A stretch of 64,000 nucleotides of DNA from Blastococcus sp. VKM Ac-2987 (GTDB lineage: Bacteria; Actinomycetota; Actinomycetes; Mycobacteriales; Geodermatophilaceae), in contig NZ_JAPVBG010000003.1 of assembly GCF_026967805.1 (NCBI RefSeq), forward strand, positions 930,001-994,000, written 5' to 3'. The position numbers and the translations under genes were made by a program. The notes below the pieces were generated by a model. It had not been told where the DNA came from. It searched no databases and saw only the letters and a program-made list of their open reading frames with translations. Positions 1 to 64,000 of the stretch are shown piece after piece; position 1 is the first letter of the stretch; every line of letters starts with the position of its first letter.

Positions 1-1763
1 GTGAGCGCCTGCTCGGCGAGGTCCAGGCACTGGTCCAGGCCGTAGCTGCCGTACTCCAGGTCGGTCGACGGCGGTCCGTTGACCACCAGCGGGTCGCCGG
101 GCACCACCACGTTGCGCCGCCGCAGCTCGTACGGGGAGATGCCGACCTCACGCGAGAGCTCGTCGAGGGCCGACTCGATCGCGAAGACCACCTGGCCCAG
201 GCCGTACCCCCGGAACGCGCCGCTCGGCGGGTTGTTGGTGTAGACCGCCTCTGCGTCGACGCGCTTGCTGGGGCAGCGGTAGACGGCCACCGATTCGTGC
301 ACGCCGTGGAACATGACCCCGGGCCCGTGGTTGCCGTGGGCCCCGGTGTCGCTGAGCACGTCGACCCGCATCGCGGTGAGCCGGCCCCCGGCGTCGGCGC
401 CCAGTTCGACCGAGACCCGCATGGGGTGGCGCAGCGGGATCGCGGTGAACTGCTCCTCGCGGGTCATGTCCAGCTGCACCGGCCGCCGGTCGCCTCGCTC
501 GGCCAGCCGCAGCGCCGCCAGGGCCACCACGTCCTCGACCAGCAACTCCTGCTTGCCGCCGAACCCGCCGCCCACCCGGGCCGCGACCACCCGCACGCGG
601 TCGGGGTCGCGGCCGAGCACGCGCGCCAGCTCGTCGCGCACGAGGAACGGCACCTGCGTGCTGGCGCGGACCACCAGCATCCCGTCGTCGTCGACCCATG
701 CCCTGGCGCCGTGCGTCTCCAGCGCCGCGTGCGCCACCCGCCCGCTGCTCCAGGTGCCGCGCACGGTGTGCGCGGCGGATCGCAGCCCTGCCGCGACGTC
801 GCCCACCTCGCCGTGGGTGCGGGCGACGACGTTGCGGGACGGGTCGGCGATCCGCGAGGTGAGCGGGTCCTTGTCGCCGTGCAGCAGCGGTGCGCCGGGC
901 GAGCGCGCGTGCTCCGGGTCGAACACCGCCGGCAGCGGCTCGTAGGTCACCTCGACCAGCGCGGCGGCGCGCTGGGCGAGGGCGGCGGACTCCGCGACCA
1001 CCGCCGCGACCCGCTGGCCGCGGAAGCGGACCACGTCGTCGAACAGGCGGGTGTCGTCGGGGTCGTCGAGCCGGCTCTCGTGCCGGGCGGTCGAGTACAG
1101 GACGTCGGGGGCGTCGGCGGAGGTGAGCACCAGCACCACGCCCGGCAGCGCCTCCGCACGCGCGGAGTCGACCGCGACGACGCGGGCGTGCGCCTGCTCG
1201 GAGCGGACCAGCTTCACGTGCAGGATGCCGGCGTCGGGCAGGTCCAGCGTGAACGGCTCCCGGCCGGTGACCACCCGTGGGCCGGCGGGCGCGGCGACCG
1301 AGCAACCGAACGCCCCGTCGGCCGTCACGTTGGCCCGGCCCTCGAGCGCGTCACGGATCGACCGGTAGCCGGTGCAGCGGCACAGGTTGCCCTTGAAATC
1401 GCGTTCCGGTTCGGGGACCCGGACCGTTCCGTCCTCCTCGGCGAGGGCCGTCGCCGTCACCACCCACCCGGGGGTGCAGTAGCCGCACTGGAAGGCCGCC
1501 GCCTCCACGAAGCGGCGCTGCACCGGCGACAGCTCGCCCGGGGTGCCGAGCCCCGCCGCCGTGGTGACCGCGCGCCCGTCGGCGCGGGCCGCGGGGGTGA
1601 TGCACGAGTGCACCGGGACGCCGTCGAGGAGAACGGTGCACGCTCCGCAGTCCCCGGTGTCGCACCCCTTCTTGACCGCCGTCCCGCCGCACTCGCGGAT
1701 CCAGCTACGCAGGCACTGCCCGGGAGCGGGCCGGCCGCTCGCCGCCTCGCCGTCGAGGATCAC
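1..1763 (-). CDS. Xanthine dehydrogenase, fused [2Fe-2S] and molybdopterin-binding subunit (3' end beyond window)
   Basis: This is the catalytic subunit of a xanthine dehydrogenase-type molybdenum hydroxylase, oxidising xanthine or hypoxanthine to urate in the cytoplasm. Residues 1-140 form the two Fe-S domains: Cys34, 39, 42 and 54 make the plant-type cluster, and Cys93, 96, 128 and 130 make the second cluster (CGYC and LCRCTGY motifs). The molybdopterin domain begins near residue 155 and continues off the left edge; motifs such as GGGFGGKQE and GAFRGYGLGQ are visible. The GTG start overlaps the stop of the FAD subunit in GTGA, so the two are translationally coupled. Many xanthine dehydrogenases keep the Fe-S subunit separate, so the fusion is notable. 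The 3' end is missing, and a related hydroxylase (for example with an aldehyde or purine substrate) cannot be excluded, but the urate-pathway neighbours argue for xanthine. Confidence 0.88.
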   Translation of the reverse strand, partial: MILDGEAASGRPAPGQCLRSWIRECGGTAVKKGCDTGDCGACTVLLDGVPVHSCITPAARADGRAVTTAAGLGTPGELSPVQRRFVEAAAFQCGYCTPGWVVTATALAEEDGTVRVPEPERDFKGNLCRCTGYRSIRDALEGRANVTADGAFGCSVAAPAGPRVVTGREPFTLDLPDAGILHVKLVRSEQAHARVVAVDSARAEALPGVVLVLTSADAPDVLYSTARHESRLDDPDDTRLFDDVVRFRGQRVAAVVAESAALAQRAAALVEVTYEPLPAVFDPEHARSPGAPLLHGDKDPLTSRIADPSRNVVARTHGEVGDVAAGLRSAAHTVRGTWSSGRVAHAALETHGARAWVDDDGMLVVRASTQVPFLVRDELARVLGRDPDRVRVVAARVGGGFGGKQELLVEDVVALAALRLAERGDRRPVQLDMTREEQFTAIPLRHPMRVSVELGADAGGRLTAMRVDVLSDTGAHGNHGPGVMFHGVHESVAVYRCPSKRVDAEAVYTNNPPSGAFRGYGLGQVVFAIESALDELSREVGISPYELRRRNVVVPGDPLVVNGPPSTDLEYGSYGLDQCLDLAEQAL

Positions 1764-2569
1764 GCCACCACCCCGGTGAGCTCGGCGCAGACCTCGGCCG
1801 CCAGGAGGTCCGTCTGCGCGGCCCGCCAGTCGGGGGCGCCGTGCGGGTCGTCGTACCAGCCGACATCGTTCCCCGCGTCGGCCACGGCCCGGCGCACCGC
1901 GCCCGCGGAGGGCGCCGGCGGGAGCACGAGCACCACCGGCCGCGGCACCGACGCGGTGAGCGTGAGGACGACGGCGTCGGACTCGCGGCGGCCGATGACC
2001 AGCGCGGCGCTCCGGCCGTAACTGGTCAGGGCGGCCCGCCGGAAGGCCGTCGGCGCCCGGAGCGCCCGGCCGGGCAGCTCGACGGCGCGCAGCACCTCGC
2101 CGGGGCCCAGGTCGACGACACCCGCGTCCCGCACGAACGCAGCGACGGGGGTGCGCCGCTCGGCGCCGTCGGGGGTCCAGACAACGGCCTCGCCGGCGAG
2201 TGCCGCGGTGAGCGCGATCATCGCGCCCGCCGGGAGGCCGAGGCACAGGTTGCCGCCGACCGTGGCGGCGGCCTGCACCTTGAACGACATCAGCAGGGCG
2301 TCGGCGCACTGCCGGGCGAGCACCGGCGAGGGCCACGGCGCCTGGCGGGCCTGCTGGACGGTGCACGTCGCGGCCAGCCGGAGACCGCCGTCCGGAAGGG
2401 CTTCCCAGGGCTCCCAGTTCATCGCGGTGAGGTCCACCAGGCCGGTGACGTCGGGCTGCGGCTCGGAGAACAGCCAGGTGCCGCCGGCCAGCAGCCGCTC
2501 TCCCGGTCGCGGGACCAGGCCGCTGCGGCTCTCCGGGCTCCGGTGGCTCTCCACCCAGGCGAGGTCCAC
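1760..2569 (-). CDS. Xanthine dehydrogenase FAD-binding subunit
   Basis: A 269-residue FAD-binding subunit of the CO dehydrogenase/xanthine dehydrogenase type. It passes electrons from the Fe-S clusters to FAD and then to NAD or oxygen. The GGTWLFSEPQP segment near residue 30 corresponds to the FAD pyrophosphate-binding loop, and the TVGGNLCLGLPAG segment around residue 105 is the second conserved FAD loop. Length is slightly below the usual 280-300 residues. It starts with GTG directly after the stop of the RpiR-type regulator (no intergenic base), and its stop overlaps the start of the fused catalytic subunit. The order regulator, FAD subunit, fused subunit suggests co-transcription at the distal end of the urate operon. 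Confidence 0.88.
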   Translation of the reverse strand: MDLAWVESHRSPESRSGLVPRPGERLLAGGTWLFSEPQPDVTGLVDLTAMNWEPWEALPDGGLRLAATCTVQQARQAPWPSPVLARQCADALLMSFKVQAAATVGGNLCLGLPAGAMIALTAALAGEAVVWTPDGAERRTPVAAFVRDAGVVDLGPGEVLRAVELPGRALRAPTAFRRAALTSYGRSAALVIGRRESDAVVLTLTASVPRPVVLVLPPAPSAGAVRRAVADAGNDVGWYDDPHGAPDWRAAQTDLLAAEVCAELTGVVA

Positions 2570-3385
2570 CTACTCCACCTCTCCCAGGAGCGTGTAGGTC
2601 GCGCTGATCGTCGAGATGCGGTCGCGCCCGGCGCGGCCGACCCGCGACAGGACGCCGTCGGCCAGCACGGCCACCACGCTCATCGCGGCGGCGTAGGAGT
2701 CGTAGGCGAGCGTTCCCTGCACCGGGCAGGGCAGCCAGACCCGAGCCGAGCCGGCGTGTCCGGCCGCGGTCGGGTCGCCGAGCAGCACCACGTCGGCGCC
2801 GGTCGCCGATGCCGTGGTCAGGAACCCGGCGAACCCGGCCGGCCGCCTGCGGAAGCCGACGGCCACCACCGCGTCACCGGGGCCGAGATCGGCCAGCTCC
2901 TCGCCGAGGACCTGGCCGGGCAGCGGGGCGAGGTGCACGCGCGGGCGGGCCTGCACGAGCTGCTCGCGCAGGTGCAGCGCGACCGGATGGCTGTTCCGCC
3001 ACCCGACGACGAGGACCTGACGGGCGTCGGCCAGGACCGCCACGGCCGCCGCGACCGCGGGCTCGAGCACCGCGGTGGCGACGGCGCCGGCCTCGGCGCC
3101 GGCGTGCTCGGCCAGGTCGGGTGGACCCGCGACCCGGCGCGGCTCGCCGGCGGTCCGCAGCGACCGGAGGTGGTCGCGGACCTCGTCGAAGTCGCTGAAG
3201 CCCAGCGAGCGGAACAGCCGGCTCATCGTCGCCTTGGACACGCCCGCGAGCACGGCCAGCTCGGCGGCACGGTAGGTGGCGAGGTCGTCCAGGTGCTCCA
3301 GCAGGGTCTCGGCAGCGCGCCGCTCCTGTGCGGTCAGCGCCGGGTGGCAGTGGCCGATCCGCTCGTCGATGCGCAGCCCGGTCAC
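2570..3385 (-). CDS. MurR/RpiR-family transcriptional regulator
   Basis: A 271-residue regulator with an N-terminal RpiR-type helix-turn-helix (about residues 10-85, containing LAVLAGVSKATMSRLFRSLG) and a C-terminal SIS sugar-isomerase-like domain (about 110-250) that in this family binds a phosphosugar or other small effector. It lies inside the purine operon, 73 bases after the M20 hydrolase gene and abutting the xanthine dehydrogenase FAD subunit. It is therefore a candidate pathway-specific regulator. RpiR proteins controlling ureide or nitrogen genes (for example AllR-like roles) are known, but the effector here is an inference. The GTG start at 3385 is the first start after the 73-base gap. 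Confidence 0.85.
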   Translation of the reverse strand: MTGLRIDERIGHCHPALTAQERRAAETLLEHLDDLATYRAAELAVLAGVSKATMSRLFRSLGFSDFDEVRDHLRSLRTAGEPRRVAGPPDLAEHAGAEAGAVATAVLEPAVAAAVAVLADARQVLVVGWRNSHPVALHLREQLVQARPRVHLAPLPGQVLGEELADLGPGDAVVAVGFRRRPAGFAGFLTTASATGADVVLLGDPTAAGHAGSARVWLPCPVQGTLAYDSYAAAMSVVAVLADGVLSRVGRAGRDRISTISATYTLLGEVE

Positions 3386-3458
3386 GTGCCCTCCTCGCTG
3401 GCGCTCGTCGGCCGCGTGCCCGTGGGTGCTCTGCTCTCTCGTGATCTCCCGAGCTCGG

Positions 3459-4700
3459 TCACGTGCGCGCCTCCACCGCGGTCGCGACCCGCAGGACCGC
3501 GGCCTCCAGCGCGTCCAGCCCGCGCGCGACGTCGGCCTCGCGGACGTCCTCCTCGGGGGCGTGGCTGATCCCGTCGGCGCAGCGGAGGAAGAGCATGCCG
3601 ACGTCGGTGACCGCCGCGACCGCCATCGCGTCGTGCCCGGCGCGGCTCCACAGCCCCAGGGGATCGGCGGCGCCGGCGTCGTCGGTGGCGCCGATCCCCG
3701 CGACGACCGCCTGCTGCAGCCACGGGGCGCAGGGCACGGCAGGGGCGCGGTGGGTCTCGACGACCTCCAGCCCGAGGCCCCGCCGGGCGCAGATCGCGCC
3801 GATCTCGGCGTGCAGCACCTCCCACATCCGGTCGCGGTCGGCGTCGGTGGCGGCGCGCAGGTCGAGGGTGAGGTCGGCGCGGCCGGGGACGACGTTCACC
3901 GCGCCCGGCCGCACCTCCAGCCGGCCGACGGTGGCGATGCAGTCGCCGGCCCGGGCGATCCGCTCGACGGCGACGACCGCCTCGGCGGCGCCGACGAGGG
4001 CGTCCCGGCGCCGCTCGTACGGCGTGCCCCCGGCGTGCCGCGCCTCGCCGAGGACCGACAGCCGGTACCGCCGGGCCCCGGCGATGGCGGTGACGTAGCC
4101 CAGCGAGCGGCCGGCGGCCTCCAGGCACGGCCCCTGCTCGATGTGCGCCTCGAGGTAGCCGACCAGCTCGTCCGGTCGGCGAACCGCCTCGCCCACCCGC
4201 GCCGGGTCGAGGCCGAAGTCGAGGAAGGCCTGACGCAGCGTCACCCCGCCGGCGTCGCGCAGGTCCCACCAGACGGGGTCCCAGGTGCCGGCGACCGCCT
4301 GGCTACCGAGGAGGGCCTTGCCGAAGCGGGCGCCCTCCTCGTCGCCGAACCCGACGACCTCGAGGGCGAACGGGAGGTCGGCGCCGCCCAGCCGCTCCGC
4401 CACCGCCACGGCCATGACCACGCCGAGCATGCCGTCGTAGCTCCCGGCGTCCGGGACGGTGTCCAGGTGGGAGCCGAGCACCAGCGCCGGCAGTCCGGGA
4501 GAGCGGCCCTCGCGGCGGCCCCACTGGTTGCCCGCCGCATCCTGCCAGGGGGCCAGCCCGGCCGCCGCCATCCAGGAGGCCACGAGCAGGTTGGCTGCCG
4601 CGTGCTCCGGGGTGAGGTGGACCCGCTCCAGGTGGTCAGGGCTCGCGGAGAGCCGGTCCAGCTCGGCGCAGCGGGCCAGGACGTCGGCAGCGGTGGTCAT
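3459..4700 (-). CDS. Allantoate amidohydrolase (M20/M28 zinc hydrolase)
   Basis: A 413-residue member of the allantoate amidohydrolase/ureidoglycolate amidohydrolase/N-carbamoyl-amino-acid hydrolase family (M20 peptidase fold). Two-metal site residues are visible: His78 and Asp80 in GSHLDTVP, Asp89 in SYDGMLG, Glu121-Glu122 in GFGDEEGARFG, and a later His in LEAHIEQGP. The RAGHDAM segment near the C-terminus supplies the last metal ligand. The family removes an amide or carbamoyl group, and beside allantoinase and a PucG-like aminotransferase the likely reaction is allantoate to ureidoglycine plus CO2 and ammonia. The ATG start overlaps the end of the aminotransferase gene by four bases. A ureidoglycolate or hydantoinase-pathway role is the main alternative. 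Confidence 0.88.
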   Translation of the reverse strand: MTTAADVLARCAELDRLSASPDHLERVHLTPEHAAANLLVASWMAAAGLAPWQDAAGNQWGRREGRSPGLPALVLGSHLDTVPDAGSYDGMLGVVMAVAVAERLGGADLPFALEVVGFGDEEGARFGKALLGSQAVAGTWDPVWWDLRDAGGVTLRQAFLDFGLDPARVGEAVRRPDELVGYLEAHIEQGPCLEAAGRSLGYVTAIAGARRYRLSVLGEARHAGGTPYERRRDALVGAAEAVVAVERIARAGDCIATVGRLEVRPGAVNVVPGRADLTLDLRAATDADRDRMWEVLHAEIGAICARRGLGLEVVETHRAPAVPCAPWLQQAVVAGIGATDDAGAADPLGLWSRAGHDAMAVAAVTDVGMLFLRCADGISHAPEEDVREADVARGLDALEAAVLRVATAVEART

Positions 4701-5917
4701 CCGGCGTACACCTCGCGCGCGGCGCCGACGCCGCCGCCGGCGGGCACCGCCACCCCGGAGCCGCGCAGCACCTGCTCGAGGGCAGCCAGCGTCGTGAGGA
4801 CGGCGTCGCGGCGGGCGTTGTAGCCCATCGTGCCGATCCGCCAGACCCGCCCGTGCAGCGGCCCGAACGAGGTGCCGATCTCGATGCCGAAGTCGTCGAG
4901 GAGGGCCGCGCGGACGGTGTCCGCGACGACGCCGTCCGGGACGTGGACGGCGACGACGTTGGTCATCTTGTGCGCGGGGTCGCCGAAGACCGTCAGGCCC
5001 AGGCCGCGGACGCCGGCGAGCATCGCGCGCCCGTTCAGCTCGTGCCGGGCGGTCGCGGCGTCGAGCCCCTCCTCGACCAGCAGCCGGGCGCACTCGCGGG
5101 CGGCGTAGAGCATGGAGCTGGCCTCGGTGTGGTGGTTGAGCCGGCGCGGTCCCCAGTACGCCATGACCTGGGCGAGGTCCAGGTAGTTGCTGGCGATTCG
5201 GGTGCCGCGGTCGGTGTCGCCGTCGTCGCGGATGCCGGCCTCCACGTGCGTGCGGGCCTCGATCAGCTCGACCGCCCGCGGCGAGAGGGTGATCGGCGCG
5301 CTGCCCGGCGGTCCGCCGAGGCACTTCTGCAGCCCCGCGGTGGCGACGTCGACCCCCCAGGCGTCGGCTTCGAAGGGGTTGCCGCCGAGCGAGGCGGTGG
5401 CGTCGCAGTAGAGGAGGACCCCGTGCCGGCGGCAGAGCTCGCCGATGTCGGCCAGGGGCTGGCACATCGTGGTCGACGTGTCGCCCTGGACCAGCGCGAG
5501 CAGCTTCGGACGCACCCGGAGAACCGCCTCTTCGACCACCTCCGGCGGGACCACCTGCCCCCATGGCACCTCGACGGTGTGCACCGCGGCACCGCAGCGC
5601 TCCGCGATCTCGCGCAGCAGGGCACCGAACCGCCCGAAGACCGGCACGAGCACGCGGTCGCCCGGCTCGAGCAGCGAGACCAGCGCCGCCTCGATGCCGG
5701 CGCGGGAGGTGCCGTCGACGAGGAACGTCTGCTCGTTGGCGGTGCGGAACACCTGGCGGTACAGCGCCATCGTCTCGTTCATGGTGGCGGTCATGAACGG
5801 ATCGAACTGCCCGACCAGCTGGGCCGACATCGCGCGCAGGACCCGGGGGTCGACGGTGACCGGCCCCGGGCCCATGAGCAGCCGTGGCGGGACGTCGAGA
5901 CCAGCGGTGGCGACCAT
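4697..5917 (-). CDS. Class V aminotransferase, probable (S)-ureidoglycine-glyoxylate aminotransferase (PucG-like)
   Basis: A 406-residue PLP-dependent fold-type I, class V aminotransferase. The PLP lysine is Lys198 in TAGLQKCLGG, and the GPGPV motif near residue 16 and LVDGTSRAGIEAAL are typical of alanine-glyoxylate/serine-glyoxylate enzymes. In Bacillus, PucG transfers the amino group of ureidoglycine to glyoxylate, giving oxalurate and glycine. The position between allantoinase and allantoate amidohydrolase makes that the best assignment. An upstream GTG would add ten residues, but the ATG at 5917 overlaps the allantoinase stop in ATGA and is preferred. Alanine-glyoxylate aminotransferase is the alternative. 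Confidence 0.87.
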   Translation of the reverse strand: MVATAGLDVPPRLLMGPGPVTVDPRVLRAMSAQLVGQFDPFMTATMNETMALYRQVFRTANEQTFLVDGTSRAGIEAALVSLLEPGDRVLVPVFGRFGALLREIAERCGAAVHTVEVPWGQVVPPEVVEEAVLRVRPKLLALVQGDTSTTMCQPLADIGELCRRHGVLLYCDATASLGGNPFEADAWGVDVATAGLQKCLGGPPGSAPITLSPRAVELIEARTHVEAGIRDDGDTDRGTRIASNYLDLAQVMAYWGPRRLNHHTEASSMLYAARECARLLVEEGLDAATARHELNGRAMLAGVRGLGLTVFGDPAHKMTNVVAVHVPDGVVADTVRAALLDDFGIEIGTSFGPLHGRVWRIGTMGYNARRDAVLTTLAALEQVLRGSGVAVPAGGGVGAAREVYAG

Positions 5918-7257
5918 CAGGCGCTCCTCCTGAGCTGCTGGCCCCACCCGTGGTCGGGCAGGTCGGGGTCGAGCGCGTGGCCGCGCACGAGGGTGCGGGT
6001 GACCCGGCCCGGGAAGGTGAGCCCGTCGTAGGCGGAGATGGGGTTGCGATGCGCCAGCCGCTCCGCGGCGACGGCGGTCTCCTGCGCGGTGTCGTAGACC
6101 ACCAGATCGGCGTCGGCGCCGACCGCGATCCGGCCCTTGGACCGGAACCCGACCAGGTCAGCGGTGTTCCGGGACGTCCAGCGGCTGACCGTCGCCACGT
6201 CGATGCCGCGCCGGGCGGCCTCGGCGGCGACGGCGGTGAACCCGACCTGCAACCCCGAGACGCCGCCCCAGGCCTGCTGCAGGTCGCCGCCGCCCCGGGT
6301 CTTCTCCTCGGCCGTCGCGGGGGAGTGGTCGCTGACGACGCAGTCGATGACCCCCTCGGCCAGCCCCGCCCACAGCTCGTCGCGGTTGCCGGCGTCACGG
6401 ATCGGCGGGCAGCACTTGAACTCGGCCGCGGCGTCCGGGATCTGCTCGGCGCTGAGGACCAGGTAGTGCGGGCAGGTCTCGACAGTGACCGCCAGGCCCT
6501 CGTCCCGGGCCTCCCGAAGCATGGGGAGCGCCCGGGCGCTGGAGAGGTGCAGCACGTGCACCCGGGCGCCGGTCTCCCGGGCACCGTCGAGCACCTGCCG
6601 GATCGCCCCGGTCTCGGCCTCGTCGGGCCGGCTGAGCAGGAAGTCGGCGTACGCCCGGCTCGGGCGGGCAGGTGCGGCGTCCAGGACGGCGGGGTCCTCG
6701 GCGTGCACGACGACCAGCCCGCCGAACCCCGCGACGGTCCGCAGCGTGCGGCGGAAGCCGTCAGGATCCAGCGGCGGGAACTCGTCGACGCCGCTGGGGG
6801 AGAGGAAGCACTTGAAGCCGAGCACGCCCGCATCCCAGAGCGGTTCCAGGTCGCGCTCGTTGCCCGGCACCGCGCCGCCCCAGAACGCCACGTCGATCGC
6901 GAGCCGGCCCCGCGCGGCGTCCTGCTTGCGCCGCAGGTGCTCGACCGTGGTGGTCGGCGGGATCGAGTTCAGCGGCATGTCGACCAGCGTGGTGACGCCG
7001 CCCAGCGCGGCGGCCAGCGTCGCCGTCGCGAACCCCTCCCAGTGCGTCCGGCCCGGTTCGTTGACGTGCACGTGCGTGTCCACCGCGCCGGGCAGCAGGT
7101 AGGCGGTGTCCGGCACGTCCGGGGGGAGGTCGCCGTCGTAGGGCTCGATCGCCGCGATACGGCCACCGGCGACGCGCACGGTGGCCGGCCGGACGGTGTC
7201 GCCGATCAGCACCCGCCGCGCGCGCAGCGTCGAGGTGACGGTCGGAGCAGCGCTCAT
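5917..7257 (-). CDS. allB: Allantoinase
   Basis: A 446-residue cyclic amidohydrolase that opens the ring of allantoin to allantoate. The binuclear metal site is complete: His62 and His64 in DTHVHVNEPG, the carboxylated Lys149 in LGFKCFLSP, His185 in VVHAEDP, His237 in VLHLSS and Asp310 in VVSDHSP. These residues and NEPGRTHWEGF favour allantoinase over dihydropyrimidinase. The length fits the family. Start and stop both overlap neighbouring genes by four bases (urate oxidase upstream, aminotransferase downstream), so it is embedded in the polycistron. Confidence 0.93.
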   Translation of the reverse strand: MSAAPTVTSTLRARRVLIGDTVRPATVRVAGGRIAAIEPYDGDLPPDVPDTAYLLPGAVDTHVHVNEPGRTHWEGFATATLAAALGGVTTLVDMPLNSIPPTTTVEHLRRKQDAARGRLAIDVAFWGGAVPGNERDLEPLWDAGVLGFKCFLSPSGVDEFPPLDPDGFRRTLRTVAGFGGLVVVHAEDPAVLDAAPARPSRAYADFLLSRPDEAETGAIRQVLDGARETGARVHVLHLSSARALPMLREARDEGLAVTVETCPHYLVLSAEQIPDAAAEFKCCPPIRDAGNRDELWAGLAEGVIDCVVSDHSPATAEEKTRGGGDLQQAWGGVSGLQVGFTAVAAEAARRGIDVATVSRWTSRNTADLVGFRSKGRIAVGADADLVVYDTAQETAVAAERLAHRNPISAYDGLTFPGRVTRTLVRGHALDPDLPDHGWGQQLRRSA

Positions 7258-8150
7258 GCGAAGGCCGGCACGGCGGTCCAGGCGCGGGGCTCCGCGGGGA
7301 CGCCGGCGCGCTGGAGGGTGGCCTGGATCAGCCCGTAGGGCCGGTCGGCCGCGACGAAGACCTCACCGCCGTTGGCCAGCCCGAACGGGCTCAGGTCGAC
7401 CTCGAAGTGGTGCTTGTTCGGGCAGCTGATCCGGATCTCGGCGACCTCGGGGACGGCGTCCATCGCCGCCGTGCCCATGGCGTGGATGGTCTGCTGGAGC
7501 GCCAGGCTGTGGGTCGCGGCGAAGGCCTCCACGAGCGCGGCGCGGATGGTGGCGTGGGCGGCGTCCCAGTCCGGTGGGGTGCCCGCGTACCGCCACCAGG
7601 CGGTGACGCTGGTGGCGAGGATCCGGTCGGTCGTCCCGGCCAGGGTGGTGAACCGGTCGCGCGGGAACCCCGAGAACTCGCTGCCGGTGCTCTTGAGGAG
7701 GGTCAGGCCGGTGAGCCCGCCGAGCACGAAAGTCTCGTCGCCGTCGGTCTGCACGACCGCGGTGCGCACCTCGCCACCGCTGCGGGCGAAGGAGTGCCCC
7801 GCCCCGGGTGTACCGGCACCGACGCGGTCCCAGGCGTGCTGCTGGACGGTCATCTGCGTGCCGGCCACCCACGGCTGGGCGCGCCAGTGGCCGGCCAGCA
7901 CGAGCAGGAACGCCTCGGGGGAGGCCACGCCGTGCTCCTTGGCGAGCGCGTAGACGGTGTTCTTCTGCGTGTCCGTGGCGTGCACGTGCGCGTTGTCGCC
8001 GTCGGTGTAGGCGGCGTCGAAGTCGCCGCGCAGCTGGGTGGTGACGGTGAGGTCGGCGATGCCGTGCTCCGGCGTCTCCCGCTCGAGCCGGACCAGGCGG
8101 ACCTCCGCCTTGCCGTACTGGTGCGGGCCCAGCACGTACGAGCTGCCCAT
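7254..8150 (-). CDS. pucL: Urate oxidase (uricase)
   Basis: A 298-residue cofactor-free uricase made of two tunnelling-fold domains. It converts urate, O2 and water to 5-hydroxyisourate and H2O2. Lys14 (YGKAEVRLVR) and Thr61 in ATDTQKNTVYAL match the catalytic Lys-Thr pair of the family, and the NKHHFEVDLSPFG stretch near residue 250 carries the active-site His. It is transcribed after hydroxyisourate hydrolase, with an ATG-TGA overlap at 8150, and before allantoinase. The peroxide product is not matched by an adjacent catalase in this window. Confidence 0.95.
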   Translation of the reverse strand: MGSSYVLGPHQYGKAEVRLVRLERETPEHGIADLTVTTQLRGDFDAAYTDGDNAHVHATDTQKNTVYALAKEHGVASPEAFLLVLAGHWRAQPWVAGTQMTVQQHAWDRVGAGTPGAGHSFARSGGEVRTAVVQTDGDETFVLGGLTGLTLLKSTGSEFSGFPRDRFTTLAGTTDRILATSVTAWWRYAGTPPDWDAAHATIRAALVEAFAATHSLALQQTIHAMGTAAMDAVPEVAEIRISCPNKHHFEVDLSPFGLANGGEVFVAADRPYGLIQATLQRAGVPAEPRAWTAVPAFA

Positions 8151-8464
8151 CAGGACCCCCGGTAGGTGGTGTAGGAGAAGGGGCTCAAGAGCAGCGCCAC
8201 GTGGTGGTGCTCGCCGTCGACCATCGCGAAGGTCACCGTCACGGAGGGGTAGAAGGTGGCGCGCCCCTGGCCGGCGAACCAGGCGCCGGTCTCGAACCGC
8301 ACGGTGTGCACGCCCGCCGGCAGGTCGGCGTCCATCCGGGCACGCCCGTCGTCGTCGGTCCGGCCCGGCTGCGTGCTGCCGTCGGCCAGGGTGAGGAGGA
8401 GGTCGATCCCGGCGGCCGGGCGGCCGAGCCCGGCGTCGAGGACGTGCGTGCTGAACGAGCTCAC
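8150..8464 (-). CDS. uraH: 5-hydroxyisourate hydrolase
   Basis: A 104-residue transthyretin-related protein hydrolysing 5-hydroxyisourate to OHCU. The N-terminal STHVLDAGLGRPA and the C-terminal YRGS tetrapeptide are diagnostic of the enzyme as opposed to vertebrate transthyretin, and the His residues of STHVLD and EHHHVALLLSP form the active site. It acts as a tetramer in characterised relatives. The GTG start overlaps the stop of the OHCU decarboxylase gene (GTGA), and its own stop overlaps urate oxidase, so three consecutive steps are translationally coupled. Confidence 0.95.
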   Translation of the reverse strand: MSSFSTHVLDAGLGRPAAGIDLLLTLADGSTQPGRTDDDGRARMDADLPAGVHTVRFETGAWFAGQGRATFYPSVTVTFAMVDGEHHHVALLLSPFSYTTYRGS

Positions 8465-8958
8465 GGGCTCACCAGCACTTCCAGCCGGAGAAGGGCGATC
8501 TCGGCCAGCTGGGACCGGGTGACCGCGAGCTCCGTCGCGGGGTCGTTGGCCAGGCGCTGCTCGAGCAGGTCCAGCAGCTCGGGCCCGCCGCGCCCGGCGG
8601 CGCGGACGAGGTAGATCCGGCCGAAGCGCTGCTCGTACCGCCGGTTGCCCTCAGCGAGCCGCTGCCGCAGCAGCTCGTCCGCCGGATCGACGCCGGCCTG
8701 CTCCCGGGAGGCGAGCGCGGCGGTCGGCCCGCTGCCGGCCGGCCGCTCGCCGATGCGGGGGTGGTCGGCCAGGGCGGCGTCGACCTCGGCGTCGGTCCAG
8801 GAGGCGGTCTGCTCCCGGGCGGCGGCGATGAGGGTGTCCACCGAACCGTAGGGGCGCCCGTCCGCGACGGCCGCCGCGAAGGAGGGGATGTCGGCGCAGC
8901 GCCGCAGCAGCGTCGCGGCGTCCCCGGCCGCGAGGGAGTCGAACTCGGCGATGCGCAC
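8461..8958 (-). CDS. uraD: OHCU decarboxylase
   Basis: A 165-residue 2-oxo-4-hydroxy-4-carboxy-5-ureidoimidazoline decarboxylase, which produces (S)-allantoin stereospecifically. The DHPRIGERP segment (about residue 62) is the family signature with the catalytic His, and the C-terminal LLDLLEQRLANDP is also conserved. Usual length is 160-175. It follows the amidase gene after a 45-base gap, the only sizeable spacing between the two upstream amidase genes and the urate enzymes, so a secondary promoter there is possible although none is obvious. Confidence 0.92.
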   Translation of the reverse strand: MRIAEFDSLAAGDAATLLRRCADIPSFAAAVADGRPYGSVDTLIAAAREQTASWTDAEVDAALADHPRIGERPAGSGPTAALASREQAGVDPADELLRQRLAEGNRRYEQRFGRIYLVRAAGRGGPELLDLLEQRLANDPATELAVTRSQLAEIALLRLEVLVSP

Positions 8959-9003
8959 CGGGCGAACGTAGGAAGCCGGCGTTTCAGGCGCGTTGCGTTC
9001 GTT

Positions 9004-10524
9004 TCAGCGTTGTGTGTACTCGACGACCAGGTCGAGCAGGTCGCGGTCGCGCCCCGCTCCGGCCACCAGGCAGACGCCGGCGGGGAGCCCATCGGCGGTG
9101 CGGACGGGGATGCTGACGGCGGGCAGCCCGGCGATACCGGCCAGGCAGGTGAGCCGCATGGTGGCGTTGCGGTCCGCGAGGGTGGCGCCGGTCGAGATCG
9201 ACGGAGCCACCGAGGGCGCGCTCGGCAGGACCAGCACGCGGTCGTCGACCAGGTCCCGCACCCGGACGCGGGCGTCGTCCAGCACCGCGCGCGCCCGCTC
9301 TGCGGCGTCGTCGTCGACGCCCGAGGCGGCCTCGAAGCGGGCGCGCACGTCGTCGCCCAGCCCGTCGAGGTTCTCGTCGAGCCACTCGCCGTGCGAGCGC
9401 CAGGCCTGGTACGCCTGCCAGGTCTGGAAGGCGGTGCGCCACTCGTCGAGCTCGTCGAGCGGCACGTCGACGTTTCTCGCGCCGGCCGCGGCCGTCCAGG
9501 CCCGCACGGCCCCGGCGACGTCGGGCTGCGCACTGCCGAGGAGCTGGTCGTCGACGACGAGTTCGGCGCTGCCGCCCGGGGACCCCGGCGGCAGGAGCAC
9601 GTCGCCGACCGTGCGCAGCAGCTCCGGCGACCGGGTTAGCCAGCCCACCGCGTCGAAGTCCGGCGCCAGCGGGACCAGGCCGGCCCGGTCGACGGCTCCG
9701 TGGGTCGTCCGGATGCCGAAGAGCCCCTGGTAGGCGGCCGGCACGCGGACCGACCCGCCGGTGTCGGTGCCCAGGCCGACGGTGGCGTGGCCGAGGGCGA
9801 CCGCGCTGGCGCTGCCGCTGGAGGAGCCACCCGGGATGCGGTGCGGGGCCCGGGGGTTCGGTGGGGTGCCGTAGTGCGCGTTCGTGCCGGCGAGGGAGTA
9901 GGCGAGCTCGTCGGTGCGGGCGATCCCGCGCACGGCCGCGCCTGCTGTCAGCAGCGTGGCGACGGCGGCCGCGTGCCGGGGTTCCGGGCGGGCGCCCGCC
10001 AGCCAGGCGGGGTTGCCGGCACCGACGGGGTGGCCGGCCACCGCGTACAGGTCCTTCACCGCGACGGTCTGCCCGGTCAGCGTGCCCGTGCTCGTCGGCC
10101 GGACGAGCGGGTCGCCGACGACGCGCCAGATCCGGGTGTCGAGGGCGGGGGGCGCTACCGAGACGTGCGCGGCGGTGATCTGCCAGCCCCCGTGCTCCGA
10201 CACACCGGGGAACCTCCGCCACAGCTGGGTCTGCAGTCCGCACCCACCGCGGGCGAGCTCGGTCACCGCTACGACGAGGGCGGAGTCGGCGTCGATCACC
10301 TGCACGTGCGTCTCTGCCAGCGTGCGCAGCGGTGCGCCGCCGCGGCGCGCCCGGAAGGCGGCGATCCGGTCGTGCCCGACCAGCACGCCGTCGGCGTCGG
10401 CGCGCAGCGTCTCCGGCCCTGGGGCGAACAGCCGGTCGAGGACGGCGACGTCGTCGGCCATGAGCGCGGCCTCGTAGGCGGCGAACGCCTCGAGCAGCCC
10501 CGGTGGCATCCCGGCGGCGGTCAC
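9004..10524 (-). CDS. AtzH-like domain fused to amidase-signature hydrolase
   Basis: A 506-residue two-domain protein. Residues 1-125 form a small NTF2/SnoaL-like fold of the AtzH-like (DUF3225) type. Residues about 140-506 are an amidase-signature domain with Lys157, the cis-Ser in GGSSSGS (232-238) and the nucleophile Ser258 in GTDTGGS. In Pseudomonas cyanuric acid degradation, AtzH and AtzE act on carboxylated ureas. Here the gene precedes the urate enzymes, so a ureide-derived amide such as oxalurate or oxamate, or a carboxyurea, is a plausible substrate, but this is inference. GTG start overlaps the stop of the formamidase-family gene. The C-terminal part is shorter than in classical amidases. 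Confidence 0.82.
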   Translation of the reverse strand: MTAAGMPPGLLEAFAAYEAALMADDVAVLDRLFAPGPETLRADADGVLVGHDRIAAFRARRGGAPLRTLAETHVQVIDADSALVVAVTELARGGCGLQTQLWRRFPGVSEHGGWQITAAHVSVAPPALDTRIWRVVGDPLVRPTSTGTLTGQTVAVKDLYAVAGHPVGAGNPAWLAGARPEPRHAAAVATLLTAGAAVRGIARTDELAYSLAGTNAHYGTPPNPRAPHRIPGGSSSGSASAVALGHATVGLGTDTGGSVRVPAAYQGLFGIRTTHGAVDRAGLVPLAPDFDAVGWLTRSPELLRTVGDVLLPPGSPGGSAELVVDDQLLGSAQPDVAGAVRAWTAAAGARNVDVPLDELDEWRTAFQTWQAYQAWRSHGEWLDENLDGLGDDVRARFEAASGVDDDAAERARAVLDDARVRVRDLVDDRVLVLPSAPSVAPSISTGATLADRNATMRLTCLAGIAGLPAVSIPVRTADGLPAGVCLVAGAGRDRDLLDLVVEYTQR

Positions 10525-11591
10525 GCGAAGTCGGCCTTCCGGATCGTTGCGTGCACACCCTTGACGACGTCGACCACCTGGCTGATCCGGAAGTCGGTCG
10601 CGGCGGAGAGATACGCGTAGGCCAGCCGCGGGTCCATCCCGAACCGCGCCTGCAGGAGCGCGATCGCGGCGCGCACGCAGTTCTGCACGGCGGTGTCGAG
10701 GTCCTCGTCCAGGCCGGTGGGCACCAGGAAGTCGGTGGTCTCGACGAGCGGGCCGGCCAGCTCACCGAACTGCCCCACCGCCTCCTCCCGCGCGAGGACG
10801 TCCAGCCGCAGCGTCGCGCGCAGACTGCCTTCCATGGCGGTCAGGCTCACCTCCCCGTCGCCCTGGGCGAAGTGCGGGTCTCCGACGTAGGCGAGTGCGC
10901 CGTCGACCTGGACCGGCAGGTAGAGCGTGCTGCCGGCCGTCAGCAGGGCGATGTCGATGTTGCCGCCGTGCCGGCCGGGCGGCACCGAGTGCGGTCGCTC
11001 GCCGCCGGGTACCGCGACGCCCATGATGCCCAGGAAGGGGTGCAGCGGGAACCGCACCCTGCGCTTCCCGCCCGGGGTCAGCGGCAGGGAGGCGTGCGCT
11101 CCGTCGGCGTCCACGCCGGCGAAGGCGCTGTAGACGGGCACGTCGTCGCCGGGGTACTCGCCGGGCAGCGCACCCCGGCCGTGGCGGTTGGAGATGACGC
11201 CGTAGGGGATCCGCGGCGTGGCGTCGAGGAGGGTGATCGCCAGCAGGTCGCCGACGCGGGCCCCGTCGACGGCGATCGGCCGGGTGACGACGTGCGGCCC
11301 GTCGACGCCGAAGCGGTGCGGGTCGTCGCTCTTCGCCAGGGCGATGGCGTCCTCGAGCACCTCGGCGACGCCGTGCCGGCCGAAGTAGGTCACGGGGTCG
11401 CGACCCTGGTCCTCCAGGATCCCCTCGTGGCTCACGGTGTCGACGGTGATCTCGGTGCCAGCGGCGACGGTGAGCGCCGGAGAGTCCGCGGCGCAGGGCA
11501 GCCGGCCCCACAGCACGGCGTCCGGGGTGGCGGGGAGGTAGGTGTCGGCGGGGATCGGGCCGCTCCCTGGCTGGAGCACTGGGGTGATCAC
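10521..11591 (-). CDS. Acetamidase/formamidase family protein
   Basis: A 356-residue member of the FmdA/AmdA acetamidase-formamidase family, which hydrolyses short amides to the acid and ammonia. Typical segments are PHVVTRPIAVDGARVGD, HPFLGIMGVAVPG, GRHGGNIDIALLTAGSTLYLPV and YVGDPHFAQGDGEVSLTAMEG. It is the first gene of the long leftward operon. I chose the GTG at 11591 (reading VITPVLQPG) because upstream in-frame sequence is not family-like; no strong Shine-Dalgarno sequence precedes it, so the start is uncertain by some residues. Its place at the head of the urate operon suggests it handles a pathway-derived amide. Confidence 0.82.
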   Translation of the reverse strand: MITPVLQPGSGPIPADTYLPATPDAVLWGRLPCAADSPALTVAAGTEITVDTVSHEGILEDQGRDPVTYFGRHGVAEVLEDAIALAKSDDPHRFGVDGPHVVTRPIAVDGARVGDLLAITLLDATPRIPYGVISNRHGRGALPGEYPGDDVPVYSAFAGVDADGAHASLPLTPGGKRRVRFPLHPFLGIMGVAVPGGERPHSVPPGRHGGNIDIALLTAGSTLYLPVQVDGALAYVGDPHFAQGDGEVSLTAMEGSLRATLRLDVLAREEAVGQFGELAGPLVETTDFLVPTGLDEDLDTAVQNCVRAAIALLQARFGMDPRLAYAYLSAATDFRISQVVDVVKGVHATIRKADFA

Positions 11592-11766
11592 CGGCGGAAA
11601 GCTACGGATCCGACGTTTCGGCCGTGTTCCGCGCCCCGACCTCCATCCCGGTGCACGGCTCCGCGGGGCCGGCATGCGACGAGGACCACACCCGGCCGAG
11701 CGCGTGATCCCGGCGGGAAATGTCCGCGCTACGACTGCGCAACAAGCGCCCACGAGCATCGGGCCC
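11592..11766. promoter_or_regulatory. Divergent intergenic region between ureide operon and ABC importer
   Basis: This 175-base gap separates the leftward formamidase-urate operon from the rightward ABC importer and must hold promoters for both. A GTGATCAC palindrome overlaps the formamidase GTG start at 11584-11591. I could not assign -35 and -10 elements with confidence. The shared region suggests joint control of uptake and catabolism, perhaps by the RpiR-type regulator at 2570-3385. Confidence 0.45.
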
Positions 11767-12762
11767 ATGCCAACTGCGTCGCCGCCCTCGTCCCTCCTGC
11801 GCCGATCCGTCAGCGCGCTCGCGCCACTCGCCCTGGTGGCGGCGGTGGCCGGTTGCACGTCGACGGGCGCCAGCACGGACGACGGCGGGGGAGCCCAGGT
11901 CGTCACGGTCGGGACCTTGCGGGGCCAGCCGCACTTCTACGCGCCGTACCTCTACGAGGAGCACGCCGAGGGCGATGTCGAGTTCGAGGTGGTCGCGCTC
12001 GAGACGGCACCGGCACTCAACGACGCGCTCGCCAGCGGGTCGGTGGACTTCGCCGTCGGCAGCATCACGGCGTCGATCGCCGGCGCCGCGGCCGGCCGTG
12101 ACGTGCGGATCGTCGCCGCCGCTGCAGACGGCGGCAGCGGCATCATCGGCACCCCGGAGATCGAGTCCGTGCGCGATCTGGTCGGCAAGCGGATGGGCTA
12201 CCTCGAGTCCAGCTCCCAGCTGGTCGCGCTGCGGCTGGTCCTCGAGCGCGAGGGCGTGGACGTCGAGGACGTGGAGCTGGTGTCCCTCAGCGCGCCGGAG
12301 TTCTACAACGCCTTCAGCACCGGCCAGATCGATGCCTTCGCGGCACCCGAGATCGGCGTGTCCCTCGCGCTCGGCGCCGGCGGTCACGTGATCGCCGACC
12401 CGTACTCGACCGAGATCGGCCGGCTCAACATCGCCCTGCTCACCACCGGCGGGATGATCGAGGAGAACCCTGACCTCGTGCAGGCCGTGGTGGACACCCA
12501 CGCCGCAACCACCGCCTACATGGTCGGGAACCAGGACGAGTGGCTGCCGGAGATGATCGAGGAGTACGGCGGCGACCAGGCGGTTCTCGAGAGCGCGCTG
12601 GAGAACTTCTGGCTCCGCGCGGACCTCTCGCCGACCTACGAGGAGCAGATCGGCAACCTCGCCGCGCAGATGGCTCGCCTCGGGATGATCGCGGAGGCCC
12701 CGGCGCTCGAGGACGTCGTGGACGCGTCCTTCGCGTCCCGCGACGAGCCCGCAGGGTCGTGA
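11767..12762 (+). CDS. ABC transporter substrate-binding lipoprotein (NitT/TauT type)
   Basis: A 331-residue extracytoplasmic solute receptor of the NMT1/THI5-like, SsuA/TauA type. A signal peptide with a lipobox (LVAAVAGC, Cys near residue 29) predicts a lipid-anchored protein. The mature part has the fold markers VGTLRGQPHFYAPYLYEEH, LASGSVDFAVGSITAS and FSTGQIDAFAAPE. Its stop overlaps the permease start in GTGA, so it forms a three-gene importer. The substrate is not readable from sequence; the divergent purine operon suggests a purine, ureide or pyrimidine-like compound. The ATG at 11767 was chosen because the lipoprotein signal begins there. Confidence 0.85.
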   Translation: MPTASPPSSLLRRSVSALAPLALVAAVAGCTSTGASTDDGGGAQVVTVGTLRGQPHFYAPYLYEEHAEGDVEFEVVALETAPALNDALASGSVDFAVGSITASIAGAAAGRDVRIVAAAADGGSGIIGTPEIESVRDLVGKRMGYLESSSQLVALRLVLEREGVDVEDVELVSLSAPEFYNAFSTGQIDAFAAPEIGVSLALGAGGHVIADPYSTEIGRLNIALLTTGGMIEENPDLVQAVVDTHAATTAYMVGNQDEWLPEMIEEYGGDQAVLESALENFWLRADLSPTYEEQIGNLAAQMARLGMIAEAPALEDVVDASFASRDEPAGS

Positions 12763-13589
12763 CGACCCCGACGACCGGACGGTCGGCCGCGGCCGGCCGG
12801 GCGGCACTGGGCTTCGGCGTCCTCATCGGCATCGTCGGCCTCTGGCACCTCGGCGTCCGCGGTCAGTGGGTGCTCGTCTTCGACATCAAGATGGGGTTCC
12901 TGCCCGAGCCGGCCCAGGTCGCCCGCATGCTGTGGGACTTCGCTTTCGGCGGATTGCTCGGCGACGCCTTCAGCGGCACCATGTGGCGCCACCTGTGGGC
13001 GAGCACCGGCCGGGTCGTCGCCGGGTTCGGCCTGGCCGCCGCGCTCGCGATCCCACTCGGCGTGCTGATGGGCCGCTACCGGTTGGTCAACGCGGCCCTC
13101 GACCCGGCGGTGAACCTCTTCCGCCCCATCCCGGCGACCGCCTGGGTTCCTCTCGTCCTGCTCATCATCGGGTTCGGGAGCCAGGCGACGGTCTTCCTGA
13201 TCACGCTGTCGGCGTTCTTCCCGATACTCCTCAACACCGTGGGAGCGGTCCGCGAGGTGCCGCCCCGTCTGCTCGAGGCGGCGCAGATGCTCGGCACCTC
13301 GCGCGTCAACGTGCTGCTCAAGGTGGTCGTCCCCGCCGCCACTCCGGGCATCGTCAGCGGTCTGCGGATCGGCCTGGGCCTCGCCTGGGTGATCCTCGTG
13401 CTCGGCGAGAGCAACGGCATCGAGTGGGGGCTGGGCAGCATGATCACCCTGGCCCGTGAGCAGGTCCGCACCGACCGCGTCGTCGTCGGGATGATCGTGA
13501 TCGGGTTGGCCGGCTTCCTGTCCGACCGCATCCTGCTGCACGGCCTGCGCGGGATCTTCCGACGCCGCCCCCTGGTGAGGTCCACATGA
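12759..13589 (+). CDS. ABC transporter permease (NitT/TauT type)
   Basis: A 276-residue inner-membrane permease with about six hydrophobic segments. The EAA-type cytoplasmic loop that docks the ATPase is visible as LLEAAQMLGTSRVNVLLKVVVPAATPGI. The family usually works as a homodimer. The GTG start at 12759 overlaps the receptor stop in GTGA; a longer in-frame extension lies inside the receptor gene and is not coding. Its own stop overlaps the ATPase start. Confidence 0.87.
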   Translation: MTTPTTGRSAAAGRAALGFGVLIGIVGLWHLGVRGQWVLVFDIKMGFLPEPAQVARMLWDFAFGGLLGDAFSGTMWRHLWASTGRVVAGFGLAAALAIPLGVLMGRYRLVNAALDPAVNLFRPIPATAWVPLVLLIIGFGSQATVFLITLSAFFPILLNTVGAVREVPPRLLEAAQMLGTSRVNVLLKVVVPAATPGIVSGLRIGLGLAWVILVLGESNGIEWGLGSMITLAREQVRTDRVVVGMIVIGLAGFLSDRILLHGLRGIFRRRPLVRST

Positions 13590-14386
13590 GCGTGTCCGAC
13601 CTGTCCCGTCTCACCCGGCACACCGACGGTGGCCGGGTGCTCGTCGACGACCTCGGGAAGCGCTACGGCGGTGCCGCGGGCGTGGACGCCGTCGCCGGGG
13701 TCTCCCTCGACATCGCGCCAGGGGAGTTCGTCGCCGTCGTCGGCGCGAGCGGCTGCGGGAAGAGCACCCTGCTGCGCATCCTCGCCGGCTTCGAGGCCCC
13801 CACCCGGGGGCGGGTCGAGGTGGGCGGCCGGCCGGTCACGCGCCCCGGTCCGGACCGGGGGGTCGTCTTCCAGGACTACGGGCTGTTCCCCTGGCTCACC
13901 GTGGCCGAGAACGTCCGGTTCGGGCTGCGGCAGCGGGGGATGCCCCGCCGCCGGGCGGGGCAGATCGCCGATGCGTTCATCGAGGTCGTGGGTCTGACGC
14001 GCTTCGCCGACCGGTTCCCGGGGGAGCTCTCGGGCGGGATGCAGCAGCGCGTGGCGATCGCGCGGGTGCTCGCCAACGACCCGGCTGTGCTGCTGATGGA
14101 CGAGCCGTTCGGTGCCCTCGACGCGCTCACGAGGACGCAGATGCAGCACGAGTTGCGCCGGCTCTACCGCGAGGCCGGCACCACCGTCGTCTTCGTGACC
14201 CACTCCATCGAGGAGGCGGTGTACCTGGCCGATCGGGTCGTGGTGATGACCGGCGGCGCCGCCAAGGGTGTGCCCGGCCACATCACCGAGATCTTCCCGG
14301 TGCAGCTGGGGGACGACCGGGACGTGAACGCGGTCGACTTCAACGCCCTCGAGCGTGAGATCTCCCAACGGGTCCACGCCGGCTGA
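13586..14386 (+). CDS. ABC transporter ATP-binding protein (NitT/TauT type)
   Basis: A 266-residue ATPase that powers the preceding permease. Walker A is GASGCGKST (53-61), the Q-loop follows in VFQDYGLFPWLTV, the signature is LSGGMQQRVAIARVL, Walker B is LLMDEPFGALDAL, and the switch His lies in FVTHSIEEAVYLADRV. These are typical of nitrate/sulfonate/taurine-type importers. The ATG overlaps the permease stop in ATGA. It is the last gene of the importer operon. Confidence 0.9.
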   Translation: MSVSDLSRLTRHTDGGRVLVDDLGKRYGGAAGVDAVAGVSLDIAPGEFVAVVGASGCGKSTLLRILAGFEAPTRGRVEVGGRPVTRPGPDRGVVFQDYGLFPWLTVAENVRFGLRQRGMPRRRAGQIADAFIEVVGLTRFADRFPGELSGGMQQRVAIARVLANDPAVLLMDEPFGALDALTRTQMQHELRRLYREAGTTVVFVTHSIEEAVYLADRVVVMTGGAAKGVPGHITEIFPVQLGDDRDVNAVDFNALEREISQRVHAG

Positions 14387-14434
14387 ACGATCGAGTTCTC
14401 GCGCTCGGTCCTCGCCCGGAGTGCCATCGCGCTG

Positions 14435-14470
14435 GTGTCCGCGGGGCGACACCTGCATACGCACACGCCT
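14435..14470 (+). repeat. Dispersed repeat copy A
   Basis: One of five related intergenic sequences of 36-40 bases. The left part reads GTGTCCGCGGGGCGACAC, with GTGTC and GACAC able to pair around an eight-base loop; the right part contains CGCACACGCCTACC. It lies 33 bases beyond the 3' end of the relE-like toxin gene, in the same relative position as copy D beside the toxin remnant near 46.6 kb. See copies at 34393, 35936, 46555 and 49539. Confidence 0.6.
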
Positions 14471-14502
14471 ACCGTTGTTCGCCTGACCACTCGGTCCTCC
14501 GG

Positions 14503-14775
14503 TCAGCCGTAGACGTCAGCTCGGTGAGAGATTCGCACGACTCGCACGAGGACCTCGTCGTCGTGAATGGAGTAGATGACGCGGTACTGGCCCCGCCGCG
14601 CCGACCAGTAGCCCTCGAGCTGAAAGCGCAGCTGGTTGCCAACGCGGTAAGGGTCCTGGGCGAGCGGGCCGAAGAGGAAGTCCACGACGGCCGCCGCTAT
14701 CGCTTCCGGGAGGTCTTGTTCGATCGCGCGCTTGGCCCCGGGAGACAGCAGGACGGTGTACCGATCTGCCGTCAC
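14503..14775 (-). CDS. RelE/ParE-superfamily toxin
   Basis: A 90-residue toxin of the RelE/YoeB-like mRNA interferase group, which in characterised members cuts mRNA on the ribosome. Family features include YTVLLSPGAKRAIEQDLP, the GYWSARRGQYRVIYSIHDD core and the C-terminal VVRISHRADVYG, with the basic Arg residues and terminal Tyr that serve catalysis in RelE. The start overlaps the antitoxin stop by four bases, the usual antitoxin-first layout. A second, damaged copy is found at 46613-46861. Confidence 0.88.
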   Translation of the reverse strand: MTADRYTVLLSPGAKRAIEQDLPEAIAAAVVDFLFGPLAQDPYRVGNQLRFQLEGYWSARRGQYRVIYSIHDDEVLVRVVRISHRADVYG

Positions 14776-15053
14776 CGACGGCGGCCGACCAACGCCGCCC
14801 GGATCTGGTCCTCGCCGTAGACCTCGCCCTGGGCCATCTGCTGCTCCGCCTCGCGGACGTCGGCAACCGCGTGCCGATCCGAGAGGACCTCCAAGGTCTC
14901 CATCATCGACTCGTAGTCCTCGAGGGCGAGGATGACCGCAACTGGGCTGCCGTTCTTGGTCACGGTCACTCGCTCATGAGTGCCGGCGACGTCGTCGATC
15001 ACCTGGCTGAAGTGGGCTTTGACGGCCGCGAGCGACTGGGTCGACATGACCAT
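14772..15053 (-). CDS. Phd/YefM-family antitoxin
   Basis: A 93-residue antitoxin of the Phd/YefM type. The N-terminal half (STQSLAAVKAHFSQVIDDV, then VTVTKNGSPVAVILALEDYESM) is the DNA-binding dimerisation domain that autoregulates such operons. The C-terminal half, rich in Glu and Gln, would wrap the toxin. Start choice: ATG at 15053 or 15047 both fit the family N-terminus (MVMSTQ or MSTQ); an upstream GTG at 15083 adds an unlike segment. An AT-rich GATAATG directly at the start may reflect a short or absent leader. Confidence 0.87.
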   Translation of the reverse strand: MVMSTQSLAAVKAHFSQVIDDVAGTHERVTVTKNGSPVAVILALEDYESMMETLEVLSDRHAVADVREAEQQMAQGEVYGEDQIRAALVGRRR

Positions 15054-15548
15054 TATCTTGGTCACGCAGCCACGTCCGGTCAAGCAGGTCCTGCAGTGAC
15101 TGGACGGCCACCCGCCGGGGACCGAATCGTGCGGCCGGAGGTTCGATCACAGGAGTGAGCCATCCGCCGGCCGCCACGTGAAGGCTCCACGTGCCTGCGC
15201 GAGGTTCCTGCATCGCGGTTGAGAGGGCCTGCGCCCACGCGCGGTCCTCCTCGTCGATCGTGGCTCTCCCGGGCCGGGAGAGCGCGAACGCGAAGTGGCA
15301 GTCGGCGGCCTGAGGGCGCTCCGCGAATGTGCCGTGGATCTGCGGGATAGCTTGGATCACCCTCGGTGGGGGAGTGGCGGAACGCCGTCGAGCGACAGGA
15401 CCCGGGCGAGCACGTGCCCTCGATAGTCCAGCCACATCATGGACAGTCGCCGCGCCTCGACGTGAAATTCGGACACGACCTCGGCCCACCAGACGCTCAG
15501 CTCTGCGGCCGACGTGATGGGCGTGGACGAGCGTGGTGTCGATGGCAT
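15054..15548 (-). pseudogene. Split hypothetical gene (RadC-like actinobacterial protein?)
   Basis: The first part reads from an ATG at 15548 (MPSTPRSSTP..., LSVWWAEVVSEFHVEARRL, then a stop at 15357). Protein-like sequence continues in another frame with QAIPQIHGTFAE and HFAFALSRPGRATIDEEDR. The two halves join if one base is restored in the CCCTCGG tract near 15360, so this looks like a single gene with a one-base loss, or a sequencing error. The layout, with an aromatic dipeptide, a hydrophobic strand and a LSRPGxxTxxDxxW-like segment, resembles short RadC-like proteins of unknown function in actinobacteria; I am not sure of that. The 3' end runs into the antitoxin gene. Confidence 0.4.
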
Positions 15549-15620
15549 AGTCGCACCGTCGCCCGAGACGGGGACGGTAGGAGCACCTACGCCTGAGGCA
15601 TATCTCTGCGCCGAGCGCGA

Positions 15621-16388
15621 TCAGCGGAAGCTGGCTCCGGTTATCCGAGCGCGGAAGAACTCGCCCTCGGACTCCCGCTCGGTGCCCCACCACCACCCGG
15701 CACGCAGGGCCGAGCCGATGGTCACCCCGGCGAAGGTCTCCTCATCCTCGATGGCGACACCGAACGGGTACCGGCCGAAGGGCGCGCCGTTGGGGTTGCC
15801 CCACCGCTGCATGACCACCTCGAGCAGTCGTCCGCCTGGGCCGACTCGGAACTCGGCGCTCTCCTCGTCACCGTCGATACACCAGGTGACCAGGGCACGG
15901 TCCTCGGCGGATCCGGGAGTCCAGGCGGCAGCGCGGAAGCTGGTCGGCACGAGCGCCATCTCACCCGCGAGCCGCCCGGCGGCGCTGCGGGTGACGTCAG
16001 GTCCCGTGGCGGTCATGACGGGGATCAGGCCGCCCAGCCGCCAGTTCATCTGCCCTGAGCCGGAGCTGTACCGGTCGAAGCCCCCCACCGGCAGCCCGAA
16101 GATGTGGGTGGTGGCCGCCCAAACGAAGCCGCGTGGCGGGGCGAGAACCTGATGGGCGGTGAAAGACCTCCACGAGCCCAGGCGGATCTCGCCGCTCATG
16201 GTCAGGACCACCGACTGCCACAGGGGCGTCCCCGGGGCGATGGCGTGCCTCAGCCAGCGGCGCGCCGGCTCCGGCAGGTCAGCGACCATGGACTCGTCGA
16301 ACGGCTCCGGAGACCCGCTGGCGCTGGCCAGTTGCTCCCAGTCACGCCGGACGGCGCGAGCGGCCCGCGGCACGGGTACGTCCTCCAT
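15621..16388 (-). CDS. DUF6544/DUF6920-type family protein
   Basis: A 255-residue protein of a family of unknown function seen widely in actinobacteria. Recognisable segments are LPEPARRWLRHAIAPGTPL, FTAHQVLAPPRGFVWAA, GEMALVPTSFR and WGNPNGAPFGRYPFGV. No signal peptide or membrane span is seen. The ATG at 16388 is strongly supported by an AAGGAGGAG Shine-Dalgarno sequence seven bases upstream. A fragment of a second family member lies nearby at about 17137-17217. Confidence 0.72.
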   Translation of the reverse strand: MEDVPVPRAARAVRRDWEQLASASGSPEPFDESMVADLPEPARRWLRHAIAPGTPLWQSVVLTMSGEIRLGSWRSFTAHQVLAPPRGFVWAATTHIFGLPVGGFDRYSSGSGQMNWRLGGLIPVMTATGPDVTRSAAGRLAGEMALVPTSFRAAAWTPGSAEDRALVTWCIDGDEESAEFRVGPGGRLLEVVMQRWGNPNGAPFGRYPFGVAIEDEETFAGVTIGSALRAGWWWGTERESEGEFFRARITGASFR

Positions 16389-16714
16389 CGGGCTCCTCCT
16401 TCCTGGCGCAACCGGCAGCTGACGCACCCTGGTCCGCGGCCGGCTGCCTACTCCCGACGTTACCGGCGGGCTCGGCCTGGCACGCTCGTCCGGTGTCGCC
16501 GTCAACGGCGGCGATCGTGGCAAAGGTCGCGGCGGGACGGGACCTCCGGCCCGCGACGGCGGTGCGGCACGCCGCGCACCATCCGCGTAATGCTTGCAGC
16601 AGCTGCCGGTGCGGGCGTGCAGGCGACACTCCACGCCCCGTTCTGGCATCGGCGGCCCTCGAGCCGTCGGCCGGCCGGACGCGTGCCCATCGTCCCCCGA
16701 CCGAGGAGGCCCTC
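16389..16714. other. Intergenic region without recognised gene
   Basis: This stretch separates the leftward DUF6544-type gene from the rightward F420-type oxidoreductase. It should carry the two divergent promoters. No convincing protein segment, repeat or hairpin was recognised. Confidence 0.4.
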
Positions 16715-17128
16715 GTGTGGCTCCGCAACCGCGTGATCAACCCCGTCGTCCGCGCCCTCGGGCATAGCAGGGCCCACCGCCTCCTCGGGTCCCATCTGGT
16801 GTTGCTGGGCTACACCGGGCGCCGGACCGGCCGTGCGTACGAGCTTCCGGTCATGGCTGCTCCGGCCGGTGCCCACCTCGTGGTCGTTGCCGGGCAACAC
16901 GAGGCCAAGACGTGGTGGCGGAACTTCACGACGGCGCCGCAGGACGTCACGGTTCGGTCCCGCGGGCGTCGGCTGCATCGGAGCGCTCGACGGCTCGCGC
17001 CCGGCGATTCCGGCTATGGGGACGCGGTGGCGTCCTACCGTCGGGCGTTCCCGCAGCTCGCCGTCGAGCCGGAGGTGCCCGTGCTGCTGCTCGTCGCCGA
17101 CGGCGACCGAGACGATGAACGAGCCTGA
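16715..17128 (+). CDS. Nitroreductase/deazaflavin (F420)-dependent oxidoreductase family protein
   Basis: A 137-residue protein of the split-barrel DUF385/Ddn-like family, whose characterised members use F420H2. Family features include GHSRAHRLLGSHLVLLGYTGRRTGR, the LVVVAGQ strand and the KTWWRNFTTAPQDV motif typical of these proteins. The GTG at 16715 follows a GAGGAGG Shine-Dalgarno sequence; longer upstream reading is not family-like. Genes for F420 biosynthesis are not in the window. The substrate is unknown. Confidence 0.8.
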   Translation: MWLRNRVINPVVRALGHSRAHRLLGSHLVLLGYTGRRTGRAYELPVMAAPAGAHLVVVAGQHEAKTWWRNFTTAPQDVTVRSRGRRLHRSARRLAPGDSGYGDAVASYRRAFPQLAVEPEVPVLLLVADGDRDDERA

Positions 17129-17136
17129 GGCCAGCT

Positions 17137-17217
17137 GCAAGCGTGCCGGCGGTTCCAGTACAAGGGCGGCGGGAAGAACGTCGGCACCAGGGCCATCTCA
17201 CCGGTCATGACCGCCCG
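17137..17217 (-). pseudogene. Fragment of a DUF6544/DUF6920-type gene
   Basis: A short leftward reading contains TGEMALVPTFFPPPLYW, closely matching the GEMALVPTSFR segment of the intact protein at 15621-16388. No further family sequence is recognisable on either side, so it is a relic wedged between the F420-type gene and the exporter permease. Confidence 0.45.
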
Positions 17218-18869
17218 CCGGAACGGGGCTGCCAGCGGAACGACCGGACCGCGACTGCGGCGGCCACCACGCCCCAGGCCGCGAGCACTGACAGATCGCT
17301 CCCGGAGAGCTCGGCACCGGCCGGGTTCCACGCCTGTGTCAGGGCGTTCTGGAAGTGCAGGAGGGGGAAGAGGGTGCCCACCGCGCGCATCCACTCCGGT
17401 CCGTCGAGGAAGAAGACCTCGGAGAAGAACGCCAGCGGCAGGAGCACGACCAGGCCGACGGCACCCACCGCCCGAGCATCGGGGAGCAGCGCCGCCAGTA
17501 CGAAGCCGCACGCGGCCAGGGTGAGTGTCCCGACCACCAGTACCGGCAGCCCCATCAGCAGTCCGGCCGCCGACACGCGCACGTCGAAGAAGGCCGCGCC
17601 GACGGCGAGTACCAGCGCCGCGACGACGAGGGAGAGCCAGAGCGCGGCGGTGATGCGGCCGGCGAGGTACTGCCACGGGGCCAGCGGTGTGCCCCTTAGC
17701 CGCTTGAGGATGCCGCGGTCCCGGGCCGTGGCCACCGACTCGGGCAGGTTGAGAAAGGCGGTGACTCCGCTGCCCCAGACCGCCATGCTGGCGGCGAACA
17801 CCGTGGGGAAGGGCACTCCGTCGATCACGGTGTCAACGCCCGCCATCGCGACGAACAGGGCGTAGAGCCCCACAGGCATGGCCAAGGCGAAGAAGGCCGA
17901 GCCACCGTCGCGCCAGGTGGACCGGCTGGCCGCCAGCGCCTGGGCGAGCACCAGGCCTGCCGAGCCCGGCCGCCGCCCGGTCGCCGTGTCCGTGCTCAGG
18001 TGCGACACCATCCGCCGTTCGGCCGGAGCGTGCGCCGGGCGGGCGGCCGGGGTGCCCCGCGTGCCTGGTTCCCGGCCGAGCAAGCGAGCGGCGACGACGG
18101 CGCCGGCCAGTCCCCAGGCCAGCAGGACGGCCGACGCGGCCGCGTCCCAGCCAGCACCGGGGGAGAAGGGATCGAACTGGTCCCGGAGCGCCTCGGCGAA
18201 GGGCCGGACGGGGAAGACGCCGCCCACGGTGGACATCCAGGGCAGTTCACCGCCGATGGTGAACACGCCAGAGACGAATGCGAGGACGACGGCGCTGCTC
18301 ACCGAGGCCGCCTGGGCGAAGGCAGCGGTCGGGGACAGCGCCGCCACTGCCAGCCCGAGGGCCGCGAAACAGGCGATCCCGAGCACCACGGTGACCATGG
18401 TGGCCGGTGCCGTGCGGCCGATGACCTGCACGCCGAAGCCGAGGACTCCGACCACGACGGCGAGGAAGGTCGCTGCGGATGCGAACACCACCGCCCCGCC
18501 GATCCGGCCGGCCACGTACAGCCACGGTGGTAGCGGGGTGCCGCGGAACCGCTTCACGACGCCACGCTCGCGTGCCTCGGCCAGCCCGATGGCCACCGGT
18601 GGGTAGGACGCGAACAGCACACCCATGGCGACCGCGCTCGGCGTCGCGAACTGCATCACGCGCAGGCCGGTCGCCTCGTCCACGACGTCGTTGCCGGCGG
18701 CAGCGCCGATGACGAGCAGCCACACCAGCGGCAGGGCGAAGCTGAAGACGAGCACCACCCGGGAGCGCCACAAGTCGGTCAGCGTGTACCGGAGCTGAGC
18801 CAGCAGGAGCTTGCCGGTCCCCGGCCGTTCCGCCGGACGGCTGCCGGTAGCAGCCGCGGATCGGCTCAT
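17205..18869 (-). CDS. ABC-2 type exporter permease, tandem-fused
   Basis: A 554-residue permease consisting of two ABC-2 units in one chain. Each half has about six hydrophobic segments, and the halves carry matching motifs: GVVKRFRGTPLPPWLYVAGRI in the first and GILKRLRGTPLAPWQYLAGRI in the second. Most actinobacterial drug or lipid ABC-2 permeases are single units that dimerise, so the fusion would form the whole pore. The ATG at 18869 overlaps the ATPase stop in ATGA, giving a two-gene exporter. The substrate is unknown; antibiotic or lipid export is typical of the family. Confidence 0.85.
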   Translation of the reverse strand: MSRSAAATGSRPAERPGTGKLLLAQLRYTLTDLWRSRVVLVFSFALPLVWLLVIGAAAGNDVVDEATGLRVMQFATPSAVAMGVLFASYPPVAIGLAEARERGVVKRFRGTPLPPWLYVAGRIGGAVVFASAATFLAVVVGVLGFGVQVIGRTAPATMVTVVLGIACFAALGLAVAALSPTAAFAQAASVSSAVVLAFVSGVFTIGGELPWMSTVGGVFPVRPFAEALRDQFDPFSPGAGWDAAASAVLLAWGLAGAVVAARLLGREPGTRGTPAARPAHAPAERRMVSHLSTDTATGRRPGSAGLVLAQALAASRSTWRDGGSAFFALAMPVGLYALFVAMAGVDTVIDGVPFPTVFAASMAVWGSGVTAFLNLPESVATARDRGILKRLRGTPLAPWQYLAGRITAALWLSLVVAALVLAVGAAFFDVRVSAAGLLMGLPVLVVGTLTLAACGFVLAALLPDARAVGAVGLVVLLPLAFFSEVFFLDGPEWMRAVGTLFPLLHFQNALTQAWNPAGAELSGSDLSVLAAWGVVAAAVAVRSFRWQPRSGGRS

Positions 18870-19825
18870 CGCCCGCTGCGGACCGAGTCGCCCGCCGAGG
18901 CAGGGGTGGCGGCCGACTCGTCGTCCCCGGTCGGTCCACCGACCAGTCGCAGGTAGACGTCCTCCAGGGAGGGGCGGCGCACCGACAGCGCCGGCATCTC
19001 CAATCCCTTCTCGAGCGCCCAGCCGGTCAACGTGTGCAGTACCGCGGTGGGTCGCGCCGTGGTCAGCTCCCATGCAAGACCGTCGGCGACCGGGACCCCG
19101 TCCAGCGCCGGCAGGTCGGAGACGGCGACCTGCGCCGGCAGGCGAAAGCTGACCACCGCGTCCTGCTGCCCGGCAGCGAGCTCAGCGGGGGTGCCCAGGG
19201 CGACCAGCCGGCCGGCGACGACGATCGCCACCCGGTCGGCGAGATGCTCGGCCTCGTCCATGTAGTGGGTGGTGAGCACCACGGTCGTGCCCAGGGTGCG
19301 CAGCCCTTCCACCAGATCCCAGGCGCGACGACGAGCGGACGGGTCGAAACCCGTGGTGGGCTCGTCGAGGAACAACAGCTCGGGTGCCCCCACCAGACCG
19401 AGCGCAAGATCCAGCCGTCGTCGCTGACCACCGGACAGCGTCTTGATCCGGGCGTCCCGCTTGTCGGAGAGGCCCACCTGGTCGATCACCTCGTCCACCC
19501 CGAGGCTGCGGGGGTAGAGACCACGGTGCAGCCGGACCAGCTCCCGGACGGAGAAGTCCTCGTCGAACCCGGCCTCCTGGAGCACGATCCCGATCCGCTC
19601 GCGGAACTCCCGCCCCCCCGTCTGCGGGTCCTGCCCCAGCACGCGGACCCGGCCGGTGGTCCGCCGACGGTGGCCCTCCAGAATCTCGACGGTCGTGGTC
19701 TTACCTGCGCCGTTGGGCCCCAGCAGCGCGAAGACCTCGCCCTCCTCGATGGTGAACGACAGGTCGTCCACCGCCGCCACCTGTCCGTACTCCTTGCGCA
19801 ACTGCTCCACCTCGACGGCGGTCAT
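18866..19825 (-). CDS. ABC-2 type exporter ATP-binding protein (DrrA/CcmA-like)
   Basis: A 319-residue ATPase. Walker A is GPNGAGKTT (36-44), the signature is LSGGQRRRLDLALGL, Walker B is LLFLDEPTTGFDPSAR, and a switch His lies in LTTHYMDEAEHLADR. The C-terminal 80 residues form the regulatory extension usual in DrrA-like exporters. The ATG at 19825 follows a GGGGAGGTG Shine-Dalgarno sequence; an upstream in-frame start would add unrelated sequence. Confidence 0.9.
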   Translation of the reverse strand: MTAVEVEQLRKEYGQVAAVDDLSFTIEEGEVFALLGPNGAGKTTTVEILEGHRRRTTGRVRVLGQDPQTGGREFRERIGIVLQEAGFDEDFSVRELVRLHRGLYPRSLGVDEVIDQVGLSDKRDARIKTLSGGQRRRLDLALGLVGAPELLFLDEPTTGFDPSARRRAWDLVEGLRTLGTTVVLTTHYMDEAEHLADRVAIVVAGRLVALGTPAELAAGQQDAVVSFRLPAQVAVSDLPALDGVPVADGLAWELTTARPTAVLHTLTGWALEKGLEMPALSVRRPSLEDVYLRLVGGPTGDDESAATPASAGDSVRSGR

Positions 19826-20189
19826 CGGCACCTCCCCGGGCCCACGTCTCCGGTCGGGAGGCATGGGTGCGTTCGGTGGCCACCGAGGCACCACGTCGAA
19901 CGCGTCCACCCCCGGTGGTCGGTTACGACGACTGCTCTGTCCGGCACGGTCCCCACGCTCGCCTCGACGCCATGGAGGAGGCAGGGGCGAGGGACCTCGC
20001 CGGCCAAGGACGTACGGCCGTCGTCAGGACGGATCCGCCGTCCGTACCCGGCAGCCCGCAGCCCGGCAGCCCGCTCGTCCGCGGGGACCGTGGCACTGAC
20101 GGAGGTCCCTCTCGGCACGACCGTTCGCCCGTGTTCACCCACGCTGGTCCTCGGGATTCTCGGAGCGAAGTCGACACCGAGGAGTCCCC
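19826..20189. promoter_or_regulatory. Divergent intergenic region
   Basis: This region lies between the leftward exporter operon and the rightward DUF4389 gene. It holds a Shine-Dalgarno sequence at each end, but I could not identify promoter hexamers or a coding sequence. The repeated GGCAGCCCG units near 20048-20071 are short direct repeats. Confidence 0.35.
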
Positions 20190-21797
20190 GTGACCGACCG
20201 ACCGCCGCCCTACCCCGTCCGCATCGACGCTGTGCTGGAGCCGGCGCTGTCCCGCTGGTTGTGGCTGGTGAAGTGGCTGCTGCTGATCCCGCACTTCATC
20301 GTCCTGGCGTTCCTGTGGATCGCCTTCGTGGTGCTGAGCGTCGTCGCCTTCTTCGCCATCCTGTTCACCGGCCGCTACCCGGCCGGGATCTTCGAGTTCA
20401 ACGTCGGGGTGCTGCGCTGGACGTGGCGGGTGCACTACTACGGCTACGGGGCGCTGGGCACCGACAGGTACCCGCCGTTCACGCTCGCCGACGTGCCCGA
20501 CTACCCGGCTCGGCTGGACGTGGCCTATCCCGAGCGGCTGTCCCGGGGGCTGGTGCTGGTGAAGTGGTGGCTGCTGGCCATCCCGCACTACCTGGTGCTG
20601 GCCGTGTTCGTCGGCGGCGGGATCTGGCTGGGTACCCGCACCGGCCCCGACAACGGCTGGGACTCCGGCTGGGGAGCCGGGGGACTGGTCGGCCTGCTGG
20701 TGTTCATCGCGGCGGTCGTGCTGCTGTTCACCGGCCGCTATCCGCGCCCGCTCTACGACTTCGTCATGGGCATGGACCGCTGGGCGCTGCGCGTGGCGGC
20801 GTACGCCGGCCTGATGACCGACCGGTACCCCCCGTTCCGGCTGGACATGGGCGGTACCGACCCCGGGTCCGTGCCCGGAGGTCCGCCACCGGTCGCGCCC
20901 CCCGGCGCGGGCGCCGCGCCGGCCGCAGGCCCGCCGACGGCCGGATACACCGCCTCGCCCGCCGCCGGAGCGATCCCCACGGCTCAGCCGCGCAGCAACT
21001 GGACGGCCGGCCGCGTCGCCTCGGTGGTGATCGGATCGGTCCTGCTTTTCGCCGCGACCGGCCTGTTCGGTGGCGGCGGTGCGCTGCTCTGGGCCGACCA
21101 GGCCGAGCGGGACGACGGCTACCTCTGGACGCCGACCGTCGAGCTCGGCACCGACTCCTACGCCGTGGTGTCGGACAGCCTCCGGTTGGAGACGGCGGGG
21201 GAGCAGTGGGTGATCGACGAGTTCCTCGGTACGGCACGGCTCGAGGTGGCCGCCGTGGCCCCCGACACCGAGCTCTTCGTGGGGATCGCCCCGACGGCAG
21301 CCGTCGACCGCTACCTGAACGGCGTGGCACACCGCGAGGTCGAGGACGTGGGCACGACCTGGCCCGGTAGTCAGCCAGAGCTGGACCGCTGGACCGACGT
21401 GGCCGGCGGCGCACCCGAGCAGCCGCCCGGCGACGTGGACATCTGGGCCGCCCAGGCCAGCGGCAAGGGCACCCAGACGCTCACCTGGCGACCGGCGGAC
21501 GGTTCGTGGACGGCCGTGATCATGCGGGCGGACGGTGAGCCGGGTCTGACCGCGGACGCGCAGGCCGCGGCCACAGTGCCCGCGCTGGGTTGGATCTCCG
21601 TCGGCCTGCTGGTCACCGGGGGCGTGCTGCTCGCCGTCGGGGTGCTGCTGGTGGCACTCGCCGTGCCCCGCGCCCACCGCTACCCGCCGTCGAACGCCGT
21701 CCCGGTCCACCCCTCCCCGCGACCCCCACCGCCGCCGGACTCGCCCTCGGCGGCGAGTCCGGGCGCCGGCAGCAGCGTCTCGGGCGCCCGCCGGTGA
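20190..21797 (+). CDS. DUF4389 domain-containing membrane protein (two DUF4389 repeats)
   Basis: A 535-residue membrane protein. Residues 8-95 and 105-220 are two copies of the DUF4389 module; both contain LVKWxLLxIPHxxVL, FTGRYP and TDRYPPF. A Pro/Ala/Gly-rich linker (about 225-270) follows, then a TM segment, an extracytoplasmic domain of about 150 residues and a final TM helix near residue 470. Function is unknown. The GTG start at 20190 follows GAGGAG. Its stop overlaps the GTG of the CPBP gene. Confidence 0.78.
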   Translation: MTDRPPPYPVRIDAVLEPALSRWLWLVKWLLLIPHFIVLAFLWIAFVVLSVVAFFAILFTGRYPAGIFEFNVGVLRWTWRVHYYGYGALGTDRYPPFTLADVPDYPARLDVAYPERLSRGLVLVKWWLLAIPHYLVLAVFVGGGIWLGTRTGPDNGWDSGWGAGGLVGLLVFIAAVVLLFTGRYPRPLYDFVMGMDRWALRVAAYAGLMTDRYPPFRLDMGGTDPGSVPGGPPPVAPPGAGAAPAAGPPTAGYTASPAAGAIPTAQPRSNWTAGRVASVVIGSVLLFAATGLFGGGGALLWADQAERDDGYLWTPTVELGTDSYAVVSDSLRLETAGEQWVIDEFLGTARLEVAAVAPDTELFVGIAPTAAVDRYLNGVAHREVEDVGTTWPGSQPELDRWTDVAGGAPEQPPGDVDIWAAQASGKGTQTLTWRPADGSWTAVIMRADGEPGLTADAQAAATVPALGWISVGLLVTGGVLLAVGVLLVALAVPRAHRYPPSNAVPVHPSPRPPPPPDSPSAASPGAGSSVSGARR

Positions 21798-22616
21798 CGA
21801 CGACCTCGGCGGTGCGCCCGCTGCGCCAACGCGTCGCCGCCCGTCCGCTGCTGGGTTACGTGCTGCTGGCCTACGGCATCTCCTGGCTGCTGTGGGCGCC
21901 GGCGATGCTCGGTGTAGGTGGCGGCGCCGGTGCGGTGCTCCTGGTGGCCGGGGCGTTCGGACCGGCGGTGGCCGCGGCGGTGGTCGTTCGTTCCTCCGGC
22001 GGCTCGGTGCGCGGCTGGCTGCGCCCGCTCCTGCGGTGGCGGGTGCCGGCCCGCTACTGGGCCTACGCCCTCGGTCTCCCGGCGGCCCTGTTCCTGGCGG
22101 TGAACGGCGTCCTCGCGCTCCTCGGCGAGCAGGTGCACCTGGGCCGGCTGGGTGCGGCGGCCGCCTCGTGGATCGGCACGTTCGTCGTCGTGGCGCTGGT
22201 CGGCGGCGGGCAGGAAGAGCCCGGCTGGCGCGGGTTCGCGCTGGACCGGCTGCAGGGCCCGCCACTCACCGCTCGTTGCCACCGCGCTGCTCGGCCTCAT
22301 CTGGGGGCTGTGGCACCTGCCGCTGTACGGCATCGGCTTCGTGGGGCCGATGCTGTTCGTCGTCTTCTACACCTGGCTGTGGAACCGCACCGGCAGCCTG
22401 CTGCTGTGCGTCGTCCTGCACGGGGCCTTCACCCCGTCGCTAGACCACCTCGTGCTCGTCGACGACAGCCTGGTGGTCGACGCGGCCATCCTGGGTGTGC
22501 TGGTCGCAGCGACCGTCGTCCTCGTGGCCCTCACCCGCGGCCGGCTCGGCTTCGACCACCGGCCGGCGCACGTGGAGACCCGGGTCCCCGACCTCGGTCG
22601 CGTCGCCGGCCACTGA
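21794..22616 (+). pseudogene. CPBP-family intramembrane metalloprotease, frameshifted
   Basis: This CPBP (Abi/CAAX protease) gene begins with a GTG overlapping the previous stop. It encodes several TM helices and the EEPGWRG catalytic motif (EExxxR). At about 22255-22262 the frame must shift by one base: the first frame runs into unlike Arg-rich sequence, while another frame supplies LLGLIWGLWHLPLYGIGF, then VLHGAFTPS with the second His motif, ending at 22616. One extra C in the GGGCCCG tract explains it. Both catalytic motifs are intact apart from the shift, so it is either a recent pseudogene or a sequencing error. Confidence 0.75.
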
Positions 22617-22635
22617 CCGGTGGAGAGGGAAGACC

Positions 22636-23304
22636 ATGGATCGGCGCAGCACTGCCTTCTACCTGACCGGAGCGGTCGTCGTGTGGGTCGGCACCCTGAT
22701 CGCACTGGCGGTCGTCCTGTCTGGCAGCGGCCGCTTCGGCGACGTGCTGACGATCCTGGTGGGACCCATCGTCTGGTTCGTGCTGCTCGTACCCGCCGGC
22801 TGTCGAAGGCGGCGCGGTCGCGGTCACGGTGAAGGCCCCGCCTCTCGACCTGCGAGCCGTCCACGACCCCTGCCCATCGGCGCCGGGTCCATCCGCCGGC
22901 GCAGGACGCCTCGTCGCCAGACGCGAACGGAAAGGAGGCCGAGGGGTCATGGAACGCCTCGTCCCAGGAGACTTTCGGGCCCTCGTGGCGGCGGCGGTGC
23001 TCGCCCCGTCGTCCCACAACACCCAGCCGAGGCTGTCCGGGCGTGCGGATGGCGGTATCGACCTGTACGCCGCCCGCGCGGTCAGACCTCGTACTTCCGG
23101 CGGTCGGCCGCGCGGCCCGTCGGAAGCCGGATCCGGGGACCGCACCGGGGGCGTCGTCGCTCGGCCGAGGTGCGGCCCACTGCCCGGGTGCCACAGCTTC
23201 GCGTCACCCAGGACGACGCCGTCGACGCGCTGCTCGTTCGCGACCCGCTTGCGCTGGTTCTCGACGTGCCGCTGGACCGGCACACGGGTCGACGGAGCAG
23301 TTGA
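22636..23304 (+). CDS. Small membrane protein, doubtful 3' part
   Basis: The first 55 codons from the ATG at 22636 encode two hydrophobic helices (FYLTGAVVVWVGTLIALAVV and FGDVLTILVGPIVWFVLLVP). This fits a small two-TM actinobacterial membrane protein that would normally end soon after. Here the frame stays open to 23304 through Arg-rich sequence that overlaps the nitroreductase relic in another frame. The real stop has therefore probably been lost. It lies 19 bases after the CPBP gene and may be part of that operon. Confidence 0.4.
   Translation: MDRRSTAFYLTGAVVVWVGTLIALAVVLSGSGRFGDVLTILVGPIVWFVLLVPAGCRRRRGRGHGEGPASRPASRPRPLPIGAGSIRRRRTPRRQTRTERRPRGHGTPRPRRLSGPRGGGGARPVVPQHPAEAVRACGWRYRPVRRPRGQTSYFRRSAARPVGSRIRGPHRGRRRSAEVRPTARVPQLRVTQDDAVDALLVRDPLALVLDVPLDRHTGRRSS
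22949..23304 (+). pseudogene. Acg-type nitroreductase relic
   Basis: After an AAAGGAGG Shine-Dalgarno sequence, the ATG at 22949 starts MERLVPGDFRALV, AAVLAPSSHNTQP and DGGIDLYA. This is the N-terminus of the Acg/FMN-binding nitroreductase-like family (M. tuberculosis Rv2032 type). After about 45 codons family sequence is lost; pieces continue in other frames but no complete domain can be rebuilt. The normal protein is about 330 residues, so most of it is missing. In mycobacteria these genes belong to the DosR dormancy regulon. Confidence 0.55.
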
Positions 23305-23389
23305 GCCTGGGGCGTAGCCCTGTCGTGCGGGCCCTCGCCGATCGCGCACCGCCGTCGATTGCCGCAGCCCGGCCGAGCAGGGCCGGGTG

Positions 23390-23980
23390 TCAACTTCTCT
23401 CGTCAGCTCTCGAGCCCACACGGGTCAGCAGCCATCGGCCGTACGCCGCCCCGACGGCAAGACCCACCAGGTGGGCCACAGAGCCCAGCGGCTGCGTCAG
23501 CAGGAACACGACGTTGATACCGACCAAGGCGGCGAACCACTGAGTGGTGGTGCCTCCGAAGACCTTCGACGACGGCCGCATGGCGAGGATGGCCGCCGCC
23601 ACGCCGAACACCGCCGCCGAGGCACCGACCAACGTCCCGTCCGTCTCGACCGCCGCCACCACGGCGAGGGCGGTGAACGAACCGGCCAGTCCGGCGAGCA
23701 GGTAGACCGCGACCACGTCCCGGGTGCGAGCGGTCTGCTCCAGCAGTGTGCCGAACGCTGACAGCATCAACACCATTACCGCGATGTGAGCGATGTTCTC
23801 GTGGACGAACATCACAGTCAGCGGGCTCCACGGCCGGTCGCTCAAGCCGTCCAGGTCACCTGGCAAGGACAGCCGGTCTGCTACCCCCGAGTTGACCGCC
23901 TGAGCGACGAATACGACCACCTGAAGGGCGATCAGCGCGAGTGTGGCCGGGCTTCTCCTCAGCTTCTCAAGAAACGGCAC
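23390..23980 (-). CDS. Rhomboid-family intramembrane serine protease
   Basis: A 196-residue membrane protein with about six TM helices. The catalytic Ser lies in GASAAVFG (around residue 120), and the catalytic His is likely in VAHLVGLAVGAAYG near residue 170. The ENIAHIAVMVLMLSAFG segment corresponds to the HxxxN region of the second helix, although here the usual Asn is not in the standard position. The GTG start at 23980 follows AGAGGGG. Substrates are unknown. Confidence 0.75.
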   Translation of the reverse strand: MPFLEKLRRSPATLALIALQVVVFVAQAVNSGVADRLSLPGDLDGLSDRPWSPLTVMFVHENIAHIAVMVLMLSAFGTLLEQTARTRDVVAVYLLAGLAGSFTALAVVAAVETDGTLVGASAAVFGVAAAILAMRPSSKVFGGTTTQWFAALVGINVVFLLTQPLGSVAHLVGLAVGAAYGRWLLTRVGSRADERS

Positions 23981-24204
23981 GTCAGCCCCTCTGCACTTCT
24001 CGCCGAGGCGGTCTCAGTCTTGGGGCGCACCGGCCCTTCGCGATTGAAGTCGGAGGCTGCGCCAGTCTCCAGACGTACAGCTGTGAGCATTCTGTGTACT
24101 GCCAAGCTCCGCAAGGGCGTCATCGCGCCGCGGCGGCCGGTGCATGCCTTGGCGGTGACGGTCCGGGGTCCAGAGCGCAGCGAAGTGACGCGAGGACCGC
24201 GGCA

Positions 24205-24807
24205 TCACTCGACGTCAGGAGCAGACGCGCGCAGCAGGAACGCGAACACCACCAGCGCCGCACCGCTGAGCCAGCCGCCCACGCTGAACTGCTCCGGGAG
24301 CCACATCGCCAGGGCGACCCCACCGAACACCAGGAGCGCCGCGAGGAGGGCGAACAGTTGCATGCCGTAGAGGAACACGAATGGCAGGTAGTGGGCGCCG
24401 ACGATAACCATGCTGGCCGGGAAGAACCACCCCAGGCGGTACGCGGCTGCGGCCAGCGCCACCAGCAGGCCGAACGGAACGGTGAAGGCCACCTGCGTCG
24501 CCAGGCCGGCCATCGGGTGCCCTGCCGGAAGCGAGGCCTGCCGCCCGGAGAGGCGAAGCAGCAAGGTCGTCAGCGGAAAGATCAAGATCCCGCCGACGAG
24601 CAGGGTGGCCATTGCCGCCACCGGAGACACCCAGGTCCCGGCCGCGGCGGCCAGCAGCCACAACGCTCCGGACACCAGTTGCCCGAAGAAGCCCCCGACG
24701 TACGTCCTACGCACATCGCGCTGTGCAACAGCGATCTCGATGAATCGGAGGATGCCAGCGCTCGACTCGTGAACGGAGGACCCGGCAGGGCTCGTCCGGC
24801 CGACCAC
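24205..24807 (-). CDS. DUF7010-type membrane protein
   Basis: About 200 residues with six hydrophobic helices. The N-terminal AQRDVRRTYVGGFFGQLVSG, the central GGILIFPLTTLLLRLSGRQA and the later VGAHYLPFVFLYGMQLFA are characteristic of a membrane protein family I know as DUF7010; function is unknown. No ATG is available in a sensible place. I used the GTG at 24807, which leaves about 30 residues before the conserved start, so the true start may be a little further in. Confidence 0.65.
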   Translation of the reverse strand: MVGRTSPAGSSVHESSAGILRFIEIAVAQRDVRRTYVGGFFGQLVSGALWLLAAAAGTWVSPVAAMATLLVGGILIFPLTTLLLRLSGRQASLPAGHPMAGLATQVAFTVPFGLLVALAAAAYRLGWFFPASMVIVGAHYLPFVFLYGMQLFALLAALLVFGGVALAMWLPEQFSVGGWLSGAALVVFAFLLRASAPDVE

Positions 24808-25151
24808 CTGCGCCGGCCACAGCAGAGACGATGCGTCGCGGTGGACGACCGCTCCGGCAAACCGGCCATTCTCTACGCCCCGATTTCCGCAGGTGGTACC
24901 GCGGCGGCTCAGCGAAGTCGGGGCCTGCCTCGTCGAGTTGGCGAGGAACGGTCGCGCGCTGGATCGGTGGCGTCGGCATGATCGTGGTCCCGCGGCCGAT
25001 GCACTGCCGGCACCGATCCGGGAGGCTTTCCTGGGCACAGGCTCGTCCAGCGGCCGACGAATTGTCGTGTCGGTGAGGACGCCCTGTTGGACGACGCATC
25101 CCACGCATCCCGAATGTGACGCAACGGGGCGGGGCGTTCGCGGCCACGCCG
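24808..25151. other. Intergenic region without recognised gene
   Basis: This lies between the DUF7010-type gene and the 3' end of the P-type ATPase gene. All six frames give Arg-rich or stop-broken text without family features. It might contain the upstream promoter of the DUF7010-type gene and a terminator of the ATPase gene, but no clear stem was seen. Confidence 0.4.
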
Positions 25152-27860
25152 CTACCCGGTGCGCTGCTCGGCCCGGAGGCGCCCGCGGGCCCACTTCTCG
25201 GTCTCGACCACCAGGAAGACGACGACACCGACACCAGTGGTCCAGAGCCACCAGACTGGGTCGACCGGCGCGCTGTGGAAGAGCCTGTTCATCCACGGGG
25301 CATAGGTGAACAGCAGCTGCAGCCCCAGCATGGCGACCATCCCGGCCAGCACCCACCGGTTGCGCAGCGGGCCGATGGAGAGCACCGAGCGGTCCAGCGA
25401 CCGGCAGGTCAGCAGGTAGGCCACCTGCACGACGACGAAGACGTTCACCGCGATGGTCCGGGCGGTGGGGACCGGGTGGCCCTGGGCGAGGGCCCATTCG
25501 AAGAGGCCGAACGCGCCCACGAGCATGAGCGACGAGACCAGCACGATGCGGCCGGCCAGTTCCCCGGTGAGCAGCGGCCGGGACGGCAGGACCGGCGGGC
25601 GTCGCATGATCCCCTGCTCCAGGGGCTCGAAGGCCAGGGCGAGGCCGAGCGCCACCGCGGTCGTCATGTTCACCCAGAGGATCTGCACGGGCAGGATCGG
25701 CAGTGTCGTGGCCAGCGCGACGGCGGCCAGGATCACCAGGCCCTGCCCGAAGCTGGTCGGCAGGATGAAGGTGATGAACTTTCGCAGGTTGTCGAAGACC
25801 CCGCGGCCCTCCTCGACCGCCGCCTCGATCGTGGCGAAGTCGTCGTCGGTGAGCACCATGTCGGCGGCTTCCTTCGCCACCTCGGTGCCGCCGAGGCCCA
25901 TGGCCACACCGATGTCGGCCCGGCGCAGCGCGGGGGCGTCGTTGACCCCGTCCCCGGTCATCGCGACGACGTGTCCCTGCGCCTGCAGGACCTCCACCAG
26001 CCGCAGCTTCTGCTCCGGGTCGACCCGGGCGAACACGGCCGTCCGCAGGGCCAGCGCCGAGAGGTCCTCGGGCGGATGGGCCGCGAGCTCCCGACCGGTG
26101 ACGACGGCGGGATGCCCGTCCTCTCCCAGGCCGAAGCGCTCGGCGATGGCGCGGGCCGTGCCGGCGTGGTCGCCGGTGATCATCTTCACCTGGATGCCGG
26201 CCGACCGGCAGGCGGCGACGGCGTCGATCGCCTCCGGCCGGGGCGGATCCACCATGCCCTGGAGCCCGAGGAGCGTGAGGTCCTGCAGCAGCGCCGGGTC
26301 CAGCGTGGTGGTGCCGGGCGGCAGGTCGACCCGGCCGAACGCGAGCACCCGGAGCGCCCCGGCGGTCATCTCCTCGGTCCGGGCGTGCACGGCCGCCGCG
26401 TCCAGCGGGCCGGTGGAGCCGTCCGCCCCTACCTCGGTCGCGCTCATGCCGAGGAGGCGTTCGACAGCCCCCTTGACGTAGGCGACCGTCCGGCCGTCGG
26501 GGTGCCGGTGCAGGGTGGCCATGTAGCGGCGGTCGGAGTCGAACGGGACGGCGTCCACCCGCGGTAGCGACGCGCGCAGGGCGGCGGGGTCCAGGCCGGC
26601 CTTCTCCGCCACGACGAGCAGCGCCGCCTCGGTCGGGTCCCCGACGACGGTCCGCGCGCCGTCCGGTCCGGCGAGCCGGGTGTCGTTGCACAGCACTCCC
26701 GCCACGAGGCATTCGCGCAGCGCGGGAGCGTCCGGGGCCGGGTCCAGCCGCCCCTCGGGGGAGTAGCCGGTGCCGCTGACCGACCACTCCCGCCGTCCCG
26801 CCACGAGAGCCGTCACGGTCATCGCGTTCGCGGTCAGGGTGCCGGTCTTGTCGGTGCAGATCACGGTGGTGCTGCCCAGCGTCTCCACCGCCGGCAGCCG
26901 CCGGATGATCGCCCGCCGCCGCGCCATCCGCGCCACACCGATGGCCAGGGTGATCGTGACCACCGCCGGCAGGCCTTCGGGGATCGCCCCGACGGCCAGG
27001 GCGACCGCGGCGGTGAGCATGTCGGCGACCGACTCGCCGCGGACGGTCCCCAGCAGGAAGGTCAACGCGGCCAGCGCCAGGATGGCCACCGTCAGGATCC
27101 GGCTGAACCGGTCGATCTTGCGGGTGAGCGGGGTCTGCAGCACGCGCGCGTCGCCCACGAGGCGGTGGATGCGCCCGATCTCGGTGTCGCCGCCGGTCGT
27201 GACGACCACCCCGCGGCCCTGGCCCCTGGTCACCAGGCCGGTCGAGTACCCCATGTTGGCGCGGTCCCCGAGCACGGTGCCCGGGGGCAGCTCGACCGGC
27301 GACTTGTCCGCCGGCACCGACTCACCGGTGAGCGCCGACTCGTCGACCTGCAACTCCCGCGCCGCCACGAAGCGCAGGTCTGCCGGCACCCGGTCGCCGG
27401 CCTCCAGCAGCACCGCGTCACCGGGCACGAGCTCCGCCGACGGGATGCGGTGGCGGCGCCCCTCCCGTACCACCGTCGACTCCGTCCGGACTATCGACGT
27501 CAGCGCCTCCAGCGCCAGTTCCGCGCGGGACTCCTGCACGAACCCGATCCCGGCGTTGACGAGCACGACGGCGACGATGACCGCGCCGTCCACGTACTCG
27601 CCGAGCAGCAGGGTCGCCGCAGCGGCGACGAGCAGGACGTAGATGAGCGGGTGGTTGAACTGCGCGAGCAGTCGCCGCCACGCACCGCGCCGGTCGCCCG
27701 GAGGCAGGACGTTCGGGCCGATGGCGTCGAGCCGGCGGGCGGCCTCGGCGTCGGTGAGACCCGTCTCGGGATGGGTGCCCAGGAGGACGACCACCTCGTG
27801 CACGGGCAGCTCGTGGTGCTCCCGCGCGGCCGCGGACGTGTCCTGGTCGGGGAGGGCCAT
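25152..27860 (-). CDS. Cation-translocating P-type ATPase (calcium/CtpF-like, P2 type)
   Basis: A 902-residue P-type ATPase. Motifs in order: N-terminal cation-ATPase domain (20-80), TGES (178-181) in the actuator, PEGLP (294-298) in helix 4, which favours the Ca2+/Na+-type P2 class over heavy-metal pumps, and DKTGTLT with the phosphorylated Asp337. The TGDGVNDAPAL hinge and a C-terminal cation domain with six helices follow. In M. tuberculosis the closest functional class, CtpF, is induced by DosR. A DosR-like palindrome lies 36 bases upstream of this ATG. The divergent neighbour is phosphoketolase. Confidence 0.9.
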   Translation of the reverse strand: MALPDQDTSAAAREHHELPVHEVVVLLGTHPETGLTDAEAARRLDAIGPNVLPPGDRRGAWRRLLAQFNHPLIYVLLVAAAATLLLGEYVDGAVIVAVVLVNAGIGFVQESRAELALEALTSIVRTESTVVREGRRHRIPSAELVPGDAVLLEAGDRVPADLRFVAARELQVDESALTGESVPADKSPVELPPGTVLGDRANMGYSTGLVTRGQGRGVVVTTGGDTEIGRIHRLVGDARVLQTPLTRKIDRFSRILTVAILALAALTFLLGTVRGESVADMLTAAVALAVGAIPEGLPAVVTITLAIGVARMARRRAIIRRLPAVETLGSTTVICTDKTGTLTANAMTVTALVAGRREWSVSGTGYSPEGRLDPAPDAPALRECLVAGVLCNDTRLAGPDGARTVVGDPTEAALLVVAEKAGLDPAALRASLPRVDAVPFDSDRRYMATLHRHPDGRTVAYVKGAVERLLGMSATEVGADGSTGPLDAAAVHARTEEMTAGALRVLAFGRVDLPPGTTTLDPALLQDLTLLGLQGMVDPPRPEAIDAVAACRSAGIQVKMITGDHAGTARAIAERFGLGEDGHPAVVTGRELAAHPPEDLSALALRTAVFARVDPEQKLRLVEVLQAQGHVVAMTGDGVNDAPALRRADIGVAMGLGGTEVAKEAADMVLTDDDFATIEAAVEEGRGVFDNLRKFITFILPTSFGQGLVILAAVALATTLPILPVQILWVNMTTAVALGLALAFEPLEQGIMRRPPVLPSRPLLTGELAGRIVLVSSLMLVGAFGLFEWALAQGHPVPTARTIAVNVFVVVQVAYLLTCRSLDRSVLSIGPLRNRWVLAGMVAMLGLQLLFTYAPWMNRLFHSAPVDPVWWLWTTGVGVVVFLVVETEKWARGRLRAEQRTG

Positions 27861-27895
27861 GCCCCGAGCGTCGGCACCGGGTCCGGGGACGGACA

Positions 27896-27909
27896 GGGAC
27901 CTAGGTCCC
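27896..27909. promoter_or_regulatory. DosR/DevR-like box between P-type ATPase and phosphoketolase
   Basis: The sequence GGGACCTAGGTCCC is a perfect 14-base palindrome matching the GGGAC-N4-GTCCC core of the mycobacterial DosR box. It sits between divergent genes, 36 bases from the ATPase start and about 150 from the phosphoketolase start. CtpF-like ATPases and Acg nitroreductases are known DosR targets, and a nitroreductase relic lies 5 kb away. No DosR/DosS genes are present in the window, so control is inferred. Confidence 0.6.
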
Positions 27910-28001
27910 GCGACCCGGTGTCCGGCGGAGGTGCAGCCACGCCGCCAGCCGTGATCCGGTGAGGCGACGCGGCGTGGTCACCGGTTGCCCCCCGGAACCC
28001 G

Positions 28002-28018
28002 GTCCGATGGGATCGGAC
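28002..28018. promoter_or_regulatory. Inverted repeat in phosphoketolase leader
   Basis: GTCCGAT, three G bases, then ATCGGAC form a perfect seven-base inverted repeat. It lies 39 bases before the phosphoketolase ATG and may be an operator or a leader hairpin. It differs from the DosR-like box further upstream. Confidence 0.45.
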
Positions 28019-28057
28019 GCGCCGCACCTGACGCCGACGCACCAGGAGGACGACCGC

Positions 28058-30499
28058 ATGGACCTCGCCGCCGCGGAGACGACGAGCGCGACCACCGGCC
28101 CGCTCTCCACCGAGGAGCTGGCCGCCCTCGATGCCTGGTGGCGGGCAGCGAACTACCTGTCGGTCGGGCAGATCTACCTGATGGGCAACCCGCTGCTGCG
28201 CGAACCCCTGCTGCCCGAGCACATCAAGCCCCGGCTGCTGGGCCACTGGGGCACCACCCCCGGCCTCAACTTCGTGTACGCGCACCTCAACCGGGCCATC
28301 ACCGCCCGCGACCTCGACATGATCTACGTGATGGGGCCGGGCCACGGTGGACCCGGGCCGGTCGCCGCCGCGTGGCTGGAGGGCACCTACAGCCACTACT
28401 ACCCGGACGTCTCCCAGGACGAGGTGGGGATGCAGCGGCTGTTCACCCAGTTCTCCTTCCCCGGCGGGATCCCCAGCCACGTCGCCCCCGAGACGCCGGG
28501 TTCGATCCACGAGGGCGGTGAGCTGGGCTACGCGCTCGTCCACGCCTACGGCGCCGCGTTCGACAACCCCGACCTCGTGGTGGCCGCGGTGATCGGCGAC
28601 GGGGAGGCCGAGACCGGCCCGCTGGCCGCCAGCTGGCACAGCAACAAGTTCGCCGACCCGGTCACCGACGGCGCGGTGCTGCCCATCCTGCACCTCAACG
28701 GCTACAAGATCGCCAACCCCACCGTGCTCGCCCGCATCCCGCGCGAGGAACTGCTCGAGCTGCTGCGCGGCTACGGCCACACGCCCTACCTCGTCGAGGG
28801 CGACGACCCGGCGACGATGCACCAGCAGTTCGCCGCCACCCTCGACCGCTGCCTGGACGAGATCGCCGCGATCCGGCGCCGCGCGCGCGAGGAGGGCGTC
28901 ACCGAACGGCCGCGCTGGCCGATGATCGTGCTCGCCTCCCCCAAGGGCTGGACCGGGCCGGACGTCGTCGACGGCCTGCAGGTCGAGGGCACCTGGCGTT
29001 CCCACCAGGTCCCCTTCAAGAACGCCCGCGAGGACGACGGCCACCGCGCGGTCCTCGAGGAGTGGCTGCGCAGCTACCGGCCGGAGGAACTGTTCGACGA
29101 CGACGGCGCCCCGGTGCCCGCCGTCCGAGACCTGCACCCCGCCCACGACCGGCGGATGAGCGCCAACCCGCACGCCAACGGCGGGAAGCTGCTGCAGCCC
29201 CTGCGCATGCCCGGCTTCCGCGAGCACGCGGTGCCGGTCGAGGCGCCCGGCACGGGGGCGGTGGAGTCGACCCGGGTGCTCGGGGAGTTCCTGCGCGAGG
29301 TCATGCGCGAGAACATGAGCACGTTCCGGGTGTTCTCACCCGACGAGAACAACTCCAACCGGCTCGGCGCCGTCCTCGACGTCACCGACCGCGCGTGGAT
29401 GGCCGAGCGGCTGCCCGGCGACGACCACCTCGCGCCCGATGGCCGGGTCATGGAGGTGCTCTCCGAGCATCTGTGCCAGGGCTGGCTGGAGGGCTACCTG
29501 CTCACCGGCCGGCACGGCTTCTTCTCCTGCTACGAGGCGTTCATCCACGTCGTCGACTCGATGTTCAACCAGCACGCCAAGTGGCTGAAGACCACCAACG
29601 GCATCCCGTGGCGGCGACCTATCGCGTCGCTGAACTACCTGCTCACCTCGCACGTGTGGCGGCAGGATCACAACGGGTTCTCCCACCAGGACCCCGGATT
29701 CATCGACCACGCCGTCAACAAGAAGGCCGACGTCATCCGGGTCTACCTGCCGCCGGACGCGAACACGCTGCTCTCGGTGGCCGACCACTGCCTGCGCACC
29801 GAGCAGTACGTGAACATCATCGTGGCCGGCAAGCAACCCGCCCTGCAGTACCTCGACGTGGACGCCGCCGTCGAGCACTGCACCAAGGGCATCGGGATCT
29901 GGTCGTGGGCCAGCACGGACGCGGGGGAGGAGCCCGACGTCGTCCTCGGCTGCGCCGGCGACGTCCCCACGATGGAGACCCTGGCCGCGGTGGAGATCCT
30001 GCGCGGGTACTTCCCCGACCTGCGCATCCGCGTGGTCAACGTCGTCGACCTCATGCGGCTGCAGGACGACCGCGAGCACCCGCACGGGCTGTCCGACCGG
30101 GAGTTCGACGCCTACTTCACGACCGACAGGCCGGTCATCTTCGCCTACCACGGCTACCCGTGGCTGATCCACCGGCTCACCTACCGGCGGACCAACCACG
30201 ACAACTTCCACGTGCGCGGCTACGTGGAGGAGGGGACGACGACGACCCCGTTCGACATCTGCGTGATGAACCGGATCGACCGCTACGACCTGGCCATCGA
30301 CGTCATCGACCGGGTGCCCCGGCTGCGGACGATCGGCGCCCACGCGCGCGACCGGCTGCGCGACCAGCTTATCGAGCACCGGCAGTACGTGCGTACCCAC
30401 GGCGAGGACCTGCCGGAGATCCGCGACTGGCAGTGGTCCGATCGCCAGGGGCCGGAGACCTCCGGCGGCGATCCGCTGCGGGAGCCGGAGCCGGGATGA
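28058..30499 (+). CDS. Phosphoketolase
   Basis: An 813-residue thiamine diphosphate enzyme that splits xylulose 5-phosphate (and in many cases fructose 6-phosphate) with phosphate, giving acetyl phosphate and an aldose phosphate. Signatures include [26 protein letters not shown], the ThDP-binding GDGEAETGP with downstream Asn, SPKGWTGP and [13 protein letters not shown]. Full length for the family. The ATG at 28058 follows AGGAGG. The stop overlaps acetate kinase in ATGA, so acetyl phosphate is passed to ATP formation by the same operon. Confidence 0.95.
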
Positions 30500-31593
30500 G
30501 GCTCCTGGTCGTCAACGCAGGCTCGAGCAGCCTCAAACTGGCCCGGCTGGACGAGGACGGCACGGTCACCGCGGCCACCACGGTGCAGCACTGGCAGGGC
30601 GAGGGCCACCTGCAACCGCTACGGCAGTTCCTCGACGGCTGCGGTGCGGTGGACGCCGTAGGTCACCGGATCGTCCACGGCGGACGACGACACACCGATC
30701 CCGTGGCTGTGGACGACATGCTGGTCGCCTACCTGTACTCGATCAGCCACCTGGCGCCGCTGCACCAGCCGCGTGCGCTGGCCGGCGTCCGGTCGGTGCG
30801 TGGCTTGCTCCCCGCCGTCCCGGCCGTCGCCTGCTTCGACACCGGCTTCCACGCGACGATGCCGCCGGCTGCCACCACGTACGCCGTCCCGCGAGAGTGG
30901 AACGAACGCTGGGGGCTGCGCCGGTACGGCTTCCACGGACTGTCACACGCGTACGCCGCCCGCCGCGGCGCCGAACTCGTCGGGAGGACGGCCACCGACC
31001 TGCGGACCGTCACCTGTCATCTGGGTGCGGGCGCCTCCCTGGCCGCGGTCCGGGACGGGGTCTCCGTCGACACCACCATGGGGTTCACGCCGCTGGCCGG
31101 ACTGGTCATGAACACCCGCCCGGGCACGCTGGACCCGGGCCTCGTGCTGTGGCTGCTCGAGCACGGGCAGGTGCCGGAGCCCGAACTGGCCGACGTCCTG
31201 GAGCACCACGCCGGGCTGAAAGGGCTGTCCGGGACCTCCGGGGACCTGCGCGACGTCCTCGCCGGTCGGGCGGAGGGCGACCCTGACTGCGCGTTGGCCA
31301 TCGGCGTGTACCTGCACCGCCTGGTGCGGGAAGCGGCGGCCATGGTGGCGGCGGCAGGCGGGCTCGACCTACTGGTCATGACCGGGGGAGTGGGGGAGCA
31401 CTCGTGGGAGGTCCGCGCCGCGCTGGCCGAGGGCCTGGCGCACCTGGGCGTCGCCGTGGACGCCGACACCAACCGCGCCACCACGAGCGACGCGGACATC
31501 GGCGAGGCGGGGGCGACCGTGCAGACGGTCGTCGTCACGGCGCGGGAGGACCTGGAGATCCGGCGGCAGGTACTCGCCGTCCTGGGGAGGTGA
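30496..31593 (+). CDS. ackA: Acetate kinase
   Basis: A 365-residue acetate/propionate family kinase making ATP and acetate from acetyl phosphate. Family motifs: [10 protein letters not shown] at the N-terminus, GHRIVHGG (about 55), [10 protein letters not shown] (about 115), RYGFHGLSH (about 145), [15 protein letters not shown] and [12 protein letters not shown]. It is shorter than the common 400-residue enzyme because of loop deletions, not loss of a domain. The ATG overlaps the phosphoketolase stop. Together they form a phosphoketolase bypass giving ATP without glycolysis. Confidence 0.92.
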
Positions 31594-32033
31594 CGTCCGT
31601 GCCGCTGCCGGCCCAGGCGGCTGAGACGCGAGGCGGCGAGCCGAGCGGGGCCATCGGCGGAGCACTGACGTGGTTGCGTGGGCTCGACGACCCGGTGGTG
31701 GCGGTGCGGCTGGCGGTGCACGTCCCGTCTCCCGCGGATCCACCGCTGGACGCGCTCCGGCTGCGGCTCCAGGGCGATCGGCGGATCGCGGCCGTGTTGG
31801 CCGGGCAGCACGGCGATGGCAGCTGGAGACCCTCCGGAGATGCCTCCCGCCAGGTGCTCCGCACCCTGTGGCGGATGAGCCTGCTCGCCGAGCTGGGAGC
31901 GGGAACCGGATCGGAGGGTCGGCAGGCCGCGGTTGCCTTCCGGCCGCGATCCGCCGCCGCCTTCGGCCTGTGGTGGCTGCTGGACCCCGGGCCTACGTCC
32001 TGGACGACGTCTCGGACGAACCGACATCGCTGA
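31590..32033 (+). CDS. Hypothetical protein, probably truncated
   Basis: The GTG at 31590 overlaps the acetate kinase stop in GTGA, and an open frame of 147 codons follows. The stretch LRGLDDPVVAVRLAVHV, IAAVLAGQHGDGSWRP, then VLRTLWRMSLLAELG resembles the N-terminal part of actinobacterial proteins with squalene cyclase-like helical repeats (VRYxVLxDLLG ... LLAxQRPDGxW ... TLWxLxxLAELG). Only the first repeats are present and the tail becomes unlike family sequence. Function is unknown. Confidence 0.45.
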   Translation: MTSVPLPAQAAETRGGEPSGAIGGALTWLRGLDDPVVAVRLAVHVPSPADPPLDALRLRLQGDRRIAAVLAGQHGDGSWRPSGDASRQVLRTLWRMSLLAELGAGTGSEGRQAAVAFRPRSAAAFGLWWLLDPGPTSWTTSRTNRHR

Positions 32034-32410
32034 TGATGGTGCTCCCCCCGGGCAGATCGGGGCGCCGACCGCCGAGCTGTTCGGTGAGATCCGCGACGGG
32101 CTCGCTACCGCAGGGCCGCGCCCGCTGGTGCTGGTGTTCATGCTGGCCGGCGGCCTGCTCGTCACCGCGACCACCCTGACGGCTCCCGCCTGGCGGGCGG
32201 TCAGGGCACGGCCGAACGCGTCCTGGCGCAGGAGCGGCTGCAGCGGGGCAGCCGGCGCGGCACGATCCTGGCCGCGGTGTCCCCGCTGCCGTACGCCCTC
32301 CTCCGGATGACCTGGCTCGGCGCCCTCGCGGCGCTGCGCGCTGCGCGCCACGCCGGGACGTGGTTCAGCGGCGAGCTGTGGGCCAGCATCTCGCTCCGAT
32401 GAGCCCCGCC

Positions 32411-32779
32411 ATGAGCGCGTACTGGCTCAGCGTGAACAGCTTCGGCCCCCCGCACGTCCTCATCGGCCTGACGGTGCTGTGGATGAACCGACGAGGGATC
32501 ACGCCTCCGACGTTCATCGCACACGCCCTGTGGGCGTGGACCGTGATCGGTGTCGTGGCCGCCGGGCCGGGCATCGGTCAGGACCTGATCCTCCTGGTCG
32601 CCTCCGGCCGGCTGGTGGCTGGAGCCCGCCGCACCGAGATCCGGCACGTGCACCCGCCAGATCGCCCGCCGGCCTCGTTCGGTCCTGGCGCCCGAGCACT
32701 GGCGTGGCCATCGTGGATCGGAGGCGGCAGGGAGCCACCGGCAGGTCAGTTGAGCGGACGGCCGGCGCACCGGCCGTAG
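32411..32779 (+). CDS. Hypothetical membrane protein in decayed tract
   Basis: From the ATG at 32411 (or 32399) the frame encodes two hydrophobic segments, FGPPHVLIGLTVLWM and TFIAHALWAWTVIGVVAAGP, then a polar tail that overlaps the 3' end of the convergent amidase gene by 34 bases. Immediately upstream, another frame with membrane-like sequence (GTILAAVSPLPYALLRMTWLG) ends in a TGA overlapping ATG at 32399. The interval 32034-32745 seems to hold shuffled remains of membrane protein genes. I do not recognise a family. Confidence 0.35.
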   Translation: MSAYWLSVNSFGPPHVLIGLTVLWMNRRGITPPTFIAHALWAWTVIGVVAAGPGIGQDLILLVASGRLVAGARRTEIRHVHPPDRPPASFGPGARALAWPSWIGGGREPPAGQLSGRPAHRP

Positions 32780-34248
32780 GCGTCATGCCACGGGCGAAGT
32801 CGTTCGTACGCCCCACTCGCGGCCAGGACGTCTGCGTCGGCGTAGCGACGGCCGATCAGCTGCATGCCGACGGGCAACCCGCCGACGTCCCCGGCCGGGA
32901 TCGATGCGGCTGGGTGCCCGGAGAAGTTGGTGAAGTAGGTGAGGCACCAGCCGATGAGCGGATCGACCTCGACGCCCTCGATGCTGCTGGGACCTACCGT
33001 GTTGCCGTCGTCGGCGTTCTCCACCGGCAGAGCGGCGAGGGTCGGCGTCACGAGCAGCTCGTGCGACCGCAGCACCTGCTGGATCTGGTCGTACACATGG
33101 GTACGCATGCGCTGATCGCGGAGCACGTCCTGCGCGCTGAGCCGGAACCCTTCGTCGATCCACCGCAGGTATTCGGGCGGGAAGCTGTCGCGGTGCTCGC
33201 CCAGCAGATCGAGGCCCTGCGCCTTGAGGCCCTCGAGGCCCTCGATGTTGAGCGGCAGGATCAGCCGGCACCACAGGTCGCTCAGCTCGCGCTGGTCGTA
33301 GTCGAACGTGAGATCGACTTCCTCTACGACGGCGCCCGCCTCCTGGAAAGCCTGCACCGCCTGCTCTACGACGGCTGCGACCCTGCGGTCCACCGGGTAC
33401 ACGCCGAAGTCGGGGCTGTACGCAATCCTCCAGCCACTGATCGACCGGCGGGTCGCCCCGGCGAAGCTCGTCGAATCGTCGAGGGCGAACGGGTCGCGGT
33501 CGTCGTACCCGGCCAGCACGTCGAGGGCGAGGGCCGCGTCGTCGACCGTGCGCGTCAGCGGGCCCTCGAACAGGAACGGGTTGAGGGCGCCGAAGGCGTT
33601 CGGTCGCGCCGTGTAGGGCACGCGCCCGAAAGAGGCCTTGTAGCCGTACAAGCCGCACCAGGCTGCAGGGATGCGGATGGACCCGCCGCCGTCCGTGCCT
33701 TCGGCCAACGGCAGCAGCCCGTCGGCGACGGCGGCGGCGCTACCGCCGGAGGACCCGCCCGTGTTCTTCGTCGTATCGAAGGGATTGCGTGACGGGCCGA
33801 ACAAGTAGTTGTCACACGTACCACGGAAGCCCATCACCGGGCTGTTGGTCTTGCCGACGAGGACGGCGCCTGCGGCCTCCATCCTTTCCGCGTAGGTGCA
33901 GTACGCGGGAACGCTGAAGTCCCGCAGTGCCCGCACCCCGCCGAGCGTGGCAGGCCATCCGGGCTTGAAGTCGAACAAGTCCTTGATCGCCGTCGGGACC
34001 CCGTGCATGGGGCCGAGCGCATCGCCGGACGTCAGGGCACGCTCGGCCTGCTGCGCCCGCTCGCGGGCCTCGTCGAAGGCAGTGAAGACGAGGGCGTTCA
34101 GGCTCGGGTTGCGCGCCTCGATACGGGTGATCACTGCGTCGATGAGTTCGACGGGGGAGAGGTCCCGGCGCCGGATGCGTGCGGCCAGCTCGGTGGCAGG
34201 GGCGTAGGCCAGATCGTCGGACACCGTCGTCCGCCCTTCGTTCTCCAC
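32746..34248 (-). CDS. Amidase (amidase-signature family)
   Basis: A 500-residue amidase with the Ser-cisSer-Lys triad: Lys89 in [10 protein letters not shown], cis-Ser166 in [10 protein letters not shown], and nucleophile Ser190 in [11 protein letters not shown]. Its C-terminal segment [14 protein letters not shown] is also typical. It hydrolyses an unidentified amide in the cytoplasm. It stands alone; convergent with the decayed tract on the left and separated from the dehydrogenase by 332 bases. A degraded copy of its C-terminus is found at 50471-50640. A shorter start at the GTG nine codons in is possible. Confidence 0.88.
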
Positions 34249-34580
34249 AAGACCCAGAGTTCAAGTCTGCCCAGCCGTTGTGCCCCCGGCAACAGAAAGG
34301 ACAGCGGCCCGCGACCAGGACGGAGGTCATCCATCGGCCGTGGTCGCGGAAGACCCGTCGCGCAAGGGGTGCGAAGCGGTGTGCGTCAGCTCGTGTCCGA
34401 GGGGCGCCACGGCACGTCCGCACACGCCTGGCTTGCGCGTGATCGGAGCCCTGCGAGCGGTGGTCACCCGCGGAGGTCTTCGAGGAGTGACACCGTCTCG
34501 CATCCCGGGGGGCGTTGGGGCAGGCGGCGCGGTACTGGCGATGCAGGGGAAGGCGTCCGCGTCGCCGCGTCGATAGACGC
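34249..34580. other. Intergenic region containing repeat copy B
   Basis: This 332-base gap separates the amidase start from the dehydrogenase stop, both leftward. Apart from repeat copy B at 34393-34430, no gene or strong hairpin was recognised. A promoter for the amidase gene is expected near its left end. Confidence 0.4.
34393..34430 (+). repeat. Dispersed repeat copy B
   Basis: It reads GTGTCCGAGGGGCGCCAC on the left and CCGCACACGCCTG on the right. One base breaks the GTGTC/GACAC pairing seen in copies A and D. With copy C it forms direct repeats flanking the dehydrogenase gene. Confidence 0.6.
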
Positions 34581-35567
34581 TCAGGGGATGGTGATGACGA
34601 CCTTCGCACGGGCGTGCTCGGTCTCCAGGTAGCGGATCGCGGCCGGCACCTGGGCCAGCGAGTAGGTGCGGTCGATGACCGGGCGAATCCGCCCGGACTC
34701 GGCCAGCCGAGCCAGCGCGTTCAGGCGCTCGATGGTCGGTGTCGCGGTGAACGGCTGGATCCGCTGACGGACCACCCGGCCGGCCAGCCCGCCGGCGACG
34801 ATCAGTCGCATCGGGCCGACGAGGCTGCCGCCGTCGAACACCCCGCCGCCGGCCAGCACCAGGACTCCGCGCTCGGTGAGGACCTGGCGCAGCTCACGGA
34901 GGCGGCGGTTGCCCACGAGGTCGAGGACGACGTCGAAGCGGCGAGCGGCCGCGATGATGTCCGCGGTCGTGTAGTCGACGACGTCGTCTGCGCCGAGGGA
35001 GCGCACGAGTTCCACGTTCCGGGTGCTGCAGACGGCGGTGACGTGCGCGCCGAGGGCCTTGCCGATCTGGACGGCGAATGTGCCGACCCCGCCCGAGGCG
35101 CCGTTGACGAGCAGCCGGTGGCCGGGCTGCATCCGCGCGACGTCGCGGAGCCCCTGGAGGGCGGTGCAGCCGGCGAGTGGCAGGGCGGCGGCCTGCTCGA
35201 AGGTCAGGCCGGCGGGCCTGGGCGCCACCTGATCAGCCGGCGCGCAGACGTACTCGGCGAAGGCGCCGTCGGTCATGCCCGTCTCGCCGTACACCTCGTC
35301 GCCGGGCTGCACATGGCTCACCCCCACGCCGGCCTCGACGACCTCGCCGGCGAAGTCGCGGCCTCGGATGGACGCCTTGGGGCGGCGCACGCCGAGCTGC
35401 AGCCGGGCCAACGTGGGATCACCGCGCATGACGTGCCAATCAGCCGCGTTGACCGAAGCCGCTCGGACCCGCACCAGGACGTGGCCCGGTGCGGCGTCCG
35501 GGCGGTCGACGTCCTCGAGTCGCAGGGCGTCGGGGGATCCGTAGTGGTGCTGGACGATCGCCTTCAT
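34581..35567 (-). CDS. NAD(P)-dependent alcohol dehydrogenase/quinone oxidoreductase (MDR family)
   Basis: A 328-residue medium-chain dehydrogenase/reductase of the zinc-free quinone oxidoreductase type. Residues 1-120 form the catalytic GroES-like domain, with SVNAADWHVMRGD. The Rossmann domain carries NGASGGVGTFAVQIGKALG (about 150-168), and SLGADDVVDY is typical. No structural zinc cysteines are seen. The ATG at 35567 begins MKAIVQHHYGSP, the usual N-terminus; further upstream codons are not family-like. Repeats B and C flank the gene in direct orientation about 1.5 kb apart. Confidence 0.87.
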   Translation of the reverse strand: MKAIVQHHYGSPDALRLEDVDRPDAAPGHVLVRVRAASVNAADWHVMRGDPTLARLQLGVRRPKASIRGRDFAGEVVEAGVGVSHVQPGDEVYGETGMTDGAFAEYVCAPADQVAPRPAGLTFEQAAALPLAGCTALQGLRDVARMQPGHRLLVNGASGGVGTFAVQIGKALGAHVTAVCSTRNVELVRSLGADDVVDYTTADIIAAARRFDVVLDLVGNRRLRELRQVLTERGVLVLAGGGVFDGGSLVGPMRLIVAGGLAGRVVRQRIQPFTATPTIERLNALARLAESGRIRPVIDRTYSLAQVPAAIRYLETEHARAKVVITIP

Positions 35568-36411
35568 GGCTGCCCCTCGGTGCGTCCTGGTCGTTGCGCG
35601 GAACGCTAGGAACTGGGCAGGGGCAAGGTCATCAGGGAAGACCCTGAACGGCGCCCTGATCACGCGGTGCCGGCGCGTCGCGCCCGGCACCGATCTCGAC
35701 ACAGCCCCGGCCTCCCGGGTCCACGTCGACACGGACCGGTGACAGCCCCCGCGCCCTGCCCGGCGGCCGGTGCCCCGGGGACGGTCGACTCACCACCCGA
35801 GAGCGCACCGACGTCGCCGGCCACGCTCCCGTCGCATCGCCGACCGCGTCCGCGGCCGGTAGTCCTCCAGGCCTCGGGCGGGCATCAGAGAGCAGAAGAA
35901 CCCCTGGCGGGCCTGGACCGTGGGGGTTCGACTCGGTGTCCGAGGGGGAGACGGTACTTCCGCACACGCCTGCGGGCAGCCCGCTGACCGGTCCAATGGC
36001 GGGGGCCCGCACTGAGGTGCACGACGGTGGCAGTGGAACCATGCCTCGACCGACAGCGCACGTGCTGATCGCTGATACGCAGCGAGTCCCAGACCGGGTT
36101 CCGCCGCAGTCCGGTGTCACGACGTGGACCCCAGCCAGGGAACCGCTTCGTCCACCCGGCGTCGAAACGGTCACGGCGGCCGGCCGCCGACGCGGTCCTC
36201 CGGACGCTTCCACGTCGGCGACGGCGCAACCTGATGCAGGTCCTGAGGCGTTCCTGACGATCATGTGTCGATCCCGGTGAGGGGTACCGAGGCTCCTGCC
36301 GCTCGGCCTAGCGTTACACGACCGGATGCAGCAGGAAGACGACGGATGGACGGGATGCCGGGGTCCGGATCGAGGGTTCTGGGCCGGTAGATACCGAGGG
36401 TGGGTGTGCAG
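35568..36411. other. Long intergenic region with repeat copy C and possible promoter
   Basis: An 844-base gap between divergent genes. It contains repeat copy C (35936-35974). A short plus-strand reading around 36042 begins PRPTAHVLIADTQRV, which recalls the start of a NarL-type response regulator but soon loses similarity, so it may be a relic. TAGCGT at 36309-36314, 98 bases before the LuxR ATG, is a candidate -10 element (ACCGAG 17 bases upstream as a poor -35). No complete gene was found. Confidence 0.4.
35936..35974 (+). repeat. Dispersed repeat copy C
   Basis: It reads GTGTCCGAGGGGGAGACGG on the left and CCGCACACGCCTGCG on the right, with one base missing in the middle compared with copy D. 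Same orientation as copy B. Confidence 0.6.
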
Positions 36412-38991
36412 ATGCCCGACCTGGTGGAACGCGCAGCGGCACTCGACGCGCTCGAGGCCGCGCTCGAGGCCGCGGCTGGGGGTTGCGGATCCGTCGTCCT
36501 GGTGACGGGGGAGCCGGGCATCGGGAAGACCGCCCTGGTGACGCACTTCGCCGACCTCCATCGGACCGACGCCCGGGTCCTGATCGGGCTCTGCGACGAC
36601 CTGGCCACGCCGCGGCCGCTGGGACCCTTCCGTGATCTGGCCGATCAGCTCTCCGGTACCAGCGCCGAGCTGGTGCGTCGTGACTCCGCGACCGCTGCTG
36701 CCTCGGTGCACCAGATGCTGCTGGAAGACCTGCGCCGAGGACCGGCGCCGACCGTGCTCGTCGTCGAGGACGTCCACTGGGCGGACCAGGCGACCATCGA
36801 CGCCATCACCGTGCTGGGTCGGCGGCTCGCCGACGTGCCGGTCCTTCTGGTGCTGACCCTGCGCCTGGGCGACGTGGACCCCGGCCACCCGCTGTGGTCG
36901 GCGGTCGACGCGCTGCAGCGGGCGTCGACGGTGACCATCGATCTGTCGCCGCTGTCTCGTCAGGCTGTGCTCGCACTGGCGGGTCAGGATGCCGACCGCA
37001 TCTATGCGCTCAGCAACGGCAACCCGTTCTTCGTCACCGAGCTCCTGGCCTCCGGGGACGGGCCACCCCCTCCGTCACTGGCCAACGCGGTCCTGAGCCG
37101 CGTCGCGCAGCTGCCCGATCGGCCTCGGCGGTTGCTGGAGCTGGTGTCCATGGTCCCGTCCCGCATGCCCACACGACTCCTCGACGTCCTCGAGCCCGAC
37201 TGGGCTGCCGCGGCAGAGCCGGCCGAGCGTCGGCAGCTGCTGACCAGCGATGCCGAGCATGTCCGCTTCCGTTCCGAGCTGACCCGGGCCGCTGTGCGTT
37301 CCAGCGTCCCGCCGGTTCGTCGGCGGCAGCTTCACCGGAAGATCCTCCGGCACCTGCAGGAGGTCGGCGCCGAGCCCGCCGAACTCGTGCATCACGCCGA
37401 GGCCGCGGGGGATCCGGACATCGTGGCCGAGTACGCACTACCGGCCGCCCGGCAGGCGAGAGCTGTGGATTCCCATCGGGAGGCCCTGGCCCACCTCCGG
37501 CGCGCAGCGGACCACTGCGACCGGCTCTCCCCGTCGGAGCGGGCTCGGTTGTGGGGGGAGCTGGCGGAGACCGCGCACCTGGTCGGACACGGCGACGAGG
37601 CCCTCCGGGCGGCCGACGCGGCGATCGCGCTGGCGGAGGCGACGGGCGACGAGGAGGCGACTGGACGCTGCACGCGGCTGCGGTCCCAGCTCCACTGGTT
37701 CGCGGGGGAGGGGGAATCGGCGTGGCGGGACGCTCGCGCCGCGCTGCGGGTGCTCGACCGTAGCGGGTCCCCGGCCCAGTTGGCCCTCGGCTACGTCGGC
37801 TACGCCGAGCTGGCCATGCTCGCCAGTCGCACGGAGGACGCGCTGCGGTGGGGGGCCCGGGCCGTGGAGCTCGCTGGAGGCGACGACGCCGTCCTCGCCC
37901 GGGCCCTGGCCGCCGTCGGAGCTGCTCGCATGCAACTCGATCCTTCGGACACCGGCGTGCTCCACGCGGCCCTGGACGCTGCCCGCAGAACCGGGGAGCA
38001 CGAGCATGCGGTGCTGAGCTACACGGCGTTGGCCTTCTGCAACCTGCTGTGGGTCCGGCCCGAGCGAGCGCTCCGTTCTCTCCAGGACGGGGTGCGGTAC
38101 GCCCGTGAGCACGAGGTCGACACGATGGTCGGCTATCTGGAGGCGATACGTGCCTGGTTGCTACTGCGGCAGGGGGCCGAGGACGAGGCGACCGGATTGG
38201 CCCGGGCGACACTGACCCGTGCCGCCGCCCCCGAGAGCACGGTCGCCGGCCTGGTCGCCCGCACCGTGCTCGCCGAGCGGGCGGTGCGGCGGGGGGCCGA
38301 CGACGCCGACATCCGGCTGGCCGCCGTCGCATCCGATGCCGACCGCACCGGAGAACTCAAGCGGATCGGCCCGGTGCTGGAGCTGGAGGCCGAGCGGGCC
38401 CTCACCCGCGGTGACCCCCTTCCGGTGAGCCGGCTGGAGGACATCTCCCGGAGGGTCGGCCCTCAGCCGCTGCGCTGCGGTGTCGCAGGCGCACGGCTGG
38501 CTGCCTGGGCCACCGTGTGCGGCGCCCCGCATGAGTTCGAGGGGCGGGCTCCGGAGCCGTATGCCGCCATGCTGGAACGCGACTGGCAGGCGGCCGCCGA
38601 TGCGTTCGGCGCCGTGGGATGGCAGCACGACAGGGCCCTCCTGCTTTCCTTCACCGACTCCGAGCAAGCGCTGGCGGAGGCCGTCGAGATCGCCCGCACA
38701 CTGGGCGCCCGCCCGCTGGAGGGGCGCATCCGCCGCCGGATGCGCGGGGCCGGACTGGCTGTTCCGCGGGGGGCGCTCCCGTCGACCCGGAGCAATCCTG
38801 CCCAGCTGACCGACCGCCAGCTGGAGGTCCTCGCCCTGGTCCGGGAGGGCCGCGGCAACGCCGACATCGCCGCGTTGCTGCACCTGTCACCACGGACCGT
38901 CGAACACCACGTGGCCGGCATCTTCACCAAGCTCGGGGTCGCCACCCGCGCCGAGGCGGTCGCGCGCTGCGCCGAACTCGACCTGGTCTAG
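36412..38991 (+). CDS. LAL-type LuxR-family regulator (AAA ATPase plus HTH)
   Basis: A large ATP-binding LuxR (LAL) regulator of about 860 residues. Walker A is GEPGIGKTA (33-41) and Walker B is VLVVEDVHWAD near residue 120. A long helical TPR-like region follows, and a C-terminal LuxR HTH occupies the last 65 residues (LTDRQLEVLALVREG, ADIAALLHLSPRTVEHH). Such proteins are usually pathway-specific activators responding to a small ligand. It precedes the six-gene operon starting at 39129 on the same strand, with 137 bases between, so it probably controls that operon. The ATG at 36412 is preferred over a GTG four codons earlier. Confidence 0.88.
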   Translation: MPDLVERAAALDALEAALEAAAGGCGSVVLVTGEPGIGKTALVTHFADLHRTDARVLIGLCDDLATPRPLGPFRDLADQLSGTSAELVRRDSATAAASVHQMLLEDLRRGPAPTVLVVEDVHWADQATIDAITVLGRRLADVPVLLVLTLRLGDVDPGHPLWSAVDALQRASTVTIDLSPLSRQAVLALAGQDADRIYALSNGNPFFVTELLASGDGPPPPSLANAVLSRVAQLPDRPRRLLELVSMVPSRMPTRLLDVLEPDWAAAAEPAERRQLLTSDAEHVRFRSELTRAAVRSSVPPVRRRQLHRKILRHLQEVGAEPAELVHHAEAAGDPDIVAEYALPAARQARAVDSHREALAHLRRAADHCDRLSPSERARLWGELAETAHLVGHGDEALRAADAAIALAEATGDEEATGRCTRLRSQLHWFAGEGESAWRDARAALRVLDRSGSPAQLALGYVGYAELAMLASRTEDALRWGARAVELAGGDDAVLARALAAVGAARMQLDPSDTGVLHAALDAARRTGEHEHAVLSYTALAFCNLLWVRPERALRSLQDGVRYAREHEVDTMVGYLEAIRAWLLLRQGAEDEATGLARATLTRAAAPESTVAGLVARTVLAERAVRRGADDADIRLAAVASDADRTGELKRIGPVLELEAERALTRGDPLPVSRLEDISRRVGPQPLRCGVAGARLAAWATVCGAPHEFEGRAPEPYAAMLERDWQAAADAFGAVGWQHDRALLLSFTDSEQALAEAVEIARTLGARPLEGRIRRRMRGAGLAVPRGALPSTRSNPAQLTDRQLEVLALVREGRGNADIAALLHLSPRTVEHHVAGIFTKLGVATRAEAVARCAELDLV

Positions 38992-39022
38992 GTACCTGCC
39001 GCCGCCGAAGCCCGTAAGGGTG

Positions 39023-39076
39023 CGGGCTGATGCCCGTGCAGCTACCGATGTGGCCGTTCGGCGTCCTTCCTAGGTT
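39023..39076 (+). promoter_or_regulatory. Putative operator and promoter of the OsmC-monooxygenase operon
   Basis: CGGGCTGATGCCCG at 39023-39036 is a dyad with five-base arms. ATGTGG (39048-39053) and TAGGTT (39071-39076) are separated by 17 bases and could be -35 and -10 elements. The start codon of the OsmC gene is 53 bases further on. The dyad upstream of -35 is where an activator such as the neighbouring LAL regulator would bind. Confidence 0.4.
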
Positions 39077-39128
39077 CGTGGCAGGCGGTCACTCCAGGGC
39101 CGCCGGACGAGGCCACAGGGAGGACACC

Positions 39129-39692
39129 GTGACCACCAGCACGATCGACAACGGGATCGACGTCCACGCGCTGACCGAGACCATCGAGGCCGTCAAGCAG
39201 GACCCGAGCATGGGTTCGTTCACCTTCCGCGCCCGCAGCAGATGGCAGGACGGGACGTACAACACGGGGGAGATCCACACGTTCGACCAGGGCGGCAGCG
39301 AGGACCGCAGCCGCGCGGCGGCCTTCACCCTGCACGGCGACGAGCCACCCGTGCTGCTGGGCGCCAACCGGGGACCGAACGCCGTCGAGCTGCTGCTCCA
39401 GGCGCTCGCGTTCTGCTACGCGGTCGGCTACGTGGCCAATGCCGCCGCCCGCGGCATCGAGATCACGCGCATGGAGTACGAGATCGAGGGTGACTTCGAC
39501 GTCCGGCCGTTCCTGGGACTGGACGGACCCCGGCCGGGCTTCACCGTGATCCGGGCCCGAGGCCGCGTGTCCAGCCCGAATGCCACCCGCGAACAGCTCG
39601 AGGAGCTGTGCCGCTACGTCCAGGACACCTCGCCCGTGCGCGACTCGCTGGCCAACGCGGTGCCGGTCGAGACCACGCTCGAGGTCGTCTGA
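39129..39692 (+). CDS. OsmC-family protein
   Basis: A 187-residue OsmC/Ohr-like protein. Family members are usually thiol peroxidases acting on organic hydroperoxides. The conserved region includes EPPVLLGANRGPNAVELLLQALAFCYAVGYV, in which the Cys around residue 98 aligns with the second redox Cys; the first Cys position is occupied by a non-Cys residue in what I can see, so peroxidase activity is uncertain and a binding role is possible. The GTG at 39129 follows GGGAGG. It is the first gene of the operon downstream of the LAL regulator. Confidence 0.82.
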   Translation: MTTSTIDNGIDVHALTETIEAVKQDPSMGSFTFRARSRWQDGTYNTGEIHTFDQGGSEDRSRAAAFTLHGDEPPVLLGANRGPNAVELLLQALAFCYAVGYVANAAARGIEITRMEYEIEGDFDVRPFLGLDGPRPGFTVIRARGRVSSPNATREQLEELCRYVQDTSPVRDSLANAVPVETTLEVV

Positions 39693-39722
39693 CGGGGCCG
39701 ACACGCCTGGAGGGGAATAGTC

Positions 39723-40502
39723 ATGACGCGGACCACCGCCATCGACACCGACGCGCTCACCGCGAAGGTGCAGGAGATGTACCGGGCCGTGGCCCGGACG
39801 CCGCAGCAGGAGTTCCACTTCAAGACCGGCCGGGCGCTGGCCGAGCGGCTGGGCTACCCGCCGGCCGAGCTCGACCGCATCCCGGCCGAGGCCATCGAGT
39901 CCTTCGCCGGCGTGGGCTGGTTCTTCGACCTGGCCGATCCGCGCGAGGGGGACACGGTCCTGGACCTCGGGTCGGGGTCGGGGATGGACGCCTTCTTCGC
40001 CGCGCTGCGGGTCGGCCCGACCGGACGTGTCGTCGGGATCGACATGACCGACGCGCAGCTGGAGAAGGCCGACCGGCTCCGCGCCGAGCACGGCCTCGAC
40101 CACGTCACGTTCCGGGCCGGGCGGATCGAGCAGCTGCCGGTCGACGACGCCAGCGTCGACGTCGTCATCTCCAACGGGGTGATCAACCTGATCCCCGACA
40201 AGGAGGAGGTGTTCCGCGAGGTGGTACGGGTGCTGCGGCCCGGTGGCCGGCTGGCCATCGCCGACATCGTCACCGACACCGCGCTCACCGAGGCGATCGT
40301 CTCCGACGTCGACCTGTGGGCCTCCTGCATCGGCGGCGCGCCCAGGCAGCAGGACTACCGGGACGCCATGGCGCGCGCCGGCCTGCGGGTGGAGGAGATG
40401 CGGCCCAACGACTACCAGTTCCTGTCCGAGCAGGCGCGCGCGGCCAGCGGCACCTACGGCGTGCGCAGCATCTCCGTCCTCGCGCGGAAGCACACGCCCT
40501 GA
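39723..40502 (+). CDS. SAM-dependent methyltransferase (ArsM-like class I)
   Basis: A 259-residue class I methyltransferase. Motif I is VLDLGSGSGMDAFFAA (about 81-96), followed by VVGIDMTDAQLEKA and the SNGVINLIPDKEEVFREV and VLRPGGRLAIADIV motifs. This arrangement is seen in arsenite methyltransferases and related enzymes. The Cys pairs needed for arsenic chemistry are not all present and the operon has no other arsenic genes, so a small-molecule substrate is more likely. It follows the OsmC gene by 30 bases. Confidence 0.82.
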   Translation: MTRTTAIDTDALTAKVQEMYRAVARTPQQEFHFKTGRALAERLGYPPAELDRIPAEAIESFAGVGWFFDLADPREGDTVLDLGSGSGMDAFFAALRVGPTGRVVGIDMTDAQLEKADRLRAEHGLDHVTFRAGRIEQLPVDDASVDVVISNGVINLIPDKEEVFREVVRVLRPGGRLAIADIVTDTALTEAIVSDVDLWASCIGGAPRQQDYRDAMARAGLRVEEMRPNDYQFLSEQARAASGTYGVRSISVLARKHTP

Positions 40503-40540
40503 CGTGGGCGCACGACCCACATCGGAAGGAGAAGCCGACC

Positions 40541-41938
40541 ATGTCTGCTCCCTACCTCGTGCAGGACCAGCTGGACCAGCTCCGCCGGCGGGTGGACGGC
40601 GCCGTGACCGCTCCGGGAGACCCGGAGTACGACGAGGCCCGCACGGTCTGGAACGCGATGATCGACCGGCGTCCGTCGGCCGTGGTCCGGGCGGCCGACG
40701 TCGACGACGTCGTCTCGACGATCGCCGTGGCGCGGGACCACGGGCTCGACCTCGCGATCCGGGCCGGTGGGCACAACGTGGCCGGCAACGGCACCGTCGA
40801 CGACGGGATCGTGCTCGACCTCGGGGCCATGAACGGGGTCACGGTCGACCCGGACACCGCCACGGTCCGTGTCGAGGGCGGTGCGACCCTGGCCGACGTC
40901 GACGCCGCCACCGAGCCCTACGGTCTGGCGGTGCCGCTGGGCGTGGTGTCCGCGACCGGCGTCGGCGGGCTCACCCTCGGCGGCGGTGTCGGCTGGTTGA
41001 CCCGGCCCCACGGACTGACCGCCGACAACCTCCTGTCCGTGGAGATCGTCACCGCGGACGGCGAGCGGTTGACCGCCGGGCCGGCCGAGCACGCGGATCT
41101 CTTCTGGGCTCTTCGCGGGGGCGGGGGCAACTTCGGCGTGGTCACCGCGTTCAACTTCCGCGCCGACCCGCACGGGCCCGAGGTGTTCAGCGGCAACCTG
41201 GTGTACGGCCAGGACCGCTGGCCCGAGGCCTGGGCGGCGCTGGAGCGGTGGACCCGGGACCTGCCCGACGAGTTGACCATGATCACGACGACCCTGACGC
41301 CACCACCGGCCATGGAGATGGGAAGCGATCCGCTCCTGGTCGTCGGCTTCGTCTGGGCCTCGCCCGATCGGGCAGCCGGTGAGGCGGTCGTCGGGCGGCT
41401 GCGCGAGGCTGCGCCGCCGGACGTGGAGCAGGTCGGGGACAACCGGTGGGTCGAGTGGCAGTCGGTCCTCGACGGGCTGGTGCCGAAGGGCGTGCGCGCC
41501 TACTGGCGCAACGCCTCCTTCGACCGGCTCGACGCCGAGGTGATCGACGTCCTCACCCGGCGTGGCCGCGAACAGACCTGGGTCGGCACGGCCTTCGACG
41601 TCCACCACCTCGGTGGCGCCTTCGGCCGGGTGCCCGAGCACGCCACGGCGTTCCCCAACCGCTCGGCCCGGTTCTGGATCAACATGTACGGCTTCTGGGA
41701 CGACGCCGCGGTGGACGACGAACGGGTCGCCTTCGTCCGCGGTCTGTCCGGGGACATGGACCGGTTCGCCACGGGCGGCCAGTACCTGAACTTCCAGGGC
41801 CACGAGGCATCCGGTCATCGGGCCATCGACCCGCGCACCGTCTTCGGCCCGGTCAAGTACGAGCGCCTGGTGCAGGTCAAGCGGCGCTACGACCCCGGCA
41901 ACCTCTTCCACGTCAACCACAACATCCCGCCCGGCTGA
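40541..41938 (+). CDS. FAD-linked oxidase (berberine bridge enzyme-like)
   Basis: A 465-residue FAD-dependent oxidase with a PCMH/FAD-binding domain (about 30-210) and a C-terminal BBE domain ending FHVNHNIPPG. The AIRAGGHNVAGNGTVDDG stretch carries the His that often binds FAD covalently; the second attachment Cys of bicovalent members is not seen (the loop reads GVVSATGVGGLTLGGGVGWL). Such enzymes oxidise alcohols, sugars or ring C-H bonds. The ATG at 40541 follows AAGGAGAAG. Confidence 0.87.
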   Translation: MSAPYLVQDQLDQLRRRVDGAVTAPGDPEYDEARTVWNAMIDRRPSAVVRAADVDDVVSTIAVARDHGLDLAIRAGGHNVAGNGTVDDGIVLDLGAMNGVTVDPDTATVRVEGGATLADVDAATEPYGLAVPLGVVSATGVGGLTLGGGVGWLTRPHGLTADNLLSVEIVTADGERLTAGPAEHADLFWALRGGGGNFGVVTAFNFRADPHGPEVFSGNLVYGQDRWPEAWAALERWTRDLPDELTMITTTLTPPPAMEMGSDPLLVVGFVWASPDRAAGEAVVGRLREAAPPDVEQVGDNRWVEWQSVLDGLVPKGVRAYWRNASFDRLDAEVIDVLTRRGREQTWVGTAFDVHHLGGAFGRVPEHATAFPNRSARFWINMYGFWDDAAVDDERVAFVRGLSGDMDRFATGGQYLNFQGHEASGHRAIDPRTVFGPVKYERLVQVKRRYDPGNLFHVNHNIPPG

Positions 41939-41993
41939 TCCCGGACCGGCCGGCGGACGAAGGAAGCGTTCCCGAGTCCACGGAGGCACGACC

Positions 41994-42329
41994 ATGCTGG
42001 AACACACGAATCTGGACACCGGCGTCGAGTCCGTGCAGCAGTTCGAGCACGGCCACATCGCCTGGGGAACCGTAGGCGAGTACACGGCCTGGCGGCTGAC
42101 CGCCGGACCCGGCTGGCGCTACTCCCAGCACCTCGGCCCCCTCGAGGGCACCGAGACCTGCCCGGAGGACCACATGCTCTTCGTCGTGGCCGGACGGATG
42201 GGGATCCGGACGGACAGCGGCGAGGAACTGGAGAGCGGCCCGGGGGACGCCGTGCGCATCCCCCCGGGGCACGACGCCTGGACCGTGGGGGCGGACACGC
42301 TGGTCGCGCTGGGGGTGGATCCGCGATGA
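41994..42329 (+). CDS. Cupin-domain protein
   Basis: A 111-residue single cupin. GPGWRYSQHLGP and ETCPEDHMLFVVAGRM form cupin motif 1, and GPGDAVRIPPGHDAWTVG forms motif 2. His residues in both motifs could hold a metal, although the first motif lacks the full HxH pattern. It may be a small enzyme or a ligand-binding protein. GGAGG precedes the ATG, and the stop overlaps the hydrolase start in ATGA. Confidence 0.78.
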   Translation: MLEHTNLDTGVESVQQFEHGHIAWGTVGEYTAWRLTAGPGWRYSQHLGPLEGTETCPEDHMLFVVAGRMGIRTDSGEELESGPGDAVRIPPGHDAWTVGADTLVALGVDPR

Positions 42330-43180
42330 ACACGCAGAAGCTCTCGCTCGACGGTGCCCGTCTGGCCTACGACGAGCGAGGGTCCGGCGACCCGGTCGTC
42401 CTCGTGCACGGTGCGGGGACCGGATCGGCGGTGTGGGGAGCCGTGCCCGCGATGCTCGCCGAGGATCACCGCGTCATCCGGTACGACCGCCGCGGATTCC
42501 TCCGGTCCGAAGGCAGTCCCACCCCTGATGCCCGACGCCACGTCGCCGACCTGGCCGCGGTGCTCGAACGCGTGGCACGCGCCCCGGCGACGGTCTTCGG
42601 CTGGAGCAGTGGTGGCAACGTCGCACTGGCCCTGGCCACCCGGCGGCCGGACCTGGTCTCCTCCGTCGTGGTCCTGGAGCCCCCGTTCCACGGGCTGCGG
42701 AGGCCGCGGAACGGGTTGATCCCGGCGCTGCTCGGCGCCAAGGTTCGCCAGGTGCGGGGTCGACGCCGCGAGGCCGCGGCGCACTTCTTCCGCTGGGCGG
42801 GCGTCCGGAGATCCGGCGGGAACTCCTTCGACGACGCACCGGCGGAGGTCCGGGAGGAGCTGCTCGACTGCGCGGAGGCCATGCTCGCCGAACTCGACCC
42901 GCATCCGGCCGGCATCCTGATGCACCACGTGAAGGCCGGCGAGGTCGCGGCCTGCCCGGTGCCGCTCACCTGGCTGCTGTCCGAGGACAGCGGCCCCTGG
43001 TACGAGCAGCTGCACGCCGACATGCAGCGCCGCATCCCGGCGATGCGCACCGTGCGGATCGAGCGGGCCGGCCACTTCGCCGTGCTCGACCGTCCGGGCG
43101 CCGTGGCCGACGCGATCCGCGAGGCCGCCGTTGCTCCGACCAGGCGAGTCGGGGCAACCGACGGAAGGAGTCCACGATGA
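42326..43180 (+). CDS. Alpha/beta-fold hydrolase
   Basis: A 284-residue alpha/beta hydrolase. VVLVHGAGTGSAVWG gives the oxyanion HG motif. The nucleophile elbow is FGWSSGGNVAL with Ser about residue 94, the acid is probably in the CPVPLTWLLSEDS region, and the catalytic His is in RAGHFAVLDRP. Substrate unknown; an ester, lactone or epoxide is possible. Both ends overlap neighbours by four bases, so it is coupled to the cupin and monooxygenase genes. Confidence 0.86.
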   Translation: MNTQKLSLDGARLAYDERGSGDPVVLVHGAGTGSAVWGAVPAMLAEDHRVIRYDRRGFLRSEGSPTPDARRHVADLAAVLERVARAPATVFGWSSGGNVALALATRRPDLVSSVVVLEPPFHGLRRPRNGLIPALLGAKVRQVRGRRREAAAHFFRWAGVRRSGGNSFDDAPAEVREELLDCAEAMLAELDPHPAGILMHHVKAGEVAACPVPLTWLLSEDSGPWYEQLHADMQRRIPAMRTVRIERAGHFAVLDRPGAVADAIREAAVAPTRRVGATDGRSPR

Positions 43181-44391
43181 CGAACGGCACAGCACGAACC
43201 GAGTCGGAGGACACGTTGCCGGTCGTGGTGATCGGGGCCGGGCCGACCGGACTGGCCACCGCGGCCGCCCTCGGCCGCCGCGGGGTGCCGGCCATCGTCC
43301 TCGAGGAGGGGGACGGGGTCGGCACCGCCTGGCGCCGTCGCTACCGGGGGCTCCGGCTGAACAGCGGCCGGGCCTTCTCGGGGCTGCCCGGGATGCGGAT
43401 GCCTCGCCGGGCGGGCACCTTCCCGGGTCGGGACGACGTGGTCGCCTACCTCGAGGCGTACAGCGCCGCCGCCGGGCTCGACGTGCAGACAGGCGTGCAC
43501 GTTCGGCAGGTGGCCGACGACCGAGGGCAGTGGCGGGTCGCCACCGACCACGGCGACTGGTGCACCGGGGAGGTCGTCGTCGCGACCGGTCTGCTGGCCC
43601 GGGGCGCCGTGCCGCCGGAGTGGGACGCGGACCGATCCTCGATCCATGCGGTCCACTCCGGCGACTACACCGACCCGGCCCCGTTCACCGGGTCCGACGT
43701 GCTCGTGGTGGGGGCCGGCTCGTCGGGGCTCGAGATCGCGCACGACCTGGCGCACGGGGGAGCGCGCAGCGTCCGGCTGTCGGTGCGCACGCCCCCGAAC
43801 ATCCTGCCCCGGTCGGTGGCCGGGATGCCCGGTGACCCGGCGGTCCACCTGCTGCGCCGGCTGCCACCACGGGTGGCCGACGCGGCCGTGCGTCCGCTGC
43901 AGCGGCTCGCCATCGGCGACCTCAGCGACGTCGGCCTGCCCGCACCGGACGAGGGGCCGTTCACCCGCCAGTGCCGGCCGCACGACGCCGGTCCGGCCAT
44001 CGTCGACCGCGAGGTCGTGGACGACCTGCGGTCCGGCCGGATCCGCGTGGTGGCGGCGGTTCACCGGCTGGAAGGGGACCGCGTGCTCCTGGCCGACGGC
44101 AGCAGCCTCCGGGTCGACGCCGTCGTCGCCGCGACGGGCCTGCGCCCCGGGCTCGAGCCGATGGTGGGCGACCTCGGCGTGCTCGACGACGGCGGTCTTC
44201 CGGTGGCCCGGGACGAGGAGCCCGCGCTGCCGGGGCTGCGGTTCGTCAACTTCGGGATGCGGCCCGGGCTGCTCGCCGCCGCCGGCCAGCGCGCCCGTCG
44301 CACGGCCGCCGCGATCGCCCGCGAGTACTGGGAGCGCGACGAGGAAGCGGCGCCCGCCCGGTGGGTCACCCGCCGGTCCGAGCGCGCCTGA
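43177..44391 (+). CDS. Flavin-containing monooxygenase-like oxidoreductase
   Basis: A 404-residue two-dinucleotide-binding flavoprotein. FAD motif GAGPTGLATA lies at 20-29, an NADPH Rossmann motif GAGSSGLEIAHDLA occurs about residue 187, and an ATGLRPG motif about 325 matches the C-terminal ATGY-type signature. It belongs to the FMO/Baeyer-Villiger/CzcO-like group, inserting one oxygen atom or acting as an oxidoreductase. It is the last gene of the operon. A related protein (53487-54614) sits near the second LAL regulator. Confidence 0.85.
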   Translation: MTNGTARTESEDTLPVVVIGAGPTGLATAAALGRRGVPAIVLEEGDGVGTAWRRRYRGLRLNSGRAFSGLPGMRMPRRAGTFPGRDDVVAYLEAYSAAAGLDVQTGVHVRQVADDRGQWRVATDHGDWCTGEVVVATGLLARGAVPPEWDADRSSIHAVHSGDYTDPAPFTGSDVLVVGAGSSGLEIAHDLAHGGARSVRLSVRTPPNILPRSVAGMPGDPAVHLLRRLPPRVADAAVRPLQRLAIGDLSDVGLPAPDEGPFTRQCRPHDAGPAIVDREVVDDLRSGRIRVVAAVHRLEGDRVLLADGSSLRVDAVVAATGLRPGLEPMVGDLGVLDDGGLPVARDEEPALPGLRFVNFGMRPGLLAAAGQRARRTAAAIAREYWERDEEAAPARWVTRRSERA

Positions 44392-44680
44392 CCGTGCTCG
44401 GCCGTCCGTCCTGAGCGGGCGCTCGCTCGCTGGTCAGCCGTGAACAGCTGCGGAGGGCCATGGCAGTGTCGGAGATCGCGTGGGTCCGCATGGCAGTGCG
44501 GCTCGGTGGCACCCGGTCGACCTCCGGTCCGCGTAGCACGACGAACCAGACGACCGCGACGAGACAGCCGATCGCCGCGATCCGGCAGAGAAGTGGGGCC
44601 GGCACGGCGCGGGCGTTGACGAGCACGGACGTCAGCCCGGCGATGGCACCGATGATCGAGCCGATGGGTCCGGTCCGCAT
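44366..44680 (-). pseudogene. Truncated small membrane protein
   Basis: From the ATG at 44680 the reading starts RTGPIGSIIGAIAGLTSVLV, continues with a second helix (IAAIGCLVAVVWFVVLRGPE) and then PSRTAMRTHAISDTAM. This matches an actinobacterial membrane family of roughly 120 residues in its first 60 residues. After ISDTAM the sequence becomes Arg/Ser-rich and loses the last two helices, so the gene seems broken. It overlaps the end of the monooxygenase gene on the opposite strand. Confidence 0.5.
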
Positions 44681-44748
44681 CCGCGAGGCGGGCAGGAAGG
44701 GCAACCGGCATCCGGCCTCCGGTCGGGGCACGCCCGGGGGCAGCGAGG

Positions 44749-46032
44749 TCAGACCCGTTCGTAGTCCTCCAGCGGCGCTAGCGAGCTCCATCGTTCCGGG
44801 AGCCGCACGACCGCCCGCTCGGACAGGGGTAGAACGTGGTCCGGATCGAGCAGCGCCACCTCGGCGCCGTCCAGCTGCAGGCGGCGGAGCATCTCTGCGA
44901 GCATCCGTCGAGCGACGTCGTCCACCGACGACACCCGCCGAAGGTCCAGGACGAACACCGCGACGGGAATGCCGTCGGCCACCGTCCGCAGCACCCGTTC
45001 CGCGCTGCTGAACTGCAGGGAGCCCTGCAGGCTGCACACGCGCGCGAGGGAGCCGTCCGGCCCACGGAGCGTCCGGTCCCGTCGAACCGTCGACCGGGCC
45101 GGCTCCGGGGCCTGCATGATGTGCAGCCCCATATCGGCAGACATGCGGGTGCAGATCCGGACCCCTCGCGTGCTGTTGCCGTGGGAGTCCAGCCTCGGTG
45201 AGAAGGTGGCCATCCCGAGCTGGCCGGGCATCACCCCCAGGATGCCTCCGGAGACACCGCTCTTCGCCGGGAACCCGACCGTGGTCATCCAGTCCCCGGC
45301 GGCGTCGTACATGCCGCAGCTCATCATCACGCTCAGCACCTGTCGGGCCACGTCCACCGGCACGACCTGCTTGCCGGTGGCCGGCTGCACACCACCCGCC
45401 GCCAGTGTGGCCGCCATGGTCGCCAGATCAGCCGTGGTCACCGAGATCGCGCACTGCTGGGTGTATCCGCTGACCACGTCCCGCGGGTCCTGGGAGATCA
45501 CGCCGTAGCTGCGGAGCATGTTGGCGATGGCCAGGTTGCGGTAGGCCTGCGACATCTCGGATTCGTAGATGCCGCGGTCCACGTGCAGTTCACGGCCGGC
45601 GAAGTCCGACATCAGTCGCCGGACCCTCTCCACCCGGGTGTCGACGTCGTCCGCGGGGTCGCCGACCAAGGCGTGTGCCGTCAGCGCCCCGGCGTTGATC
45701 ATGGGATTGCGGGGCCGCCTCGAGTCCCGTTCCAACGAGAGCTCGTTGAACGCCTCGCCGCTGGGTTCCACGCCGATCCACTCCAGGACGTCGTCCACCC
45801 CGCGCTCGGCCAGGGCCAGGGCGTAGACGAACGGTTTCGAGATCGACTGGATGGAAAACTCCGTGCGGCTGTCGCCGGCGCTGTAGAGCGTCCCGTCGAT
45901 CGTCGACAGGCACACGGCGAGCCGGTCCGGGTCGGCCGACGCCAGCTCGGGGATGTAGCCCGCCAGGGCGCCCGCGTCGTCGCCGCAGGCGTCCAGGATC
46001 TCCGTCAGATAGTCGGGCACCGGTGATCTCAC
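44749..46032 (-). CDS. glsA: Glutaminase A with C-terminal STAS domain
   Basis: A 427-residue glutaminase converting glutamine to glutamate and ammonia. The beta-lactamase-like catalytic pair is Ser63 and Lys66 in IQSISKPF. Other family segments are RRPRNPMINAGAL, ESEMSQAYRNLAIANML and the GVSGGILGVMPG loop. Residues about 320-427 form a STAS domain (FVLDLRRVSSVDDVARRML), a fusion common in actinobacterial glutaminases and thought regulatory. I chose the GTG at 46032; the frame stays open further upstream into a transposase relic, which is not part of the enzyme. Confidence 0.9.
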   Translation of the reverse strand: MRSPVPDYLTEILDACGDDAGALAGYIPELASADPDRLAVCLSTIDGTLYSAGDSRTEFSIQSISKPFVYALALAERGVDDVLEWIGVEPSGEAFNELSLERDSRRPRNPMINAGALTAHALVGDPADDVDTRVERVRRLMSDFAGRELHVDRGIYESEMSQAYRNLAIANMLRSYGVISQDPRDVVSGYTQQCAISVTTADLATMAATLAAGGVQPATGKQVVPVDVARQVLSVMMSCGMYDAAGDWMTTVGFPAKSGVSGGILGVMPGQLGMATFSPRLDSHGNSTRGVRICTRMSADMGLHIMQAPEPARSTVRRDRTLRGPDGSLARVCSLQGSLQFSSAERVLRTVADGIPVAVFVLDLRRVSSVDDVARRMLAEMLRRLQLDGAEVALLDPDHVLPLSERAVVRLPERWSSLAPLEDYERV

Positions 46033-46329
46033 TGATTCCGTCTCCCATCGCTGGCGCAATGAAAACCCTTCCACGTGACGCTCCGCTGACGCGAGCGGGT
46101 GACCGGGGGACAGGGCGTGTGGCCCGTGCAGCGTCAGCTGCCCAGCCGGGCCAGGGCTGCGACGACGAGTGCCTGCGTCCCGGTGTCGCAGCGCGGCCGG
46201 ACGATCCGCGCGAAGGCGGGTGAGTGGCTGCCCAGGATGTCCTGAGCGACTCGGCTGGCGGACGCGGCTTGCGGGTGAGTGGCGCGATCGGTGCAGCCGA
46301 CGCCCCGGTGAAGCGCCCCAGCTCTCGTC

Positions 46330-46554
46330 CCGCTCTCGTACGTGATGCTCCTGCAGGGTGGGGGCAGCGCCGTGGGCCCGCTCGGCCTCATTCGGGGTGA
46401 TCATTCCCAGGGTGCCGTGCAGGCGCCCGTTGTTCCACCAGTCGACCCAGCCGGCGGTGGCGTGCTCCGCGTCGGAGACGGTCCTGTGGCACCCGGCTGG
46501 AAGACGGGAGTGCGGATGCGCTCGGCCTTGAACAGGCCGTGCTTCAGTGATCTT
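46330..46554 (-). mobile_element. IS3-family transposase C-terminal remnant
   Basis: Leftward translation gives GLFKAERI, then in a second frame AEHATAGWVDWWNNGRLHGT and GMITPNEAERAHGA. This is the last part of an IS3-type OrfB (rve_3 region, WVDWxNxxRLHxxLG). A frameshift lies near 46480, and the catalytic DDE residues upstream are absent. The fragment begins directly beside repeat copy D, which marks its broken 5' side. The second frame is open all the way into glsA. Confidence 0.72.
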
Positions 46555-46594
46555 GTGTCAGTGGGGCGACACGGTATCTCCGCACATGCCTGCG
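46555..46594 (+). repeat. Dispersed repeat copy D
   Basis: It reads GTGTCAGTGGGGCGACAC on the left and CCGCACATGCCTGCG on the right. The GTGTC/GACAC pairing is kept although the loop differs from the other copies, which hints at a conserved stem. It lies 18 bases from the 3' end of the toxin remnant and abuts the IS3 remnant. Confidence 0.6.
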
Positions 46595-46612
46595 CCGGCC
46601 ATGACCTGGCGA

Positions 46613-46861
46613 TCAGCGGTAGACATCGGTGCGGTGCGAGATGCGCACGAGCCGGACCAGGATCTTGTCGTCGTGGATGGAGTGGATGACGCGGTACCGA
46701 CCTCGTCGCGCGGACCAATAGCCGTCGAGCTCGAAGCGCAGCGGCTTGCCGACGCGATGCGGGTCCGCGGCGAGCGGTCCGTAGAGGAAGTCGACGACCG
46801 CGACCGCAACCGGCTCGGGTAGGTCGCCGCGCCCGCGGTGGCCGGCGGCCAGCTTCCGCAC
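46613..46861 (-). pseudogene. RelE-like toxin remnant without antitoxin
   Basis: From LPEPVAVAVVDFLYGP to the end ISHRTDVYR this is the same family as the toxin at 14503-14775; counted by eye about 52 of 69 residues agree. The first 20 or so residues are not family-like (MRKLAAGHRGRGD), and no antitoxin gene lies upstream. It is probably a broken copy of the toxin-antitoxin module. The terminal Arg-rich catalytic region is intact, so residual activity cannot be ruled out from sequence alone. Confidence 0.65.
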
Positions 46862-47068
46862 GACCGCGGCTCACCCCGTCGCGTGCCCCGCAGCCGTGAA
46901 CAAGGTTGCGGTGGGCGCCGGGCGCGTTGCCGGGGCGCGGATCGGGTGCCGGCGGACCTCGCGCGGCCACCGGCAGGGCGGTTGCTGCTGCGCGGGCCCC
47001 GCCGGGGGTGCAGGATGCCGCGAGGACCCGCTCCGCGGCGGCGGGCCCGGTCGGCGATGGGGGGCGGG
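46862..47068. other. Intergenic region without recognised gene
   Basis: This 207-base region lies between the toxin remnant and the DUF6394 gene. It should contain the promoter of the channel operon, but no clear hexamers or repeats were seen. Confidence 0.35.
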
Positions 47069-47455
47069 GTGAACCTCGAGAAGGTCGTGTTCGGGTTCTT
47101 CGTCGTGCTCGCCGCCACCCTGAATTTCGGGTTCTTCCTCGGCGACATCGACGACCCGACGGTGCACAACCGGTACGAGCTGTTCGCCGCGGTCGTCGTC
47201 AACCTCATCGCGACCGTGCTCAAGTTCGGCGACCGCACGCAGCTCGGGGCGGTGCACCTGGCCACGAGCCTGGTCGCCGACCTCCAGCTCATCGCCGCCG
47301 CCCTCGTGCTCGGCTACGCCGCCTACGTCTCCACCGCCGGTCTCACCGCCGCCACGACGGCAAGCATCGTGTCGCTGTCCGGTGGCGCGTTGCTGGCAAA
47401 CCTGATCTCGATCGTGCTCCTGGTCGTCGAGACGGCGTCGTTCCACCGCGGGTGA
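47069..47455 (+). CDS. DUF6394-type membrane protein
   Basis: A membrane protein of about 128 residues with four hydrophobic helices. Segments NLEKVVFGFFVVLAATLNFG, VVVNLIATVLKFGDRTQLGA and GGALLANLISIVLLVVET are characteristic of a small family (I know it as DUF6394) found beside K+ channels. The GTG at 47069 is preceded by a run of G bases; an ATG at 47057 in the same frame is an alternative. It ends 12 bases before the channel gene, so the two are an operon. Confidence 0.75.
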   Translation: MNLEKVVFGFFVVLAATLNFGFFLGDIDDPTVHNRYELFAAVVVNLIATVLKFGDRTQLGAVHLATSLVADLQLIAAALVLGYAAYVSTAGLTAATTASIVSLSGGALLANLISIVLLVVETASFHRG

Positions 47456-47467
47456 TCGGAGGGCGTC

Positions 47468-49309
47468 GTGGGCAACCCCCTGCTGCTGATGTGGTGGCGC
47501 CTGATCGCGCGGGACGACGACGGCCGGCGGACCGGCGGACCCCCGCCGCCCGAGGTCGCCGTACCGCACGCCGAGGCATCGGCCCCGGTGTTCCTCGTGC
47601 TCCGGCGGATGCGCGCCCCCCTGATCGTGCTCATCGTCGTGTTCGCGGTGAGCGTGCTGGGGCTGACGCTGGTCCCCGGCGAGGACGCGGCCGGCCGGCC
47701 GTGGCGGATGGGCTTCTTCGATGCCTTCTACTTCATGAGCTACACCGCGACGACGATCGGCTTCGGCGAGATCCCGTACCCGTTCACCGCCGCCCAGCGG
47801 ATGTGGGCCATGGCGGCGATCTACCTGAGCGTGATCGGCTGGGCGTACGCCATCGGGTCGCTGCTGGCACTGCTGCAGGACCGCGCCTTCCGCGCCGCCC
47901 TGGCCCTCCAGCACGTCACCCGCAAGGTCGGCCGGTTGGGGGAGCCGTTCGTGCTGCTGGCGGGCTACGGGCGCGCCGGGGAGCTGCTCGGGCACGCGCT
48001 CGACGCCCTCGGCCGCCGCTTCGTGGTGCTCGACCAGGCGAACGAGCGGATCGACGACCTGGAACTGGACTCCTTCCACGCCGACATCCCCGCCCTGGCC
48101 GCTGACGCCCGGGACCCCGGCAACCTCGCCGTCATGGGTCTGGGCTCCCCGTCGTGCGAGGCGGTCGTGGCCCTCACCGACGATGACGAGGCCAACCTCG
48201 CCGTGGTCATGGCCGCGGCCCTGCTCCGTCCGGAGCTGCCGGTCATCGCCCGTGCCACGTCCGCGGCGATGGCCGAGCGGATGCAGGCCTTCGGCTCCCC
48301 CTCCGTGGTCAACCCCTTCGACCGCTACGGCGACCACCTGTGCCTGGCCGCGCGCGCACCGGCCACCTACCGGCTGCTGACCTGGCTCGAGCGCGGGCCG
48401 GGCGCGGAGCTGCCCGCCCTCAGCCACCCACCGCGCGAGGGCCGCTGGGTGGTCTGCGGGTACGGCCGGCTCGGCCGGTCCCTGGCCACGGACCTGCGCG
48501 CGGAGAGCCTCGCGGTGACCGTCGTCGACCCGGAACCGGGCGGGGCCGATGAGGACGCCGGCGACGACCTCGTGGTGGGGGACGGCGTCGACCCGGACGT
48601 GCTGGCCCGCGCGGGAATTGCGACCGCGGTGGGCTTCGTCGCGGGTACGGACAACGACACGACCAACCTCTCGCTCGTGGCCGCCGCCCGCCGGGCCAAC
48701 CCCGGCCTGTTCGTCGGCGCCCGGCAGAACCGGCCGGCCAGCGCCCCGCTGTTCGCAGCGATGGGGATCGACATCCTGCTCGTCCCCACCGAGGTGGTCG
48801 CCTGGGACGTCTACGCCCAGCTGGCCACGCCGCTGCTGTGGCGTTTCCTCCAGGAGATGCCACGGCAGGGCGACGCCTGGGCGGCGGAGCTGGTGGAGCG
48901 TCTCACCGCGCTGTGCGGCCGGCACATGGAGGGGCTGTGGACGCTCCCGCTGACCCCGCGGGCGGCCCCGGCGCTCGGGAGCTGGCTCGCCGGCGGCGAC
49001 GCGCGCCTGGGCGATCTGCTGCGCAACCCCGACGACCGCGACCGGCCGTTGCACGCACTGGTGCTGTTGGTCGTGCGCGACGGGCAGGCCACCCCGACCC
49101 CCGGTCCGGACTTCCTGCTGGCCCCGGGGGACGAGCTTCTGCTGACCGGGTGGGCGGCCGCCCGCCGCGCGCTCGCGACCACGCTCACGGTGGATTCCGT
49201 TCGCGAGTACGTGGTCTCCGGGAACCGGGTGCCGGCCGGCTGGGTGTGGCGCCGGCTGAGCCGGGACACCCGCGCGCCGGAGCCGGCCGCCGGGCGTCGG
49301 CCGGGCTGA
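47468..49309 (+). CDS. Potassium channel protein with two RCK/TrkA-N domains
   Basis: A 613-residue ion channel. Two TM helices (about 47-67 and 115-135) flank the pore, with selectivity filter TTIGFGEI, a variant of the TVGYG-type K+ filter also found in bacterial channels. A first NAD-binding RCK domain (VLLAGYGRAGELLGHALD, about 160) and a second (WVVCGYGRLGRSLATDL, about 327) follow, then TrkA-C-like regions with LLAPGDELLLTG. The GTG start follows GGAGGG. Gating by nucleotides or Ca2+ is usual in the family. Confidence 0.88.
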   Translation: MGNPLLLMWWRLIARDDDGRRTGGPPPPEVAVPHAEASAPVFLVLRRMRAPLIVLIVVFAVSVLGLTLVPGEDAAGRPWRMGFFDAFYFMSYTATTIGFGEIPYPFTAAQRMWAMAAIYLSVIGWAYAIGSLLALLQDRAFRAALALQHVTRKVGRLGEPFVLLAGYGRAGELLGHALDALGRRFVVLDQANERIDDLELDSFHADIPALAADARDPGNLAVMGLGSPSCEAVVALTDDDEANLAVVMAAALLRPELPVIARATSAAMAERMQAFGSPSVVNPFDRYGDHLCLAARAPATYRLLTWLERGPGAELPALSHPPREGRWVVCGYGRLGRSLATDLRAESLAVTVVDPEPGGADEDAGDDLVVGDGVDPDVLARAGIATAVGFVAGTDNDTTNLSLVAAARRANPGLFVGARQNRPASAPLFAAMGIDILLVPTEVVAWDVYAQLATPLLWRFLQEMPRQGDAWAAELVERLTALCGRHMEGLWTLPLTPRAAPALGSWLAGGDARLGDLLRNPDDRDRPLHALVLLVVRDGQATPTPGPDFLLAPGDELLLTGWAAARRALATTLTVDSVREYVVSGNRVPAGWVWRRLSRDTRAPEPAAGRRPG

Positions 49310-49313
49310 GCTC

Positions 49314-49443
49314 GTCCGGTGAAGGTCGCCTCGGAGCGCCTGGGCCACGCCAGCGCCACCATCACGCTCAGCTCTACCAGCGCGTGCACCCGGGCGTGGG
49401 CCGCGAGGCAGCCGACCGATTCACTGCGCTGCCCGAGGGCTGA
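49314..49443 (+). mobile_element. Tyrosine recombinase (integrase) C-terminal remnant
   Basis: The reading VASERLGHASATITL, then after a one-base shift LYQRVHPGVGREAADRFTAL and a stop, is the C-terminal end of an actinobacterial phage-type integrase. LGHAS carries the last catalytic His region and the Tyr of LYQ is the likely nucleophile. The remaining 300 residues are absent; the fragment begins just after the channel gene stop. Repeat copy E lies about 100 bases downstream. Confidence 0.72.
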
Positions 49444-49777
49444 CCGTGGCGCGAAGTATCACGCGAGGATAAGAAGGCCCTTCCAAAGTCCTGACAGGGC
49501 ACCCCCCGGGCTCCTGAACTGCAGAAGCCCCAAGATGGGTGTCCGAGGGGCGACGCGCTCCATTCGCACACGACTACGGCCGGTTGAAGAGCACCTTGGG
49601 TGAACCGGGTCCCGCCTTCACGGCCCCGGTCGCCGGCGTCGGACGGAGCACGGGCGGGACCGAGTACCGCGGGGCTGCCGGTCGCCGAGGGCGGTTGCTC
49701 AGGGAAGTGCGCATGGCGGTGGTGGCCGTCGCCGACCGCTCATCCCGGCGCCTGAGGCGCATCGGGCCGATGACGGC
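49444..49777. other. Intergenic region with repeat copy E
   Basis: Beyond the integrase remnant, this stretch holds repeat copy E and no recognisable gene. It includes an imperfect stem formed by the GGCACCCCCCGGG and CAGAAGCCCCAAG surroundings, which may be an old terminator. Confidence 0.35.
49539..49575 (+). repeat. Dispersed repeat copy E
   Basis: It reads GTGTCCGAGGGGCGACGC on the left and TTCGCACACGACTACG on the right, the most diverged of five copies. It lies after an integrase tail, a position where attachment-site or tRNA 3'-end sequence often sits; no tRNA is present. Confidence 0.55.
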
Positions 49778-50062
49778 TCAGGCCGTCTGCGGGACCTCGT
49801 CGCGCATGGCCCACCAGATCCCCCAGGCAAGCCAGGCCACTCCCAGGGGGACAGACAGGAGCACCCGATCGTCCTGCGCGTTGAACGGGAGCGACACGAG
49901 GGCAGCGACGATCAAGGCGGAACCCGACCAGCGCCACGAGCCGCCGGCCCGTAGCCCGCCGACCCCCGTCAGGAGGGCGCCGGCGACCGGAACCAGCCGG
50001 CCGAGCGAGTCGGTGTCGTGCAGCCACCACAGCGGTGAATCCCCTGGCAGCGCGGCATTCAC
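49778..50062 (-). CDS. Hypothetical membrane protein
   Basis: A 94-residue protein with about three hydrophobic segments (LVPAVAGALL-like near 22-36, SGSALIVAALVSLPF, VLLSVPLGVAWLAWGIWWAM). I do not recognise the family. It precedes no obvious partner; the monooxygenase-type gene upstream at 50117-50422 reads the same way with 54 bases between, so they may be co-transcribed. Confidence 0.5.
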   Translation of the reverse strand: MNAALPGDSPLWWLHDTDSLGRLVPVAGALLTGVGGLRAGGSWRWSGSALIVAALVSLPFNAQDDRVLLSVPLGVAWLAWGIWWAMRDEVPQTA

Positions 50063-50116
50063 GGCGATCCCCGTTGCGAGCAGAGGCAGGAGAAAATCCC
50101 CGCGGCCCTGGGAGCC

Positions 50117-50422
50117 TCAGTCGCGGCCGAGGGCGTCAGCGACCACTCGGAACCACGCCACTCGGCTGGGCTCCTCCTCCAGGCGTTCGAGCGTGGCTCG
50201 CTGGTCGAGGAAAGCGGGGTCTGCGTGCCACCCCTCCCAGTCCTCGCGGCTCCGCCAGGTTCCGACGATCACGCGGATGGAGTCCTCGTCGTCCGAGGTG
50301 AGGAGCTGTCCGGAGATCCAGCCGGGCCGCTCACGGGCGGAGTCGAACCGGGCGCGCATCGCGGCGTCCCACTCCGCCTCTCCTCCGGGCCGGAGCCTGG
50401 TCGTGGTCACCACTGTCATCAT
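50117..50422 (-). CDS. Antibiotic biosynthesis monooxygenase (ABM)-fold protein
   Basis: A 101-residue ferredoxin-like ABM-domain protein. Features include VVTTTRLRPGGEAEWDAAM, RPGWISGQLLTSDDE and TWRSREDWEGWHADPAF, the usual strand-helix pattern. Such proteins are cofactor-free monooxygenases or small binding proteins acting as dimers. The start could be either of two adjacent ATG codons (50422 or 50419). Confidence 0.78.
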   Translation of the reverse strand: MMTVVTTTRLRPGGEAEWDAAMRARFDSARERPGWISGQLLTSDDEDSIRVIVGTWRSREDWEGWHADPAFLDQRATLERLEEEPSRVAWFRVVADALGRD

Positions 50423-50470
50423 TACTGACTCCCGGATACCGGAGGTTCGGTCGAGGTCGCGACCAGCGAA

Positions 50471-50640
50471 TCACGTGAGCGGTCGGTCAGCACATCGGGC
50501 GTAGGCGTCATACCAGGGGGCGCAGGCGTCCATAGGCCGCGCGGGCGGCGAACACACCGGCGTCGCCGTAGCGACGTCCGATCAACTGCACGCGGCCGGC
50601 ACAACCCGTCGACGTCCCCGGCCGGAAGGACCCTGACCCG
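50471..50640 (-). pseudogene. Amidase C-terminal remnant
   Basis: VQLIGRRYGDAGVFAARAAY and GRLRP are followed, after a frame change, by WYDAYARCADRPLT and a stop. This matches the last 45 residues of the intact amidase at 32746-34248 ([34 protein letters not shown]). A further frame change lies just upstream. Nothing else of the amidase is present. Confidence 0.65.
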
Positions 50641-50771
50641 GTTTCTCGGACACCTGATGTCAGGGGATGGTGAACCCCGGTCTGCCGAAGTAGACGGGGG
50701 TTGTTCATCTGCTCACGATGCGCGGCTCGGCCGGTGACTGCTGAGTCATGGCGGGCTCCCGGCGCTCCTCA

Positions 50772-50975
50772 TCAGACCTCGACGGCCGTGCCGCAGATGC
50801 CGCAGATCTCGAGCTGCCGTCGTCCCCACCGGGCGATCGGGATGAGAAAGATGGTGAACTGCTCCACCGACCGCACCTGCGCCCATGGCGTGGTGTTGCC
50901 GCAGTTCGGGCAGGTGCGGACTTCCCCCGGGCCCAGGTCCTGTTCCTTGGTGCCGAAGCCGAAGAGGAAGATCAT
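50772..50975 (-). CDS. Small zinc-ribbon protein
   Basis: A 67-residue protein with two CxxC knuckles, CPNCGN (about 22) and CGICG (about 58), spaced to bind one zinc. Segments MIFLFGFGTKEQDLGPG and FTIFLIPIARWGRRQLEIC are typical of a small actinobacterial zinc-ribbon family of unknown role. No partner gene is evident. Confidence 0.7.
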   Translation of the reverse strand: MIFLFGFGTKEQDLGPGEVRTCPNCGNTTPWAQVRSVEQFTIFLIPIARWGRRQLEICGICGTAVEV

Positions 50976-51329
50976 TCCGTGACCGTAGGCAGTCGGCCGG
51001 CCGCCGCTGGGCGGGCGTCTTCCTCGAGGCTCGGAGCAATGGGGCTCGAGGTTCCCCGCTCAGGCCGCGCGGAGTTGACCAGGCCCTCGCAGCACCACGC
51101 CACCGGTCTAGTGGACCTTCTTGCACTGGGGAAGGGCCAGCAGCGCCCGAGACTCCCGGCCGGCCTGCCGGCCGATGTCGTCGGTGGTGCCTGGCTCGAT
51201 GCTGACTCCCGGGGATGTCGTCAAGCGGCGCTCATGGCGATGCCTTCGTCCATAGGGGGAGCGCGGTCCCCTGCGGAGGACCAGGGGCGTAGCCGGGAGG
51301 CGTGTGGCGCGTGGCGGTGCTGATCGAGA
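50976..51329. other. Intergenic region without recognised gene
   Basis: This 354-base region separates two leftward genes. No frame gives recognisable protein. A strong G+C stem formed by GGCCGGCCTGCCGGCC near 51159-51174 could act as a hairpin. Confidence 0.35.
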
Positions 51330-52940
51330 TCAATCGGTCGCGCCTGCGGCCTGGCCGACGGTCGACCGACTGGGTCCGCGCTGACGCCATGCGGCGACGC
51401 TGCGCGTCGCCCAGGTCGCACGGGTGATGCACTCGGCGGTGAGCCGGCGCAGCGCGGCTCCGGCGGGATGGCCGCCGACCTGGACGGTCACCGTGTGGAT
51501 GCCGCGCACGCCATTCGGAAACGGCGTGGCGGTGCCCTCCTCCTGCCATCCACCGCTGGTCGTGCGGCAGCGGACCCTCAGCTGGTGTCGGCCCGGGGTT
51601 GCGGCCCAGGTGGCCGTCCAGGGCCGCCAGGCGTCCGGGCCGAGGTCGACGCCGAGGGCGACGTCGGTCCACGCGCCGCCGTCGACCTGCACCTGTACGC
51701 GGTCGACGCCGACCGGGGGCGCCCAGGCGTAGCCGCGAAGGGTGACCTGGCCGGGCGCGACGCGCCCGTGTGAGCCGGGTGCGTCGATGCGGGACGCAGG
51801 GTGGACCGGGTAGGTGCCGTCGGCCCAGCCGCGGGAGCCCCAGTAGGACAGCGGCGGCGTGGCACTGACGGTCAGGCGCCGCAACCACTTGATGCTGCCG
51901 TCCTGGCCGTGCCGTCCGGAGACGAGCAGCCGGGCGGGGCTGCCGTGCTCGCGGGGCAGCGGCTGCCCGGCCATGCCGACCGCGAGGAAGCCGTGCCGGC
52001 GGGCCACGTCCAGCGGCAGCACGTTGGTGTAGCCGTCGACGGCCTCGGCGACGAGCCATCCGTCGTCGTCGGTCACGCCGGCCCGTTCGAGCAGGTCGGC
52101 CAGGCCGATGCCGGTCCAGCGGGCGCAGCCCATCCGGGTGCCGCCGACCGGGTTGTGCACGCAGACCATCAGCAGGTCGCGCTCCTCCAGCGGCAGGGCC
52201 AGCACCTCGGGAAGCGTGAGCGACAGCGGTCGCTCCGCCTCTCCGTCCACGTCGAGCCGCCAGGCGCCGACGTCGGTGCGCGGCTCGGGCACCGTGACGT
52301 CGATGACGACCAGGTCACCGGGCTCGGCCAGCAGAGGGGAGACGCCACGGTGTGCTCCGGTGTCGGCAGCGGGGACCGGCGGCAGCGGCCGGGTGGGCGC
52401 GGGTAGCCGCACCTGGTCGCACAGCGCGGCAGCGGCGCGGCGGCGGGCCCGCCGGTCGGTGGCCACGACCGCTCCGGTGGCGGCTGCCGCGGCAGCCGCC
52501 ACCACCGGCGGACGCACGGGCAGCGGAGCGATCGCGAGAGCGGTAGCGGCGGTGAGCATGCCGGCGGCCGTGGCGGCGGCGGTATCCCGGGCGGAGGCGT
52601 CGCCGCGGCGGATTGCGAGGTATCCGCCGAGGGCATGCGGGGCGGCGGCGACGGCGGCGCCGAGCAGCGGCCGTCGGCCGGCCAGGGTGGCGCCGGTTGC
52701 CGCGGCCAGGCCGCTGGTGCCGGCCGCGAGCACGGCCAGGCCGGGCTTGTCCGCTCGGCCGACGAGGGCGACGCCGCCGTCGACGAGCATCGCCGGTGCA
52801 GCGTCGACCAGGCCGCGGGCCAGGCCGGACGATGGTGAGCGGCCGCGGCGGGTGGCGGTGGCGGTGATCTCCCCGGCGGCGGCGGCCAGCAGCCCGGCGA
52901 GCAGGCCGGCGGTGTGACGGGGAGGGTGCGAGACGGTCAT
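51330..52940 (-). CDS. Membrane-anchored sulfite oxidase-type molybdopterin oxidoreductase
   Basis: A 536-residue protein. Residues 10-165 are Ala-rich hydrophobic segments (about five helices) that anchor it in the membrane. Residues about 205-400 are the oxidoreductase molybdopterin-binding domain, with the Mo-ligand Cys260 in MVCVHNPVGG, the GCARWTGIGLADLL motif, and HGSPARLLVSGRHGQDGSIKWLRRL. A Mo-co dimerisation domain lies at about 415-500. The active site should face outside. The usual cytochrome partner is not seen. It probably forms an operon with the membrane protein at 52977-53435, behind promoter P2. Confidence 0.87.
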   Translation of the reverse strand: MTVSHPPRHTAGLLAGLLAAAAGEITATATRRGRSPSSGLARGLVDAAPAMLVDGGVALVGRADKPGLAVLAAGTSGLAAATGATLAGRRPLLGAAVAAAPHALGGYLAIRRGDASARDTAAATAAGMLTAATALAIAPLPVRPPVVAAAAAAATGAVVATDRRARRRAAAALCDQVRLPAPTRPLPPVPAADTGAHRGVSPLLAEPGDLVVIDVTVPEPRTDVGAWRLDVDGEAERPLSLTLPEVLALPLEERDLLMVCVHNPVGGTRMGCARWTGIGLADLLERAGVTDDDGWLVAEAVDGYTNVLPLDVARRHGFLAVGMAGQPLPREHGSPARLLVSGRHGQDGSIKWLRRLTVSATPPLSYWGSRGWADGTYPVHPASRIDAPGSHGRVAPGQVTLRGYAWAPPVGVDRVQVQVDGGAWTDVALGVDLGPDAWRPWTATWAATPGRHQLRVRCRTTSGGWQEEGTATPFPNGVRGIHTVTVQVGGHPAGAALRRLTAECITRATWATRSVAAWRQRGPSRSTVGQAAGATD

Positions 52941-52976
52941 CGGATGCTCCTCGGGAGACCGGGCGGGTCGGGGTGG

Positions 52977-53435
52977 TCAGCCGCGAGCCGGGGGCTCGGC
53001 GGAGGGTGGGACGTCCGGGGTCAGCGGTTGTGCGGCCATCGCCGGCGCGACGGTCAGGACGGCGCTCACCGGGCCCCAGAGCACAGCCCCGGGTGGGGCG
53101 AGCCAGCCGAGCACGGCCGGCCCTGCCAGCACGGCCACCGGGGCGCCCAGTGCGGCGACCACGGCACCGGCACGCCAGTCGCGGTGGAACAGCCAACCGG
53201 CCGCCAACAGCGCCCACCCGACGACACCGGCACCGGCGACCAGCCAGGTGGTCCCGCCCAGCAGCGACCAGCCGAGCTCGAGACCGGTCACGGCGACCAG
53301 CAGCGGCAGCAGCGTGGTGGCCCAGCCTGTGAGGAACTGGACCACCGCGGCATGGTGACTGCCCGGCGCGGGCCTGGCCGGCCCGGCCGGCGGGAGCAGG
53401 GTCGCATGGGCATCGGCTTCTCCTCGGCGGGCCAT
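52977..53435 (-). CDS. Hypothetical membrane protein (four TM)
   Basis: A 152-residue membrane protein with about four helices (WATTLLPLLVAVTGLELGW, TTWLVAGAGVVGWALLAAGW, GAVVAALGAPVAVLAGPAVL and GAVLWGPVSAVLTVAPAMA). I do not recognise the family. It lies 36 bases before the molybdopterin oxidoreductase gene and could be its membrane partner. Promoter P2 ends about 30 bases upstream of its start. Confidence 0.6.
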   Translation of the reverse strand: MARRGEADAHATLLPPAGPARPAPGSHHAAVVQFLTGWATTLLPLLVAVTGLELGWSLLGGTTWLVAGAGVVGWALLAAGWLFHRDWRAGAVVAALGAPVAVLAGPAVLGWLAPPGAVLWGPVSAVLTVAPAMAAQPLTPDVPPSAEPPARG

Positions 53436-53463
53436 CGGTGGGACGGACGGGGTGCTGCGGTTG

Positions 53464-53508
53464 ACGCTAGGGGCGCGGCAGGGGTGTCACGCCGGGGAAA
53501 CCGCCTGG
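53464..53508 (-). promoter_or_regulatory. Regulon promoter P2
   Basis: On the minus strand CCAGGCG, six bases, then CCGGCGTGA (53508-53487) form a box. The last six bases, GCGTGA, serve as -35. After a 17-base spacer comes TAGCGT (53469-53464). The box overlaps the end of the monooxygenase gene, whose stop is the TGA of GCGTGA. It drives the membrane protein and molybdopterin oxidoreductase genes. The layout matches P1 and P3. Confidence 0.68.
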
Positions 53509-54614
53509 ATCGACGGCTCGGAACGCACCGGCCGGGTGGCGTCGGCGGCCATGCGCTTGGAGAGGGTTGCCGCGTCGGCGCCGACGAACCCCAGCAGGGC
53601 CGAGCCGCGGCAGGTCTGCCACGGCAGGCCCAGGACGTACATGCCACGAACGTCGGTGACCCCCGCGTCGTGGCGGACCTGCCCGTCGACGACGACGCCG
53701 GGCACGTGCAGCCAGGAGTGGTCGGGTCGGTAGCCGGTCGCCCAGACAACCGCGTCGACGTCGACAGTGCTGCCGTCGGCGAAGGTGGCGGTGCGGCCGG
53801 CGAGGTGGAGGAGCCGGGGCCGGAAATCCATGCCCCGGCGGCGGAGCGTGCGGCTGCGGGTGCCGATGACGATGTCGCCCCGGGCACGCAGCCGGCGGGC
53901 GATGCGGGTGTGTGCGGGCACGGTGAAGAACCCGGAGCGGGTCAGCCAGAAGAACAGGTCGCGGCCGGCAATGCGCTGGGGCAGCTCGGTCGGCCGGGTG
54001 CCGACCGCGACGGTGACCGGCTGCGTGGTGGCGAGCTCGGCGGCGATCTGCAGGCCGGAGTTGGCGGCACCCACGACCAGGACCCGACCGCCGCCGGGCA
54101 GCTGCGTCGGGTTGCGGTACTCGGCGCTGTGCAGCTGCGGCACCTGCGGGTCCAGCCCGTCGGCGAGAGCGGGGATGTGCGGCGTCTGGAAGGGGCCGGT
54201 GGCGACGACGACCTGCTTCGCGCGCAGCGTCCCGGTCGGGGTGGTGGCCGCGAAGGCCCCGTCTGCGTCACGGTGCAGGCGCAACACCGGGGAGTTGAGC
54301 CGCACGGGAAGCGCGAAGTGGGCGGCGTAGGCGGCGAGGTAGTCGGCCACGTCGTCCTTGCTGGGGTGGGTGTCGGCCGGGGCGGGGAACGGCATTCCGG
54401 GCAGCGAGTCGTACTGGGCGGGGCTGAAGAGCCGCAGCGAGTCCCAGCGGGAGCGCCAGGAGGAGCCGATCTCCGGGCCGGCGTCGACCAACAGGAAGTC
54501 CGCTCCGCGGGCGGCGAGGTGGTGGCCGAGGGCAAGGCCGGCCTGACCGGCGCCGATGACGAGTACATCTAGGAGCTCGCGCTGACCGGCGGGGCAGGGC
54601 AGTGACGTGGGCAT
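53487..54614 (-). CDS. Flavin-containing monooxygenase-like oxidoreductase
   Basis: A 375-residue flavoprotein. FAD motif VIGAGQAGLALGHHLA (about 18-33), SSWRSRWDSLRLFSP (about 50), second Rossmann motif VVGAANSGLQIAAELA (about 150) and ATGYRPDHSW (about 305) place it with FMO/CzcO-like oxidoreductases. It is related to the protein at 43177-44391. It lies 45 bases after the membrane protein gene at 54660-55148, so both probably share promoter P1. The substrate is unknown. Confidence 0.86.
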   Translation of the reverse strand: MPTSLPCPAGQRELLDVLVIGAGQAGLALGHHLAARGADFLLVDAGPEIGSSWRSRWDSLRLFSPAQYDSLPGMPFPAPADTHPSKDDVADYLAAYAAHFALPVRLNSPVLRLHRDADGAFAATTPTGTLRAKQVVVATGPFQTPHIPALADGLDPQVPQLHSAEYRNPTQLPGGGRVLVVGAANSGLQIAAELATTQPVTVAVGTRPTELPQRIAGRDLFFWLTRSGFFTVPAHTRIARRLRARGDIVIGTRSRTLRRRGMDFRPRLLHLAGRTATFADGSTVDVDAVVWATGYRPDHSWLHVPGVVVDGQVRHDAGVTDVRGMYVLGLPWQTCRGSALLGFVGADAATLSKRMAADATRPVRSEPSIQAVSPA

Positions 54615-54659
54615 GGGATCTCCAGGCGTGGTGAGGAGGGACGGAGGGGGTGCCGGCGG

Positions 54660-55148
54660 TCAGACAAGGCCGACGGTGAGCAGGGCGGTGGCGATCATGA
54701 GGTCGGCGGCCAGGCAGGTCTCGGCGTACCAGCGGGGCACCACCCGGCCGAGGCGGTGGTGGGCGACGTCCCAGGCGGCGTGGGCCAGCCAGCCGGCGGC
54801 CAGCACGTAGCGCGCGGCGGCCGGGTCGACGGCGACCGCCGCCATCGCCACCGCGCCGAAGCCGAGCACCGCGGCGGTCTGGGCGGTCAGCAGCCGCCGG
54901 TCGCTCAGGTCGCCGCGGGCGGTGCCCCAGGCCAGGTAGATCACCGCGGCGAGCAGCACGCACCAGGCGCTGATCCAGGCGTGCACCTGGTCGGGCAGCG
55001 GCGCCAGGGCGGTGAGGCTGGCGGCGACCGCCGCGACGCCGATGCCGGTGGGCCAGCGGCGGGCAAGCGTGGTGGGCACGCCGCCGTGCCGGCGAGAACC
55101 CGAGGCTGCGGTCGCGTCGGGGGTGCGGGTGTCGACGGTGCTGGTCAT
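54660..55148 (-). CDS. Hypothetical membrane protein (five TM)
   Basis: A 162-residue membrane protein with about five helices, including GIGVAAVAASLTALAPLP, WCVLLAAVIYLAWGTA and TAAVLGFGAVAMAAVAVDP. The HAAWDVAHHRLGRVVPRWY segment contains several His residues that might bind a metal or haem, which is speculative. I have seen similar small proteins next to flavin monooxygenases but cannot name a family. Promoter P1 ends about 40 bases upstream. Confidence 0.6.
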   Translation of the reverse strand: MTSTVDTRTPDATAASGSRRHGGVPTTLARRWPTGIGVAAVAASLTALAPLPDQVHAWISAWCVLLAAVIYLAWGTARGDLSDRRLLTAQTAAVLGFGAVAMAAVAVDPAAARYVLAAGWLAHAAWDVAHHRLGRVVPRWYAETCLAADLMIATALLTVGLV

Positions 55149-55185
55149 CGGGAGCTCCTGGCGTCCGGGCTGTGGTGTCGCTCGG

Positions 55186-55230
55186 ACGCTAGGAGCGGGT
55201 TGCCGGCCTCACGCCGGCAAAACCGCCAGG
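55186..55230 (-). promoter_or_regulatory. Regulon promoter P1
   Basis: On the minus strand CCTGGCG, six bases, then CCGGCGTGA (55230-55209) form a box ending in the -35 GCGTGA. The -10 TAGCGT (55191-55186) follows after exactly 17 bases. It lies just after the stop of the LAL regulator gene and 38 bases before the start of the membrane protein gene. Confidence 0.7.
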
Positions 55231-55264
55231 TCGGCTGCCGGGGCGCGTCGCAGCAGCCGGCCGG

Positions 55265-57982
55265 TCAGAGGTCCAGCGAGAGCGCGGTGAGCTCGGCGCG
55301 GGAGGCCACGTTGAGCTTGCTGAACACGTTGCGCAGGTGGAAGTCGACGGTGCGCGGGGACACGAACAGCCGCGCGGCGACGTCCCGGTTGGACAGCCCC
55401 TGCCGCACGAGTGCCGCGACCTGGCGCTCCTGGGCGGTCAGGTGGGTGGACGTGGTGACGTCGCGGCGGCGGGCGGTCTCCCCGGAGGCGCGCAGCTCCT
55501 GCGCGGCGCGTTCGGCCCACGGCGCCGCGCCCAGCTCCTCGAACAGCGCCAGCGCCGCCCGCAGGTGCGCACGGGCGTCCACCCGGCGTCGCGCGCGGCG
55601 CAGGTACTCACCGAGGGCCAGCTCGGTGCGCGCCCGATCGGGTACCCGCAGCGACGCCGTGAGGGCGGCCAGGGCGCGGCGGAAGTGCTGCTCAGCGTCG
55701 CCGTCGCCGGCGAGCAGGGCGCGGCCGTGCTCCACGGCGGCGACCGCGGCCGGGGCGCGCGTGCCGGCCGCGAACGCCTCCAGCTCGGCCAGCCAGGTGC
55801 GTGCGAGATCCTCCCGGCCGGCGCGGACCGCGGCATCGATCCGGTCCAGAGCGGCCATGCGGCGGTACGCCGGGGAGCTGATCTGCTCGAGGTGGTGCAG
55901 CGCGGACGCCGGCTGCCGGGCGCGCAGCCCCTGCGCCCAGTGCACCAGGTCGACCACGATGGATTCGGTGAGCCCGACCGGGTGCGCGTCCCGGATCGCC
56001 GACACGTCCGCCACGTGCTGATCGGAGGCGTCGTCCCCGCGCAGCGCGCCGAGCAGGGCCAGCTCGGCGGTCGGCAGCGCGGTCAGCCCTGCATGCCCCG
56101 TGCTCGCGGTCAACGTCAGCGCCTCGTTCGCGGCGCCGGCCGCCTGCGACCAGGCGCCGGTGGCGATCTGGAACAGCGCTCCGCGGGTGAGCGCGTGCTC
56201 CACCATGCTCAGCGCGCCCGCGCTCCGGGCGGCGGTCAGCTGCTGCTGGTGCAGCCGCAGGCCGCGTTCGTCGTCATCGATCAGCATCGCTGCGACGCCG
56301 AGGTTCGGCTGCAGCACGTGATCGTCCACCACGATGTCGTCGGTGAGGGTGAAGGCGTCGTGGAAGCAGTCGGTCGCGGTGGCCCAGTCCTCACGGCGGA
56401 CAGCGCGGAATCCGTGCAGCAGGGCGGAGGCGGCCCGGAAGTGCGGGGCGGCGTCCTTCCCGGGCGGAGGGACCAGCGTGGCCGGATCGAACTCCCGCGC
56501 GGACCGTGCGCCGAAAGCGGCCAGCGACGCGGCGAGCATCGCAAGCTGCTGGGCCAGCGCCTCTTCGGCGCCAGCTGCCACCTGGGCGGCTTGCACGATG
56601 TAGTCGTAGCCGTCGTCGACCGAGCGGGTGTTCCACTCGATCTGCCCCTGCAGCGTGAGCAGCCGCGCGCGCAGTGCGGGCTCGGTCACGTCGGCCGCGG
56701 CCGCGGCCGCCAAGGCCGCCGCCCGGGACGGGTGCGCCCCGAGCCAGCTCGACGACGCGGCCAGGTACAGCCGCCGGCCCCGGGCCTCACCTCCACCGGT
56801 GAGTTCGGCGGCGCGCGCCCACGCGGCGGCAGCGGCCTCGTGCCCGCCGCGGCCGGCAGCCCGCTCGGCGACCGCGTCCAGCGCGTCGACCGCCGCCTGA
56901 TCCGGCCGGTCGGCCGCCGCCGCCAGGTGCCACGCCCGTCGATCCGGGTCCCCGGACAGCACGTCGGCCAGCGCCCGGTGGGCGGCGCGCCGCTGCGCGC
57001 TGGTGGCCGCCCGGTACACCGCCGAGCGGACCAGCGGGTGGTAAAGCGTCAGAGCGTCGCCGTCGACCCGGAGCAGACCGATCCGCTCGGCCTCCTCCTG
57101 GGCGTCGTCACCGAGGTCGAGACGAGCGGCGGCGTCCCGGACGACGGTCAGTCGGCCGGTGTCGTCGGCCGCGGCCAGCAGCAGGAACCGCTGGGCCCGG
57201 TCACTCAGATGCCGAACCCGGTCGAGGAACCCCCGCTCGACGCCGCCGGTCAGTGGCAGCGGCGCCGGGAGCGGCGCCCGGCCGGCCAGCTGGTCGCCGG
57301 TCAGGGCGGCGGCGAGCTCGCCGAGGGCGAGCGGGTTGCCGCCGGTTGCGGCCACCAGCCGGTCACGTACCGCCGGATCGACCGCACCGCCGGCCCGCGC
57401 CGCCAGCAGTTCCTCGGCGTCGGTCCCGGTGACGGCACCGAGAACTGCGGTGGGCAGGTCGCGAGCGTCGAAGCCGTAGGCCTCGCCGTCGCGGGCGGCG
57501 AAGAGCAGCGCGACGCGTTCGGCTTGCAGCCGCCGGGCGGCGAAGAGCAGTGCCGCGGCGGAGGCGTCGTCCAGCCAGTGCGCGTCGTCGACCACGGCCA
57601 GCACCGGCGTCTCCTCCGCGGCGTCGGCGAGCACGCTCAGCGTGCCGAGGAAGGCCAGGAACCGGTCACCGTCACCACCACCGGTCGCCTCGCCCACGGC
57701 CGCCCGCAGCGCCGCAGCCTGCGGTGCCGGCAGGCTCTCGATGCGGGCACGCTCCGGCCACAGCAGTCGCTGCAGCGCGGCGAACGCCAGCGGGGACTCC
57801 GACTCCACTCCCGACGTACGCAGCACCCGCATGCCGGAGGCGGTCGTGACCGCCTCCGCCAACAGCGACGACTTTCCCGACCCGGCCACGCCACGGAGCA
57901 CCAGCGACCCGCCGGCTCCGGCGCGTGCGGCGTCGAGCAGAGCGGCGATCGCCGCACGTTCGTCATCCCGTCCGACAAGCAC
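55265..57982 (-). CDS. LAL-type LuxR-family regulator (AAA ATPase plus HTH)
   Basis: A large LuxR-family ATPase regulator of about 905 residues. VLVGRDDERAAIAALLDAA opens the protein, Walker A is GVAGSGKSS (about 31-39), Walker B is VLAVVDDAHWLDD, a TPR-like middle follows and a LuxR HTH fills the last 65 residues (LTAQERQVAALVRQG, VAARLFVSPRTVDFH). I chose the GTG at 57982; GTG codons further upstream would overlap the divergent promoter P3. Being central to the genes with the shared promoter box, it is the best candidate for the activator that binds it. Confidence 0.87.
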   Translation of the reverse strand: MLVGRDDERAAIAALLDAARAGAGGSLVLRGVAGSGKSSLLAEAVTTASGMRVLRTSGVESESPLAFAALQRLLWPERARIESLPAPQAAALRAAVGEATGGGDGDRFLAFLGTLSVLADAAEETPVLAVVDDAHWLDDASAAALLFAARRLQAERVALLFAARDGEAYGFDARDLPTAVLGAVTGTDAEELLAARAGGAVDPAVRDRLVAATGGNPLALGELAAALTGDQLAGRAPLPAPLPLTGGVERGFLDRVRHLSDRAQRFLLLAAADDTGRLTVVRDAAARLDLGDDAQEEAERIGLLRVDGDALTLYHPLVRSAVYRAATSAQRRAAHRALADVLSGDPDRRAWHLAAAADRPDQAAVDALDAVAERAAGRGGHEAAAAAWARAAELTGGGEARGRRLYLAASSSWLGAHPSRAAALAAAAAADVTEPALRARLLTLQGQIEWNTRSVDDGYDYIVQAAQVAAGAEEALAQQLAMLAASLAAFGARSAREFDPATLVPPPGKDAAPHFRAASALLHGFRAVRREDWATATDCFHDAFTLTDDIVVDDHVLQPNLGVAAMLIDDDERGLRLHQQQLTAARSAGALSMVEHALTRGALFQIATGAWSQAAGAANEALTLTASTGHAGLTALPTAELALLGALRGDDASDQHVADVSAIRDAHPVGLTESIVVDLVHWAQGLRARQPASALHHLEQISSPAYRRMAALDRIDAAVRAGREDLARTWLAELEAFAAGTRAPAAVAAVEHGRALLAGDGDAEQHFRRALAALTASLRVPDRARTELALGEYLRRARRRVDARAHLRAALALFEELGAAPWAERAAQELRASGETARRRDVTTSTHLTAQERQVAALVRQGLSNRDVAARLFVSPRTVDFHLRNVFSKLNVASRAELTALSLDL

Positions 57983-58028
57983 GACCGGGACCGTACCGAT
58001 CGGAGCGGGCCAGGCCCCGGATCGAGAA

Positions 58029-58073
58029 CCTGGCGAAATCACCGGCGTGGGTGATCCCGGCGATGGCGAGCGT
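58029..58073 (+). promoter_or_regulatory. Regulon promoter P3
   Basis: CCTGGCG, six bases, then CCGGCGTGG (58029-58050) repeat the box of P1 and P2 in the opposite direction. The -35 is GCGTGG, the spacer is 17 bases and the -10 is GAGCGT (58068-58073), one base from TAGCGT. It drives the DHA2 transporter gene, and the same site could autoregulate the divergent LAL gene. Confidence 0.65.
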
Positions 58074-58110
58074 GGGACCAGACCAACAGCCCCCACCTCG
58101 AGGAGGAGCC

Positions 58111-59634
58111 ATGTCGGCCCATCCCAGCGCCGAACCGGCGGCGCTCACCCCCCGGCACCAGCCGCAGCACGCGCCCGGTCACCACACCGCGCGCACCGCG
58201 CCGGGCCACCCGTCGCCGCCCGCGGACGAGCCGCGCCGGCCGTGGACGGTGTTCGCGCTGATGATCGCCGCCCAGTTCATGGTGATCCTTGACGTGTCGG
58301 TGGTGAACGTCGCCCTACCCAGCATCAGCGACGCCCTGCAGCTGTCCGCCGCCGACTATCAGTGGACGGTCAGCGCCTACGTGCTGCTGTCCGGTGGGTT
58401 GCTGCTGCTCGGCGGGCGGATCGCCGACCTGCTGAACCGACGGCGGGCGTTTCTCGCCGGCGTCGGCGTGTTCACCGCGGCCTCGCTGGTGAGCGGCCTG
58501 GCCCAGACCCCGCTCACGCTGATCCTGGCGCGGGCCGCGCAGGGCGCCGGTGCCGCGCTGCTCACCCCGGCTGCGCTGTCGATCATCATGACCGCCTACG
58601 CCGGCCGGCAGCGGCAAACCGCGCTCGCCGTGTGGGGGACCGTCGGCAGCCTGGGCATCGCCGCCGGCGTGCTGTTCGGCGGCGCGCTGACCAGCGCCCT
58701 GGGCTGGCGCGCGGTGTTCTTCATCAACGTGCCGATCGGTGCCGCGGTGGCCCTCGGCACGCTGCGGACAGTGGCCCGCGGTGGTGCGCAGCGCGGCGCG
58801 CTGCGCCGGCTCGACGTGCCGGGCGCGCTCACCCTGGTCACCGGGCTGCTGGCGCTGGTCTTCGGCATCGAGGCCACCCGCTCGGCCGGGTGGACCGCAC
58901 CTCGCACCTGGCTCGCCCTGGCCCTCGCCGCGGTCCTGCTGACCGCGTTCGCGCGGGTGGAGCGCCGCGCCGCCGACCCGCTGGTGCCACCGTCGACCTG
59001 GCGGATCCGGTCGCTGATCTCCGCCTCGGCGGTCATGGCCGGCGTCACCGGCGTCGTGGTCGGCGCGATCTTCCTGTCCTCGCTGTACCTGCAGGACATC
59101 ATCGGCGCGTCCCCGGTCATCGCCGGGCTGCAGTTCCTGCCGCTGGCCGCCGCGATCACTCTGGCCGCCGCCGTCGCGTCGAAGGTCATCGGCCGCCTCG
59201 GCGCCCGCGCGCTGATCCTCGGCGGGCTGGTCGTCATGGCCGGCGGCGTGCTGCTGCTGGGGGCCAACGCGGGTGGCACGTCCTACGCCGCCGACGTGCT
59301 GCCCGGGTTCATGCTGGTCGGCGCCGGCGTCGGACCGATGTTCGTCGCCATCGCCGTCGCCGCCATGAGCGACGTGCCGGCCGAGAAGTCGGGGCTCGCG
59401 TCCGGGCTGATGATGACCGGCCACGAGATCGGCGCCGCCCTGGGCGTCGCGGCGCTCACCGCCATCGCCGGCGACCTCGCCACACAGGCGGGTCTCATCG
59501 ACGGCTACGGACGCGCCTTCACCGCCACCGCCGGCGTCCTCGCCGCCCTGTTCGTGCTGGCCCTGCTCGCCGTCCCCGCCGGCAAGCCGACGGCCGGCGC
59601 CACCGGTCACGTGCACGGAGACCACGGCCGCTGA
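58111..59634 (+). CDS. MFS transporter, DHA2 (EmrB/QacA) family
   Basis: A 507-residue transporter with about 14 TM helices. FMVILDVSVVNVALPSISD is the helix 1 motif of the DHA2 drug:H+ antiporter family, GGRIADLLNRRRAFLAG is motif A, and GPMFVAIAVAAMSDVP lies in the later half. Exports drugs, dyes or metabolites. The ATG follows AGGAGGAG. Its promoter shares the regulon box, so its substrate may be made or oxidised by the nearby flavin and molybdenum enzymes. Confidence 0.9.
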   Translation: MSAHPSAEPAALTPRHQPQHAPGHHTARTAPGHPSPPADEPRRPWTVFALMIAAQFMVILDVSVVNVALPSISDALQLSAADYQWTVSAYVLLSGGLLLLGGRIADLLNRRRAFLAGVGVFTAASLVSGLAQTPLTLILARAAQGAGAALLTPAALSIIMTAYAGRQRQTALAVWGTVGSLGIAAGVLFGGALTSALGWRAVFFINVPIGAAVALGTLRTVARGGAQRGALRRLDVPGALTLVTGLLALVFGIEATRSAGWTAPRTWLALALAAVLLTAFARVERRAADPLVPPSTWRIRSLISASAVMAGVTGVVVGAIFLSSLYLQDIIGASPVIAGLQFLPLAAAITLAAAVASKVIGRLGARALILGGLVVMAGGVLLLGANAGGTSYAADVLPGFMLVGAGVGPMFVAIAVAAMSDVPAEKSGLASGLMMTGHEIGAALGVAALTAIAGDLATQAGLIDGYGRAFTATAGVLAALFVLALLAVPAGKPTAGATGHVHGDHGR

Positions 59635-59649
59635 GCCGCTGCCGGCCAT

Positions 59650-59704
59650 CCCGGCGACAAACCCGGCGAAATGCCCGGTGAGAAGGCCGCCGGTCCGCGG
59701 CGAC
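59650..59704 (+). promoter_or_regulatory. Possible weaker regulon box P4
   Basis: CCCGGCG, six bases, then CCGGCGAAA (59650-59671) keeps the spacing of the regulon box, and a second overlapping half (CCCGGCGAAATGCCCGGTGA, 59662-59681) follows. The expected -10 positions (GCCGGT at 59689 or GGCGAC at 59699) are poor. It lies upstream of the metallochaperone gene. Confidence 0.4.
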
Positions 59705-59749
59705 TCTTCCCACCGACCGATCGCACCACCAACCCTCCGAGGAGTTCCC

Positions 59750-59983
59750 ATGCTGTCCGGCACCCCCCGCACCTTCATCGGCTCGACCACCTTCACCGTC
59801 ACCGGCATGACCTGCGCGCACTGCCAGCGTGCGGTCACCGAGGAGATCGCCGCCGTCGACGGCGTCGAGTCCGTCACCGTCGACGTGGCCAGCGGCACCG
59901 TCACCGTCACCGCCGACCGCCCCGTGGACCGCGCGGACATCGCCGCCGCGGTCGACGAGGCCGGCTACACCCTCCGGTCCTGA
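59750..59983 (+). CDS. Heavy-metal-associated (CopZ-like) protein
   Basis: A 77-residue HMA-domain protein with the metal-binding motif GMTCAHC (about 19-25) and the beta-alpha-beta pattern of copper chaperones (VTEEIAAVDGVESVTVDVAS, AAVDEAGYTL). It would carry Cu(I) or another soft metal in the cytoplasm. No copper ATPase or CsoR gene is adjacent, which is unusual. GAGGAG precedes the ATG. Confidence 0.85.
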   Translation: MLSGTPRTFIGSTTFTVTGMTCAHCQRAVTEEIAAVDGVESVTVDVASGTVTVTADRPVDRADIAAAVDEAGYTLRS

Positions 59984-60034
59984 CCGCCCTTCCGGCGGCG
60001 GGAGCCCCGCCCGGCTCCCGCCGCCGCACCCCTC

Positions 60035-60079
60035 ACCACCCGCCCCGCCGGCGTGACCGGTTCCGTCCCACCTCCCGTT
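60035..60079 (+). promoter_or_regulatory. Possible half regulon box P5
   Basis: Only the right half of the box, CCGGCGTGA (60048-60056), is present; the left half reads ACCACCCGCC. CCCGTT (60074-60079) is 17 bases downstream of GCGTGA. It lies just before the small basic protein gene, so a weak version of the promoter is possible. Confidence 0.3.
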
Positions 60080-60092
60080 GCAGGAGACCGCC

Positions 60093-60230
60093 ATGTCCTT
60101 CGTCACCTACGACTACCTCGCCCGTTCCCGTCACCAGGAGCTGATCGGCGACGCCCAGCGCGCCCGGCTGGCCCGTTGCCTGCAGCCGCCCCGCCGGTGG
60201 CGGCGCCGCCTCCACCGGCCCTGCACCTGA
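60093..60230 (+). CDS. Small basic protein
   Basis: An ATG after GCAGGAG (nine bases upstream) opens a 45-codon frame: MSFVTYDYLARSRHQELIGD, AQRARLARCLQPPRRWRRR and a short tail. Similar 40-50 residue proteins (TYRMLATARHEQLLADA-like, ending in Arg-rich tails) occur in actinobacteria near transporters and regulators; function is unknown. The gene lies between the metallochaperone and the ABC exporter and may be co-transcribed with either. Confidence 0.55.
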   Translation: MSFVTYDYLARSRHQELIGDAQRARLARCLQPPRRWRRRLHRPCT

Positions 60231-60360
60231 CCGGCAGCCCGCGCCCCGCGGACCCCCGGCGATTGCGCCCTGTCCCACCCACCCGCCGGCCGCACCGCAC
60301 ATCTCCGCTGACCGACCAGCCACCAGACCTGACCCCGCCATCCGCGAGAGAGAGACCGCC

Positions 60361-61140
60361 ATGACCACCGTCGCCCCACCTGCGAGCACATCCCTCGCCG
60401 TCGCGGCGCAAGCCCGCGACGTCGTCAAGACCTACGGCCAGGGGGAAGCTGCCGTACGCGCCCTCGACGGCGCCGACGTCGCGATCGACTCCGGTCGGCT
60501 CACCGCGATCATGGGGCCCAGCGGCTCCGGCAAGTCGACGCTGGTGCACGCCCTCGCCGGCCTCGACACCATCGACTCCGGCCGGGTCCTCATCGGGGAC
60601 ACCGAACTCACCGCGCTGTCCGAGCGAGAGCGGACCCTGTTGCGCCGGGAGCGTCTCGGCTTCGTGTTCCAGGCGTTCAACCTCATCCCGTCCCTGACCG
60701 CCGCGGAGAACATCGCCCTGCCGCTCACCCTGGCGGGCAAGCGACCCGACCGGGCATGGCTGGCCGAGCTGGTCGAGATGCTGGGCCTGGGCAACCGGCT
60801 CGACCATCGACCGGCCGAGCTCTCCGGGGGCCAGCAGCAGCGCGTCGCTGTCGGCCGGGCGCTGATCGCCCGGCCCGACCTGGTCTTCGCCGACGAGCCG
60901 ACCGGCAACCTCGACTCCCGCCACGGTGCCGCACTGCTCGGCTTCCTGCGCGACGCCACCCGCACCCTGGGCCACACGATCGTCATGGTCACCCACGACC
61001 CCGTCGCTGCCTCCTACGCCGACCGGGTCGTCTTCCTCGCCGACGGCCGCATCGTCGACGAGCTCTCCGCCCCCACGCCCGAGACCGTCCTGGCACGCAT
61101 GGCGCGCCTCGACGCTCCTGCCTCAGCGATCGGAGCCTGA
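60361..61140 (+). CDS. ABC transporter ATP-binding protein (MacB/LolD-like)
   Basis: A 259-residue ATPase of the MacB/LolD/FtsE group. Walker A is GPSGSGKST (52-60), the Q-loop is [18 protein letters not shown], the signature is [16 protein letters not shown], Walker B is [14 protein letters not shown], and the switch His lies in [16 protein letters not shown]. The ATG follows GAGAGAGA, a modest Shine-Dalgarno sequence. It forms a two-gene exporter or lipoprotein/lipid extrusion system with the next gene, only five bases away. Confidence 0.9.
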
Positions 61141-61145
61141 TCCCG

Positions 61146-63674
61146 GTGTGGCGCCTCGCCGTCAAGAACGCGGTCGCGCACCGCTCCCGCCTGACCCTGA
61201 CCTGGCTCGCTGTCGCCCTGGGCGTCGCCTTCGTCGCCGGCAGCCTCGTGCTCACCGACACCAGCAGCCGGCTGCTCGACGCGCAGTTCCGCACGGCCGC
61301 CGCCGGCGTGGACCTCACGGTCCGCGCCGCGGCCGCGTTCGGCAGCGCGATGGGCGTGGAGGTGGAGCGGGACCCACTGCCGGCCCACCTCGCCGAGCGC
61401 GTCGCAGGCACCCCCGGTGTCGGGCAGGCACGCGCGGTCGCGTCCGGTCCCGGGCAGCTGCAGGTCCGCGGGGAACCGGTGCGACCGAACGGCCCGACGA
61501 TCGTGGGGACGTGGGCGGAAGCGCCGTTCACCGCCTACGAGCTGCGCACCGGCCGCGCGCCGGACGGCGGCGACGAGGTGGTCCTGGACGCCGCCACCGC
61601 CGCCGCGCACGACATCGCCATCGGCGACACCGTCACCGTCTCCGCCACGGTCAGCCGCCGGCTGGAGGTCGTCGGGTTGACCGGCGTGGGCGAGGACGAC
61701 GGGCTGTCCGACAGCGCCGTCGTGATGGTCGACCTGGGCACCGCCCAGGCCCTGCTCGACCTGGGCACCGGGGTGACGTCGGTCGACGTGATCGCCGCCC
61801 CCGACGTCGCCGTCGCCGAGCTGCGGAGCGACCTGGCGCAGGCCCTGGGGCAGGAGTACGCGGTCACCAGCGGCCAGGACGCCGCCGAAGCGAGCGCCGA
61901 GGCGGCGAAGGAGAGCATCAGCTACCTCCGCGTCGTGCTCCTCGCGCTCGCTGCCGCCGGGCTCCTGGTCGGCGCGTTCTTGATCGCCAACACCTTCGGC
62001 ATCGTGCTCAGCCAGCGCAGCCGGGAACTGGCCCTGCTGCGCGCCGCCGGGGCCACCGGTCGGCAGGTGTTCGCCTCGGTGCTCGCCGAGGCCCTCCTCA
62101 TCGGGATCACCGGCGCGGCCGGCGGCACCGCGGCCGGCGTCGGCGCCGCCTACGGGCTCCGCGGCCTCGCGCAGCGCACCGGCCTGGCGCTCCCCGACGG
62201 CCCGCTGACCGTCACCTCCCGCACGGTCCTGGTCGCGCTGGTCGCCGGCGCCCTCGTGACTCTCCTGGCCGCGCTCGGACCCGCCCGCCGCGCCGCCCGC
62301 GTCGCCCCCGTCGAGGCCATGCGGCTCGCCGAGCCGGCACGGCCTCGACCTCGCCGGCGCCGGCTGATCACCGGGTGGGTGCTGCTCGCCCTCGGTGTCG
62401 CGCAGCTGGGCGCTGCCGCCTATCTGCGGGACATCGCCGGCGTCGCGCTCGGCGCGGTGCTGCTCTTCCTCGGCCTGGTCGCGCTGGGCCCGGTGCTGGC
62501 ACCGCGGCTGGCCAACGCTGTCGGCCGCCCGCTGGACGGCCTCGGCGTGCCCGGCCGCCTCGCGCGTGAGTCCACGGTTCGCAACCCGCGCCGGACGGCC
62601 GCCACCGCGATGGCCCTGGCCCTCGGCCTGGCCCTGATCAGCTTCGTCTCGGTTCTCGGCGGGTCGGTGAAGGCCATCAGTGCCGGCCAGCAGGAGGCCC
62701 TGACGGCCGACCTGCTGATCCAGAGCGCCGGCGACGAGATGCTCGGCGGACTGTCCCCGGAGGTCGCGGCCCGCGTCGCCGAGCTGCCGGAGGTGGGCGC
62801 GACTTCCTCGATCCGCTACGGGCACTGGCTGGACGGCGGCATGACCAGCGCGCTGACCGCCGTCGACCCGGCGACCCTGCCGCAGGTCGCAGACGTCGAG
62901 ATGACGGCCGGCGACCTCGGCGACCTCGAGGAGGGAGGGGCCGTCCTCGCCGAGGACATCGCGATCGAACGGGGCCTGCGGGTCGGCGACCAGCTGGCGA
63001 TGACCTTGCCGCGTCACGGGGAGCAGCAGGTCCGGATCGTCGGCGTCATGGCCGACGAATCCGCCCAGGCGCTCAGCAGCGGCTACATCCTGTCCCTGAC
63101 CACGTACGCCCAGCACTTCAACGAGGACGTGGACGCCAGCGTGTTCGTCGCGCTCGCCGACGGCGTCGACGCGGAGGCCGGCCGGACGGCACTGGAGACC
63201 GCCGTCAGCGACTTCCCGAACGCGGAGGTCCTCGACCAGACTCATGCGGTCGCCGCCCGGGCCGCCACGGTGGACCAGGCGCTCGGGCTGATCACCCTCC
63301 TGCTCGGCTTCGCCGTGGTGATCGCGCTGCTCGGGATCACCAACACCCTGGCCCTGTCCATCGTGGAGCGAACCCGGGAGATCGGGCTGCTGAGGGCGGT
63401 CGGCATGACGCGCCGGCAGCTGCGGTCCATGATCCGCGCCGAGGCCGTCCTGGTGGCCGTGGTCGCGGTCGTCGCCGGCGTCGCCGTCGGACTCGGGCTC
63501 GCCGCGGCCACCCTGGTCGGCCTCAGCAAGGACGAGCTGCTGCCCATCCGGATCCCCGTCGGGCAGCTCCTGGCGGTGGTCGGGATCGCCGTGCTCGCCG
63601 GCCTTGCCGCCGGTCTGCTGCCCGCCCGCCGGGCTGCCCGGCTCGACGTCCTCACCGCCATCGCCACCCGCTGA
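61146..63674 (+). CDS. ABC transporter permease (FtsX/MacB-like, two FtsX domains)
   Basis: An 842-residue permease of the actinobacterial type with two FtsX domains. The first TM helix (about 15-35) is followed by a large extracytoplasmic domain (about 40-245), three helices (260-380) with SRELALLRAAGATGRQVF, another helix pair, a second extracytoplasmic domain and a last three-helix FtsX block with REIGLLRAVGMTRRQLRSM. Substrate unknown; these systems transmit mechanical force or extrude hydrophobic compounds. GTG start at 61146, just after the ATPase stop. Confidence 0.88.
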   Translation: MWRLAVKNAVAHRSRLTLTWLAVALGVAFVAGSLVLTDTSSRLLDAQFRTAAAGVDLTVRAAAAFGSAMGVEVERDPLPAHLAERVAGTPGVGQARAVASGPGQLQVRGEPVRPNGPTIVGTWAEAPFTAYELRTGRAPDGGDEVVLDAATAAAHDIAIGDTVTVSATVSRRLEVVGLTGVGEDDGLSDSAVVMVDLGTAQALLDLGTGVTSVDVIAAPDVAVAELRSDLAQALGQEYAVTSGQDAAEASAEAAKESISYLRVVLLALAAAGLLVGAFLIANTFGIVLSQRSRELALLRAAGATGRQVFASVLAEALLIGITGAAGGTAAGVGAAYGLRGLAQRTGLALPDGPLTVTSRTVLVALVAGALVTLLAALGPARRAARVAPVEAMRLAEPARPRPRRRRLITGWVLLALGVAQLGAAAYLRDIAGVALGAVLLFLGLVALGPVLAPRLANAVGRPLDGLGVPGRLARESTVRNPRRTAATAMALALGLALISFVSVLGGSVKAISAGQQEALTADLLIQSAGDEMLGGLSPEVAARVAELPEVGATSSIRYGHWLDGGMTSALTAVDPATLPQVADVEMTAGDLGDLEEGGAVLAEDIAIERGLRVGDQLAMTLPRHGEQQVRIVGVMADESAQALSSGYILSLTTYAQHFNEDVDASVFVALADGVDAEAGRTALETAVSDFPNAEVLDQTHAVAARAATVDQALGLITLLLGFAVVIALLGITNTLALSIVERTREIGLLRAVGMTRRQLRSMIRAEAVLVAVVAVVAGVAVGLGLAAATLVGLSKDELLPIRIPVGQLLAVVGIAVLAGLAAGLLPARRAARLDVLTAIATR

Positions 63675-63790
63675 CCGCCGCTGCGGGCGTCGGATCTCCG
63701 GCCGCCACGACGGGCACGCCCGCGGCCTGCCGCACCGCCCGGGCGCCACCGTCCATCCCGCCCGTGCACCACCGTCGACAAGGAGTTCTG

Positions 63791-64000
63791 ATGACCGACC
63801 TGTCCACCACCTGCCCCACGACACCCCACGACCACCATGCGGCCGTCACGACCCGCCGAGCGACGCCGGCCGATGCCGCGGACGTCGCCGTCATGGTCGC
63901 CGAGATCGCCGCGCACGAGGACCAAGCGGCCCACGTCCACGTCCAGGAGGAGCAGTGGCGCCGCCTGCTGGCCCGGCCCGAGGTCATCGTGCTGCTGGCC
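63791..64000 (+). CDS. GNAT-family N-acetyltransferase (5' part)
   Basis: The ATG at 63791 follows AAGGAG and opens a frame running off the right edge. TTRRATPADAADVAVMVAEI and AHEDQAAHVHV match the N-terminus of GNAT acetyltransferases (RxAtxxDaxxVaxLvaEla). The acetyl-CoA-binding motif is beyond the window. It may belong to the same transcription unit as the ABC exporter, 116 bases upstream. Confidence 0.75.
   Translation, partial: MTDLSTTCPTTPHDHHAAVTTRRATPADAADVAVMVAEIAAHEDQAAHVHVQEEQWRRLLARPEVIVLLA

What the first reader, a model, noticed from the sequence alone, without database searches (positions are those of the whole stretch)
53464..58073. Shared activator box plus 17-base-spaced promoter around the LAL regulator
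Three separate promoters (minus strand 55230-55186 and 53508-53464; plus strand 58029-58073) have the same structure: CC(T/A)GGCG, six variable bases, CCGGCGTG(A/G), a 17-base spacer and (T/G)AGCGT. The conserved spacing in three intergenic positions, reading in both directions, is not expected by chance even in GC-rich DNA. The units they drive encode a molybdopterin oxidoreductase, two membrane proteins, a flavin monooxygenase and a DHA2 exporter, all next to a LAL-type LuxR gene. This predicts a dedicated regulon with the box overlapping -35, as for class II activation.
Basis: partly seen in the sequence, partly recalled or inferred. Interest (0 to 1): 0.75.

Follow-up and report, generated by a model that had tools for sequence, protein, structure and literature searches.

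The report
Shared promoter switch of efflux cassette
A soil bacterium carries a transferable set of pump, metal-handling and redox genes that share one built-in DNA switch, most likely flipped by the large regulator protein encoded in their midst; the same switch-and-regulator pair recurs in many related bacteria, and we found no description of it.

Summary
The three composite sites are at the stated coordinates and are the only exact matches of the core in the 4.61-Mb genome. The window holds a fourth, 59662-59707(+), before a CopZ-like chaperone (0.16 composite sites expected per window). A fifth lies 1.4 kb beyond the window, before a copper P-type ATPase. In loci around LAL relatives the box recurs before orthologues of the same genes. 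Motif discovery that did not use the box finds it before 30 of 30 MFS upstreams. A -10-like hexamer sits at one of two adjacent positions in 91 of 93 boxes (shuffled mean 3). The box is better read as a 16-bp LuxR-type imperfect palindrome, CCGGYGRWWYYNCCGG plus a one-sided HGA, centred near -43. It tracks LAL proteins with recognition helix [DE]FHLRN. Best explanation: a mobile cassette regulon activated by the LAL (STAND ATPase plus LuxR HTH) in class II fashion. Box, spacing and promoter position are shown by comparison; LAL binding, activation and the inducing signal are inferred. New variant of a known kind.

The parts
53464..53508 (-). box plus -10 promoter (TAGCGT, 17-base spacer) in front of the memA-molybdopterin oxidoreductase unit
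   Evidence: orthologous box before memA in L018 with ATG 30 nt after the box
55186..55230 (-). box plus -10 promoter (TAGCGT, 17-base spacer) in front of the memB-flavin monooxygenase unit
   Evidence: same box before memB or FMO in relatives
58029..58073 (+). box plus -10 promoter (GAGCGT, 17-base spacer) in front of the DHA2 MFS exporter, in the LAL/MFS divergent intergenic region
   Evidence: motif in 30 of 30 MFS upstreams by motif discovery
   Evidence: boxes before orthologous HMA genes in many loci
51330..52940 (-). molybdopterin oxidoreductase of the sulfite-oxidase type (Oxidored_molyb + Big_7)
   Evidence: SoxC/SorA/SorT models hit far below cut-off
52977..53435 (-). memA, small putative membrane protein, no Pfam match
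53487..54614 (-). flavin monooxygenase-like protein (best NCBIfam models ArsO and MSMEG_0569, below cut-offs)
54660..55148 (-). memB, small putative membrane protein, weak DUF6010 (below cut-off)
55265..57982 (-). LAL regulator: AAA_16/STAND ATPase, helical middle, C-terminal GerE/LuxR HTH with recognition helix SPRTVDFHLRNV (start codon GTG at 57982 assumed)
58111..59634 (+). DHA2-type (EmrB-like, just below the TIGR00711 cut-off) MFS exporter
59750..59983 (+). HMA-domain (CopZ-like, below the NCBIfam cut-offs) metallochaperone
60361..61140 (+). ABC ATPase of the MacB/LolD type; no own composite box in this window, has one in three Nocardioides loci

Best explanation
The sites are operator-promoters of one regulon carried in a horizontally moving cassette. 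A dimer of the LuxR-type DNA-binding domain of the cassette's own LAL protein (a STAND ATPase) binds the 16-bp imperfect palindrome CCGGYGRWWYYNCCGG. Together with the conserved downstream HGA, this palindrome takes the place of the -35 element, centred at about -42.5 to -43.5. There the regulator would touch RNA polymerase (class II) and recruit it to a -10 element of the form NANNNT placed 17 or 18 bases after the box. When its N-terminal STAND switch is set by an unknown ligand, the LAL turns on a DHA2 exporter, a CopZ-like chaperone, a copper P-type ATPase, a flavin monooxygenase, a molybdopterin oxidoreductase and small membrane proteins, i.e. a detoxification/efflux response, plausibly to metals or toxic metabolites. 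Shown by comparison: the box, its fixed distance to the -10 hexamer, the start position implied by leaderless relatives, its recurrence before the same and before unrelated genes, and its link to one LAL helix type. Inferred: binding by LAL, activation rather than repression, ligand and physiological role.
For: Only 3 exact core matches in 4.61 Mb, all here. Of 15 exact hits to a relaxed box, only the 4 cluster ones have the hexamer; 0 of 11 others do. Relaxed box (<=1 mismatch): 58 sites in 22 loci with LAL >=65% identical (Markov 7.3, reversed 8) and 69 in 27 loci at 50-65% (5.7, 6), but only 9 in 16 loci at 40-50% (5.7, 2) and 3 in 15 loci <40% (3.0, 1). Motif discovery on 166 upstreams without using the box finds it: 109 of 166, with 30/30 MFS, 27/36 HMA and 4/4 memB. 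Start codon 30-31 nt after the box, with no later ribosome-site start, in 7 genes of unrelated kinds. In 112 family genomes, searched by the box itself, 50 of 67 strict boxes lie within 20 kb of a LAL >=57% identical; the other 3 in such genomes stand before MoCo, HMA and MFS genes. Composite site in 42 of 48 loci with helix [DE]FHLRN against 2 of 26 without. Four full-length LALs of the same family at 50-52% identity with helix VEYHLSN have no composite or strict box within the 11-14 kb read.
Against: No binding or transcription data. LAL, targets and boxes are inherited as one block: in 68 of the 91 family genomes without a full-length LAL >=57%, the best MFS is 45% and the best MoCo 41% identical. 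So co-occurrence alone cannot fully tell LAL from another factor in the cassette. The 79 loci were gathered with the LAL as query, so co-location there is by construction. The helix-box association is not corrected for relatedness. Six of 48 [DE]FHLRN loci lack a composite site, three of them on long loci. FMO 11/20, ABC 3/15, LAL 31/51 and MoCo 0/6 upstreams have the motif, partly because genes sit inside operons. 14 of the 67 strict boxes occur in 12 genomes without a LAL >=57%. Of their four kinds, one example each was inspected: two clearly coding, one probably coding, one unclear. The symmetry of the box is imperfect. A palindrome over -35 could also repress.
Confidence: 0.8

Rival explanations
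1. The boxes are operators of a different DNA-binding protein (another LuxR/NarL-type response regulator or a factor elsewhere in the cassette), and the LAL is merely a neighbour.
For: Response regulators such as OsdR also use 16-bp GC-rich palindromes (PMC5069765, passages). The cassette travels as one unit, so linkage is not proof.
Against: The LAL is the only DNA-binding protein recognised among the ten window proteins scanned with Pfam. Box presence follows the LAL recognition helix (42 of 48 against 2 of 26; among LALs under 52% identity 6 of 7 against 1 of 25). Four family genomes with a 50-52% LAL of another helix type have neither box nor cassette nearby. OsdR's consensus AGGGCCGATCGGCCCT is different.
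Confidence: 0.12
2. The LAL binds there as a repressor: the palindrome overlaps -35, and binding blocks RNA polymerase until a ligand releases it.
For: The position overlaps -35, where repressors also bind (recalled). One LAL-type regulator of Streptomyces (SCO6993) was reported as a repressor with palindromic sites (PMC9628970, passages).
Against: The hexamer is held at one of two exact distances in 91/93 sites, as expected if box and RNA polymerase act together. In the aligned columns no -35 hexamer stands out apart from the box and its HGA. MalT-type LALs are typically activators (recalled).
Confidence: 0.13
3. The box is itself the -35 region of an alternative (ECF-type) sigma factor promoter rather than an activator operator.
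For: Fixed spacing to the -10, as in sigma promoters.
Against: The element is about 22 bp long with a 16-bp palindrome-like core, far longer than a sigma -35 element (recalled). The -10 is the ordinary NANNNT type. No sigma gene was recognised among the window proteins scanned.
Confidence: 0.04
4. GC-rich chance resemblance of three sites.
For: The bare 21-mer pattern read backwards also gives 2 hits in the genome, and a very loose composite has genome-wide background.
Against: Clustering, cross-family recurrence and the hexamer position.
Confidence: 0.01

Closest known systems
PAS-LuxR (PimM-type) operators of Streptomyces, CTVGGGAWWTCCCBAG
   Same: 16-bp palindrome-like site with AWWT centre, located in the -35 region of regulated promoters, read by a LuxR-type HTH (PMC9774167, passages)
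   Different: Arms here are CCGGYG instead of CTVGGG; the regulator is a 905-aa STAND/LAL protein with no PAS hit; targets are efflux/metal/redox genes, not polyketide clusters
MalT (E. coli LAL/STAND activator) and its MalT boxes
   Same: STAND ATPase plus LuxR-type HTH at the C terminus; activator of its operons (recalled)
   Different: MalT boxes are short GGA[TG]GA motifs (PMC9628970, passage); here one palindrome at a fixed distance from -10
SCO6993, LAL-type regulator of S. coelicolor
   Same: LAL class; binds palindromic sequences, also at its own promoter (PMC9628970, passages)
   Different: 606 aa, a repressor; [quoted passage not shown] here a sharp consensus across many genera
OsdR/DevR dormancy response regulators
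   Same: LuxR/NarL-type HTH (PDB chains of DevR match the LAL HTH), 16-nt GC-rich palindromic consensus for OsdR
   Different: Consensus AGGGCCGATCGGCCCT (PMC5069765, passages); two-component response regulators (receiver domain recalled) instead of STAND; dormancy/stress genes as targets

Membership tests
[quoted passage not shown]
   AAA_16 at 40-196 of the 943-aa ORF translation, E 2.5e-20; G31, G34, G36, K37 and DDAHWLDD invariant in 31 aligned sequences
[quoted passage not shown]
   GerE at 885-938 of the same translation, E 3.6e-17
LAL / STAND fold | NTPase followed by helical repeat sensor region | tested here: met
   AlphaFold2 pLDDT 89.2, pTM 0.79, helical middle; best PDB match is a STAND protein with TPR, 6mfv, E 2.4e-11 but TM only 0.30/0.37
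MalT regulon | MalT boxes GGA[TG]GA as operator | tested here: not met
   the conserved element is the palindrome found by motif discovery; full MalT model PRK04841 scores 36.6 against cut-off 537; MalT boxes were not searched for as such
PAS-LuxR (PimM) family | N-terminal PAS domain | tested here: not met
   no PAS among Pfam hits at E 0.01
PAS-LuxR-like operator (works like) | 16-bp palindrome with WW centre in the -35 region | tested here: met
   93 aligned sites, best symmetry centre 9.5 with 60% of pair cells complementary, the outer arms partly fixed by the search pattern; motif discovery without the pattern shows the same arms; position from hexamer and leaderless starts
class II activated promoter | operator centred near -41.5 to -43.5, overlapping -35 (recalled) | tested here: inconclusive
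   fits if the hexamer is -10 and the leaderless start codon is +1; no mapped transcription start
class II activated promoter | expression depends on the activator | not testable with these tools
   needs genetics
DevR/OsdR regulon | operator AGGGCCGATCGGCCCT-like | tested here: not met
   consensus differs

The most novel reading that the evidence does not exclude
A self-contained, horizontally moving stress cassette of Actinomycetota in which a STAND-ATPase (LAL) activator controls copper P-ATPase/CopZ, exporters and redox enzymes through its own operator-promoter. Operator and recognition helix evolve together: LAL relatives with altered helices carry altered boxes (L013 DFHLRG and L042 AFHLRN with CCGGG[GT]) or none (VEYHLSN).
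Probability: 0.35. Interest if true: 0.7.

Novelty: new variant of a known kind. Interest (0 to 1): 0.52.

Why it matters
LAL regulators are common in actinobacteria (recalled), but clear operators for them seem scarce; one study states that no consensus could be predicted for its LAL (PMC9628970). Here comparison yields a sharp consensus, the promoter geometry and a target list, so one LAL subfamily becomes directly testable: footprint, ligand search and regulon. It also gives a hypothesis for the LAL-flanked efflux/CopZ/P-ATPase cassettes seen in Geodermatophilaceae, Nocardioidaceae and Intrasporangiaceae.

Tried and rejected
Reading the box as a 12-bp direct repeat (CCGGYG at positions 2-7 and 14-19) is not excluded, since CCGG is its own complement. 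The palindrome centre at 9.5 scores best (0.60 complementary cells, next 0.55), but the arms were partly fixed by the search pattern. Covariation does not decide: 8/11 varies together weakly (32 of 2000 shuffles reach it), 9/10 strongly but as TT or AA, which is not complementarity, 6/13 not (225 of 2000), and the direct-repeat pair 6/18 also does (7 of 2000).

A very loose composite pattern run over 112 family genomes is not specific. Matches occur in 104 and 91 of 112 genomes, many with GC-only centres, and the backward controls are not rare. I used it only because it revealed the fifth site of this genome. Testing the box before orthologues in genomes without the LAL failed for lack of orthologues (68 of 91 such genomes asked). 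The class-wide LAL count failed twice. In 394 class genomes the strict box is rare (18 sites in 17 genomes, control 5). Of the 16 other genomes with a hit, G185 has boxes beside a LAL relative (48-52%) and G162 has a 56% LAL fragment on another contig. The remaining 14 have no LAL hit at E 1e-60 or only LALs of 34-49% identity elsewhere, so their boxes may be chance. LAL is not found on 72,556 plasmid records at E 1e-60. No Rfam family at gathering threshold and no tRNA in the window.

Literature searches that listed no description of this regulon or box: (listings only); two searches served comparison. Passages were seen of PMC5069765, PMC9774167, PMC6784220 and PMC9628970; no paper was read whole. 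The library holds open-licence PMC papers only.

Full report
OBSERVATION. The three composite sites exist exactly as described. In the whole genome (G000, 4,613,437 bases, 12 contigs) the core CCWGGCGN6CCGGCGTG has three exact matches, all in this 4.6-kb stretch. The pattern read backwards has two, so it is the clustering that is improbable. A looser box (CCNGGYGRN5CCGGYGNGR) has 15 exact hits in the genome. Four are in this cluster and all four carry NANNNT at the right distance; none of the other 11 does. The window as a whole has four composite sites against 0.16 expected.

GENES. Pfam/NCBIfam: molybdopterin oxidoreductase (Oxidored_molyb), flavin monooxygenase-like protein (best NCBIfam models ArsO and MSMEG_0569, below cut-off), DHA2/EmrB-like MFS (just below the TIGR00711 cut-off), HMA/CopZ-like chaperone, MacB/LolD-like ABC ATPase, two small putative membrane proteins, and a LAL with AAA_16 and GerE domains. 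The AlphaFold2 model of the LAL has pLDDT 89 and pTM 0.79. Its best PDB match is a STAND protein with TPRs, 6mfv, E 2.4e-11, though with low TM-scores of 0.30/0.37.

RELATED LOCI. A scan with the LAL protein found 102 relatives, of which the tool kept the best 80, giving 79 loci. L001-L003 duplicate the window and were left out of the counts from then on. Relaxed box (one mismatch), with Markov expectation and reversed-sequence control: LAL >=65% identity (window included), 58 sites in 22 loci (7.3, 8); 50-65%, 69 in 27 (5.7, 6); 40-50%, 9 in 16 (5.7, 2); <40%, 3 in 15 (3.0, 1). The composite (arms plus hexamer at two spacings) has 127 sites in 80 sources, 125 of them in the 57 with LAL >=45% and 2 in the other 23; reversed control 1. 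Motif discovery without the box as input, on 166 upstream regions of orthologues in LAL >=45% loci, converged on the same element in 109. It found it in MFS 30/30, HMA 27/36, LAL 31/51 (some may be the shared divergent region read on the other strand), FMO 11/20, memB 4/4, memA 3/4, ABC 3/15 and MoCo 0/6. Genes that are second in an operon are expected to lack it.

PROMOTER GEOMETRY. I aligned 93 distinct boxes from 42 loci (strict box, LAL >=45%, not in coding sequence by a GC3 test). The hexamer NANNNT begins at box position 40 in 21 and at 41 in 70; all other offsets from 24 to 65 give 0-6. That is 91 of 93. Shuffling the downstream bases gives a mean of 3.0 and a largest value of 10 in 2000 rounds; taking one box per locus, 40 of 42 have it. 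The 93 were selected on the 22-bp box alone, and the spacer columns carry little information. The two exceptions are L066, which has a different recognition helix, and L048, which has the usual one. Start codons called downstream (77 ATG calls of 88 boxes with a called gene) peak 55-67 nt after the box (41), with a separate small peak at 30-31 nt (7). In the wider set of composite sites 10 genes start at 30-31 nt. Three of these (L012, L014, L034 MFS) have a later in-frame start with a ribosome site; seven do not: L016 FMO, L034 FMO, L018 memA, L023 MFS, L039 HMA, L040 DJ-1-like, L032 unknown (a GTG). In these the start codon follows the hexamer by 6-7 bases. Leaderless starts are common in actinobacteria (recalled), so these natural cases place +1 there. 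The palindrome centre (9.5) then lies at about -43.5 (or -42.5 if +1 is one base earlier).

THE BOX. Consensus AW-CCYGGYGRWWYYNCCGGYGHGA. Its core is a 16-bp imperfect palindrome, CCGG-N-GA-WW-TC-N-CCGG. A direct-repeat reading (CCGGYG twice, 12 bp apart) cannot be excluded. The one-sided conserved HGA may belong to the -35 contact. A minority class (16 of 127, my count) reads CCGGT[CT]CG[AG]; the fifth site of this genome is of this class.

WHOLE GENOMES. In 112 genomes of the family, the strict box CCYGGYGRWHYYNCCGGYGNGA has 67 matches in 31 genomes (control 1). Twenty-one genomes have a LAL of >=57% identity over nearly its full length; two more (G070, G094) have such identity only in fragments and no strict box. 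Fifty of the 67 boxes lie within 20 kb of such a LAL, in 19 of the 21 genomes (my count from the two listings). Of the 2 misses, G041 carries the helix variant DFHLRG with variant boxes and G052 has near-miss boxes. Three further matches in LAL genomes are on other contigs; they stand before a MoCo gene, an HMA chaperone and an MFS gene, each a regulon member, the last at a contig end beside what looks like a LAL start. The other 14, in 12 genomes, include ten copies of one 22-mer that, in the one example inspected, lies antisense in a likely coding frame. Of the four kinds, one example each was inspected: two clearly coding, one probably coding, one unclear. Four genomes (G033, G035, G088, G096) have a full-length LAL of 50-52% identity. 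Its helix reads SPRTVEYHLSN, no composite or strict box lies in the 11-14 kb read around it, and the cassette's MFS, HMA, FMO and MoCo are not there. In 394 class genomes the strict box occurs only 18 times. In 68 of the 91 family genomes without such a LAL, no close MFS (best 45%) or MoCo (best 41%) was found: the cassette seems to come and go as a unit. The LAL tree of 31 rows has a 12-row clade (100/100) that mixes Geodermatophilaceae, Streptosporangiaceae, Micromonosporaceae, Intrasporangiaceae and Nocardioidaceae. Blastococcus groups with Intrasporangiaceae (97/94), which speaks for horizontal spread.

REGULON. Beyond the window genes, boxes stand before ABC ATPases, copper-translocating P-ATPases, an isochorismatase-like protein, DJ-1/PfpI-like proteins, ADH/quinone-oxidoreductase-like proteins, GNAT-like proteins (by eye), alpha/beta-hydrolases and a 57-60-aa conserved peptide. 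P-ATPases L029 and L014 pass the TIGR01511 cut-off clearly; the own-genome ORF passes at 398.8 against 397. That unrelated genes share the element argues against mere inheritance with one gene.

REGULATOR. Composite sites occur in 42 of 48 loci whose LAL helix reads [DE]FHLRN and in 2 of 26 with other helices (DAHLRN, EYHLRK, EWHLRK and the like); 6 sources without a readable HTH were set aside (Fisher 8.6e-12, not corrected for kinship). Below 52% LAL identity it is 6 of 7 against 1 of 25. The two exceptions, L042 (AFHLRN) and L013 (DFHLRG), carry altered boxes, a lead for helix-operator co-evolution that rests on two loci. The loci were gathered with the LAL as query, so only the genome-wide box search tests the link from the side of the box.

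MECHANISM AND NOVELTY. Most likely this is class II activation by the LAL dimer. Rivals are repression by the LAL, another factor, a sigma promoter, and chance (rejected). It works like PAS-LuxR operators (16-bp palindrome in the -35 region, PMC9774167, passages) but is not one: there is no PAS hit and the arms differ. It is a LAL by domain content, but its conserved element is not the MalT box. No description of this regulon was found (searches, listings). Function as metal/toxicant efflux is inference from gene content only.

Noticed in passing
L143:2436-2480 (G000:C6:995435-995479), about 1.4 kb beyond the window end: Fifth composite site of this genome (CCGGTCCGA class), its 22-bp box 62 nt before a copper P-type ATPase ORF; a GNAT-like ORF (L143:765-1325) spans the window end before it.
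   Followed up: yes
L143:2520-5782: The copper P-ATPase reading frame looks broken: in ORF 2520-4634 the family match ends before the ORF does, and P-ATPase-like sequence continues in another frame (4322-5782). Could be a real frameshift or an assembly error; relatives (L029, L014) have an uninterrupted frame. Not mended.
   Followed up: partly
L143:7201-9993: A second LAL/MalT-like gene (by eye, not scanned) lies downstream of the ATPase.
   Followed up: no
window 59650-59683: Three CCCGG(C/T)G units at 12-bp spacing overlap the fourth box, as if two boxes were staggered.
   Followed up: no
L013:6009 and 7242; L042:4300 and 7394: LALs with altered recognition helices (DFHLRG, AFHLRN) carry altered boxes (CCGGGG or CCGGGT arms), a possible natural specificity change.
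   Followed up: partly
L012:4139-4321, L024:17512-17688, L049:10903-11076, L082:11965-12141: A conserved 57-60-aa peptide (motif HNGYYAGDF or HQGYYAGNF) stands behind boxes; the one scanned (L049) has no NCBIfam match.
   Followed up: partly
G001:C4:219558 and nine other family genomes: CCTGGTGGATCTCCCGGTGSGA recurs away from any LAL >=57%; in the one example inspected it lies antisense in a likely coding frame, so it is probably a chance look-alike of the box.
   Followed up: partly
window 60093-60230: 46-codon ORF with start and ribosome-site-like sequence between the HMA and ABC genes; no Pfam match.
   Followed up: no
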